Made by a program: the position numbers and the translations under genes. From a virus: a stretch of DNA of 34,951 nt. The notes under the pieces were generated by a model. The model did not search any database. It worked only from the letters and a program-made list of their open reading frames with translations, and was not told the origin of the DNA. Below are positions 1 through 34,951 of the stretch, in pieces. Numbering within the stretch: position 1 is the stretch's first letter; each line of letters opens with the position of its first letter. The DNA lies in IMG/VR virus record IMGVR_UViG_3300044812_000038, positions 1 through 34,951 of that record, one strand, 5' to 3'.

Positions 1-99
1 CGCGCCCGTCACGCGGCGGCGATGGCGGACCCTGAGGTTCGCGCCCGTCACGCGGCGGCGATGGCGGACCCTGAGGTTCGCGCCCGTCACGCGGCGGCG
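1..99 (+). repeat. 39-bp tandem repeat inside the first gene
   Basis: Two identical 39-bp units lie at 22-60 and 61-99, and the last 21 bp of another unit occupies 1-21 at the window edge. The unit is a multiple of three, so it adds a 13-residue peptide (MADPEVRARHAAA) per copy without breaking the frame. The copies are identical at the DNA level, which points to recent slippage or recombination. More units may lie upstream of the window. Confidence 0.9.
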
Positions 100-291
100 A
101 TAGACGGACTCTCAGCTGCGGATCGGGTGCTGATCCGGCAGCGGCTCGTCGGCGGCGATCTATACGTCGATATCGCCAACGATTTTCTCATCACGATGGG
201 GCGGGTTTCCTCGATCGCGAAGGAAGAAGGGCTGCAGCGGCGGCCGCGCGGCGAACGGTCAACAATAGAAAAACAGGCGAGGGCATCATGA
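1..291 (+). CDS. HTH-like hypothetical protein with N-terminal tandem repeats (5' partial)
   Basis: The frame is open to the window edge, so the true start is probably upstream; the first in-window ATG is at 22 (89 residues). The N-terminus is 13-residue repeats (MADPEVRARHAAA). ADPEVRAR-type repeats are common beside HNH/NUMOD-like DNA-binding modules. The rest, from about GLSAADRVLIRQRL to SSIAKEEGLQRR, looks like a small helix-turn-helix: two helices and a basic C-terminus. The stop overlaps the start of the ParB/methyltransferase gene as ATGA (288-291), indicating translational coupling. A DNA-binding accessory role is inference; no specific family is recognised. Confidence 0.6.
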   Translation, partial: RARHAAAMADPEVRARHAAAMADPEVRARHAAAIDGLSAADRVLIRQRLVGGDLYVDIANDFLITMGRVSSIAKEEGLQRRPRGERSTIEKQARAS

Positions 292-2330
292 GGAAAAAGG
301 GCAAGGTGGGAGCAAAGGCGAAAAGGCCCGCCGTGAAGCGCGTGAAGAAGCCGGTGCGGAAAGCTGCCCGCCGATCGCGCGCGCATTACAGCTTGATGGG
401 ACCAACATCGGGCATGGCCGGGCCGCTGGAGGTCCGCAAGGGCGAGGATCTGAAGGCGGCCGCGGCGCGGACGTTGGGGCTTGGTCAACCGACCCGGCGG
501 CTCGACGAGATCAAGATCGGCAAGCGGCACCGCAAAGATTTCGGCGATCTGAAAAGCCTGGCGCGCTCGATCGACGATCGCGGCTCGCTGCTGCAACCGA
601 TCGTCATCAATAAGAACGACAAGCTGATCGCCGGCGAGCGCCGGCTGCGCGCCTGGCCGCTGACGCGCTTCGGCAAAAGCAAGAAACCAATCCCGGTGCA
701 TGTCGTCGACGTCGACAGCATCGTCGCCGGTGAGTGGGACGAGAATGCCCAACGCAAGGACTTCACGCCCTCGGAGGCTGTTGCGATCAAGCGCGAGATC
801 GAGGCGTTGCTGAAGCGGTCGGCCAAGGAGCGGCAGCGCATCCACGGCGGCACGGCGCCGGGCAGGAAAGCGGCAAAGGCGGAAGCCAAGGGCCGGGCGG
901 CCGATCATGCCGCGCGTTATGTCGGCAAGGACCGCAAGACGATCGTCAAGGCGGAAGAGATCGTCGACGCGGCCGAAAAAAATCCGACACTGTTCGGCAA
1001 GCTGAAATCGGACATGGACCGCACTGGCCGGGTCGATGGGCCGCACAAGCGGTTGCAGGTTATGCGCCAGGCCGCGGAGATCCGCAAAGAGCCGCCGCCG
1101 CTGCCGGGCAAGGGGCCTTATCGGGGCGGCATCATCGATCCTCCCTGGCCATCCGAGCCGGCAGAGTTTGGCGAGGATGCGCAAGCGGCGGCCGAGGATG
1201 CTTCGCGGCGTCAGGCGCGCGGCTATTACCCCTATCCGACGATGTCGATCGACGAGATTGCGGCACTTGACGTTCCGTCGATCCTGCACGAGGACGGCGT
1301 GGTCGGCTTGTGGATCACAAACTTCCATTTGGTGCGCGGCCATCACGTTCCGATCCTCAAGCGTTGGGGTCTCTTGGCGGTCACGCTGCGGACCTGGGTA
1401 AAGGACCGCATCGGACGTGGCCAGGTGCTGCGCGGCCAGACCGAACACATGATCATCGCCATCCGCGGCAAGCCAACGATCGAGGTCGGCGGACTATCGA
1501 CGTTCTTCCATGCGGCGATCGGCAAGGAACATTCGGAAAAGCCGCAAAAATCATACGACGACTTCGAGAAGCTGGTCGCGGCGCCGCGCTATTTCGAATT
1601 GTTCGCGCGGCGAAAGCCGCCGGAGAATTGGGACGGCCACGGCGACCAGGTCGGCAAGCTGGTTCGCGACCCGAACATCACCGAAGCCATTTCGACGTTC
1701 TTTTCCTCCTCTGAGGGAAGGGAAGATGAGAAAACCGATCCGGAACTATTCGCGCTGGAAACTATCGAGCGCGGCGGCGACTTCCTGATCCCTGATGACA
1801 TGGTCAAACACCTGACCATCCGCCAGCTGATCAAAGGCGAGAAAAAAAAGCAGATTACGCAGCTGGGGCGCGCGCGTCTCGCGACGCTGCGTGGCATCAG
1901 GACGAAGAAGGCGCGCGGCTCGGCGGCAACCCCCCTCCCTGACGCTCCCCCACAAGGGGGGAGGGAAAAAGAAAGAGCCTGCCGCGTCTGCGGCTCCACC
2001 GAAGAGGCGGCCTGTCCCGGCGGTTGCGCCTGGTCGGTCGAGGATGGTGGCCTCTGCACCGCCTGCGAGCCGGCGCTCCATCATGTCGTGTCCATGCAGG
2101 GCGGGCCGGTCATCGACGCTAAGACCGGCGAGACCTTGGGCGGCGAGAGCGTGGCCATCTGCAGCTGCGGAAAATTTGAAAGCCGCATGAAGTGGGGCGG
2201 ACATGCCGATGCCCAGGACAAGGCCGTGCGTCTGCATTGGCAGGACGTGGTGGCGCTCGCGGGCGGTGTGCCGCCGGCGCTGCGCCGGCGCGGCGCTGGC
2301 AAAAAGCACAAAGCGGGAGCGGCCGCATGA
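288..2330 (+). CDS. ParB-domain / MT-A70 adenine methyltransferase fusion with C-terminal zinc ribbon
   Basis: This 680-residue protein has a basic N-terminus, then a ParB-like nuclease domain (about residues 75-125, with LIAGERRL near 114-120). An MT-A70-type N6-adenine methyltransferase domain follows; its catalytic DPPW is at residues 284-287. Phage ParB/MT-A70 fusions are known and are thought to methylate phage DNA, perhaps protecting it from host nucleases or marking it for replication. The C-terminal part holds two Cys clusters: one from C565 with C568 and the following CPGGC and CTAC, and a later CSCGKF. Both look zinc-binding. A GC-rich palindromic element sits in frame at 1930-1965 between methyltransferase and zinc region. 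The start overlaps the preceding stop (ATGA), and its own stop overlaps the next start. The target sequence cannot be read from the protein. Confidence 0.85.
   Translation: MRKKGKVGAKAKRPAVKRVKKPVRKAARRSRAHYSLMGPTSGMAGPLEVRKGEDLKAAAARTLGLGQPTRRLDEIKIGKRHRKDFGDLKSLARSIDDRGSLLQPIVINKNDKLIAGERRLRAWPLTRFGKSKKPIPVHVVDVDSIVAGEWDENAQRKDFTPSEAVAIKREIEALLKRSAKERQRIHGGTAPGRKAAKAEAKGRAADHAARYVGKDRKTIVKAEEIVDAAEKNPTLFGKLKSDMDRTGRVDGPHKRLQVMRQAAEIRKEPPPLPGKGPYRGGIIDPPWPSEPAEFGEDAQAAAEDASRRQARGYYPYPTMSIDEIAALDVPSILHEDGVVGLWITNFHLVRGHHVPILKRWGLLAVTLRTWVKDRIGRGQVLRGQTEHMIIAIRGKPTIEVGGLSTFFHAAIGKEHSEKPQKSYDDFEKLVAAPRYFELFARRKPPENWDGHGDQVGKLVRDPNITEAISTFFSSSEGREDEKTDPELFALETIERGGDFLIPDDMVKHLTIRQLIKGEKKKQITQLGRARLATLRGIRTKKARGSAATPLPDAPPQGGREKERACRVCGSTEEAACPGGCAWSVEDGGLCTACEPALHHVVSMQGGPVIDAKTGETLGGESVAICSCGKFESRMKWGGHADAQDKAVRLHWQDVVALAGGVPPALRRRGAGKKHKAGAAA
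1930..1965. repeat. GC-rich palindromic element inserted in frame
   Basis: A C-tract followed by a G-tract gives two alternative stems: CTCCCCC (1945-1951) with GGGGGAG (1957-1963), or CCCTCCC (1933-1939) with GGGAGGG (1959-1965). Its base use differs sharply from the flanking coding sequence and its translation (PLPDAPPQGGRE) is linker-like. It resembles the small palindromic elements scattered through Rhizobiales genomes, some inside genes; that assignment is from memory and untested here. Confidence 0.6.
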
Positions 2331-2506
2331 TCGCGCCGCGGCGCATCCCCTATCGGCCGCGCGGCTTTTACGTGCCGTCGCAAGAAGCGCCGATCTATCT
2401 GGCCAATGGCTGGCGTCTGCTCGACGACTGCCCCGGCTGCGACCGGGTGCTGCTGCAGCCGCCGCGGCATTTTCAGGACGACGTTAAGGACAGGCCGCCG
2501 GCATGA
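2327..2506 (+). CDS. Small hypothetical protein with one CxxC
   Basis: 59 residues beginning MIAPRRIPYRPRGF. The ATG overlaps the methyltransferase stop as ATGA, and the gene ends in another ATGA junction (2503-2506), so it fits the coupled cistron chain. The C-terminal half holds a single CPGC motif (DDCPGCDRVLL), suggesting half of a zinc knuckle or a redox/metal pair. No family is recognised. The frame stays open much further upstream, but that upstream part overlaps the methyltransferase and is noise. Confidence 0.6.
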   Translation: MIAPRRIPYRPRGFYVPSQEAPIYLANGWRLLDDCPGCDRVLLQPPRHFQDDVKDRPPA

Positions 2507-2525
2507 GCAAGCGGGGAGACATCCG

Positions 2526-3152
2526 ATGAGCGCGGACACTATTCTCTCCATGGCGGACGGCTGCTGGTGGGATCTGCTCGATCCCGCGCCGAGCCAGGTC
2601 AACTTCACGGCCTTCGCCGAGCATCTGGCGAAAGAGGCGCGCTACAACGGCGCCACGCCGGACCAGTTCTATTCGGTGGCGCAGCATGCGGTGCTGTGCG
2701 CCGACGCGGCGCTGGATGAAACCGGCGACGCGCTGCTCGCCGCCTATCTGCTGCTGCATGACAACCACGAGGCGGTGCTGAAGGACGACACGACGCCGAA
2801 GAAGCGCGCGATCGCGGCGATGGCGGCATCGCATTTCGGCATCCTCGCCGCCGACATCCTCAAGGTGTTCGACCTTTTGACCGAACGCCAGGATCTGGCG
2901 ATCCATATCGCCGCCGGGCTGCCCTGGCCGGCGGCGGGGAAGATCCAGCAGATGATCAAGCATTATGACAAACGCGCCTTCGTCACCGAGTGGCGCGACC
3001 TGATGGGCAACCGGCCGCATCCCGACGCCGGCGCCTATCGCCACGTCAAGCCGTTCGAGCGGACGATCGCGCCGCTGCCTTGGCAGCTGGCCAAGGGGCT
3101 GTATCTCGACCGCGCCCAGGCGCTGCTGCCGGCGCTGCAGGAGGATGCATGA
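2526..3152 (+). CDS. HD-domain phosphohydrolase (YfbR-like)
   Basis: 208 residues. The ATG at 2526 is chosen because it has a strong ribosome site (GGGGAG, 2514-2519) and sits in an ATGA overlap. An HD metal-binding pattern is visible: H54 in SVAQHA, then H78-D79 in LLLHDNHEAVLKD. This matches the HD phosphohydrolases common in phages of Proteobacteria, related to YfbR 5'-deoxynucleotidases. The likely role is dephosphorylating deoxynucleotides to reshape the dNTP pool during infection, consistent with a MazG-type gene 1.2 kb downstream. The substrate is inferred. Confidence 0.8.
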   Translation: MSADTILSMADGCWWDLLDPAPSQVNFTAFAEHLAKEARYNGATPDQFYSVAQHAVLCADAALDETGDALLAAYLLLHDNHEAVLKDDTTPKKRAIAAMAASHFGILAADILKVFDLLTERQDLAIHIAAGLPWPAAGKIQQMIKHYDKRAFVTEWRDLMGNRPHPDAGAYRHVKPFERTIAPLPWQLAKGLYLDRAQALLPALQEDA

Positions 3153-3167
3153 GCGCGGGGGGGGGTG

Positions 3168-3344
3168 ATGCTGATTGTGCGGCGCATGCGCAAGGGCGAG
3201 CTGCGCGCCTTCATCGGCGATCGGCCGCTCGCCGGCGTCAAGGGCGTCAGCCTGGAATGCATCGGCTTCGGGCGGACCGATGTCGTGGTGAAGCTCGCCG
3301 GCGCGGAAATCCGGCTGGACGACGAAGCGGGGCCGGAAACATGA
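3168..3344 (+). CDS. Small hypothetical protein
   Basis: 58 residues beginning MLIVRRMRKGELRAF. It fills the gap between the HD gene and the CxxC gene, ends in an ATGA overlap (3341-3344), and has neighbour-like codon use. The start is uncertain. A run of nine G (3157-3165) lies immediately upstream. An ATG at 3149, in an ATGA overlap with the HD stop, would read into this frame only if the run were one G shorter. GTG at 3165 is another option. No family is recognised; the pattern of short beta-strand-like segments is all that can be said. Confidence 0.6.
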   Translation: MLIVRRMRKGELRAFIGDRPLAGVKGVSLECIGFGRTDVVVKLAGAEIRLDDEAGPET

Positions 3345-3556
3345 GCGACGAAAAAATTATTGAAGCGACGTCGATCAGCCTTGGCGTCTGCGATTTCTGC
3401 CGCACGGTGCATGTCAATCTCTTGGACGCCACTGGGGAAATCCTCGCCTCGGCCGGAGTTCCGGTCGAGATTGCGGAGGCCTTTATCGAAGGATTCCGCG
3501 CCCAGGTGGCGATCATCCAGGCGCGCCCGCATCCGGCGCCGGCGAGGCGGCAATGA
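3341..3556 (+). CDS. Small CxxC hypothetical protein
   Basis: 71 residues beginning MSDEKIIEATSIS, joined to both neighbours by ATGA overlaps. It has a CDFC motif near residue 17 followed by an alternating hydrophobic pattern (VHVNLL), like a one-knuckle zinc ribbon or a small metal-binding fold. The C-terminus is Pro/Arg-rich. The function is unknown; it belongs to the run of early small genes typical of host take-over modules. Confidence 0.65.
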   Translation: MSDEKIIEATSISLGVCDFCRTVHVNLLDATGEILASAGVPVEIAEAFIEGFRAQVAIIQARPHPAPARRQ

Positions 3557-3858
3557 GCGGCGCCGCGAAGACATTTCCGCCGCAGCCGGACGTCGCGCCG
3601 GCGCCGGATTATGCCCCGATCACTTTCGTGCCGCAGGGCGGCGGTGTGGTGGCGCGGCTCGGCGTGATCGACGTCGGCAGCATCCGGCCCAATCACGGGG
3701 GCGCGCGCGTCGGCTATTACTGGTCGTCGCACCTGCCGGGCGGGCCGTCGCTCGGCAAGCCATCGACGTCGATCGAGGCGGCGATGCAGCGGCTCGCTGA
3801 GCATGTCCATGACTGGTTTGCCGCCTGCGGAATCCAACTGCCGAAGGGCGAGGTGTGA
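3553..3858 (+). CDS. Hypothetical protein
   Basis: 101 residues, starting in an ATGA overlap with the preceding stop. A Pro-rich N-terminus (about residues 1-25) is followed by a compact segment with VGYYWSSHLPGG and a C-terminal helix containing EHVHDWF. Similar short proteins ending in a Trp/His helix are common in proteobacterial phages, but I cannot name a family. It is part of the same coupled early operon. Confidence 0.65.
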   Translation: MSGAAKTFPPQPDVAPAPDYAPITFVPQGGGVVARLGVIDVGSIRPNHGGARVGYYWSSHLPGGPSLGKPSTSIEAAMQRLAEHVHDWFAACGIQLPKGEV

Positions 3859-3859
3859 G

Positions 3860-4369
3860 ATGAGCGATGCGAAACGCTTGTGGTGGCCCACAGATTGGGC
3901 CGATGAGGTGATGCCGTGCGGCCGTCCAACACCGGACGAATTCATCATCGATGCGGAGGGCTTCTACTATCTCGGCTATGCGCTCGATGCCAAGGATGTC
4001 GGCGAGCATGACAAACGCTATTTCAACAGCGAGCTTAAGCCCGGCGCGATCGTCCAATTCATCTGCAGCGACGATCTCGGCGGCGTCACCGTCGAGATCC
4101 ACAGGGACGGCCGCTACACGGTTGTCGAGGGAGAGGTTGTCGCGCACGCGACCCATTTCTGGAGCGCCGGCGATAGCGACACGCTCGCCGACAGCATGGC
4201 GGAGTTCGCGCGGATGGTGGCCGAGAACGATAGCGGCCTCGATATTCCTTGGCCGCAGACGGTGCCGGTGCGCATGGCCTGGTGGTCGGATTCGGTCCCG
4301 CACGAGTTCAAGGTCTTCGACGCCAAACTGCTAACCCATGCGCGCTTCGAACGGGTGACGGCGCAATGA
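3860..4369 (+). CDS. Hypothetical protein
   Basis: 169 residues beginning MSDAKRLWWPTDW. The start at 3860 is one base after the preceding stop codon, with AGGTGTGAG upstream as a ribosome site; earlier in-frame ATGs lie inside the preceding gene. The protein is acidic and Trp-rich with no signal peptide or membrane segment. No catalytic motif is recognised. Its place between small early genes and a MazG-type gene suggests an early accessory role. Confidence 0.65.
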   Translation: MSDAKRLWWPTDWADEVMPCGRPTPDEFIIDAEGFYYLGYALDAKDVGEHDKRYFNSELKPGAIVQFICSDDLGGVTVEIHRDGRYTVVEGEVVAHATHFWSAGDSDTLADSMAEFARMVAENDSGLDIPWPQTVPVRMAWWSDSVPHEFKVFDAKLLTHARFERVTAQ

Positions 4370-4382
4370 AGGGGCCTGCAAA

Positions 4383-4781
4383 ATGAGCGATCTCAGCTTC
4401 AAGGAATTCTCGATCATCAACGGCAGCCGCTGCAGGCGATGGCATAAAGGCGGAATTGAAGAATGGTCGATCACTGATTGGGCGACGGCCTTTGTCGGGG
4501 AGGTGGGTGAGGCCTGCAATGCTATCAAGAAGCTGCGCCGCATTGAGGATGGTGCGGCCAATATCAATGATCCCGGTCGACAACTCGATGATCGCGAGCA
4601 GGCGCTGGCCTCGATCGGCGAGGAATTGGCCGACGCTTTCATTTACCTCGATATCTTGGCGCAACGTCTTGGCGTCAACCTGGAGGAAGCCATCAAGGCG
4701 AAGTTCAACAAGACGTCCAAGCGCTACGGCTTTCCGGAGCGGCTTCCGCTTCCTGATCGGATTCCCGTGGAGGCGCGATGA
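4383..4781 (+). CDS. MazG-like nucleotide pyrophosphohydrolase
   Basis: 132 residues. The all-alpha NTP-pyrophosphatase signature is visible as two helices with acidic metal ligands: E40-x-x-E43 in VGEVGEACNAIKKL and E81-L-A-D84 in GEELADAFIYLDIL. The C-terminal KFNKTSKRYGFP is typical of short phage MazG-like proteins. They hydrolyse (d)NTPs to monophosphate and pyrophosphate and may clean the nucleotide pool or lower (p)ppGpp. GGGGCC (4371-4376) precedes the start. The end of the gene overlaps the first copy of a 28-bp direct repeat. Confidence 0.85.
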   Translation: MSDLSFKEFSIINGSRCRRWHKGGIEEWSITDWATAFVGEVGEACNAIKKLRRIEDGAANINDPGRQLDDREQALASIGEELADAFIYLDILAQRLGVNLEEAIKAKFNKTSKRYGFPERLPLPDRIPVEAR

Positions 4782-4796
4782 CGGACACGGCGCGAT
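4769..4796 (+). repeat. 28-bp direct repeat, copy 1
   Basis: Identical to 5073-5100, 304 bp away. This copy covers the MazG stop and an ATG at 4778 that opens MTDTAR, the same peptide that starts the gene at 5082; here the frame closes after ten codons. The pair brackets the DUF551-like gene and looks like the scar of an insertion or duplication. Confidence 0.9.
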
Positions 4797-4806
4797 GGGA
4801 ACTTCA

Positions 4807-5028
4807 ATGACTGACCGATCGCCAAAAGATGCGATCTCCTTCCGTAAGGAGCAGCCGCCGCCGCATGAACGCGTCTTGGCCTGGGTGTCTGATCGAAGCG
4901 TAGCAATCCACCATTTTCCAGTAGTCGTCTGGCGCGACTCGAACAACGAATGGTGGGGCGGAGTGCCTGGCAACTACCTCGATCTGCGTCTTCTAAAATG
5001 GAAAATCACACACTGGCGCCGAATTTAA
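4807..5028 (+). CDS. DUF551-like small phage protein
   Basis: 73 residues from ATG 4807, with GGGAA 5-9 bases upstream; an in-frame ATG at 4795 adds four residues and has no ribosome site. The pattern (xPPPHERVLAWVSD...VVWRD...ITHWRR) matches the DUF551 layout: a short strand with ERVLVxV, then a Trp-containing middle and a terminal ITHW. These proteins are common in phages and their function is unknown. The gene is more AT-rich than its neighbours, is not coupled to them, and lies between two 28-bp direct repeats. It is probably a late insertion into the operon. Confidence 0.65.
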   Translation: MTDRSPKDAISFRKEQPPPHERVLAWVSDRSVAIHHFPVVVWRDSNNEWWGGVPGNYLDLRLLKWKITHWRRI

Positions 5029-5072
5029 AAGCCAACCGCCGCAATGCAGAAACCAATCAACAACAATAGAGC

Positions 5073-5100
5073 GGAGGCGCGATGACGGACACGGCGCGAT
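5073..5100 (+). repeat. 28-bp direct repeat, copy 2
   Basis: Identical to 4769-4796. It contains the ribosome site (GGAGGCG) and the first six codons (MTDTAR) of the next gene. The AT-rich stretch 5029-5072 just upstream separates it from the DUF551-like gene. Confidence 0.9.
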
Positions 5101-5438
5101 CCGCCGCAGCTGTTAGTCCTGCGTCTGTCTGCACGGCCACCTTAGTCGACGAGCTGATGATCTGCGATCGCTGCGGCCTGTCGTGGCCGCAAGGCGAGCC
5201 GGCGATGGCTTGCGACCCGATGACGTTCAACCGGATGCGGGAGCGGTTGCTGACGCAGATCCAGCGCGCCGAGATCTCGCTCATGACGGTCAGCAACATC
5301 GCCGCCGGCGGCAAGCTGCCGGCGGACCCGGCCGATGCGCGGCGCGAGCTGGCGGAATGCCATGCGCTGCTGCGGCTGTTCGAGCGCGTCACATGCGACC
5401 AGGTGATCAAAGACCGGCTCAACGGGAAAACGAAATGA
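5082..5438 (+). CDS. Hypothetical protein with Cys cluster
   Basis: 118 residues with a good ribosome site (GGAGGCG, 5073-5079). The N-terminal third carries CDRC followed about 14 residues later by a further Cys (MAC), resembling an incomplete zinc ribbon. The rest is helical (MRERLLTQIQRAEISLM and RRELAECHALLRLFERV), possibly an antiparallel helix pair. The first bases form the second 28-bp repeat, so this was probably the original neighbour of the MazG gene. No family is recognised. The stop overlaps the next start as ATGA. Confidence 0.65.
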   Translation: MTDTARSAAAVSPASVCTATLVDELMICDRCGLSWPQGEPAMACDPMTFNRMRERLLTQIQRAEISLMTVSNIAAGGKLPADPADARRELAECHALLRLFERVTCDQVIKDRLNGKTK

Positions 5439-5641
5439 ACCTGAAATTTCAGATCGAGTGCCCGGATTGCGGCGGCAGCGGTGAGATCGCGTTCGACTGC
5501 ATCTGCCTCTCGGCCGAGGCGGTCTGTTTTTGCACGGAGCTAGCCGCGCCGGACTGTCCTAGATGCAAGGGCAGGGGCTTCCTGATCGTCTCGCACACGG
5601 ACGATCCCACCGCCCTTCCAGTCACCATGGTGGCACCGTGA
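5435..5641 (+). CDS. Small DnaJ-type zinc-knuckle protein
   Basis: 68 residues beginning MNLKFQIECPDC. It has two CxxCxGxG-type motifs, CPDCGGSG near residue 9 and CPRCKGRGF near residue 47, with four more Cys between (CICL, CFC). This is the arrangement of the DnaJ cysteine-rich zinc fold in miniature, with no J-domain. Such proteins are frequent in phages and may bind zinc, nucleic acid or protein. It starts in an ATGA overlap and its stop overlaps a GTG start (GTGA). Confidence 0.7.
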   Translation: MNLKFQIECPDCGGSGEIAFDCICLSAEAVCFCTELAAPDCPRCKGRGFLIVSHTDDPTALPVTMVAP

Positions 5642-5988
5642 GCGGGCGCATAGCAAAAGGCCAACTCGATTTATTGCGCGCGCGCTGTAAGGCTGCCGAG
5701 GCGAAAGCGGCGCGCCTGACGGCGATCTTGAATACTCCGCACATTGATCATTTTGCCGAAGCGGTCGCGGCGGAAGCCAAGCACCAGCGCTTCCGCTGGG
5801 GCGACGAAAACGATGCCGCAAAAACCGCTTGGGATTGGTTTTGGTGTCTTGGCTTCCTCGGCGGCAAGGCCGCGCATGCGGCGCTCGCGGGCGATCTTGA
5901 CAAGGCCCGGCATCATACGATCACGGCCGCGGCGATGCTGGCGAATTGGCATCGGCATATCAGCGTGGCGCAACAGGCGCGCACATGA
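5638..5988 (+). CDS. Phage protein, possibly MazG-related all-alpha
   Basis: 116 residues from GTG 5638, which overlaps the preceding stop as GTGA; the in-frame ATG at 5563 lies inside the previous gene and is rejected. It is helical throughout. The segment EAKHQRFRWGDENDAAK, then WFWCLGFLGGKAAHAAL and HHTITAAAMLANWHRHI resemble phage proteins with an all-alpha NTP-pyrophosphatase-like core (Glu, His/Asp pairs on helices). This link is tentative. It sits directly before the primase. Confidence 0.65.
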   Translation: MSGRIAKGQLDLLRARCKAAEAKAARLTAILNTPHIDHFAEAVAAEAKHQRFRWGDENDAAKTAWDWFWCLGFLGGKAAHAALAGDLDKARHHTITAAAMLANWHRHISVAQQART

Positions 5989-7175
5989 CCGGCCTGATCC
6001 CAGCGCACGAGCTGGAGGCGCTGAAGCGCGAACACCCCTGCGACCAGGTCGCCCGTCAATGGGTGGCGCTGCGCCGCGGCGGCAAGCTCGGCCTGATCGG
6101 GCCTTGCCCGATGCATTCGCGCAACGAGAAGGCGGCGGACAGCACCAGCTTCGAATGCAACGCCGAAGGCTGGGTCTGCGCCAGTTGCGAGGACGGCGGC
6201 GACGTCATCAAGCTTGTCATGCTGCGCGAGAACCTGGACTTCCGCGAGGCGGTGGCCCGGCTCGGCGGCACGCGGCCGGTGGACGCGGAGGAGGCCAAGC
6301 GCGCCGAGGCCGCGCATGAAAGGCTGCGGCTGGAGCGTGAGGCGGAGAACAACGAATACCGCGAGCGCGAGCGGCGCGCCGCCTGGGACATCTGGCGCGG
6401 CGGCCGGCCGATCGGCGGCACGGCGGCGGAAGATTATCTGCGCCTTCGGGGGCTGACCTGGCCGGCGGACGTGCGGCTCAAATTCGATCCCTATGCGCGC
6501 TACTATGTGGAAGACCGGCCGAAGGCGCGGCTGCTGCATACGGGGTCGGCTCTGCTGGCGCGGATTCAGCGCGGCGGGCAGTTCAAGGGCGTGCATCGCA
6601 GCTGGTTTGATCTGGCGCAGCCGAAAGGCAAGGCGGTCATCGTCGATCCGAAAACCGGCGCGGCGCTCAACAGCAAGAAGATGCGGGGCTCGAAGAAGGG
6701 CTGCCATATCGATCTAACGGAAACGTCGGCGCCGCACACGCTGATCCTTGGCGAAGGCATCGAGAAAGTGCTGGCGATCTGGACGGCCATGCAGGAAGGC
6801 GGCCGCGATCTCGCCGGCGTCGGCTTCTGGACCTCGGCCGACCTCGGCAATCTCGGCGGCAAGGCCGCGAAGACCGTGGCGCATCCGACGCTGAAGACGC
6901 CGACCGGCCGGGCGCGGCGGGTCGGCGGACCCGAGCCGGACCTGACGTCGCCGGCGATCGAGATCCCGCCGAGCGTGACGCGCCTGGTGCTGCTCGCCGA
7001 CACGACGTCCGATCGCTTCCTGACCGAATGCACCCTGGCGCGCGCGGCCGCGCGCTATGCCCGGCCGGGGCTCGAGATCGTCGCGGCCTGGGGACCGGCC
7101 GGCGCCGACTTCGACGATCTCCTAAGAGAGACGGCCGTGAACGGCCTGATGATGCGCGAGGCCGCGACCGCATGA
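5985..7175 (+). CDS. DNA primase (CHC2 zinc finger + Toprim)
   Basis: 396 residues; start at 5985 in an ATGA overlap. The N-terminal zinc finger is C41-x2-H44-x20-C65-x2-C68, the CHC2-type site used for template recognition. A basic, charged linker (residues about 105-135) follows. A Toprim-like domain has the acidic glutamate E257 in LGEGIEKVL and the metal pair D339/D343 in LLADTTSD, with a conserved AWGPAGADFDDLL end. It would synthesise RNA primers for phage replication, working with the SF3 helicase encoded next, with which its stop overlaps (ATGA). The domain order is that of alphaproteobacterial phage primases. Confidence 0.85.
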   Translation: MTGLIPAHELEALKREHPCDQVARQWVALRRGGKLGLIGPCPMHSRNEKAADSTSFECNAEGWVCASCEDGGDVIKLVMLRENLDFREAVARLGGTRPVDAEEAKRAEAAHERLRLEREAENNEYRERERRAAWDIWRGGRPIGGTAAEDYLRLRGLTWPADVRLKFDPYARYYVEDRPKARLLHTGSALLARIQRGGQFKGVHRSWFDLAQPKGKAVIVDPKTGAALNSKKMRGSKKGCHIDLTETSAPHTLILGEGIEKVLAIWTAMQEGGRDLAGVGFWTSADLGNLGGKAAKTVAHPTLKTPTGRARRVGGPEPDLTSPAIEIPPSVTRLVLLADTTSDRFLTECTLARAAARYARPGLEIVAAWGPAGADFDDLLRETAVNGLMMREAATA

Positions 7176-9205
7176 CTCGCCAGGAAGCGATCGCCGAGAT
7201 CCTGCGTATTGTTGATGGCGCGATCGCGCCGGCGTCGCCGGTGATCACCGAGCCGGCCAGCGAGTCGACTCCCTCACAAAACAATGGCGCGCGGCGCAAG
7301 CCGCGCGGCCGATCGTCTTCTTCCCCTTCCGCATTGCTCCCCGCTTCCTCTTCCAGTTCTTTGCCGGCCGTCGCTGCCGCCGCCCCCGGCGCCGCAGCGG
7401 TCGATCCCGCTGCCTCCCAGGCTCCCAATCTCTCTCGTTCTTCGTCGTCTTTTTCTGTGCGTCCGTCCGCGCCGGCGGGGCAAGAAAAAAAGACAAGCTC
7501 CCAAATGGGAAGATGGCCGGCGGATTACGCCATGGGCGAGGGCGGGGAGCGCGACGAAGACCCGCAGACGTTGAACCGCCGCCTCGGCTTCTTTCCGTGT
7601 ACCGATCTCGGCAATGTCGATCGTTTTGTGCAGCGCCAGCGGGGCCGGCTGATGTGGTGCCGGGCGCTGGGCTGGCTTTGTTGGGACGGCCGCCGCTGGA
7701 ACCAGGACGGCGCCGAAGAGGTGGTGCGGCGGGCGGAACATGAAACGGTGCGCGCCATCCAATTCGAGGCCAAGGCGCTGGCGGCCGAGCTGAAGGAATT
7801 GCTCGATGCCGCCGGCATGCCACCCGCGAAGCCGACAAAGAAAAAGGCCGCGCCGAAAAAGAAGAGCGGCAAAGCCAAGGTGGTAAAGCCCGATCCCGCA
7901 GCGCCGGACGTCGACGACAAGACGCTGGCGCGGATCGAGGCGCTCAAGGACATGCCGAAGAAGCTCGCGGGCTGGGGCCGGCAATCGGAGGCAAACTCCA
8001 AGCTGGTGCCGATCGCCAAGCACGCTGCCGCCTATCTCTCGGTGCAACCCGACCAGCTCGATGCCGACCCTTTCAAAATCAATGTCAACAACGGCACGCT
8101 GATCGTCGACCGCGACATCGCCGGCTACATCGTTTTCCGGCCGCACGATCCGGCCGACCTGATGACCAAGATATCGCCGGTCGATTACGACGCCGCGGCG
8201 CTATGTCCGCAGTTCGACAAGTTCTTCGGCGAAGTCCAGGGCAAGCCGGAAAACCGGCGGCTGCTGCTGGCCTGGATGGGCTATTCGCTAACGTCGGACA
8301 CCACTGAGCAAAAGCTCTGCATGTTCTACGGCAAGGGTCAGAACGGAAAATCCGTCTTTGTCGATCTGTGTTGCCATGTCGCCGGCGACTATGCCGAGAC
8401 CGTGCCGATCGAGACCTTCCTCAACGAGGGTCGCGGACGCAACGCCGGGCAGGCGACGCCGGACCTCGCCATCCTGCCCAGCGTGCGCATGCTGCGGACA
8501 TCGGAGCCGGAAAAGGGGGCGAAGCTTTCCGAGGCGCTGATCAAGCTGGCGACCGGCGGCGAGCCGATCATCGCGCGCCACCTCAACCGCGACTATTTCA
8601 AATTCTATCCCCACTTCAAGCTGACGATTTCCGGCAACTACCGGCCGCAGATCCTGGGCACCGATGAAGGCATCTGGCGGCGCATGGTGCTGGTGCCTTG
8701 GACCTACCGCGTGCCCGACGACAAGAAAGACGTGCACTTGGTCGGCAAGCTGCGCCAGGAAGCGTCCGGCGTTCTCAACCGGCTGCTCGACGGCCTGCGC
8801 GACTGGCTCGACCACGGACTGGTGCTGTCGGCCGACGTCGATGCCGCGACCAAAGAATATCGGCGCGATAGCGATCCGCTCGGCCGCTTCCTGCAAGCTT
8901 GCGTCGTCGATGCGCCGGGCGAGCGGGTCCAGTCATCCGAGCTGCACAAGCTTTTCAACGCTTGGGGCACCGCCAACGGCGCCTCGGTCTGGAGCGGCAA
9001 GGGCTTCTCCAACGCCATGACCGAACGCGGCTTCCAGAAAAAGCAGTCGGACGTGATGTGGTGGCTCGACATCAAGACCACGAAATTGGTCAGCGACTTT
9101 GTCGACGACGACGGCAAGTCGAAGCGCCAGCGAGGTGACGGCGAGCCGGACGCGGACCCGAAGGCGCGTGGCGGCGGCACCGACGATGACCGTTTCGACG
9201 GATGA
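7172..9205 (+). CDS. D5/P4-type SF3 primase-helicase
   Basis: 677 residues from ATG 7172 (ATGA overlap); the earlier in-frame ATG lies inside the primase. A short N-terminal helix is followed by a Ser/Pro/Ala-rich low-complexity linker (about residues 35-110), a D5_N-type middle region, and an SF3 AAA+ ATPase with Walker A GKGQNGKS (K393). The sensor segment KLTISGNYRPQ and the final winged-helix part ending near KKQSDVMWW complete the family layout. A Lys-rich stretch (KPTKKKAAPKKKSGKAK) lies near residues 220-236. It should unwind the origin and the fork; the primase-like and helicase functions here are split over two genes. An iteron-like gene-free stretch lies directly downstream. Confidence 0.85.
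   Translation: MTRQEAIAEILRIVDGAIAPASPVITEPASESTPSQNNGARRKPRGRSSSSPSALLPASSSSSLPAVAAAAPGAAAVDPAASQAPNLSRSSSSFSVRPSAPAGQEKKTSSQMGRWPADYAMGEGGERDEDPQTLNRRLGFFPCTDLGNVDRFVQRQRGRLMWCRALGWLCWDGRRWNQDGAEEVVRRAEHETVRAIQFEAKALAAELKELLDAAGMPPAKPTKKKAAPKKKSGKAKVVKPDPAAPDVDDKTLARIEALKDMPKKLAGWGRQSEANSKLVPIAKHAAAYLSVQPDQLDADPFKINVNNGTLIVDRDIAGYIVFRPHDPADLMTKISPVDYDAAALCPQFDKFFGEVQGKPENRRLLLAWMGYSLTSDTTEQKLCMFYGKGQNGKSVFVDLCCHVAGDYAETVPIETFLNEGRGRNAGQATPDLAILPSVRMLRTSEPEKGAKLSEALIKLATGGEPIIARHLNRDYFKFYPHFKLTISGNYRPQILGTDEGIWRRMVLVPWTYRVPDDKKDVHLVGKLRQEASGVLNRLLDGLRDWLDHGLVLSADVDAATKEYRRDSDPLGRFLQACVVDAPGERVQSSELHKLFNAWGTANGASVWSGKGFSNAMTERGFQKKQSDVMWWLDIKTTKLVSDFVDDDGKSKRQRGDGEPDADPKARGGGTDDDRFDG
7288..7307 (+). 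other. Coding-region hairpin with GNRA loop
   Basis: A perfect 8-bp stem, CGCGCGGC / GCCGCGCG, closed by GCAA. It lies where the helicase passes into its low-complexity linker. Almost the same hairpin (9-bp stem, GAAA loop) occurs after the capsid gene at 17440-17461. Confidence 0.55.
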
Positions 9206-9218
9206 CGACGCTCCCGTG

Positions 9219-9236
9219 CCTCCCGTTTTTGGGAGG
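9219..9236 (+). terminator. Weak hairpin after the helicase gene
   Basis: CCTCCC (9219-9224), loop GTTTTT, GGGAGG (9231-9236), 14 bp after the helicase stop. The T-run is in the loop, not after the stem, so this is at most a weak intrinsic terminator. It is also part of the TTGGGAG motif set. Confidence 0.3.
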
Positions 9237-9492
9237 TTGGGCGCGGCGCTAAGCGATTGAGGTAATTGCGTTTGGGAGGTTGCGGGATGGTTGGGAGCTT
9301 TGTGGCGGCATCGGACTCACGTGCATGCGGGCGCGCGAGCGCGCATGCGCATACACGAGAAAATCCTCCCAATCCTCCCAATGCTCCCAAGTGATTCCAA
9401 AGACTCAAGAATTTCCCGTGGCTTAACGGAGCGGGGAGCATCGAGATCGTTGTTCTTGATCCTCCCACCTGCCTCCCGGCGACGATGAAAGA

Positions 9493-9521
9493 AACACTGT
9501 GGGGAATTTCCCCGGAGTGAT
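9493..9521. promoter_or_regulatory. 29-bp palindromic element, copy 1 (upstream of nusG-like gene)
   Basis: The core 9495-9519 has dyad symmetry CACT-N2-GGGGAA-N-TTCCCC-N2-AGTG. The whole 29 bp recurs perfectly, in inverse orientation, at 11135-11163. This copy ends 29 bp before the nusG-like start. The symmetry suggests a dimeric DNA-binding protein or a hairpin recognised in nascent DNA/RNA. No known regulator is assigned. Confidence 0.7.
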
Positions 9522-9550
9522 CGGCACCTGGAAAACGAAAGGCGACTGCG

Positions 9551-10225
9551 ATGAACAAGAGCAACAATAAGCGACAGCGCGGTAAATTGGAGCATCAGGC
9601 GTTAGCGCTTGCGGATCGGAAATGGGGCCAGCCGCGCCACCGATCGTTGCAAAGCGCCTTCGCCGATATCATCGATCATCCGCCGGAGCGGGAATACTCC
9701 GGCTATCCCGTCTGGCACGCACTGCTGGTGGAGGCGCGCAAGGAAAAGCAATCAGCCGAGCGGCTGAGGAGCTTGCACGTGCACGTCTACCTACCGCTCT
9801 ACAGCCGAAGGATTGCGTTGCGCGGCGGAAGGCGCGGCCAGCGCGATACTGCTGTGGTCAGCGGCATGCTGTTCGTGCCGCGCGAGATCGTGGAGATCGA
9901 CCGGCGGGACGATGTTTTCGAATATGCGCATGTGTTCGGATTTCTGAATTCATCGGACGGCTATCCGGCCCGACTGAGCAAAGCCCTCATCGAAGAGATC
10001 CGCAACATGGAAGCGCTCGCCAACAAACAAGAGGAAGGCCCGGCATCGGTTGTGTTCGAGATTGGCGCGCGCGTCGCTTTCAAGAATAAGCTGCTGGCGG
10101 AATTCTGGGGATCGGGAAAGGTCACGGGGCTTGCGGGCGATGGGAGAATCAGTATTGAGGTGGGGAAGCTGTTAGGGCGCGCGACCAAAGTTCACGTCCC
10201 GGCGTCCGAGATTGAGGCGATGTAA
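9551..10225 (+). CDS. NusG-like transcription elongation/antitermination protein
   Basis: 224 residues. After a basic N-terminal extension (about 1-48), the middle part reads like a NusG N-terminal domain: VWHALLVEARKEKQSAERL, YLPLYSRRIA, SGMLFVPREIV and a VFGFL strand. Residues about 169-224 form a KOW-type domain: FEIGARVAF, FWGSGKVTGL, then LGRATKVHVP, matching the NusG ending GRATPVE. NusG proteins bind the RNA polymerase clamp; specialised paralogues (RfaH, LoaP) make polymerase ignore terminators in chosen operons. AAAGG (9538-9542) is the ribosome site. It lies between the replication and late genes and is followed by terminator-like hairpins. The antitermination role is inference. Confidence 0.75.
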   Translation: MNKSNNKRQRGKLEHQALALADRKWGQPRHRSLQSAFADIIDHPPEREYSGYPVWHALLVEARKEKQSAERLRSLHVHVYLPLYSRRIALRGGRRGQRDTAVVSGMLFVPREIVEIDRRDDVFEYAHVFGFLNSSDGYPARLSKALIEEIRNMEALANKQEEGPASVVFEIGARVAFKNKLLAEFWGSGKVTGLAGDGRISIEVGKLLGRATKVHVPASEIEAM

Positions 10226-10323
10226 CTGAGGCCAGTAAGCCGCAAGGCCTAATTCCTCAGCCAAAGCGCCTCCGCGATGGAAGTCCATCACAGCCACGGG
10301 CATTTGCCCGTGCTGCCGCTTGC

Positions 10324-10349
10324 AAGCCCCGGCATCGTCCGGGGCTTTT
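10324..10349 (+). terminator. Intrinsic terminator-like hairpin 1
   Basis: AAGCCCCGG (10324-10332), loop CATCGT, CCGGGGCTT (10339-10347), then TTTTGTATTTTT. A 9-bp GC-rich stem with a following T-rich stretch is a good Rho-independent terminator. It lies about 100 bp after the nusG-like stop. Confidence 0.7.
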
Positions 10350-10415
10350 GTATTTTTAGGGACTGGCTTTGACCGGCGGTCCCTGTCTGCCTCCCTGTGA
10401 CGTTGCGTTGTGTAC

Positions 10416-10450
10416 AAAGGCCCCGGTGATGGCGCTTCGCCGGGGCCTTT
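10416..10450 (+). terminator. Intrinsic terminator-like hairpin 2
   Basis: AAAGGCCCCGG (10416-10426) pairs with CCGGGGCCTTT (10440-10450), an 11-bp stem with a 13-base loop. The loop and 3' arm can alternatively fold as GGCG-CTT-CGCC (10431-10441). Only three T follow the GC stem, so its strength is uncertain. Confidence 0.55.
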
Positions 10451-10496
10451 GCTGTTCCTAAGGGTGCGGGCCTTCGGGCCTTCAACCTTCGAACCT

Positions 10497-10513
10497 GGAG
10501 CAGCACCATGTAA
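10497..10513 (+). other. Ribosome site followed by start-stop (ATGTAA)
   Basis: GGAG (10497-10500), seven bases, ATG (10508-10510) directly followed by TAA. The spacing is ideal for initiation, yet the product is a single methionine. It lies between terminator-like hairpins 2 and 3. It may be the stub of a deleted gene or a ribosome-stalling minigene. Confidence 0.35.
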
Positions 10514-10542
10514 ATCAGTTCGTCCCACTTTTTCAGGACAGC

Positions 10543-10570
10543 AGCCCCGGTCGCAAGGCCGGGGCTTTTT
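10543..10570 (+). terminator. Intrinsic terminator-like hairpin 3
   Basis: AGCCCCGG (10543-10550), loop TCGCAAGG, CCGGGGCT (10559-10566), with five T from 10566 to 10570. It sits 21 bp before the HNH start, so it would cut transcription just before the packaging genes. Confidence 0.65.
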
Positions 10571-10591
10571 GCGTTTGGTAGGAGGCGCGTC

Positions 10592-10996
10592 ATGCCGTCG
10601 AGGCCGCGGTTGTTCCGGGCGCGGCATACGCCGCCGCAGCAGCAACAGGATCGCGCTTATGAGGGGCGGCGCGGCAGCGCGCGACGGCGTGGCTATACCT
10701 CGGCCTGGGACAAGGCGGCAAAGGCGCACCGGGTTACGCATCCGCTCTGTCTTGGATGCGAGGCCATCGGGAGGGTCACTGCCGCGGCCTGCACGGATCA
10801 TGCGGTCCCTCACAAAGGCGACCGTTTGCTGTTTTGGGATAGCGACAACTGGCAATCGGCCTGCGACTGGCACCATGACGTGGTGAAGCAGAAGCTGGAG
10901 CTGCGGTATGCCCAAGGCAAGGCCACCGCTTCCGATCTGCGGCTCGATAGCCTGGTGGCCGTCGCCTTGACGCTCGAACTGCTCGGCCTTGAGTGA
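10592..10996 (+). CDS. HNH endonuclease (packaging-associated)
   Basis: 134 residues with a strong ribosome site (TAGGAGG, 10579-10585). The basic N-terminus is followed by an HNH fold: CLGC, then TDHAVPHKGD (His of the first strand), DSDNWQSAC (Asn) and DWHHDVVK (last His). Small HNH proteins directly before terminase genes, as HK97 gp74, are needed with TerS/TerL for cos cleavage and packaging; this position suggests the same job. Of the two Cys pairs of the fold, C-x2-C is clear and a second Cys lies in CTDH and SACDWH. It could also be a homing-type nuclease, but the location favours packaging. Confidence 0.8.
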   Translation: MPSRPRLFRARHTPPQQQQDRAYEGRRGSARRRGYTSAWDKAAKAHRVTHPLCLGCEAIGRVTAAACTDHAVPHKGDRLLFWDSDNWQSACDWHHDVVKQKLELRYAQGKATASDLRLDSLVAVALTLELLGLE

Positions 10997-11005
10997 GTTC
11001 GCGCC

Positions 11006-11036
11006 TTGACCTTCGGTGGGGGGGTGGGGGGGTCAA
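11006..11036. other. Paired G7 runs flanked by TTGACC/GGTCAA
   Basis: Two runs of seven G (11018-11024 and 11026-11032) separated by one T, enclosed by the inverted repeat TTGACC (11006-11011) and GGTCAA (11031-11036). It lies between the HNH and terminase genes, where a cos site or leader could be. The runs could form a G-rich structure; function unknown. Confidence 0.4.
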
Positions 11037-11134
11037 AAGTCCCCGCGTTTTTCCTCCGGACCGGTTGGGTAGGCCCTCTTTTTTTGCCGCGAAATTCCGT
11101 GGATTATTTTTTTTACTGTGTTGCGACGGCGGCA

Positions 11135-11163
11135 ATCACTCCGGGGAAATTCCCCACAGTGTT
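11135..11163. promoter_or_regulatory. 29-bp palindromic element, copy 2 (upstream of terminase)
   Basis: Perfect inverse copy of 9493-9521, with the same dyad core CACT-N2-GGGGAA-N-TTCCCC-N2-AGTG (11137-11161). It ends 16 bp before the TerS ATG and follows an AT-rich stretch (11092-11120). Its placement ahead of the first late gene makes a transcription control site likely. Confidence 0.7.
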
Positions 11164-11179
11164 CGGGCGGTATCGGCTG

Positions 11180-11866
11180 ATGGCAAGAGGACGACGCGCC
11201 GACGATCCGCAGGATCAGAAGGCCAAGGGTTATCCGGGCAAGCGCAAGTCGAAAACGGAGCGCGCGCTGGAGGCGATGGAACGCGCCGCCGCGCGCGACG
11301 CAAAACTGTTCGCCACTGCGGGCAAAGGTGTCGACCTGCAGGCGCTGCCGATCTTCCTCGCGGACAAGCGGCTCGCAGCGGCGCAAACGATCTGGACGGA
11401 ATACGCGCCGCGGCTCGACAAGCTGCATCTGCTGGCGACGCTCGACCGCTACACCTTCGCGATGTTCTGCCTCTACTCGGCGGAATTCGTCCTCGCCAAC
11501 AAAGATATTCTCGACCACGGTTATTCGGTCATGGTGACCACGGTCGCCGGCTCGAAGAAGTCAAAAGCTTCGGGCACGCAGATGCCGCGCCTCAATCCTT
11601 CGGTGGACCGGCGCGACTTCGCCGCCAAGATGATGCTCGATCTCGCCGGCAAGTTCGGCTTTACGCCGCTCGATCGCAACCGGCTGATCCGCGAACACGC
11701 GATGCGTGAAGACGAGGAAACCCTGTTCGGCCGCATCCGCTCGCAGCCGGCGCAGCCGCATCCGCAACAGCAGCCGGCAGCGACGGATATCGTCGAAGAA
11801 GCCTCGGCGATGATCGGCTCGCTCGGCCGGCTCGATACGCCGCCGCCGAACCGGAAGCCGAATTAG
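11180..11866 (+). CDS. Terminase small subunit (P27 family)
   Basis: 228 residues from ATG 11180; the ribosome site is weak, and an in-frame GTG at 11159 inside the palindromic element could add seven residues. The basic N-terminus (MARGRRADDPQDQKAKG) is followed by the helical P27 core (TERALEAMERAA, LDRYTFAMFCLYSAEF) and the LDLAGKFGFTPLDRNRL segment typical of the family. The C-terminus is Pro/Gln-rich. TerS recognises phage DNA and recruits TerL at the start of packaging. TerL starts 22 bp downstream. Confidence 0.85.
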   Translation: MARGRRADDPQDQKAKGYPGKRKSKTERALEAMERAAARDAKLFATAGKGVDLQALPIFLADKRLAAAQTIWTEYAPRLDKLHLLATLDRYTFAMFCLYSAEFVLANKDILDHGYSVMVTTVAGSKKSKASGTQMPRLNPSVDRRDFAAKMMLDLAGKFGFTPLDRNRLIREHAMREDEETLFGRIRSQPAQPHPQQQPAATDIVEEASAMIGSLGRLDTPPPNRKPN

Positions 11867-11888
11867 CGCGCGGGACAAAACGGAATGC

Positions 11889-13709
11889 ATGCCTCTCGCC
11901 CAAGCGACCATCAAGCGTCTGCGCCGCAAAGCCGGCGACGTCTCCGCCACGGCGATCGCGGCGGCGGCGCCGGACTGCCTCTTGCCGGAGCCGGAGTGGA
12001 TTACCCGCGCCGCGGATGAGTCGGGCTACGCCTGGGCGCGGATCGCCTGGCGCCGCGCCGCCGCGATCGAGGGCGCTTGGTTCGATGCGGCGAAGGCCGA
12101 CGCGGTCGTGGCCATGTGGGCGCGCATCTTCTGCCTGACGACCAAGCGCTTTGCCGGCAAACCGTTTCGGCTTTCTTTCTGGCAGGAAGTCATCGTCCGG
12201 CTGCTGGTCGGCTGGAAGCGACCGATCGACGTCATCGACGAAGACACGGGGCTGCCGTCGATGCTGTATGTGCGCTTGTTCCAGGAACTGCGGCTCTGGA
12301 TCCCGCGCAAGAACGGCAAGTCGGAATTTCTCGCCGCGCTCGCGCTCTTGTTCTGGGCGATCGAGGGCGAGGTGCGCGGCCAGGGTTATGCCTTCGCCCA
12401 TGACGAAGCGCAGGCGCGCGAGGTGTTCGACAAGATGGGCGACATGGTCGGTTACATGCCGGCCATCGCCCAGGATATCCGGGTGCTGTCGAAGACGCTC
12501 TGGATTCAGAAACTGAAATCCGCGTTCCGGCTGCTGCCGGGCAAGGCGAAGGGCAGGCACGGCAAAGGCCCGACCGTTACGGTCGGCGACGAGATGCACG
12601 AATGGAAGAGCCGCGAGTTGGCGGAGACGTTGCGCCAGGGCGAGGGCACCTCGCTGCAGCCGATCCGGCTCTACGCCTCGACCGCGGGTCTGCGTTCGCA
12701 GCTGGTCGGCAAGGAGATGTGGGACGAAAGTCTCGCCATCCTCGACGGCCGGGTCGACGACCAGGCCTGCCTGGTGGTCATCTTCGCTGCCGAGGAGGAC
12801 GCCGACTGGCGCGACGAGAAAGTCTGGGCGGCGGTCAACCCCTCGCTCGGCTTGTCGCCGACGCTGCAATTCCTGCGCAGCGAATTCGCCAAGGCGCAGA
12901 CGCCGTCCGGCGAGGCCGCGTTCCGCCGCTATCATCTCAACCAGTGGGTTGAGGATCTGACGCGCTGGCTGCCGCTGAAGAAGTGGGATGCTTGCGTCAA
13001 GGATAGTAACAAGAAAAATCCGGCGTGGAAGCGCTGGCTGCAGACCGACGAGCTGGCGGGGCGGGAATGTACGCTCGCCTTCGACTCCACCTGGTCGTTT
13101 GATTTCGCGGCGATGGTGCTGCGGTTTGCGCCGAAGGAAGCAGGCGAGCATCCGAAGTTCCTGCACAAGTTCTGGCTGCCATCGGAGACCATCGAGCAGC
13201 GCGTGCGCGCCGAGCAGGTTGCATTCGATCGTTGGCGCGACGCCGGCGCGATCGAGGAAGTGCCCGGCGGCGTCTTCTCGGTGGATTGGGCCGTGAAAGC
13301 GGCCAAGGAATTCTGCCAGCGTTTCGACGTGCAGCATATCGGCTGGGATGCCTGGAGCGCGAAGGAATTCTACACGCGCCTGGTTGCAGAGGGCGTGGCG
13401 GAAGATCGCTTCGTCGAGATGCGCTTCGGCACCAGGTCGCTCGGCGAGGCCTCGCGCGAATATGAGCGCATGGTCTTCGCCGGCGAGCTGGACCACGGCG
13501 GCCATCCGGTCGCGCGCTGGATGGCCGGCCACTGCCACGTCCGCTTCGACGAGAACATGAACTTCGTGCCGGCGAAGAAAAAGTCCGGCAAGAAGAATTC
13601 AATCGACGGCATCGTCGGAGGCGTCATGACGCAAGCATTGGCGATGTCGGCAGAAGCGGTCCAGCCGTCCGTTTACGAAACACGCGGCATCATCGAGATC
13701 GAGATCTGA
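11889..13709 (+). CDS. Terminase large subunit
   Basis: 606 residues, the usual size for HK97-type TerL (Terminase_1). The ATPase has Walker A PRKNGKS (K144) and Walker B VTVGDEMHEW (D234, catalytic E235). The C-terminal RNase H-like nuclease shows metal ligands D399 in LAFDST and D573 in SIDGIVGG. It powers translocation of DNA into the prohead and cuts concatemers. The start ATG at 11889 is near the TerS stop. A very long antisense frame over this gene (11661-13538) is a composition effect. The portal gene begins four bases after the stop. Confidence 0.95.
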   Translation: MPLAQATIKRLRRKAGDVSATAIAAAAPDCLLPEPEWITRAADESGYAWARIAWRRAAAIEGAWFDAAKADAVVAMWARIFCLTTKRFAGKPFRLSFWQEVIVRLLVGWKRPIDVIDEDTGLPSMLYVRLFQELRLWIPRKNGKSEFLAALALLFWAIEGEVRGQGYAFAHDEAQAREVFDKMGDMVGYMPAIAQDIRVLSKTLWIQKLKSAFRLLPGKAKGRHGKGPTVTVGDEMHEWKSRELAETLRQGEGTSLQPIRLYASTAGLRSQLVGKEMWDESLAILDGRVDDQACLVVIFAAEEDADWRDEKVWAAVNPSLGLSPTLQFLRSEFAKAQTPSGEAAFRRYHLNQWVEDLTRWLPLKKWDACVKDSNKKNPAWKRWLQTDELAGRECTLAFDSTWSFDFAAMVLRFAPKEAGEHPKFLHKFWLPSETIEQRVRAEQVAFDRWRDAGAIEEVPGGVFSVDWAVKAAKEFCQRFDVQHIGWDAWSAKEFYTRLVAEGVAEDRFVEMRFGTRSLGEASREYERMVFAGELDHGGHPVARWMAGHCHVRFDENMNFVPAKKKSGKKNSIDGIVGGVMTQALAMSAEAVQPSVYETRGIIEIEI

Positions 13710-13713
13710 GATT

Positions 13714-15081
13714 ATGGCTTTCAACTTCTCGGTCAACGCTTCCTTCGGCGCGGCGCAGGCCTCCTTCGGCCCGTCACAGCCGGTGAGCGACGATCGCCAT
13801 TGGTTTATGCGGATGCTGGGCGGCGGTCGCACCAAGGCCGGCCCTTCCGTGTCGGAACATAACGCGCTGCATCTACCTGTTGTTTATGCCTGTTTTAACC
13901 GGATATCGAATCCGGTTGCGCATTTTCCGGCCGGCATCTTCCAGAAAAATTCCAACGGCAGTTCGCCGGTCACCGAACATCCGATGTCGGAGCGCATCGG
14001 CCTTCGGCCAAACGATTTCATGTCGTCGCGGACCTTGCGTAAAGTCGGCCAATGCCACGCGCTTGGCTGGGGCAACGGCTATATCGAGATCGAGCGCAAC
14101 GGCAAGGGCCAGGCGGTCGGCTTGTGGCCGCTACTGCCGTGGGCAACGCACCCGCTGCGCGAAGCGGAGGGCCTATTCTATCGCAGCACCATCGCCGGCC
14201 AGCAGTTCAAGATCGACTACGGCGACGTGCTGCATGTGATGGACATCAGCCAGGATGGCTATCTCGGCTTGTCGCCGATCGGCATGGCGCGCCAAGCGCT
14301 CGGCATGGCGATGGCGATGGAAGAATTCGGCGGCAAGTTCTTCGCCAACGACGCCAAGAGCGGCGGCTTCCTGATGCACCCTGGGCGTCTCTCCACGGCC
14401 GCCACGGCGAACCTAAAAGGACGTGGTGCACCAGGTGCCGGCGGTGATGCCGGCAACGCCGAGCCGGACAATCCAGCATCGCGGTTTGAGGCACAGGGCG
14501 GGCTCGACAACGCACATCGCGTCAAGGTTCTCGAAGAGGGGATGAAATATATCTCCACCACCATCGCGCCGGAAGACGCGCAGTTCCTCGGCAGCCGTGA
14601 GTTCCAGATTGCAGAGATCGCGCGCATCTATGACGTGCCGCTGATACTGCTGCAGAGCCACGAGAAATCAACGTCATGGGGTACCGGCATCGAGCAGCTG
14701 ATGATCGGCTTTATCCGCCAGACCATCGCGCCTTGGGTCGGAAGTTGGGAACAGGAATTAAATTGGAAGCTCTTCACAGAGCAGGAGCGCAAGCAAGGCC
14801 TGTACGTCAAGTTCAATATGAATGCCTGGCTACGTGGCGACACCGCAGCGCGAGCTGCTTTCTACAAGGAAATGTTCTCCGTTGCCGCTATGAACCCCAA
14901 CAAGATTTGCGCGCTCGAGGACATGGACGGCATCGGCCCTGAAGGCGACGAGTATTTCGTTCCTGCCAATTTCGTCACCCTGAAGCGCGCGTTGGAATCG
15001 CCAGCGTCACCTACGACGCCCACGCCTGGGCCGCCTGCCAACAACGTGCCGCCCACACCCTTGAAGAGGACCGCAGCATGA
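13714..15081 (+). CDS. Portal protein (HK97 family)
   Basis: 455 residues. The family layout is visible: N-terminal VYACFNRISNPVAHFP with the typical early helix, the core GNGYIEIERNGKGQ, and LLQSHEKSTSWGTGIEQ followed by FIRQTIAPWVGSWEQELN. It forms the dodecameric ring at one head vertex through which DNA passes. The C-terminus is Pro/Thr-rich (PTTPTPGPPANNVPPTP). Its stop overlaps the protease start as ATGA. Part of the N-terminal coding sequence (about 13860-13960) is more AT-rich than the flanks. Confidence 0.95.
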   Translation: MAFNFSVNASFGAAQASFGPSQPVSDDRHWFMRMLGGGRTKAGPSVSEHNALHLPVVYACFNRISNPVAHFPAGIFQKNSNGSSPVTEHPMSERIGLRPNDFMSSRTLRKVGQCHALGWGNGYIEIERNGKGQAVGLWPLLPWATHPLREAEGLFYRSTIAGQQFKIDYGDVLHVMDISQDGYLGLSPIGMARQALGMAMAMEEFGGKFFANDAKSGGFLMHPGRLSTAATANLKGRGAPGAGGDAGNAEPDNPASRFEAQGGLDNAHRVKVLEEGMKYISTTIAPEDAQFLGSREFQIAEIARIYDVPLILLQSHEKSTSWGTGIEQLMIGFIRQTIAPWVGSWEQELNWKLFTEQERKQGLYVKFNMNAWLRGDTAARAAFYKEMFSVAAMNPNKICALEDMDGIGPEGDEYFVPANFVTLKRALESPASPTTPTPGPPANNVPPTPLKRTAA

Positions 15082-16010
15082 AATACGCCCGCATTTTGAT
15101 GGCCGCCGCGACTGAGCTGTGGGCTATGGATGAAATGAAGCTTGCGGTCATTATCGATTTTCTTGCCATGCAGGCCGCCGGCGGCAAGCTCGATGCCGCG
15201 GAGATCGAAGCCCGCATCGGCAAGGGCCGGGAGGAAACGGTTGCCCGGCAGCAGGGTGGCGTCGGCATTCTGCCGTTGCGCGGCGTCATCGCCAACCGCA
15301 TCAACATGACGGGTAATATTTCCGGCGGCGGCGGCACCAGCTGCGAGCAGTTTTCGGCGATGCTGCAGGCGGCACTGCGGGACGATCAGGTCAAGGCCAT
15401 CGTCCTCGATGTGGATTCCCCTGGCGGTACGGTGTCCGGCACCGACGAGCTGTCAGCGCAAATTTTCAACGCCCGCGGCCAGAAGCCAATCGTTGCGCAC
15501 GTCAATGCCACTGCGGCCAGCGCGGCCTATTGGATTGCCTCGGCCGCAGATGAGGTTGTGGTCACGCCGAGCGGTGCTGTCGGTTCGGTCGGCGTTTTTT
15601 CCGTGCATGAGGACATCAGCGCAGCGCTGGAAAAGGCGGGCATTAAGCGCACGCTGATCAGCGCCGGCGAGCACAAGGGCGAAGGCGTCAACTTCATGCC
15701 GCTCGCCGACGACACCAAAGCGCATGTGCAGCAGCTGGTAGATGAGGCCAACAGCGTGTTCATCAAGACGCTGGCGCGCAATCGCAATGTGAGCCAAGCA
15801 GCCGTGCGGGACAATTTCGGCAAGGGCCGCCTGGTCAGCGCCGCGGCCGCAGTCGATCGCGGCATGGCCGACAGTGTCGGTACGCTGGAAGATACGTTGC
15901 AGCGCTTCGGCGCATCGCTCTACGGCATCCCTGCCGCTTCACGGAAAGCGACGTCGGCCTATGCGCCGGAACGCATGAAGCGCGCTTTGGCCTTGCGCGA
16001 GGCGCGCTGA
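15078..16010 (+). CDS. Head maturation protease, S49 (SppA-like)
   Basis: 310 residues starting in an ATGA overlap with the portal gene. The S49 core shows SPGGTVSG (substrate-binding Gly loop), the nucleophile S148 in TAASAAYWIA and the general base K200 in GEHKGEG. The Ser-Lys spacing of 52 matches bacterial SppA (S147/K199 in Bacillus). It would process the capsid scaffold region in the prohead, as HK97 gp4 does with a different fold. Position between portal and capsid supports this. The C-terminus (SAYAPERMKRALALREAR) is basic. Confidence 0.9.
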   Translation: MKYARILMAAATELWAMDEMKLAVIIDFLAMQAAGGKLDAAEIEARIGKGREETVARQQGGVGILPLRGVIANRINMTGNISGGGGTSCEQFSAMLQAALRDDQVKAIVLDVDSPGGTVSGTDELSAQIFNARGQKPIVAHVNATAASAAYWIASAADEVVVTPSGAVGSVGVFSVHEDISAALEKAGIKRTLISAGEHKGEGVNFMPLADDTKAHVQQLVDEANSVFIKTLARNRNVSQAAVRDNFGKGRLVSAAAAVDRGMADSVGTLEDTLQRFGASLYGIPAASRKATSAYAPERMKRALALREAR

Positions 16011-16115
16011 CCTTCGCCAGAGTTTTTAATCGATCCGCCGACCGGCGGTGAGCGACCATGTCCCGCGCGCCGGCGCGGCTTGGTCATCTGCATCCGGCAT
16101 CAACAGAGCAAATCG

Positions 16116-17426
16116 ATGTTGAAAGAACTTCGCGCAAAGCGTGCGCAGCTGGTCGCGGATATGCGCGCCATGATCAAGCTGGCGGAAGATGAGAAACGGG
16201 ACATGACCGCGGAGGAGATCGCGGCCTATGATGCCTTGGAGGCGCAGCTCGATCCCCTTACGGCTTCGATCGAGCGGTTGGAACGACTCGCCGGTGCCGA
16301 GGCTTCGCTCGAGGAAGTGCAGCCGGCGGCGGCACGGCGTAACGGCGTGCAGAATACGCGGGCTCTCGGCTCGGAAGCGTCCCGTGAATTTGAGAACATC
16401 GGCCAGTTCCTGGCTGCCGTTCGTTTCAATCCTAACGATCAGCGTCTCAACTTCGTCGAAGGCGCTGGCGCCGGCGCCGAGGATCTGTCCGCCGAAATGC
16501 GGATGGACAACAATACCCAGGGCGGGTTTCTAATTCCGCCCACGCTGCGCACCACAGTTATGGCGGTGCCGCCGCAGGAAGCGTTGGTGCGGCCGCGAGC
16601 GCAGGTGATGCCGCCAGACTCCGGGTCGCCGGACGCTGGCGTTATTATACCAGCGCTCGACCAAACCGGCACCAATCCGCAGAACATGTTCGGCGGCGTG
16701 CAGGTGCAGTGGATCGGTGAGGGCGACGACAAGCCTGAAACCGACGCGAAACTGCGCAGTGTTGAACTGACGCCGCATGAAGTCGCCGGCACCACCGTGG
16801 TGACCGACAAGCTGCTGCGCAACTGGCAGGGATCCAGCGCATTCTTGGAAAACCTGTTGCGCGGAGCCGTGACCGGCGCGGAGGATTACGCCTTTCTCCG
16901 CGGCGACGGCGTCAACAAGCCTTGGGGTGTGATTAATTCCGGCGCGCTCTACGCCGTGAATCGCGCCATCGCCAACCAGGTGTCGTACGCGGACCTGGTG
17001 GCGATGGAAGCCCGCATCCTGATGCGCGGCGGCACGCCTGTCTGGTCAATCCCGCAAAGCTGCCTGCCGCAGCTGCGCACCATGACCGATCCGGAAGGCC
17101 ACTACATCTGGAAGTCCAACATCGCGGCGGACGCGGCGGCCACCGGCTTCGCCGGCACGCTGCTCGGCTATCCGGTACGTTGGAATAACCGCGCGCCCCT
17201 GCTCGGCAGCAAGGGCGACATCGTCCTTGCGGATTGGTCCTACTACCTCATCAAGGATGGCTCGGGTCCGTTTGTCGCGGCGTCCGAACACGTCCTGTTC
17301 CGCCAGAACAAGACGGTCATCAAGATCTTCTGGAACGTCGACGGGTCGCCCTGGCTCACAGCGCCGCTGAAGGAAGAGAACGGCTACCTGGTCTCGCCCT
17401 TCGTCGGCCTCGACGTTCCGGCCTAA
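16116..17426 (+). CDS. Major capsid protein (HK97 fold)
   Basis: 436 residues from ATG 16116. That start gives the normal N-terminal coiled delta domain (MLKELRAKRAQLVADMRAM, about residues 1-90); the longer open frame from TTG 16080 adds 12 residues with no support. The delta domain is probably removed by the S49 protease near residues 85-100. The mature part has MRMDNNTQGGFLIPP, typical of HK97 capsids, an E-loop region and ends in SPFVGLDVPA. It forms the icosahedral shell. A strong 9-bp hairpin follows the stop and may stabilise the mRNA. Confidence 0.95.
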   Translation: MLKELRAKRAQLVADMRAMIKLAEDEKRDMTAEEIAAYDALEAQLDPLTASIERLERLAGAEASLEEVQPAAARRNGVQNTRALGSEASREFENIGQFLAAVRFNPNDQRLNFVEGAGAGAEDLSAEMRMDNNTQGGFLIPPTLRTTVMAVPPQEALVRPRAQVMPPDSGSPDAGVIIPALDQTGTNPQNMFGGVQVQWIGEGDDKPETDAKLRSVELTPHEVAGTTVVTDKLLRNWQGSSAFLENLLRGAVTGAEDYAFLRGDGVNKPWGVINSGALYAVNRAIANQVSYADLVAMEARILMRGGTPVWSIPQSCLPQLRTMTDPEGHYIWKSNIAADAAATGFAGTLLGYPVRWNNRAPLLGSKGDIVLADWSYYLIKDGSGPFVAASEHVLFRQNKTVIKIFWNVDGSPWLTAPLKEENGYLVSPFVGLDVPA

Positions 17427-17439
17427 CGACGCCGGCTCT

Positions 17440-17461
17440 CCGCGCGGCGAAAGCCGCGCGG
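17440..17461 (+). other. Hairpin after the capsid gene
   Basis: Perfect 9-bp stem CCGCGCGGC / GCCGCGCGG closed by GAAA, 13 bp after the capsid stop. No T-run follows, so it is more likely an mRNA-stabilising or processing hairpin than a terminator. It nearly repeats the hairpin at 7288-7307. Confidence 0.6.
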
Positions 17462-17510
17462 CCCTGCATTCTTCCCCCAACAACTCTTCATCCTGAAAGG
17501 GATCGCGATC

Positions 17511-17936
17511 ATGCGCGACTTTATGAACCTCGTCGACGTCCGACGGGCAATCAGCCCGGCCGCGGCGGTCACCGACAATACGCCCTTCGTTTCGCAGATC
17601 ATCGATCTGCTCGGTTTCCAAGGGCTGGTCTTCGCCATCAATCTTGGCTCGCTTGCCGATGCCGACGCAGCTTTCGTTGTGTTGGTGGAACACGGCGACG
17701 CTGCCAATCTCTCCGATGCCGTCGCGGTGCCTGACGCTAACCTCACCGGCACGGAGTTGCTCGGCGGCTTTGACTTCAGTGCCGACAATAAGTGCCGCAA
17801 GATCGGCTATGTCGGCCCTAAGCGCTACGTCCGGCTGACGATTACCCCTGCGGCAAACACGGGCAACGTCTTCCTTTCCGCGTTGGCGATTCTGTTCGGC
17901 GCACGCTTCGCACCCACAGCCAATCCGCCGGCGTAA
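17511..17936 (+). CDS. Capsid-associated protein, decoration candidate
   Basis: 141 residues with ribosome site AAAGGGA (17498-17504). It starts MRDFMNLVDVRRAI and is rich in beta-strand patterns (FVVLVEHGD, RYVRLTITPA, NVFLSALAILFGA). Proteins of this size and sequence type lie straight after the capsid gene in several alphaproteobacterial siphophages; a decoration or head-stabilising role is usual by position but not shown. No catalytic motif or signal peptide is visible. Confidence 0.7.
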   Translation: MRDFMNLVDVRRAISPAAAVTDNTPFVSQIIDLLGFQGLVFAINLGSLADADAAFVVLVEHGDAANLSDAVAVPDANLTGTELLGGFDFSADNKCRKIGYVGPKRYVRLTITPAANTGNVFLSALAILFGARFAPTANPPA

Positions 17937-17976
17937 CACCCGCAATCACCAACACAATCCTTCATAGGAGACTCCG

Positions 17977-18213
17977 ATGAAAGTCATTGCTGAGTTTGTC
18001 GACTGCCGGAACGGCAAACGCTATCTGCCCGGCGCTGGCGACACTATCGATCCGGCACTCGATGCCGAACAGGCCGAGCGCTTAAAAAAGGCCGGTTGCC
18101 TGCGCGACGGCGCGGAGGTCAAGCGTGCCGAGCCGGAACAGCCTGCAAAAGCTGCCGCGCCCGTGGCGCCGGCGGCGACCACCGGGAAGCAGCGCCCGAA
18201 GAGCAAAAAGTAA
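17977..18213 (+). CDS. Small head-region protein with Ala/Pro/Lys-rich tail
   Basis: 78 residues with an excellent ribosome site (TAGGAGAC, 17966-17973). The first 45 residues form a compact domain (MKVIAEFVDCRNGKRYLPG, then a helix AEQAERLKKAGCL), recalling the short proteins next to gp6-type connectors that hold a small beta-domain. The tail is low-complexity and basic. Its role is probably structural or in head assembly; no family is named with confidence. Confidence 0.65.
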   Translation: MKVIAEFVDCRNGKRYLPGAGDTIDPALDAEQAERLKKAGCLRDGAEVKRAEPEQPAKAAAPVAPAATTGKQRPKSKK

Positions 18214-18216
18214 GCC

Positions 18217-18837
18217 ATGCCCTTCCTCGCCGTGATCACGCCGCCGGCTGTGTCTCCCGTCTCGCTCGACGAGGCGAAGGCGCACCTGCGCGTCGATCAC
18301 GGCGACGATGACGCTTTGATCCAGAGCTTGATCGACGCCGCGACCCAACATCTCGACGGCCCGGCCGGTTGGCTCGGCCGCGCCCTCATCAAGCAAAGAC
18401 TCGAGATGCGGCTCGATTTCTTCATTCACTGGCACCGGGATTGCTCCAGCGGCGAGATCGCGTTGCCATGCCCGCCGCTGCTCGGCAATGTCGCGATGAT
18501 CTATGTCGACGCCGCCGGCGCCGAGCAGACCCTCGATCCTTCCGTTTACAGCATTGTCGGCTCCGGCGGCCGCAGCACGGCGCGCCTGGCGCTGGCCTAT
18601 GGCCAGAGCTGGCCCTCGCCGCGCTATCAGCGCGAGGCGGTCCGCATCCAATTTGACGCCGGTTACGGCGAGGCCCGCGCCGCCGTTCCCGCGCCGATCC
18701 GCCAGGCCATTTTGCTGCATGTCGGCGCGCTCTATGAGCAGCGCGAAGCGGTGACGCTCAGCAACACCGCCGCCGCGGCGATCGTGCTGCCGATGGCTTA
18801 CGAGGCGCTGTTGTCGCCTTTCCGCGTTTTTTCCTGA
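18217..18837 (+). CDS. Head-tail connector (gp6-like)
   Basis: 206 residues. The start is three bases after the preceding stop. The N-terminal VSLDEAKAHLRVDHGDDDALIQSLI is the hallmark of the phage gp6-like/phiE125 gp8 head-tail connector family. It forms the first ring below the portal. The middle beta part (RLEMRLDFF, VAMIYVDAAG) and the C-terminal helices (APIRQAILLHVGALYEQRE) fit the family. The C-terminal LSPFRVFS is also typical. Confidence 0.85.
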   Translation: MPFLAVITPPAVSPVSLDEAKAHLRVDHGDDDALIQSLIDAATQHLDGPAGWLGRALIKQRLEMRLDFFIHWHRDCSSGEIALPCPPLLGNVAMIYVDAAGAEQTLDPSVYSIVGSGGRSTARLALAYGQSWPSPRYQREAVRIQFDAGYGEARAAVPAPIRQAILLHVGALYEQREAVTLSNTAAAAIVLPMAYEALLSPFRVFS

Positions 18838-18859
18838 CGCAACCCACGGAGCTGCCACC

Positions 18860-19363
18860 ATGACGCTCGTCGCCAATCTTGTTACCCGCATCCGCGCCCA
18901 TCTTGCCGGCACCGCCGATCACGGCACGCCGCGCGAGGATATCGACCTCGGCGTCGACCTGCTGTTGAAAAGCGGCATCGGCGCTAACCAGGTCGACGTC
19001 GTTTTCTCCGATCAGCGCACGATCGCCGCCTCTGGCAACGAGACGCTGGATCTCGCCGGCGCGCTCGCCAACGGCATCGGCGGCGCCGCGGCCTTTGCCA
19101 AGATCAAGGCGCTGCTGATCCGCGCCGCCGCCAGCAACATCAACAACGTCGTCGTCGGCGCCGCCGCGTCCAATCCCTTCCTCGGCCCGCTCGGCGGCAC
19201 CGCCCCGACGCTGACCCTCCCGCCCAGCGGCTTCGTGCTGCTGGCGGCGCCGGTCAATGGCTGGGCCTCGGCCGATGGCGCCAGCGACAGCCTGAAGATC
19301 AGCAACAGCGGCGCCGGCACCGGCGTCACTTACGACATCGTCGCGCTCGGCACCTCGGCCTGA
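18860..19363 (+). CDS. Putative virion structural protein
   Basis: 167 residues, ribosome site ACGGAG (18846-18851). The sequence is Ala/Gly/Asn-rich with many small strands and an Ig- or jelly-roll-like feel (QVDVVFSDQRTIAASGN, FVLLAAPVNGWASADG, SLKISNSGAGTGVTYDIVAL). This resembles phage decoration proteins that sit on the capsid. No named family is certain. It lies between the connector and a small basic protein within the head-completion genes. Confidence 0.65.
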   Translation: MTLVANLVTRIRAHLAGTADHGTPREDIDLGVDLLLKSGIGANQVDVVFSDQRTIAASGNETLDLAGALANGIGGAAAFAKIKALLIRAAASNINNVVVGAAASNPFLGPLGGTAPTLTLPPSGFVLLAAPVNGWASADGASDSLKISNSGAGTGVTYDIVALGTSA

Positions 19364-19410
19364 CGCCCGGCGCGCCCCCGCATCTTCGTCCCCAAAATCA
19401 GGAGAGCGTC

Positions 19411-19659
19411 ATGCCCCGCGTCGTCTTCAAGGAGCGTCACGTCGAGAAGCCGCATGCGCGGCGCCGCACCGTATTCGCGCCGGACCGGGAATATCTGGTC
19501 AGCGGCGCCGTCGCCCAGGCGGTGATCGCCGCCGGCAAGGCGTCGCCGGCGCCGGCCAAGCGCGGCGATGCCGAAGAGCCGGCGGGCGAGGTCGCCCCGG
19601 CGCGGAAGAGCGGCAATGACAAGGGCGGCAAGGACAAGGCCAGCCGTGCCGGCGGGTAA
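19411..19659 (+). CDS. Small basic hypothetical protein
   Basis: 82 residues, ribosome site AGGAGAG (19400-19406). The first 45 residues (MPRVVFKERHVEKPHARRRT and VSGAVAQAVIAAGKAS) form a short beta/helix unit; the remainder is Pro/Ala/Lys-rich and probably disordered. Its layout repeats that of the 78-residue protein at 17977: a short domain plus charged tail. It may be a head-assembly accessory. The 3' end overlaps the next gene if that starts at GTG 19646. Confidence 0.6.
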   Translation: MPRVVFKERHVEKPHARRRTVFAPDREYLVSGAVAQAVIAAGKASPAPAKRGDAEEPAGEVAPARKSGNDKGGKDKASRAGG

Positions 19660-19990
19660 GCTGCGCGACCGCGTCGCTTTCGATCAGCGCGAGTCCGGCG
19701 CTGACGACGCGCTCGGCGCCGGGCCCGGCGGCTTCGTCGAGCGCTTCACCGCGGCCGCCGAGATCCTGCCGCGCTTCGGCGGCGAGACCGTCATTGCGTC
19801 GCGGCTGGCGGGCGTGCAGCCGGCCACCATCAAGGTGCGCTACGCCAAAGACACCGCCCAGGTGACGCCCGAATGGCGGCTGCGCGATGTGCGCACCGAT
19901 GCGATCTACAACATCAAGTCGATCGTCGATCCCGACCGGCGTCGGCAGTGGCTGGAAATCCTCTGCGAGACGGGGAAAGACGATGGCTAG
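19646..19990 (+). CDS. Head closure protein (head-tail joining family)
   Basis: 114 residues from GTG 19646, giving the familiar start VPAGKLRDRVAFDQRE; an ATG at 19616 with GGAAGAG upstream would add ten residues and cannot be excluded. The family (phage head-tail joining, SPP1 gp16/HK97 gp7 type) has this KLRxRV opening, the TAAAEILPRFGGE middle and the EWRLRDVRTDAIYNI strand ending with an I-x-x-x-x-P-D-R segment. It seals the head after packaging. The start overlaps the previous gene and the stop overlaps the next (8 bp). Confidence 0.8.
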   Translation: MPAGKLRDRVAFDQRESGADDALGAGPGGFVERFTAAAEILPRFGGETVIASRLAGVQPATIKVRYAKDTAQVTPEWRLRDVRTDAIYNIKSIVDPDRRRQWLEILCETGKDDG

Positions 19991-20441
19991 CGCCGACGCC
20001 GAGCTGCAGCGCTATTTGCGCGATCTGCCGCGAAGGCTGCGGGAGCGCCTGAAAAAAAAGCTGCGCGAACAGGCGGAGCGCGTGGCGGATGCACAGCGCG
20101 CCGCCGCTTCGCAGCATGCGAAATCCGGGGCGACCGTGGAAAGCATTCGCGTCGAGAGCGGCCGTGACGATCTCGCGGTTGTGATCAAGGCCGGCGGTCC
20201 GCTGACGACAAAAGCGGTCGGCGAAAGGACTTACCGCCGCCAGATTAACATTGGCGCGGGCGAAGATACTCAGAATGTGCCGCGCGGGAATGCGTCTGTT
20301 GTCTATGACTACGCGCTCGGCGAGGAGTTTGGCAATTCGCACATGTCGCCAATTCCGTTCTTCTATCCGCCTTGGGAAGCTTTGCGAGACGACGTCGAGG
20401 CGGAACTCAACAACGAAGCGGGCGAGGCGTTGAGTGATTGA
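19983..20441 (+). CDS. HK97 gp10-like tail connector
   Basis: 152 residues. The ATG at 19983 overlaps the head-closure stop by 8 bp. It starts with a basic amphipathic helix (DLPRRLRERLKKKLREQAERVADAQR), then GATVESIRVESG and VVYDYALGEEFG, followed by the PFFYPPWEALRDDVEAELN end typical of HK97-gp10-like proteins. Such proteins connect head and tail and help tail completion. The stop overlaps the next GTG start by 8 bp. Confidence 0.8.
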   Translation: MASADAELQRYLRDLPRRLRERLKKKLREQAERVADAQRAAASQHAKSGATVESIRVESGRDDLAVVIKAGGPLTTKAVGERTYRRQINIGAGEDTQNVPRGNASVVYDYALGEEFGNSHMSPIPFFYPPWEALRDDVEAELNNEAGEALSD

Positions 20442-20841
20442 TCCATCGCTGCCGCTGCAGAAGGGCATCGTCGCCCGGCTGCGCGATGACGCGCCGCTGA
20501 TGGCGATCGTTGATCGCGACGGCGTCTTCGACGCACCGCCCCAGACGGCGCGGCGGCCGTATGTGGTGGTGGGTTTTCCTCAGGTGCTGCCGGACAAGGT
20601 GGACGGCATCGACGGCACGCGCACGCGCTGGACGCTGCACGGCTGGGCCGATGGTCCAGGCAAGGGCGGCATCTATGCGCTCGGCGCCGCGCTGCTGGCC
20701 GCACTCGATGAGCAGACCGTCGATGCTGACGGGCATCACATCCTCACCAGCGAGTTCGAGCAGCTGCAATACCTCGACGACCCCGACCCCAACATCAAGC
20801 ATGTGGTGCTGGTGCTGATCTTCCTCACCGAGCCGGCTTAG
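20434..20841 (+). CDS. Tail terminator / completion protein (DUF3168)
   Basis: 135 residues from GTG 20434, overlapping the preceding gene. The pattern (LQKGIVARLRDDAPL, RRPYVVVGFPQV, TRWTLHGWA, LLAALDEQ, IKHVVLVLIFLTEP) is that of DUF3168 proteins, the gpU-like ring that caps the tail tube and joins it to the head. Length is normal for the family. The tail tube gene follows after 14 bp with its own ribosome site. Confidence 0.85.
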   Translation: MIDPSLPLQKGIVARLRDDAPLMAIVDRDGVFDAPPQTARRPYVVVGFPQVLPDKVDGIDGTRTRWTLHGWADGPGKGGIYALGAALLAALDEQTVDADGHHILTSEFEQLQYLDDPDPNIKHVVLVLIFLTEPA

Positions 20842-20855
20842 GAGGCCGAACGCAG

Positions 20856-21290
20856 ATGGCAACGCCCAATACCGAGATTACCTATTCCTTCGGCAATTTT
20901 CTCGTCCTGCTCGGCAATGGCGCCGACCCGGAAGATTTCGTCGCGCCCTGCGGCGTCAAGTCCCGCAGCTTCGACCGCTCCACCAACTTCAACGACACGC
21001 CGGTCGAGGATTGCGACGATCCCGACGCGGTCGACTGGATGGAGCGCGACCCGGTCTCGCAAAGCGCGTCGCTGCCGATGGCCGGCAACGCCGCCGATCA
21101 GAGTTTCGACATCTGGGACGCCTGGTATCAAAGCCATGCCGCCAAGAATGTCCGCGTCGAAATGGGCGCGCGGGTGTGGGAAGGCCAGGCCAAAATCCAG
21201 GACCTGAAAATCCAGGGTGAGAAAGGCCAGCGGGTCAAGTTCACCGCCACCCTGATCTCGCACGGCCCCTTCCTCCGCGTGAATCCCTAA
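20856..21290 (+). CDS. Major tail tube protein
   Basis: 144 residues, ribosome site TAGGAGG (20840-20846). The sequence is acidic and beta-rich, with NFLVLLGNGADPEDF and SRSFDRSTNFNDTPVEDC, a WMERDPVSQS stretch and WDAWYQSHAAKNVRVEMG, and ends KGQRVKFTATLISHGPF. These are features of the TP901-1/GTA-type phage tail tube. The stop and the next start overlap as TAATG. Confidence 0.8.
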   Translation: MATPNTEITYSFGNFLVLLGNGADPEDFVAPCGVKSRSFDRSTNFNDTPVEDCDDPDAVDWMERDPVSQSASLPMAGNAADQSFDIWDAWYQSHAAKNVRVEMGARVWEGQAKIQDLKIQGEKGQRVKFTATLISHGPFLRVNP

Positions 21291-21757
21291 TGAGCGCGCA
21301 CGGCACCATCACCCGCGTCTGGTCGAACGGGGAGGATACTTTCTGCATCGCCACGGTCGGCTCCATTCTCGACCTGGAGCAGAAGTGCAATGCCGGCCTC
21401 GGCGAGATCGTCCAGCGCGTCGTCAACGGCATGTGGCGGCTCAATGACGTGCGCGAGGCCATCCGCATTGGCCTGATCGGCGGCGGCATGACACCGCTCG
21501 CCGCCCAGGGCGTGATCGAGCGCCATGTCGACGCCAGGCCGCTCAGCGAAAGCGTGCTCTTGGCGCAGGACATTCTCGCCGCCGCCATCGTCGCGCCGCC
21601 GGGAGAGCAGCCGGGAAAAACTCCGGCGGATCGGGATCCACAGGGCCGGCCTTCTTCGACGCCGAAGGCCGGCTCTCCCGGTTCGCCGTCTACGCGGCGG
21701 GCGCGGGCCTCGGCTGGACGCCGCGGCAAACCGACCAGCACACCTTCTGGGAATTAG
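21290..21757 (+). CDS. Tail assembly chaperone, short form (GTA-gp10-like)
   Basis: 155 residues read in the zero frame. The first 100 residues are the conserved part: ITRVWSNGEDTF, LDLEQKCNAGLGEI, NDVREAIRIGLIGGG and a final SVLLAQDILAAAIVAPP. This matches GTA-gp10-like proteins, which hold the place of lambda gpG. After residue 108 the zero frame turns into low-complexity Pro/Ser/Arg sequence, consistent with a non-conserved tail used only when no frameshift occurs. A GGGAAAA slippery site lies at 21613-21619. Confidence 0.75.
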   Translation: MSAHGTITRVWSNGEDTFCIATVGSILDLEQKCNAGLGEIVQRVVNGMWRLNDVREAIRIGLIGGGMTPLAAQGVIERHVDARPLSESVLLAQDILAAAIVAPPGEQPGKTPADRDPQGRPSSTPKAGSPGSPSTRRARASAGRRGKPTSTPSGN

Positions 21758-21903
21758 CGGCCGCGATCGACGGCCACAACCGTGCCCATGGCGCCACGCC
21801 GCCGCTGGAGCCGCCCAGCGACGATCGCGTCGCCGACATGATCGCCAATAGCCCGACCCTCGCCAAGCAGCGCGAGCGGCAACAGAGACAGACGCAAGAG
21901 TAA
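21290..21903 (+). CDS. Tail assembly chaperone, -1 frameshift fusion (gpG-T type)
   Basis: After codon AAA (21617-21619) a -1 slip on G-GGA-AAA continues at AAC 21619 and gives a 204-residue product. The new segment (94 residues) contains PAFFDAEGRLSRFAVY, GLGWTPRQTDQHTFWEL and AAIDGHNRAHG, a conserved tail-chaperone domain (TAC_1-like, following gp10 in gene transfer agents), and stops at TAA 21901. That segment has no start codon or ribosome site of its own before the domain. The lambda G/GT gene pair is the precedent. The event is inferred, not observed. Confidence 0.7.
21613..21619 (+). promoter_or_regulatory. Programmed -1 frameshift slippery heptamer
   Basis: G-GGA-AAA in the zero frame fits X-XXY-YYZ with full re-pairing after a -1 slip. 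It lies exactly where the upstream conserved domain ends and the -1 frame becomes protein-like. GC-rich sequence downstream (CCGGCGG... and GGGCCGGCC, 21643-21651) could form the stimulating structure. Confidence 0.65.
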
Positions 21904-21910
21904 TTCCCCG

Positions 21911-24031
21911 ATGGCTCCCGCCCTGCGCATCCCGCTATCGCTGAGCCTGGACGAATTCGAGCGCAACGCCTCGAAGGCCGGCGCGCGCATAGCGGAATTC
22001 ACCAAGGCGACTGCGAAGCAATTTGCCAATTCGAATTCGGAGATGCTTGGCGCGGGCGTCGCCGCGGCAACCGGGTTTTCGACGGCATGGGGCCAGGCGG
22101 CGGTGCGGGCATCGCTGGATATCGGCAAGTTTGCCGTGGCTTCGACCATCGCCATCAAAGGCGTCATCGAAATCATCGGCGCCGCCCGCGAGCAGCTCAA
22201 GGAGATGGTGGATATCGCCGACAAAGCGGAGAATGTCAGCGTATCCCCCAGCTTCTTTCAGGCCTTCACGTCGGAAGCCGACAATTTGAAAGTATCGGTC
22301 GGTGAGATGGAAGGCGCATTGACCAGCGCCTTTCGCGCCACCCGCGAGATCTCGCCGATCGATCTTTCCAAGTGGGAAACCGGCAAGGAGCGCATCAGCG
22401 ACGTCGAGAAGGCGCTGCGGGTTTACAATGCGACGCTGGCGAAGGCTGCCGGTCAGAAGCTGGAAGGCCTGGTGCTGTTCCGCGACGCTGAAAGCCAAGA
22501 GCAGAAAATCGTTGCCGTGTTGCAGGCGATGAAGCAGCTGGATGCCATCGGGCAACATGCAGCCAGCCTCGATCTGGCGAGCAAACTGTTCGACTCCAAG
22601 ACAGTCGACAACTTCCGCATCGGTAAGCTCACAGCCGACGGGATGCTGACGACGCTGAAGGAAGCCTCGGCAGCCTCCGCCGGCATCTTCCCCGACGAGC
22701 TGGTGAAGCGCGCCAAGGAGATCGACGACAATCTCAAGCGAGCGCACCAGACGCTCGACAAGGAATTGAAGCCTTCCTGGAACGAGCTGGCGAACACGCT
22801 GCTGACGATCAAGGGCTATTGGGCCGAGATCATCAATCTGATCGCCAAGGCCGCGAACGTCATCAACACCATCGAAATCAGTTCGACCAAAAAGGAGCTG
22901 GTAGAGGTCAAGAAAGCCCTGGCCGATGGCACCGGGCTTTTTGGAATTCCGCGGCTTCCGGAGTGGGCGAGTAGGGCGATCGGTTCCAAAACCGGCGAAG
23001 AGTCGCTGCGGGAACGTGAAAAATATCTTGAAGACCGCATCCGATCGTTGGAGGGGCAGGTCATCGGTCAAGGCGGCGGACCTGGGCACGGCCGAGGCTC
23101 TCGCGGCACTGGCGCGGAGCCGACGCTGAGGCCAAGTGGCGGCGCCGGCCGCGACCGCTTCGATGCCTCCGCAGACAGCATCGAAAAGCGCACCGCGGCG
23201 TTGCTGGCGGAAGCCGCGGCGATCGATAAGACCGCCGACGCCCGTGAGCGCGATCGCATCGTCGCCGAGTTGGAGACCGTCGCCAAGCAGGCCAATAAGG
23301 AAGCCGGCCTCGGCGAGAACGTCGTCACTGAAGAGCAGCGCCAGCGCATCGATGCCGTCGCTGAGGCCTATGGCCGCGCCGCGCTGGCGATTGAAAAGGC
23401 GCATTCGCCGCTGGCGACCTTCGCCCGCGAAAGCGCCAATGTCGGCAAGGCGCTCAATCAATTCGCGGCCTCGGCGCTCGACAGCACCACCAACGCCCTG
23501 GCCGACGTCGTCACTGGCAGCAAGACTGCGGGCGAGGCGTTCCGCTCGTTGGCGAATTCCATCATCTCCGATCTGGCGCGCATCGCCATCCGCAAATCCA
23601 TCACCGGCCCGCTGGCGGCCCTGTTCGGCCTGGCCGATGGCGGACCCGTCGAGGGCTTCGACGACGGCGGCCTGTTTTCCGGCGCCGGAACCTCGCGCTC
23701 GGATTCCAACATCATCCGGGTTTCCAACGGCGAATATATCGTCAATGCCGAAGCGACGGCGCGGCATCGCCATCTGCTCGACGCCATCAACGGCGGCCGG
23801 CTGCCGGGATTTGCCGCCGGCGGCATCGTGGTGCCGGACAGCGTACGATCGGCTTCGGCGTCGTCGGCGCCGCTGCAGGTCACCTACGCGCCACGCTACA
23901 GCATTGCCCCCGGCGTTACGCCGCAGGAGTTCGCGGCGCTGCGCCGGGAAATGGAAAGCGATCGCCGGGAATTCGCCGGCAAGACCGTGCGGGCGATCCG
24001 CGAAGCGCAGCGGCGGAGCGTGCGCCTATGA
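21911..24031 (+). CDS. Tail length tape measure protein
   Basis: 706 residues, beginning eight bases after the frameshift-product stop. The N-terminal part is helical, then an Ala/Gly-rich hydrophobic stretch (about residues 60-100, e.g. VASTIAIKGVIEIIGAA) and a long coiled middle. The C-terminus has the familiar LADGGPVEGFDDGGLFSGAGTS and RVSNGEYIVNAEATARHR ending of phage tape measure proteins. It sets tail length and helps DNA passage. At about 700 residues and roughly 0.15 nm per residue the tail would be near 100 nm, an estimate. The stop overlaps the next start (ATGA). Confidence 0.9.
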   Translation: MAPALRIPLSLSLDEFERNASKAGARIAEFTKATAKQFANSNSEMLGAGVAAATGFSTAWGQAAVRASLDIGKFAVASTIAIKGVIEIIGAAREQLKEMVDIADKAENVSVSPSFFQAFTSEADNLKVSVGEMEGALTSAFRATREISPIDLSKWETGKERISDVEKALRVYNATLAKAAGQKLEGLVLFRDAESQEQKIVAVLQAMKQLDAIGQHAASLDLASKLFDSKTVDNFRIGKLTADGMLTTLKEASAASAGIFPDELVKRAKEIDDNLKRAHQTLDKELKPSWNELANTLLTIKGYWAEIINLIAKAANVINTIEISSTKKELVEVKKALADGTGLFGIPRLPEWASRAIGSKTGEESLREREKYLEDRIRSLEGQVIGQGGGPGHGRGSRGTGAEPTLRPSGGAGRDRFDASADSIEKRTAALLAEAAAIDKTADARERDRIVAELETVAKQANKEAGLGENVVTEEQRQRIDAVAEAYGRAALAIEKAHSPLATFARESANVGKALNQFAASALDSTTNALADVVTGSKTAGEAFRSLANSIISDLARIAIRKSITGPLAALFGLADGGPVEGFDDGGLFSGAGTSRSDSNIIRVSNGEYIVNAEATARHRHLLDAINGGRLPGFAAGGIVVPDSVRSASASSAPLQVTYAPRYSIAPGVTPQEFAALRREMESDRREFAGKTVRAIREAQRRSVRL

Positions 24032-24678
24032 CCATCACCTATCCGCGGGCGCTGCACGACGTCTTCCTCGACAAATTCGAGGACTTCGATTTTGATCATT
24101 TTCCCCTCGGGAATTTGTCGCAAACCGCAAGCGGCGAGATCTCGTTCCAGGAGAAGGTCGGCGGCGGGGTTTGGACCTTGTCGCTGGCGACGCGGCCCTT
24201 GCGGGAAAGCGAGCATGGCGCCGCCCATGCCTGGTATCTGTCGCTGCGCGGCGGCGCCAGGAGCTTCAAGGCCTATGATCTGCGCCGACCCTGGCCGATG
24301 GCTTACGGGCCGTCGGTGCTGAGCCTGACGCGCTCCGGCGGCGGCACATTCGACGGCACCTGCACAGTGACGGCCGCCGGCGGTGAGACCGTGTCGCTGT
24401 CCGGCCTGCCTGCCGGCTACCGCTTCAGCGAAGGCGATTATCTGTCCTTTGCTTGGCTCGGCCGGCAAGTGCTGGTGAAGGCGCTGCAGGCCCTGGTGGC
24501 GAATTCCGGCGGCGCCGTCACGGCGCTGAGCATCAGCCCGTGGCTGCTGGCCGGCGGCGCCGTTCCCGTCACCGCAACCCTGGTGCGGGCCTGGTGTCTG
24601 ATGCGGCCGGTGCCGCGATCGTGGAACGGCGGGCGGCAAAAGCCGGCGGCGTTCCAGGCCGTGCAATCCCCCAGCTGA
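24028..24678 (+). CDS. Distal tail / tail-tip protein (Dit candidate)
   Basis: 216 residues starting in ATGA overlap with the tape measure gene. Beta-rich, with VGGGVWTLSLATRPLRESE, GARSFKAYDLRRPWP and CLMRPVPRSWNGG. The position just after the tape measure is that of the distal tail protein (gp12-type DUF2460 or TP901 ORF46-like) in gene-transfer-agent tails. I recognise the position more than the fold. It would form the ring joining tail tube to the hub. Confidence 0.65.
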   Translation: MTITYPRALHDVFLDKFEDFDFDHFPLGNLSQTASGEISFQEKVGGGVWTLSLATRPLRESEHGAAHAWYLSLRGGARSFKAYDLRRPWPMAYGPSVLSLTRSGGGTFDGTCTVTAAGGETVSLSGLPAGYRFSEGDYLSFAWLGRQVLVKALQALVANSGGAVTALSISPWLLAGGAVPVTATLVRAWCLMRPVPRSWNGGRQKPAAFQAVQSPS

Positions 24679-24697
24679 TCCGTTTTGGGAATCCATC

Positions 24698-25285
24698 ATG
24701 GCTGACGACGATCTCGCGAGCGCCGAGCTGCTGCTGTTCGACTTGCCGTCCGGGCTTCACGGCTTCTGGCCGGGGCACGGGCCGCTGCCGGTCGACGGCG
24801 TCAGCTATGTCGGCGCCGGGTCGCTGATCAAGATCGAGCCCAGCGTGCAAGGGCTGGATTTTGCCGCGACGCCGCTACGGGTCACCTTGCGCGCCGTGCC
24901 CGATTCGGAGCTGAGTCCGGACAAGCTCGCGACCATCGAGGACGAGCAATATAAGGGCCGTCCCTCCTCCTATTCGCTCGCCTATTTCGAGCGCGCGACC
25001 GGGGCGCTCATTACCGTAGAGCGGCTGTGGCAGGGCTATATCGACTTCCTTTCGCACGAAGGCACGGTCGCCGCGGATTATGTGCTGGTCGGCAATCTTG
25101 AGCCGCGCTCGCTGGATCATTCTCGCCGCGGCTTCCGCGTGCGCGGCGACGCCGATCAGAAGCTGATCGATCCCGACGATAAATTCTATGAGCATGCCGC
25201 CACCGTGACAAAGGAGAATCTGCCCTATGGGCGTGCCTCCAGCGCCACTGGCGCGACCACCTTGAAGAGCGCGGGAGCGAAATGA
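24698..25285 (+). CDS. Tail hub protein (DUF2163-like)
   Basis: 195 residues. The arrangement (LPVDGVSYVGAGSLIKIE, then ATPLRVTLRAVPDSELSP, LWQGYIDFLS, RSLDHSRRGFRVRGDADQK) resembles tail-hub proteins similar to DUF2163 in function and place: a strand, an LRVTL strand, a WQGYID strand and a C-terminal RRG-type element. It should sit at the tail tip below the Dit ring. The stop overlaps the peptidase-like gene (ATGA). Confidence 0.6.
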   Translation: MADDDLASAELLLFDLPSGLHGFWPGHGPLPVDGVSYVGAGSLIKIEPSVQGLDFAATPLRVTLRAVPDSELSPDKLATIEDEQYKGRPSSYSLAYFERATGALITVERLWQGYIDFLSHEGTVAADYVLVGNLEPRSLDHSRRGFRVRGDADQKLIDPDDKFYEHAATVTKENLPYGRASSATGATTLKSAGAK

Positions 25286-25695
25286 TGCGGCAGGAAGGCT
25301 GGGAGGAGCGCTTCATGGCGGAGGTGCGGCGGCATCATCAATTGCCGTTTACGCTCGGCGTCTCCGATTGCTTCCTGCTGCCGATGGATGTGGTGGCCGC
25401 GATCACTGGCGTCGATCCGGTCGACCCCGGCGGCCGCGACTATTCATCGCTCAAGGGCGCGCGCGCCAAGCTGAAAAAAGCCGGTTACACCGACCTGCCT
25501 GCCGCCTTTGCGGCGCGCTTTGAGGAAATCGCGCCCTCGCTGGCGCAGCGTGGCGACATCGGCATCGCGGATTATGACGGCGCGCTGCTGGGCGGCGGCG
25601 TCGTGGTGCTGGGCGCCGAGGTGATTGGCAAGGGCGAACACGGCAACCGGCGGCTGCCGCTGGCGCAGCTGAAACGGGCTTTCAAGGTCGCATGA
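25282..25695 (+). CDS. Tail-tip protein, DUF6950 (NlpC/P60-like)
   Basis: 137 residues; two ATGs (25282 and 25285), the first in the ATGA overlap. It shows the DUF6950/peptidase-like pattern GVSDCFLLPMDV (C30, the would-be nucleophile), and GDIGIADYDGALLGGG followed by the C-terminal LPLAQLKRAFKVA. In gene-transfer-agent tails this place holds a cell-wall peptidase. A His/Asn partner for C30 is not obvious, so the protein may be structural. Its stop overlaps the next start (ATGA). Confidence 0.7.
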   Translation: MMRQEGWEERFMAEVRRHHQLPFTLGVSDCFLLPMDVVAAITGVDPVDPGGRDYSSLKGARAKLKKAGYTDLPAAFAARFEEIAPSLAQRGDIGIADYDGALLGGGVVVLGAEVIGKGEHGNRRLPLAQLKRAFKVA

Positions 25696-28600
25696 TGCTG
25701 CGCGCATTCCGCATTCTTCTGCTCTGTGGCCTACTCGGCACGGCATCGCCGGCGCGGGCCGAGCCGATCTCGGCGTCGCTCGGCCTTGTCGCGCTGTTGT
25801 TCAATACCGGCCTCTTTGCCTCGGTCGGCGCCGCGATCTGGACCGCCAATGCGCTGGTCACCGGCGTTATCCTGGTCGGCTTGCATTTCGCCTCGGGTTT
25901 GTTGAACAAGCCAGCGGCGGGCGATGCATCGTCTTTGCCGGCTTCCGGCACCGATCTGCAGCTGCAATATGGCGGCGACGTGCCGCGTGCCGCGCTCCTC
26001 GGCCTGTGCGGGGTCAAAGGCCAGCTGATCTATGCCAATACCTACGGCGCCAATAACAACCGGCTGCAGGCGATCTTTCAGCTGAGCGACGGCGGCCCGT
26101 GCGAGGGCATCAACCGGCTTTGGTATAACGGCAAGCTTGCCGAGATCGTGCCGGATACGGGCACCCAGGCCATCGCCGCCGGCGATACCATCGCCGCCTA
26201 TAACCCAACGACGGCGCAGCTGGGGGCTGGCGGTGAACCAAGCGTCTATCTCCGATTTTTTCGCGGCGATTACGATCAAGAAGCCGACGCGGAGTTGGTG
26301 ACCCATGCCAATCCGTCCGGCCGCTGGACCGAGCAGCACCGCGGCCGCGGCATCTGCTATCTCTCGGTGACGCAGTGCTATGACGAGCCGAACCAACTCA
26401 CCGGCATCCCGGATATCCTGGTCGAACTGAAAGGACTGCGGGAATATGACGTGCGCAAGGATTCCACCGCCGGCGGCAGCGGCGCGCATCGCTGGGGTCA
26501 GCCCGCGACGTATGAGTGGTCGGATAATCCAGCGATTCATGATTACAATTATCGCCGCGGCTTTTACGTCAACGCCCAACGGCTGGTCGGCATGGGCGCT
26601 TCCGCCGCCGATCTGATTAGGCCGCTGTATGTCTCAGCGGCCAATGCCTGCGACGAAGCGGTTGCGCTCGCCGCCGGCGGCAGCGAAAAACGCTATCGCT
26701 GCGGCATGGTGGCGACCTGCGAGCGCCAACACTCGGAAAACCTTGACGTCATGCGCGCGTCGGCGGCGGGCTACAGCTTCGAACGCGCGGGGCAATTCGG
26801 CTTCATTGCCGGCGTGGCGCAGCTGCCGCAAGATACCTTTACCGACGACGATTTTATCGTCGGCCAGCCTTTCAGCTTTTCCAAATACAGGACCCGGACC
26901 GAAGTCGCTACCGCCGTCCACGGCAGTTTCGCCGATCCGGATCAGATGTGGGAGTCGGTGCCGTTCCCGCCGCGTCTCAATGCCGCTGACGATGCCGCCA
27001 TGGGCGAGCGGCTGGATTTTGTCGTCGATCTGACTCAGGTCTATTCAAGCAGCCAAGCGCAGCGCATCGCCGAGATCGAGCGCCGGCGGCGCATGCATCA
27101 GCGAAACGGCACCGCGCCGCTGAAGCCGCGGTTCCGCAGCGTCAAGCCCGGTCAGTGGCTGACCTATAACTCGGCGGCGCACGGCACCTTCGACGTGCTG
27201 GTGAAGACCGCGCAGCTGAGCGCCGACCACACCTATGTCACCATCACGTATGACGAGGCTGCGGCGTCGATCTATTCATGGATCTCGGGTGACAACGAAG
27301 AGCCGATGCCGCCGCCGCCGACACCCGGCGAGCCTGGGACGCGTATTGTCACGGTGCCGGATTTCGACGTTTTTACCGCGCAGGTGCCGGCGGCCGGCGG
27401 GCTGACGCATCCGGCTCTTGGGACGAGCTGGACGCCGATCGCCGATCCCGCCGTCGATCGGCTGGTGTTTGAATATCGCGTGGCGACGCCCGACGACAGC
27501 GCCGAGGTGCTGCGCTTCATTGCCGCGACGCCGGGCCAGGGCTTGGCCTTGATCACGCCGGGTGTGCAGGCGGACACCGTCTATGACGTGCGCGGCATCA
27601 TCGAGACGACGCCGCAGCGCGCCGTCGAATGGACCGATTGGGAGCCTGTCACCAGCGGCGCCGCCCATGTGGTGCCGACCGCCAGGGGGGTTGTTCCCGG
27701 CGGCATTCCCCGTGAATCCCTGACCGCCGCTATCCAGCTTAGCATCGATAAAATCGACCCGGCTTTGCGGGCGGCCATGCTTGCCGCCACCGGGGTCGAC
27801 GTCGGGCGATTATCCGACGCCGTGTCGAGCCTTGTTGCGCAGATTATGCGGGATCGCGACGACGAAGCGATCCAGCTGGAAAGGCACCGGGACGAAATCC
27901 ACATCAAGGCAAATGGCATTGCCGCCGATGTGGTCAATGAAATATCGGCGCGGCAGACGGCGCTGGGCGTCGAAGCCGCGGCGCGGCTGTCCATGCAGGC
28001 CATCGTCGACAGCAATACAGCGGGCTTGGTCAACGAGGCCTTGGTGCGGTCGGCCGCCGACTCGGCGGAAGCGGCTCTGAGGGTCGCGCTGCAAGCGGTT
28101 GTGAATTCGAATACAGCGGCGATTGCGTCCAACACGACCGCCATTGCCACTGAAACGGACGCCCGCACGGCCGCCTTCCTGGGGCTGAGCAGCACGGTCA
28201 ATGGCCATACGGCGTCGATTGCTTCCCTGTTTTCGACCGACGCCTCGATCACCGGCAAGCTGACCTCGACGTGGCAGGTGCAGCTGAATGCGGCCGGCAA
28301 GGTGTCCGGGCTCAAGGCCTATAACGACGGCTCGGTGTCGGTGTTTGCCATCGAGACGGATATCTTCACTATCGGCAAAAGTGGCGCCGGCGGCACCGGC
28401 TTCACGCAGGTGTTTACCGTCCAGACCATCGACGGCGCGCAAGTGATGTTGATGAACGGCGCATTTTACGTGCAGTCCATCATCGCCGACACCGTCCAGA
28501 CGAAGCATCTGATCACCGACGCCGCCACGGCGATTGGATATTCGACCGCCGCCGACGCCAACATTTATTTGTTCGGCACCTATAAGACGACCATCTGGGA

Positions 28601-29348
28601 CGCGGCGCCTTACGCGGCCGGGACTGCGGGCGTGACGCACGATGCGACTGCGGTCACGCATTCAGGGAGCGCGGATTGGGACACCTATCTTGCCGATGCG
28701 GTGTCGGAGACGCAGTTTGGCCCCAACGGCACATACGCCTCCGGCGTGAAGCAACAAATTAAGTTCGCGGGGGATGCTGCGTGGCGCGACGCGGTGTTCT
28801 CCGGCACCAGCGAGCTATTCTTGGTGTCGCCGTATACCGGCTCCACCAACGGCGCCATCTCCTATCAGCTACGCAAGCGCATCGGCTGGAACACCGTTGG
28901 CCAAACCCAATTCGGGCAGTCGCTGGGATCGGTCACCTTGGACTGCACGAAAGGTCGTGTCGTGGTGATGATGACCGCGAATTTCGACGCCTTCCTCGCC
29001 ACCTACACGCAGCCCGGCCAGGTGGCCACTTATCACCCGACAATCCGGCTGCTGGTCGACGGCGTGGTGGTAGAGGAACGCACGGTCGAGCCCGGCATTC
29101 GCTTCCTTTACGGCAGCGCCACGCCGAACGTGAGAGCCGATTGGACCTTGATGAACAGCGCCGTCATCAACGTTCAAACCAACGTGTCGGTTGGCGCGCA
29201 TGTCTTTGGCTTCGATATTCTCTCGCCCGTCATCGCCACTTTGTTGGCGGTTCCGGGCGATCCCAATCCGGTGCCGAGCTTCTGGAACACAACGGATTAC
29301 TGGCGTTCGGTGAAGCCGACAGAGGTGATCATGGAGTCGCGTCGATGA
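25692..29348 (+). CDS. Tail hub/host-specificity protein (gpJ-like)
   Basis: 1218 residues. The N-terminus starts like a signal peptide (RILLLCGLLGTASPARA, about 6-22) and has a second hydrophobic stretch near 30-68. A large hub domain follows (LQLQYGGDVPRAALLGLCGVKG, YDVRKDSTAGG..., RRRRMHQRNGTAPLKP). A Pro-rich hinge PPPPTPGEPGTRIV (near residue 537) leads into an FnIII-like part and coiled helices (about 675-835). The C-terminal DUF1983-like stretch contains MLMNGAFYVQSIIADTVQTKH, then a beta-rich tip. Lambda gpJ is the model: the central hub that crosses to the receptor-binding end. Its stop overlaps the next start (ATGA). Confidence 0.85.
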   Translation: MMLRAFRILLLCGLLGTASPARAEPISASLGLVALLFNTGLFASVGAAIWTANALVTGVILVGLHFASGLLNKPAAGDASSLPASGTDLQLQYGGDVPRAALLGLCGVKGQLIYANTYGANNNRLQAIFQLSDGGPCEGINRLWYNGKLAEIVPDTGTQAIAAGDTIAAYNPTTAQLGAGGEPSVYLRFFRGDYDQEADAELVTHANPSGRWTEQHRGRGICYLSVTQCYDEPNQLTGIPDILVELKGLREYDVRKDSTAGGSGAHRWGQPATYEWSDNPAIHDYNYRRGFYVNAQRLVGMGASAADLIRPLYVSAANACDEAVALAAGGSEKRYRCGMVATCERQHSENLDVMRASAAGYSFERAGQFGFIAGVAQLPQDTFTDDDFIVGQPFSFSKYRTRTEVATAVHGSFADPDQMWESVPFPPRLNAADDAAMGERLDFVVDLTQVYSSSQAQRIAEIERRRRMHQRNGTAPLKPRFRSVKPGQWLTYNSAAHGTFDVLVKTAQLSADHTYVTITYDEAAASIYSWISGDNEEPMPPPPTPGEPGTRIVTVPDFDVFTAQVPAAGGLTHPALGTSWTPIADPAVDRLVFEYRVATPDDSAEVLRFIAATPGQGLALITPGVQADTVYDVRGIIETTPQRAVEWTDWEPVTSGAAHVVPTARGVVPGGIPRESLTAAIQLSIDKIDPALRAAMLAATGVDVGRLSDAVSSLVAQIMRDRDDEAIQLERHRDEIHIKANGIAADVVNEISARQTALGVEAAARLSMQAIVDSNTAGLVNEALVRSAADSAEAALRVALQAVVNSNTAAIASNTTAIATETDARTAAFLGLSSTVNGHTASIASLFSTDASITGKLTSTWQVQLNAAGKVSGLKAYNDGSVSVFAIETDIFTIGKSGAGGTGFTQVFTVQTIDGAQVMLMNGAFYVQSIIADTVQTKHLITDAATAIGYSTAADANIYLFGTYKTTIWDAAPYAAGTAGVTHDATAVTHSGSADWDTYLADAVSETQFGPNGTYASGVKQQIKFAGDAAWRDAVFSGTSELFLVSPYTGSTNGAISYQLRKRIGWNTVGQTQFGQSLGSVTLDCTKGRVVVMMTANFDAFLATYTQPGQVATYHPTIRLLVDGVVVEERTVEPGIRFLYGSATPNVRADWTLMNSAVINVQTNVSVGAHVFGFDILSPVIATLLAVPGDPNPVPSFWNTTDYWRSVKPTEVIMESRR

Positions 29349-29590
29349 GCCTGGATTACATCGTTTACCGCCGCGGCGACGGCGCGGTGCTGCGCGGCGG
29401 ATACTGCCAGGACCACATGCTGGACGCGCAGGCGCATGAGCCGGACACCGAGGCGATGTTCGTCCCCGACACCGTCAATCCGAACAACGCGCGGGTCGTC
29501 GACGGCGTGCTGATCGAAACCCAGCAACTGGCGGACGGATCGACCCGCGAGCGCCGATTGGTCCGTGGACAATGGTTCATTGACGCATGA
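29345..29590 (+). CDS. Small tail-fibre-associated protein
   Basis: 81 residues from ATG 29345, in an ATGA overlap with the gpJ-like gene; the longer frame upstream overlaps that gene and is not coding. It reads MSLDYIVYRRGDGAVLRGG, then VDGVLIETQQLADGS and RRLVRGQWFIDA, an all-beta pattern. It probably caps or connects the fibre. The stop overlaps the fibre start (ATGA). No family is recognised. Confidence 0.65.
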   Translation: MSLDYIVYRRGDGAVLRGGYCQDHMLDAQAHEPDTEAMFVPDTVNPNNARVVDGVLIETQQLADGSTRERRLVRGQWFIDA

Positions 29591-31227
29591 TAACCTTCTT
29601 CAAGGGAACGGCGGATTTTACGGCCGGTCAAAACACTATTGTCGCTCACGGCACGCCGTTTACCGGTGTGATCAACGGCGCCGTGGTGCAGGCGCCGGAC
29701 GCGAAGTTCTATGAGCTCGTCTTCACGGGCGATTTTACCGCGACGCTCGATCGCAACTACGAGGGGGTGACGGCGCTTAACGCTGCCTACACCATCTGGC
29801 AAATCGGCCCGCTGACGGGATCGGCCGCCCTCGCGAATCAGCAATTGGCCCAGGTGGCGGCGACGTTGCGAAGGGTTTTTAACGGCACCGCCGCGGACCA
29901 GTATTTCACGCTTAACAGAGCCACAGCGGCGGACAAGGCGGGCCTTTGGTTTCAGACCAACGAGGTCGACAAGTTCCGCCTCGGCACGTTTGGCGGCACT
30001 GACTGCGTTGCGCAGATTCTCGTTGCCGGTGTGTGGACGACGGTCTTTAGCGTTTCCGAGGCTGGCGTGGTCACGGTTGCCACTGCCGCGCCAGGGACCA
30101 ACACCACGCAGGCTGCCAACGCTGCTTTCGTCAATGCCGCAGTGGTGAACTCATTAGGGCACAGCAATATTCTACTCAACAGCGCCTTCGAAATCGCGCA
30201 AAGGTTCGGAAGCAATCCCCAAACCTTCACGGCGAACCCTGCCGGGTACGGTTTTTACCCTGTTGTTGATCGCTTCACATATGAAAACCGGGGCAGTCAC
30301 ACCGTTACCGTCCAGCGCGTCACCGACGCGCCGCCCGGGTTTCCCTATTCGCTAAAGTTGACTGTAGTGACTCCGCAAGCGTCGTTTGGCCCCGACGATA
30401 GCTGCACGATCTTTCAGCCTGTAGAAGGCAGCCGCCTCGCCAAGCTTGCGTATGGTACCGCTAACGCGGCCCCTGTCGTCATTGCTTTTCCGGTAAAGGC
30501 GCATCGACCAGGGAAGTACGGCGGGACATGGAAAAAGACAAACAACGGCGGAACGGTTTTGTCGTATGGCTTTTCCTTCACGATCAATAATCCTGACAAC
30601 TGGGAGCTTAAAACGATCTCCGTTCCCGGCGTGACTACCGGGAATTGGATAACCGGCCCCGGTCTCACGTCGGGATTTCTGCATTTTGCCCTTAACGCCG
30701 GGTCCAATCTCCAGGTGACCGAAGGGGCGTGGACCGAAGCCAATGGGTCGAGCGTTCTGGGTGTCGTTAGCGGTGCCGGATCAACCAGCGACGTGTTTCA
30801 AGTCGGCCCGCCCATTATTATCCCCGGAACGGTAGCGCCAACCAGCTTCACGCAGTTGCGTCTTATGTTGCGCAACCAAGCAGAAGAGCAGTTGCTCTGC
30901 TGGCGCTACTTCCGCCGTTGGGCGCAACCCCCGGTAAGAGGGTTCATGTATAGCGCTACCCTTGCCGCACGCCTTGCGTGCCCGCTGCCGGTCCCAATGG
31001 CCAACATTCCAGATTTGTCCATGGGGGGGAATTTGCAGGTTACAGACTTTCAAGGAAATCTCAGCACGATTGCGTCGCTGGGGACAAACATATCCAGCAC
31101 AGAAACCCTAGATTTCAACGCCAACTTGGCCTCGCCTCTAACCATTGGAAGTGGCTGCAACCTTAATCAATCATATCCACCACCTATATTAACAGACTAC
31201 ATTGATCTCAACGCTGGTGTTAATTGA
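29587..31227 (+). CDS. Tail fibre / receptor-binding protein
   Basis: 546 residues. The N-terminal attachment part (TAGQNTIVAHGTPFTGVING, TIWQIGPLTGSAAL) is followed by a shaft (TAAPGTNTTQAANAAF) and a carbohydrate-binding-like head, which has SNILLNSAFEIAQRF and YPVVDRFTYENRGSH. The C-terminus has the fibre signature EEQLLCWRYFRRWAQPP. The head-end DNA is more AT-rich than the rest of the window, consistent with exchange of receptor-binding domains. It decides host range together with the gpJ-like protein. Confidence 0.8.
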   Translation: MITFFKGTADFTAGQNTIVAHGTPFTGVINGAVVQAPDAKFYELVFTGDFTATLDRNYEGVTALNAAYTIWQIGPLTGSAALANQQLAQVAATLRRVFNGTAADQYFTLNRATAADKAGLWFQTNEVDKFRLGTFGGTDCVAQILVAGVWTTVFSVSEAGVVTVATAAPGTNTTQAANAAFVNAAVVNSLGHSNILLNSAFEIAQRFGSNPQTFTANPAGYGFYPVVDRFTYENRGSHTVTVQRVTDAPPGFPYSLKLTVVTPQASFGPDDSCTIFQPVEGSRLAKLAYGTANAAPVVIAFPVKAHRPGKYGGTWKKTNNGGTVLSYGFSFTINNPDNWELKTISVPGVTTGNWITGPGLTSGFLHFALNAGSNLQVTEGAWTEANGSSVLGVVSGAGSTSDVFQVGPPIIIPGTVAPTSFTQLRLMLRNQAEEQLLCWRYFRRWAQPPVRGFMYSATLAARLACPLPVPMANIPDLSMGGNLQVTDFQGNLSTIASLGTNISSTETLDFNANLASPLTIGSGCNLNQSYPPPILTDYIDLNAGVN

Positions 31228-31252
31228 AACAGATTAAACTAAAGGAGCAAAC

Positions 31253-31849
31253 ATGAGTGCCGTTGTCACTACGGACGCTGCACAAACTCTGCTCAACAAG
31301 GAATTGACGACACCGACGTTCACGGGCGATCCGGCCGGTGCGACGGTTGTGCGGGCGCTGTCGGTACAAAATAGCGGCGATACGAACAATTCGTCGTCGG
31401 GCTCGGGCGCTTATAAAAATCACAGTCTGACGTATACAATCCCGGCCAACTTTCTTTCCGCTCGTCGAACGCTGCGGATCACGATAGCGGTAAGGACAAC
31501 GACTGGCAGTGCGCCTCCCATTTTCTCCTATCGGCTTCTCGCTGGATCAACGGTTCTGGCGGAAGTAACCCCCGGTACGCCAGCGTCGTCGGCCACCAAT
31601 AGGACAGCAGGGTACATATTTCTTGTACAAGCGGTGTCGGCTCCCGGCCTAACTGCCTCTGTTGAAGTCACCACGGCCGGACAAACCCAAGCGGTGAACG
31701 GGACAGCGAATGCGAATAATACGGCGCAGCCCGTAGCCGTGCCCACCAACGCGGATATCGTCCTCACCTTCGCCACACAATGGGCCACGGCCGGCACCGG
31801 AACCAATACGGCGACGCTGTCACAGTTCATCGTCGAGGCGCTGAATTAG
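31253..31849 (+). CDS. Fibre-accessory or virion surface protein
   Basis: 198 residues with a strong ribosome site (AAAGGAGCAAAC, 31241-31252), the same layout used by the lipoprotein gene at 33600. The sequence is Thr/Ala/Ser-rich and beta-like (TLTYTIPANF..., RTLRITIAVRTT, ASVEVTTAGQTQ), without helices or a signal peptide. It is probably a second adhesin or a fibre cap that works with the preceding fibre protein. No named family is recognised. Confidence 0.65.
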   Translation: MSAVVTTDAAQTLLNKELTTPTFTGDPAGATVVRALSVQNSGDTNNSSSGSGAYKNHSLTYTIPANFLSARRTLRITIAVRTTTGSAPPIFSYRLLAGSTVLAEVTPGTPASSATNRTAGYIFLVQAVSAPGLTASVEVTTAGQTQAVNGTANANNTAQPVAVPTNADIVLTFATQWATAGTGTNTATLSQFIVEALN

Positions 31850-31905
31850 CGGAGTTTGCGACCAAGCGCCTTCCTATCATTCGTCATCTATTAAGGGATA
31901 TTGCC

Positions 31906-32226
31906 ATGCCGACGACGATGCTGGTTAAGCAGCGCGTGGAAGCCACGCCGGATTTGGTCGCAGAAACTCTGCGCGAACACGTCGCCGCGCAAAAGCCGTT
32001 TCCGTTCCCTTCCGGGGCGCTGGTCATGCTCAAGCCGGATATTGTCAAGGCTGTGAATGCCGTTGCCGACATGCCGTTCCTTGTCTTGGTGGCCGGCGAC
32101 GCGGCGCAGGCGCTGGCGGCGTATTGTGCGATCGACGGCAATATTCGGGAAATGCCGATCAGCGAACCGCTGCTGGCGACGGAGCCGGTGATGCCAATTC
32201 CTCCTGCCGCGCCCGACGCGGTCTAA
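31906..32226 (+). CDS. Hypothetical protein between fibre and lysis genes
   Basis: 106 residues beginning MPTTMLVKQRVEATPDL, with AAGGGA (31892-31897) as ribosome site. Earlier in-frame codons lie inside the preceding gene. The protein has two amphipathic helices and a PFLVLVAGDAAQALAAY strand-helix, ending in a Pro-rich tail. It could be a fibre chaperone; nothing decisive is seen. Confidence 0.6.
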   Translation: MPTTMLVKQRVEATPDLVAETLREHVAAQKPFPFPSGALVMLKPDIVKAVNAVADMPFLVLVAGDAAQALAAYCAIDGNIREMPISEPLLATEPVMPIPPAAPDAV

Positions 32227-32261
32227 GCCTCACACTTTAATCGCGACCTGATCTGCCACCC

Positions 32262-32282
32262 TTCCGGCGACGCTCGCCGGAA
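32262..32282 (+). terminator. Strong hairpin between tail and lysis genes
   Basis: Perfect 9-bp stem TTCCGGCGA / TCGCCGGAA with a three-base loop CGC, 36 bp after the preceding stop. No T-run follows, so it is either an mRNA-processing/stability hairpin or a weak terminator dividing tail and lysis transcripts. Confidence 0.5.
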
Positions 32283-32325
32283 TACGCGGACCTATTCCCG
32301 TAAACCAAACCTCTGAGAGCTTCCC

Positions 32326-33168
32326 ATGCAGCACCCTTATCTGGCGCTCGCGCCGGAATACGAGAACCTATTGCGCAGCGTCGCGATCACGCGACCGGCC
32401 GAGGTGAAGGCGGTGGCGTTGCGGCTGCTGGGCTTCAAAGCGCGCTACGGCGCCGTCTCGCTGGCGACCACGGTGCCGATTGTCGTCCTGGCGACCTTGC
32501 ACGAACGCGAGAGCAGCGCGGATTTTCGTACCAACCTGGCGCAGGGCGATCCCCTGACGCGTCCCTCCGTGCATGTCCCGGCCGGCCGCCCGCCGCTACG
32601 GCCCGGCATGTCCTTTCCGGTGACCTGGGAATATGCCGCGGTCGATGCCATCACCTATGACCGCCTCAATGAAAACAGCGCGCCCTGGACGATGTCCTAT
32701 GCCTGCTGGAAGGGCGAGGCGTGGAACGGCTTCGGGCCGCGCGCCCATGGCATTCACACGGGCTATCTCTGGGGCGGCACCAACCATTACACGCGCGGCA
32801 AATATATCCGCGACGGCGTGTGGGACGCCGACCACGTCGACACGCAACTCGGCATCGTGCCGATCATACTGGCGATGGCGGCGCTCGACCCGTCCGCCGC
32901 GCTGCCGCTGTCCGCAGCGCCGGCGGTGACGATCGCGCCGCCGCTACCGGCTCCAATCGGCGTGGGTGGCGGGCCGCACGATGCTGCCTGGATACAGCGC
33001 AGGCTCAACGCACTCGGCTTCGGCCCACTGCTTGAGGACGGCAGCTATGGGCGCTTCACACGCAATGCGGTGCGCGCCTTCCAGGCCAAGCATGGCCTTG
33101 AGGTCGACGGCCTAGTCGGGCCCAAGACCGACGCGGCGCTGGCTGCGGCCACGCCAGGGAGGCTTTAA
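32326..33168 (+). CDS. Endolysin: lysozyme-like domain + peptidoglycan-binding domain
   Basis: 280 residues. The N-terminal catalytic domain (about 1-190) has E60 in LHERESSADF, likely the general acid of a lysozyme-type muramidase, followed by NLAQGDPL and the GIHTGYLWGGTNHYTRGKY part. An Ala/Pro-rich linker (about 193-215) leads to a PG_binding_1 domain (about 219-275, WIQRRLNALGFGPLLEDGSY then VDGLVGPKTDAAL). It cuts the cell wall at the end of infection. No export signal is seen, so it needs the holin encoded one base-overlap downstream (TAATG). Confidence 0.85.
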   Translation: MQHPYLALAPEYENLLRSVAITRPAEVKAVALRLLGFKARYGAVSLATTVPIVVLATLHERESSADFRTNLAQGDPLTRPSVHVPAGRPPLRPGMSFPVTWEYAAVDAITYDRLNENSAPWTMSYACWKGEAWNGFGPRAHGIHTGYLWGGTNHYTRGKYIRDGVWDADHVDTQLGIVPIILAMAALDPSAALPLSAAPAVTIAPPLPAPIGVGGGPHDAAWIQRRLNALGFGPLLEDGSYGRFTRNAVRAFQAKHGLEVDGLVGPKTDAALAAATPGRL

Positions 33169-33542
33169 TGCCGGAAACCGACGCACCGAACAACGGCACA
33201 CCCTGGACCGTCGACGTCCAGCGCGGGCTCGCTTGGACGGTACTGCTGCTGTTTGTGGCGGTGGTGCTGGCTTTTGCAATAAGGACGGCGATCAACGCCG
33301 TGATCGGCGATGTCGTCGATCTGCTGAAAAGCGCGCTCGCGGTTCTTTTCAACATCGTCATGCTGATCCTCGGCTATTTCTTCGGCTCCAGCAAAACCTC
33401 GGAAAAGAAAGACGACGCCATGATCGAGGCGGCGTTGATGCCGGAGCCGCCGCCGCGCACCACGGTGACCGCCAGCAGCGGCGACGCCACGGTCAGCGCC
33501 AAAACCGGCGAGCCTGATCCAGCCTCCGCAGCGGACAGATAG
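33168..33542 (+). CDS. Holin candidate, two membrane helices
   Basis: 124 residues starting in a TAATG overlap with the endolysin. Two hydrophobic segments are clear: GLAWTVLLLFVAVVLAFAI (about residues 20-38) and LLKSALAVLFNIVMLILGYF (about 53-72), separated by about 14 residues. The acidic/Ser-rich C-terminus (KKDDAMIEAALMPEPPP...) stays in the cytoplasm. Two-helix class II holin topology next to an endolysin makes hole formation the likely role; an anti-holin is also possible. Confidence 0.7.
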   Translation: MPETDAPNNGTPWTVDVQRGLAWTVLLLFVAVVLAFAIRTAINAVIGDVVDLLKSALAVLFNIVMLILGYFFGSSKTSEKKDDAMIEAALMPEPPPRTTVTASSGDATVSAKTGEPDPASAADR

Positions 33543-33599
33543 GCGAGCGCGTCCCGGCGATTGTTTTAGTCCAACGTGAACTTAACCAAAGGAGCGAAC

Positions 33600-34028
33600 A
33601 TGAAACGGCTATTGTTGTTACTTCCTCTATTGCTGACGCTGCCTGTTGCGGGCTGCGTTACGGCCGGCCAGATTGGCGATCTGGTGACGGCGGCGACCAC
33701 CACGGTCGATAACCCGGTCGGCGCCGTCGACCTATACCGGGCGAAGAACACCTACGCGGCATCGCTGGAACTCGTGGTGCGATACCGCGATGAGTGCTGG
33801 AAACGGCCTTACGCGGTGCTGATGGCCGACCCGATATATGCGCCGGTCTGCAAGGACCGTCGCGCGGTGGTGCGGCAGGCGCAGAATTTGCGGCACACCG
33901 CCGGCGCCGCGATCAAAGCGGCGGACAACTTCATTCGCGACAACCCGACCTTGAATGCCGCCTCCGCCATTGCCGCGGCCATCAAGGCGGTGACTGACTT
34001 CAAGTCCGCCGTTCCCACAGTCCGGTGA
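33600..34028 (+). CDS. Small lipoprotein, possible o-spanin
   Basis: 142 residues from ATG 33600, ribosome site AAAGGAGCGAAC. A short signal (MKRLLLLLPLLLTLPVAGC) ends with a lipobox LPVAGC, so Cys19 would be lipid-modified and sent to the outer membrane. The mature part is helical and Ala-rich (RQAQNLRHTAGAAIKAAD, IAAAIKAVTDFK). Lipoproteins in lysis cassettes act as outer-membrane spanin subunits or block superinfection. It has no partner spanin embedded in the same gene. Confidence 0.65.
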   Translation: MKRLLLLLPLLLTLPVAGCVTAGQIGDLVTAATTTVDNPVGAVDLYRAKNTYAASLELVVRYRDECWKRPYAVLMADPIYAPVCKDRRAVVRQAQNLRHTAGAAIKAADNFIRDNPTLNAASAIAAAIKAVTDFKSAVPTVR

Positions 34029-34071
34029 ACAGCCCGCCCGCCCATCCTGTTGAACATAAGGAAACCTTACG

Positions 34072-34380
34072 ATGACCAGTCTGACGAAGGTGCTCAGCAC
34101 CGTTAATTCCGTCTTGAGCGTGATCAAGCAGGCCGCGGACAGCCCTGGGGTGAACCTGATCCCCTATGTCAGCACCGCGTCCAGCGCCATCGGCGCGCTG
34201 CAGGCGGCCTATGCGGCGGAGCAGAGCATCGAGCCTTATGTCGCGGCTATCGCCAATACATTCTCCGGCCGCGCGCTGCCGTCGCAGACCGAATTGGAGG
34301 CGCTCGACCGGCGGATCGAAGAGCTTGAAGCCAAGGTCGATGCGCCGCTGCCGCCCACAGAGGCCGGCGAGAAAGACTAG
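34072..34380 (+). CDS. Hypothetical lysis-region protein with C-terminal coiled coil
   Basis: 102 residues beginning MTSLTKVLSTVNSVLSVIK. The ribosome site is weak (AAGGAA, 34057-34062). It has no clear signal peptide; helices with Ala/Ser-rich faces (STASSAIGALQAAYAAEQ) are followed by ELEALDRRIEELEAKVD, a two-heptad coiled coil. It may be a lysis accessory; function not assigned. Confidence 0.55.
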   Translation: MTSLTKVLSTVNSVLSVIKQAADSPGVNLIPYVSTASSAIGALQAAYAAEQSIEPYVAAIANTFSGRALPSQTELEALDRRIEELEAKVDAPLPPTEAGEKD

Positions 34381-34407
34381 GCTGGGTTTGTGGACGAGGT
34401 CGCTGAC

Positions 34408-34731
34408 ATGAAACGCTCGCGCAGGATGCTGATCCGCCTCTTCGGCGCGAGCGTTTTCGTCGGCGTTCCGGCTTGGCTTGCGTTGGCCCAGGCGGCGGGC
34501 GGAATGCCGCCGGCGAATTTCGTTCAAGACATCTGGAATACGGTCCAGCAGGCCGGGCCGTTCGCGTCGATGCTGCTGCTATATATGTGGCTGCGCAGCG
34601 AAGCCGAGCGGCGTAAGTTGCAGGATGAAAGGGATGGACTGTTGGAGCGCGTCGTGACCGCGCTTAACAACAGCACCTCGTCGGCGCGCGAGTTTGCGCA
34701 ACTGCTGGGAGCGCGCCGCGATGCCTCGTAG
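34408..34731 (+). CDS. Membrane/coiled-coil protein, spanin- or holin-like
   Basis: 107 residues from ATG 34408 (GAGG eight bases upstream); GTG 34390 gives a six-residue longer form. A basic start (MKRSRRMLIR) is followed by a hydrophobic helix (LFGASVFVGVPAWLALAQAA), a loop, a second hydrophobic segment (PFASMLLLYMWLR) and a coiled coil (SEAERRKLQDERDGLLERV). This could be an inner-membrane spanin or an accessory holin working with the lipoprotein upstream. The 3' end overlaps the next gene by 11 bp. Confidence 0.6.
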   Translation: MKRSRRMLIRLFGASVFVGVPAWLALAQAAGGMPPANFVQDIWNTVQQAGPFASMLLLYMWLRSEAERRKLQDERDGLLERVVTALNNSTSSAREFAQLLGARRDAS

Positions 34732-34951
34732 AAAATGCGGTCATTTCTGGCGCTTGCTGCAGCGGCTTTTCGGTCTCGAAAGCCGCGATCATCGGCACGA
34801 TGTACCGGACGATATCCGCAATGCGTCGCATGCGCTGGCTAACGAAACCATGAAGCTGCGGTCGACATTGGCGGATCGGGACAAGCGTGACGACGCTTTG
34901 CGCTGGTTGGTGGACGCCATGCAACAGAAGCTTGAGCACCGGGGAAACTGA
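34721..34951 (+). CDS. Hypothetical basic protein
   Basis: 76 residues from ATG 34721, with GGGAG 12 bases upstream (34708-34712); it overlaps the preceding stop by 11 bp. The basic start (MPRRKCGHFWRLLQRLF) could be an amphipathic membrane-binding helix. The rest is charged and helical (NETMKLRSTLADRDKRDDALRWLVDAMQQKLE). The stop is the last codon of the window. No family is recognised. Confidence 0.5.
   Translation: MPRRKCGHFWRLLQRLFGLESRDHRHDVPDDIRNASHALANETMKLRSTLADRDKRDDALRWLVDAMQQKLEHRGN

Follow-up and report, generated by a model that had tools for sequence, protein, structure and literature searches.

The window, i.e., the whole stretch of DNA analyzed, is a 34,951-bp virus contig from IMG/VR, and the phage it records is referred to here as W; labels beginning with G and L denote the compared genomes and loci, respectively. 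Its gene order starts with a ParB/MT-A70 fusion and small early genes, followed by a primase gene and a gene for a D5-type primase-helicase (7028-9205). These are succeeded by an intergenic region, a nusG-like gene (9551-10225, plus strand, 224 aa), a 366-bp intergenic region, and an HNH endonuclease gene (10592-10996, plus strand; PHROG 2323, 2e-26), and then by the genes for the small (terS) and large (terL) terminase subunits, the portal, and other late genes. Identified by profile matches, terS (11180-11866, plus strand) is the first gene after the second copy of a palindromic element and belongs to a late block of ~24 kb. The coordinates given in a preliminary description of this DNA were right to within a few bases; two features presented below, a putative replication origin and a structured RNA behind the nusG-like gene, were absent from it.

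The closest comparisons are with G003 (loci L002 and L053), a sister phage of W, and with G407 and G408 (L097, L098, L101, and L102), its terminase relatives, in which the order is nusG-like gene, HNH, contig end, terS, and terL, and the palindrome is absent. The fusion of a ParB N-terminal domain to an MT-A70 adenine methyltransferase (W 288-2330) is common to G003, L056, and L058. Tandem repeats of 39 bp (13 residues, RARHAAAMADPEV) are found at W 1-117 (the contig start), at the start of L053, and again where the G003 record ends; the W and G003 assemblies both break at these repeats. The contigs of G407 and G408 (L101, L102, L097, and L098) stop at ..CCGGGAC between HNH and terS, and G408 picks up again at the homologous next bases, matching W ~11057-11078. 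Because the contigs of both phages share this end and G408 resumes at the very next bases, the break points to a cos site, at which the genomes of this phage group would end.

The assignment of the gene at 9551-10225 to a NusG paralog, made in the preliminary description, is borne out by Pfam, NCBIfam, PHROG 6386, a five-sequence profile, and the predicted fold. The Pfam NusG model PF02357 matches residues 55-151 over its gathering score (E = 4.4e-7). PHROG 6386, annotated as "transcription antiterminator," matches at 5.2e-12 over positions 13-177 of its 179, with the proviso that this profile matches housekeeping NusG too, in most genomes; as a search probe in 297 genomes it was useless, ringing on housekeeping NusG. 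When compared with solved structures, a profile of five relatives matched E. coli NusG (7e-5). The protein is divided into an N-terminal extension of low confidence (1-50), an NGN domain (~53-157), and a KOW/beta-barrel C-terminal domain (~165-224). The last of these has a pLDDT of ~75-85 in an AlphaFold2 model of small alignment depth, a first model from 3 sequences having been too weak. Structure matches to residues ~50-224 of this model have NusG and RfaH on top (NusG Z of ~9-10), and the E. coli NusG C-terminal domain (2jvv) matches with a Z of 7.7; the Pfam KOW model does not match the W protein. With both an NGN domain and a C-terminal KOW/beta-barrel domain in the predicted fold, the protein is placed in the NusG/Spt5 superfamily.

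Its position within that superfamily is less conventional. The best NCBIfam match is UpxY (2e-10), followed by NusG (1e-5) and RfaH (5e-4), all under the curated cut-offs: 40.9 bits for UpxY (NF033644, over 100 bits), 25.3 bits for housekeeping NusG (TIGR00922, over 135.7 bits), and 20.1 bits for RfaH (TIGR01955, over 144.5 bits). The LoaP model (NF033641, over 125 bits) is not among the W matches at E<=1; it gives 18 bits for the G408 protein and 38 bits for that of G004. Profile searches thus agree with the earlier proposal of a NusG/KOW paralog in that an NGN/NusG domain is recognized (PF02357), whereas the protein falls outside the curated limits of the NusG, RfaH, and LoaP families. Since no curated cut-off for NusG, RfaH, UpxY, or LoaP was passed, it is best called an unclassified specialized NusG paralog. 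Protein searches returned no relatives among annotated phages and plasmids.

Directly after the stop codon of the nusG-like gene lies a conserved structured RNA of ~94 nt (10226-10319, plus strand, as are all its parts), which is also present in G407, L110, and L104. A comparison of W with G407 revealed that the conserved RNA comprises hairpin A, a linker, and hairpins B and C, followed by a G+C-rich terminator-like hairpin. More specifically, hairpin A (10226-10260) has an outer stem CUGAGG/CCUCAG, an internal loop, and an inner stem GCC/GGC. The invariant linker CAAAGC(GCC) (CAAAGCGCC in the W versus G407 comparison) spans 10262-10270, hairpin B (10276-10289) carries compensatory changes in G407 and L110, and hairpin C (CAGCCACGGGCAUUUGCCCGUGCUG, 10291-10315) is near-invariant in sequence. 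L104 was found by protein and L110 by the DNA pattern of hairpin C, and both have the same arrangement; the NusG-like proteins of the RNA bearers are 52% (G407), 47% (L104), and 44% (L110) identical to that of W. The element is known from these four copies, all on metagenomic contigs, one of which (L104) is missing hairpin B.

In hairpin B, all 15 cells are paired and 3 of the 5 pairs have two-sided changes; with B and C taken together as the whole structure, shuffle controls equaled the pairing and the two-sided change in 5-10 of 500 cases. A covariance model built from W, G407, and L110 found L104 independently (50 bits, E = 9e-11). Run over 397 host genomes of the order, the same model gave three hits with a best score of 35.9 bits; those in G107, G176, and G212 adjoin no nusG-like gene and were dismissed as chance. 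For hairpin A, compensatory changes were seen in 7 of 7 pairs in a hand alignment, which is biased toward pairing because it takes the best stem per sequence; in folding, every copy outranks 93-99% of its shuffles. Stronger evidence for the RNA comes from the tool count for hairpin B and from the match that the model made independently. As a whole, the L104 region is not significantly stable (z = -0.4). The element matches no Rfam family, and it was seen only behind this branch of NusG paralogs, apart from the branch in none of the cases found; the cis element that co-occurs with the branch is thus the RNA at 10226-10319.

The 125 nt behind the more distant nusG-like genes of G408, G003, and L055 also fold significantly (z of -3.1 to -3.6). 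In G408, four small hairpins precede a terminator-like hairpin (z = -3.6), and in G003, a different RNA (z = -3.1) lies behind the exchanged nusG-like gene, with only the hairpin before HNH kept. Several ATCACG repeats occupy the place of hairpins A-C in the latter phage (L053 9474-9535). The nusG-like gene of G004 adjoins HNH, and no significant structure was found behind it (z = -1.0).

Three terminator-like hairpins had been proposed between the nusG-like and terminase genes, at 10324-10570. All three exist, but only the outer two qualify as intrinsic terminators, the middle one (10415-10451, plus strand), a strong 15-bp hairpin by folding, having no T-rich tail. Terminator 1 (10324-10347, plus strand, tail TTGTATTTTT) has a counterpart in G407, L110, and L104, with T tails that are modest outside W, and terminator 2 (10543-10566, plus strand) ends 25 nt before the HNH gene, with a hairpin at the corresponding position of G003 and of G407. 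Overall, the terminator scan was near chance (7 found versus 4.5 +/- 2.0 expected). Taken singly, however, the stems are far more stable than their shuffled versions, the 366-nt intergenic region as a whole gives a z of -6.8, and a terminator-like hairpin follows the RNA element in all four phages. A sigma-70 scan, which is uninformative in this group, returned no promoters.

The cassette formed by the gene and its RNA is distributed independently of the packaging genes. W and G003 share TerL (82% identity), TerS (73%), and HNH (71%), yet their nusG-like genes cannot be aligned as DNA between 9565 and 10558, and the proteins are only 29% identical over 120 residues. Conversely, W has the NusG paralog and the RNA in common with L110 and L104, whose packaging genes are distant or different: the TerL proteins of L110 and W have only 25% identity, and in L104 the cassette is followed by ORFs that resemble, by eye, a different terminase pair. 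Because W and G003 share packaging genes and not NusG, and W, L110, and L104 the reverse, the NusG-RNA cassette is modular, with a cassette-like pattern of exchange. The different RNAs of G003 and G408 would be consistent with joint replacement of protein and RNA, although only suggestively, each being a single example.

A further feature of the locus is a 29-bp duplex, AACACTGTGGGGAATTTCCCCGGAGTGAT, that occurs exactly twice in W, at 9493-9521 (copy 1) and, inverted, at 11135-11163 (copy 2). Within it, the palindrome occupies 9495-9519 and 11137-11161; by chance, no copy with 3 or fewer mismatches would be expected. The distance to the start codon is 29 bp for the nusG-like gene and 16 bp for terS, as the preliminary description had stated. 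G003 carries two copies at the same two places, a twin arrangement seen so far only in these two phages. The DNA flanking the palindromes is 70-74% identical between W and G003, and given the unalignable nusG-like DNA and the 29% protein identity, the palindrome was retained in G003 although the nusG-like gene was exchanged. Beside a nusG-like gene, the palindrome was not found in 6 of the 7 other phages, the seventh being G003: it was not seen in G407 (whose contig is without the terS leader), G408, G004, L110, or L055, nor in the 54 bp that can be checked in L104, whose contig starts 54 bp before the gene.

A scan of genome contigs yielded two real palindrome bearers among chance half-matches. 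One is L022, a Pseudolabrys contig, in which the gene next to the palindrome is of a kind other than nusG-like; about 75 bp from the consensus copy, at 456-480 (minus strand), this contig has another palindrome that has diverged (GTTCGGGGAAATCCCCC..). The other is contig C26 of G002 (an element of strain PH10), with three palindromes and no NusG gene on the contig, NusG genes being on other contigs. All three matches in the PH10 genome (4.8 Mb) fall within one mobile element, and no match at up to 2 mismatches was found in 396 other genomes of the order. This element (28.2-43.6 kb; L037 and L038) has an integrase, what looks by eye like a GpA-type terminase, a terS-like gene, and the three palindromes in ~15 kb; no capsid genes were seen and no genes in common with W were detectable, and it may be read as a phage satellite or remnant sharing the palindrome site. 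Across seven elements, the half-sites CACTGT, CACTCC, and CACTGC before GGGGAAW occur in free combination.

Upstream of copy 1 and after the D5 primase gene, the region 9206-9480 is a putative replication origin, conserved in D5 relatives. It contains TTGGGAG/CTCCCAA repeats in both orientations that flank an alternating purine-pyrimidine GC palindrome often starting with ACTCACG, and the same layout is found in L053, L022, L054, L055, L056, L058, and L059 (with a CTTCCAA variant in L054). In two more distant relatives (L056/57 and L058), the same place behind the TTGGGAG repeats is taken by perfect palindromes that have other arms but share the AAWTT center; these are single-copy (L056 11932-11964, L057 6896-6928, and L058 11879-11907), and both of their arms differ together. 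In L056, a second ParB-like gene lies directly behind the palindrome.

The W palindrome thus looks like a DNA operator beside the putative origin, and copy 1 is a DNA-site candidate outside the NusG cassette. Most likely, the palindromes are a feature separate from the cassette and serve as operators for a dimeric DNA-binding protein; because the half-sites combine freely, a dimer with independent half-sites fits better than an RNA stem. The reader is probably a regulator encoded by mobile elements. An RNA hairpin is disfavored, since mixed half-sites break pairs and the duplex is identical in both orientations, and a host regulon site is disfavored by the confinement of the PH10 matches to one mobile element and the lack of matches in the 396 other genomes. 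Two candidate readers found no support: the phage ParB-MT-A70 protein, as contig C26 encodes no ParB_N domain, and the C-terminal winged helix of D5, whose recognition-helix sequence does not vary together with the palindrome arms. Nor do the two copies appear to be ends of a transposable or invertible segment, there being no recombinase in the 1.6 kb between them.

Drawing on the predicted NusG fold, the cassette-like exchange, the terminator hairpins, and an RNA structure that covaries and co-occurs with one NusG branch, we lean toward the reading that the NusG paralog and the RNA following its gene act together as a LoaP-like switch for processive antitermination into the late genes. Transcription from the replication region would run through the nusG-like gene, and the nascent RNA of hairpins A-C would recruit the NusG-like protein to the same polymerase. 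Thus modified, the polymerase would read through 10324-10347 and 10543-10566 into HNH, terS, terL, and the remaining late genes; until enough protein had been made, the terminators would hold the late genes off. Since the locus has the same three parts as the LoaP system (a paralog, RNA hairpins, and terminators), recruitment by the RNA and read-through seem the most likely course. RfaH, UpxY, and LoaP work at elements in the leaders of the operons that they target; to our knowledge, there is no direct precedent for an element placed after the gene of the regulator itself.

In the simplest model of the preliminary description, the NusG paralog would carry polymerase past the terminators into the late genes after loading at the palindrome. 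Antitermination itself gains support from the conservation of the cassette in different phage backgrounds; loading at the palindrome does not. The idea that the protein loads there, be it on ops-type DNA or on an RNA hairpin, before its own gene and terS is attractive in that the palindrome sits in the 5' leader of both genes, can be folded as a hairpin, and was retained in G003 while the surrounding DNA drifted. Nevertheless, it is highly improbable: relatives that keep the nusG-like gene (G407, G408, G004, L110, and L055) lack the palindrome, contig C26 and L022 have it with no NusG gene nearby, and it is unchanged in G003 despite the exchange of the protein. Moreover, the two copies are oppositely oriented, whereas loading of the NusG type is directional, and the mixed half-sites break RNA pairing in copy 2 of W (hairpin z of only -1.6) and suit two independent DNA half-sites. 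A striking palindrome adjoining a regulator gene thus need not be the regulator's target, and a plausible misreading is corrected here.

The remaining alternatives concern the RNA itself. The hairpins and terminators could just end the replication-region transcript (or stabilize the nusG-like mRNA, or autoregulate it), with the late genes using their own promoter, perhaps controlled at the second palindrome. Terminators are commonplace at operon ends, a late promoter could have its operator in the palindrome 16 bp before terS, and the G002 element has similar sites ahead of its terS-like gene and of further genes, but a plain terminator needs no 94-nt upstream structure, nor a conserved loop and linker sequence common to only one branch of NusG paralogs, and we regard this explanation as having a limited, although appreciable, likelihood. 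That the RNA acts as an autonomous antiterminator like the put RNAs of HK022, with the NusG-like protein in another role, is suggested by the tandem small hairpins ahead of terminators; it is unlikely in view of the restriction of the element to this NusG branch, from which it was never separate in the cases found.

If the LoaP-like switch is real, W offers a small, self-contained protein-RNA pair (~0.8 kb) for dissecting how RNA recruits a NusG paralog, and the natural swap between W and G003 separates protein specificity from site. We further suggest, tentatively and with slightly less than even confidence, that the locus represents an undescribed class of phage late-gene switch, in which a NusG paralog and a new RNA directly behind it pass jointly, as a single cassette, from one phage to another unrelated one and determine where replication genes give way to late genes, NusG having been independently recruited for the job of lambda Q. 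The available portions of a review and of the LoaP paper (PMC12691694) describe no NusG paralog that serves a phage as antiterminator of its late genes and has a dedicated cis element.

Comparison with known systems places the switch proposed for W among several precedents. Operons for capsules, toxins, secretion, and antibiotics, as well as plasmids, are known to have specialized NusG paralogs. Such proteins join the elongating polymerase at an element close to the operon they control and keep it from pausing or terminating. UpxY and RfaH are NusG paralogs, as in W, and carry polymerase through few long operons; they differ in that W scores far under their curated cut-offs and no ops-like shared DNA element was identified; the C-terminal domain of the W protein is predicted, from a small alignment depth, as NusG-type strands. 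LoaP of the Bacillus velezensis difficidin and macrolactin operons is likewise a specialized NusG paralog, and it works via a small RNA hairpin and then an intrinsic terminator in the leader, ahead of a long operon as in W (PMC12691694). However, the W protein does not match the LoaP model, the W element has two or three hairpins and lies behind the regulator's own gene, and the target is the phage late genes rather than an antibiotic cluster. The loop is of the UNCG type in LoaP, whereas the W-type loops are AUUU/CUUU/AUUG in hairpin C and GCAA/UCUC and others in hairpin A; hairpins and a terminator are therefore present in W, but not the UNCG-type hairpin of a target leader. The put RNAs of HK022 are ~70 nt long and have two stem-loops (PMC9378689). 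As in W, they place hairpins in tandem ahead of terminators in the transcript of a phage. They differ in working without a phage protein, whereas in W the RNA is bound up with a nusG-like gene and has no Rfam match. In lambda, Q and N provide late and early antitermination, acting at a qut promoter site or at nut RNA. As proposed for W, these are phage genes whose products let polymerase into the next block of genes; they belong to other protein families, and the site in W would be the RNA element behind the gene.
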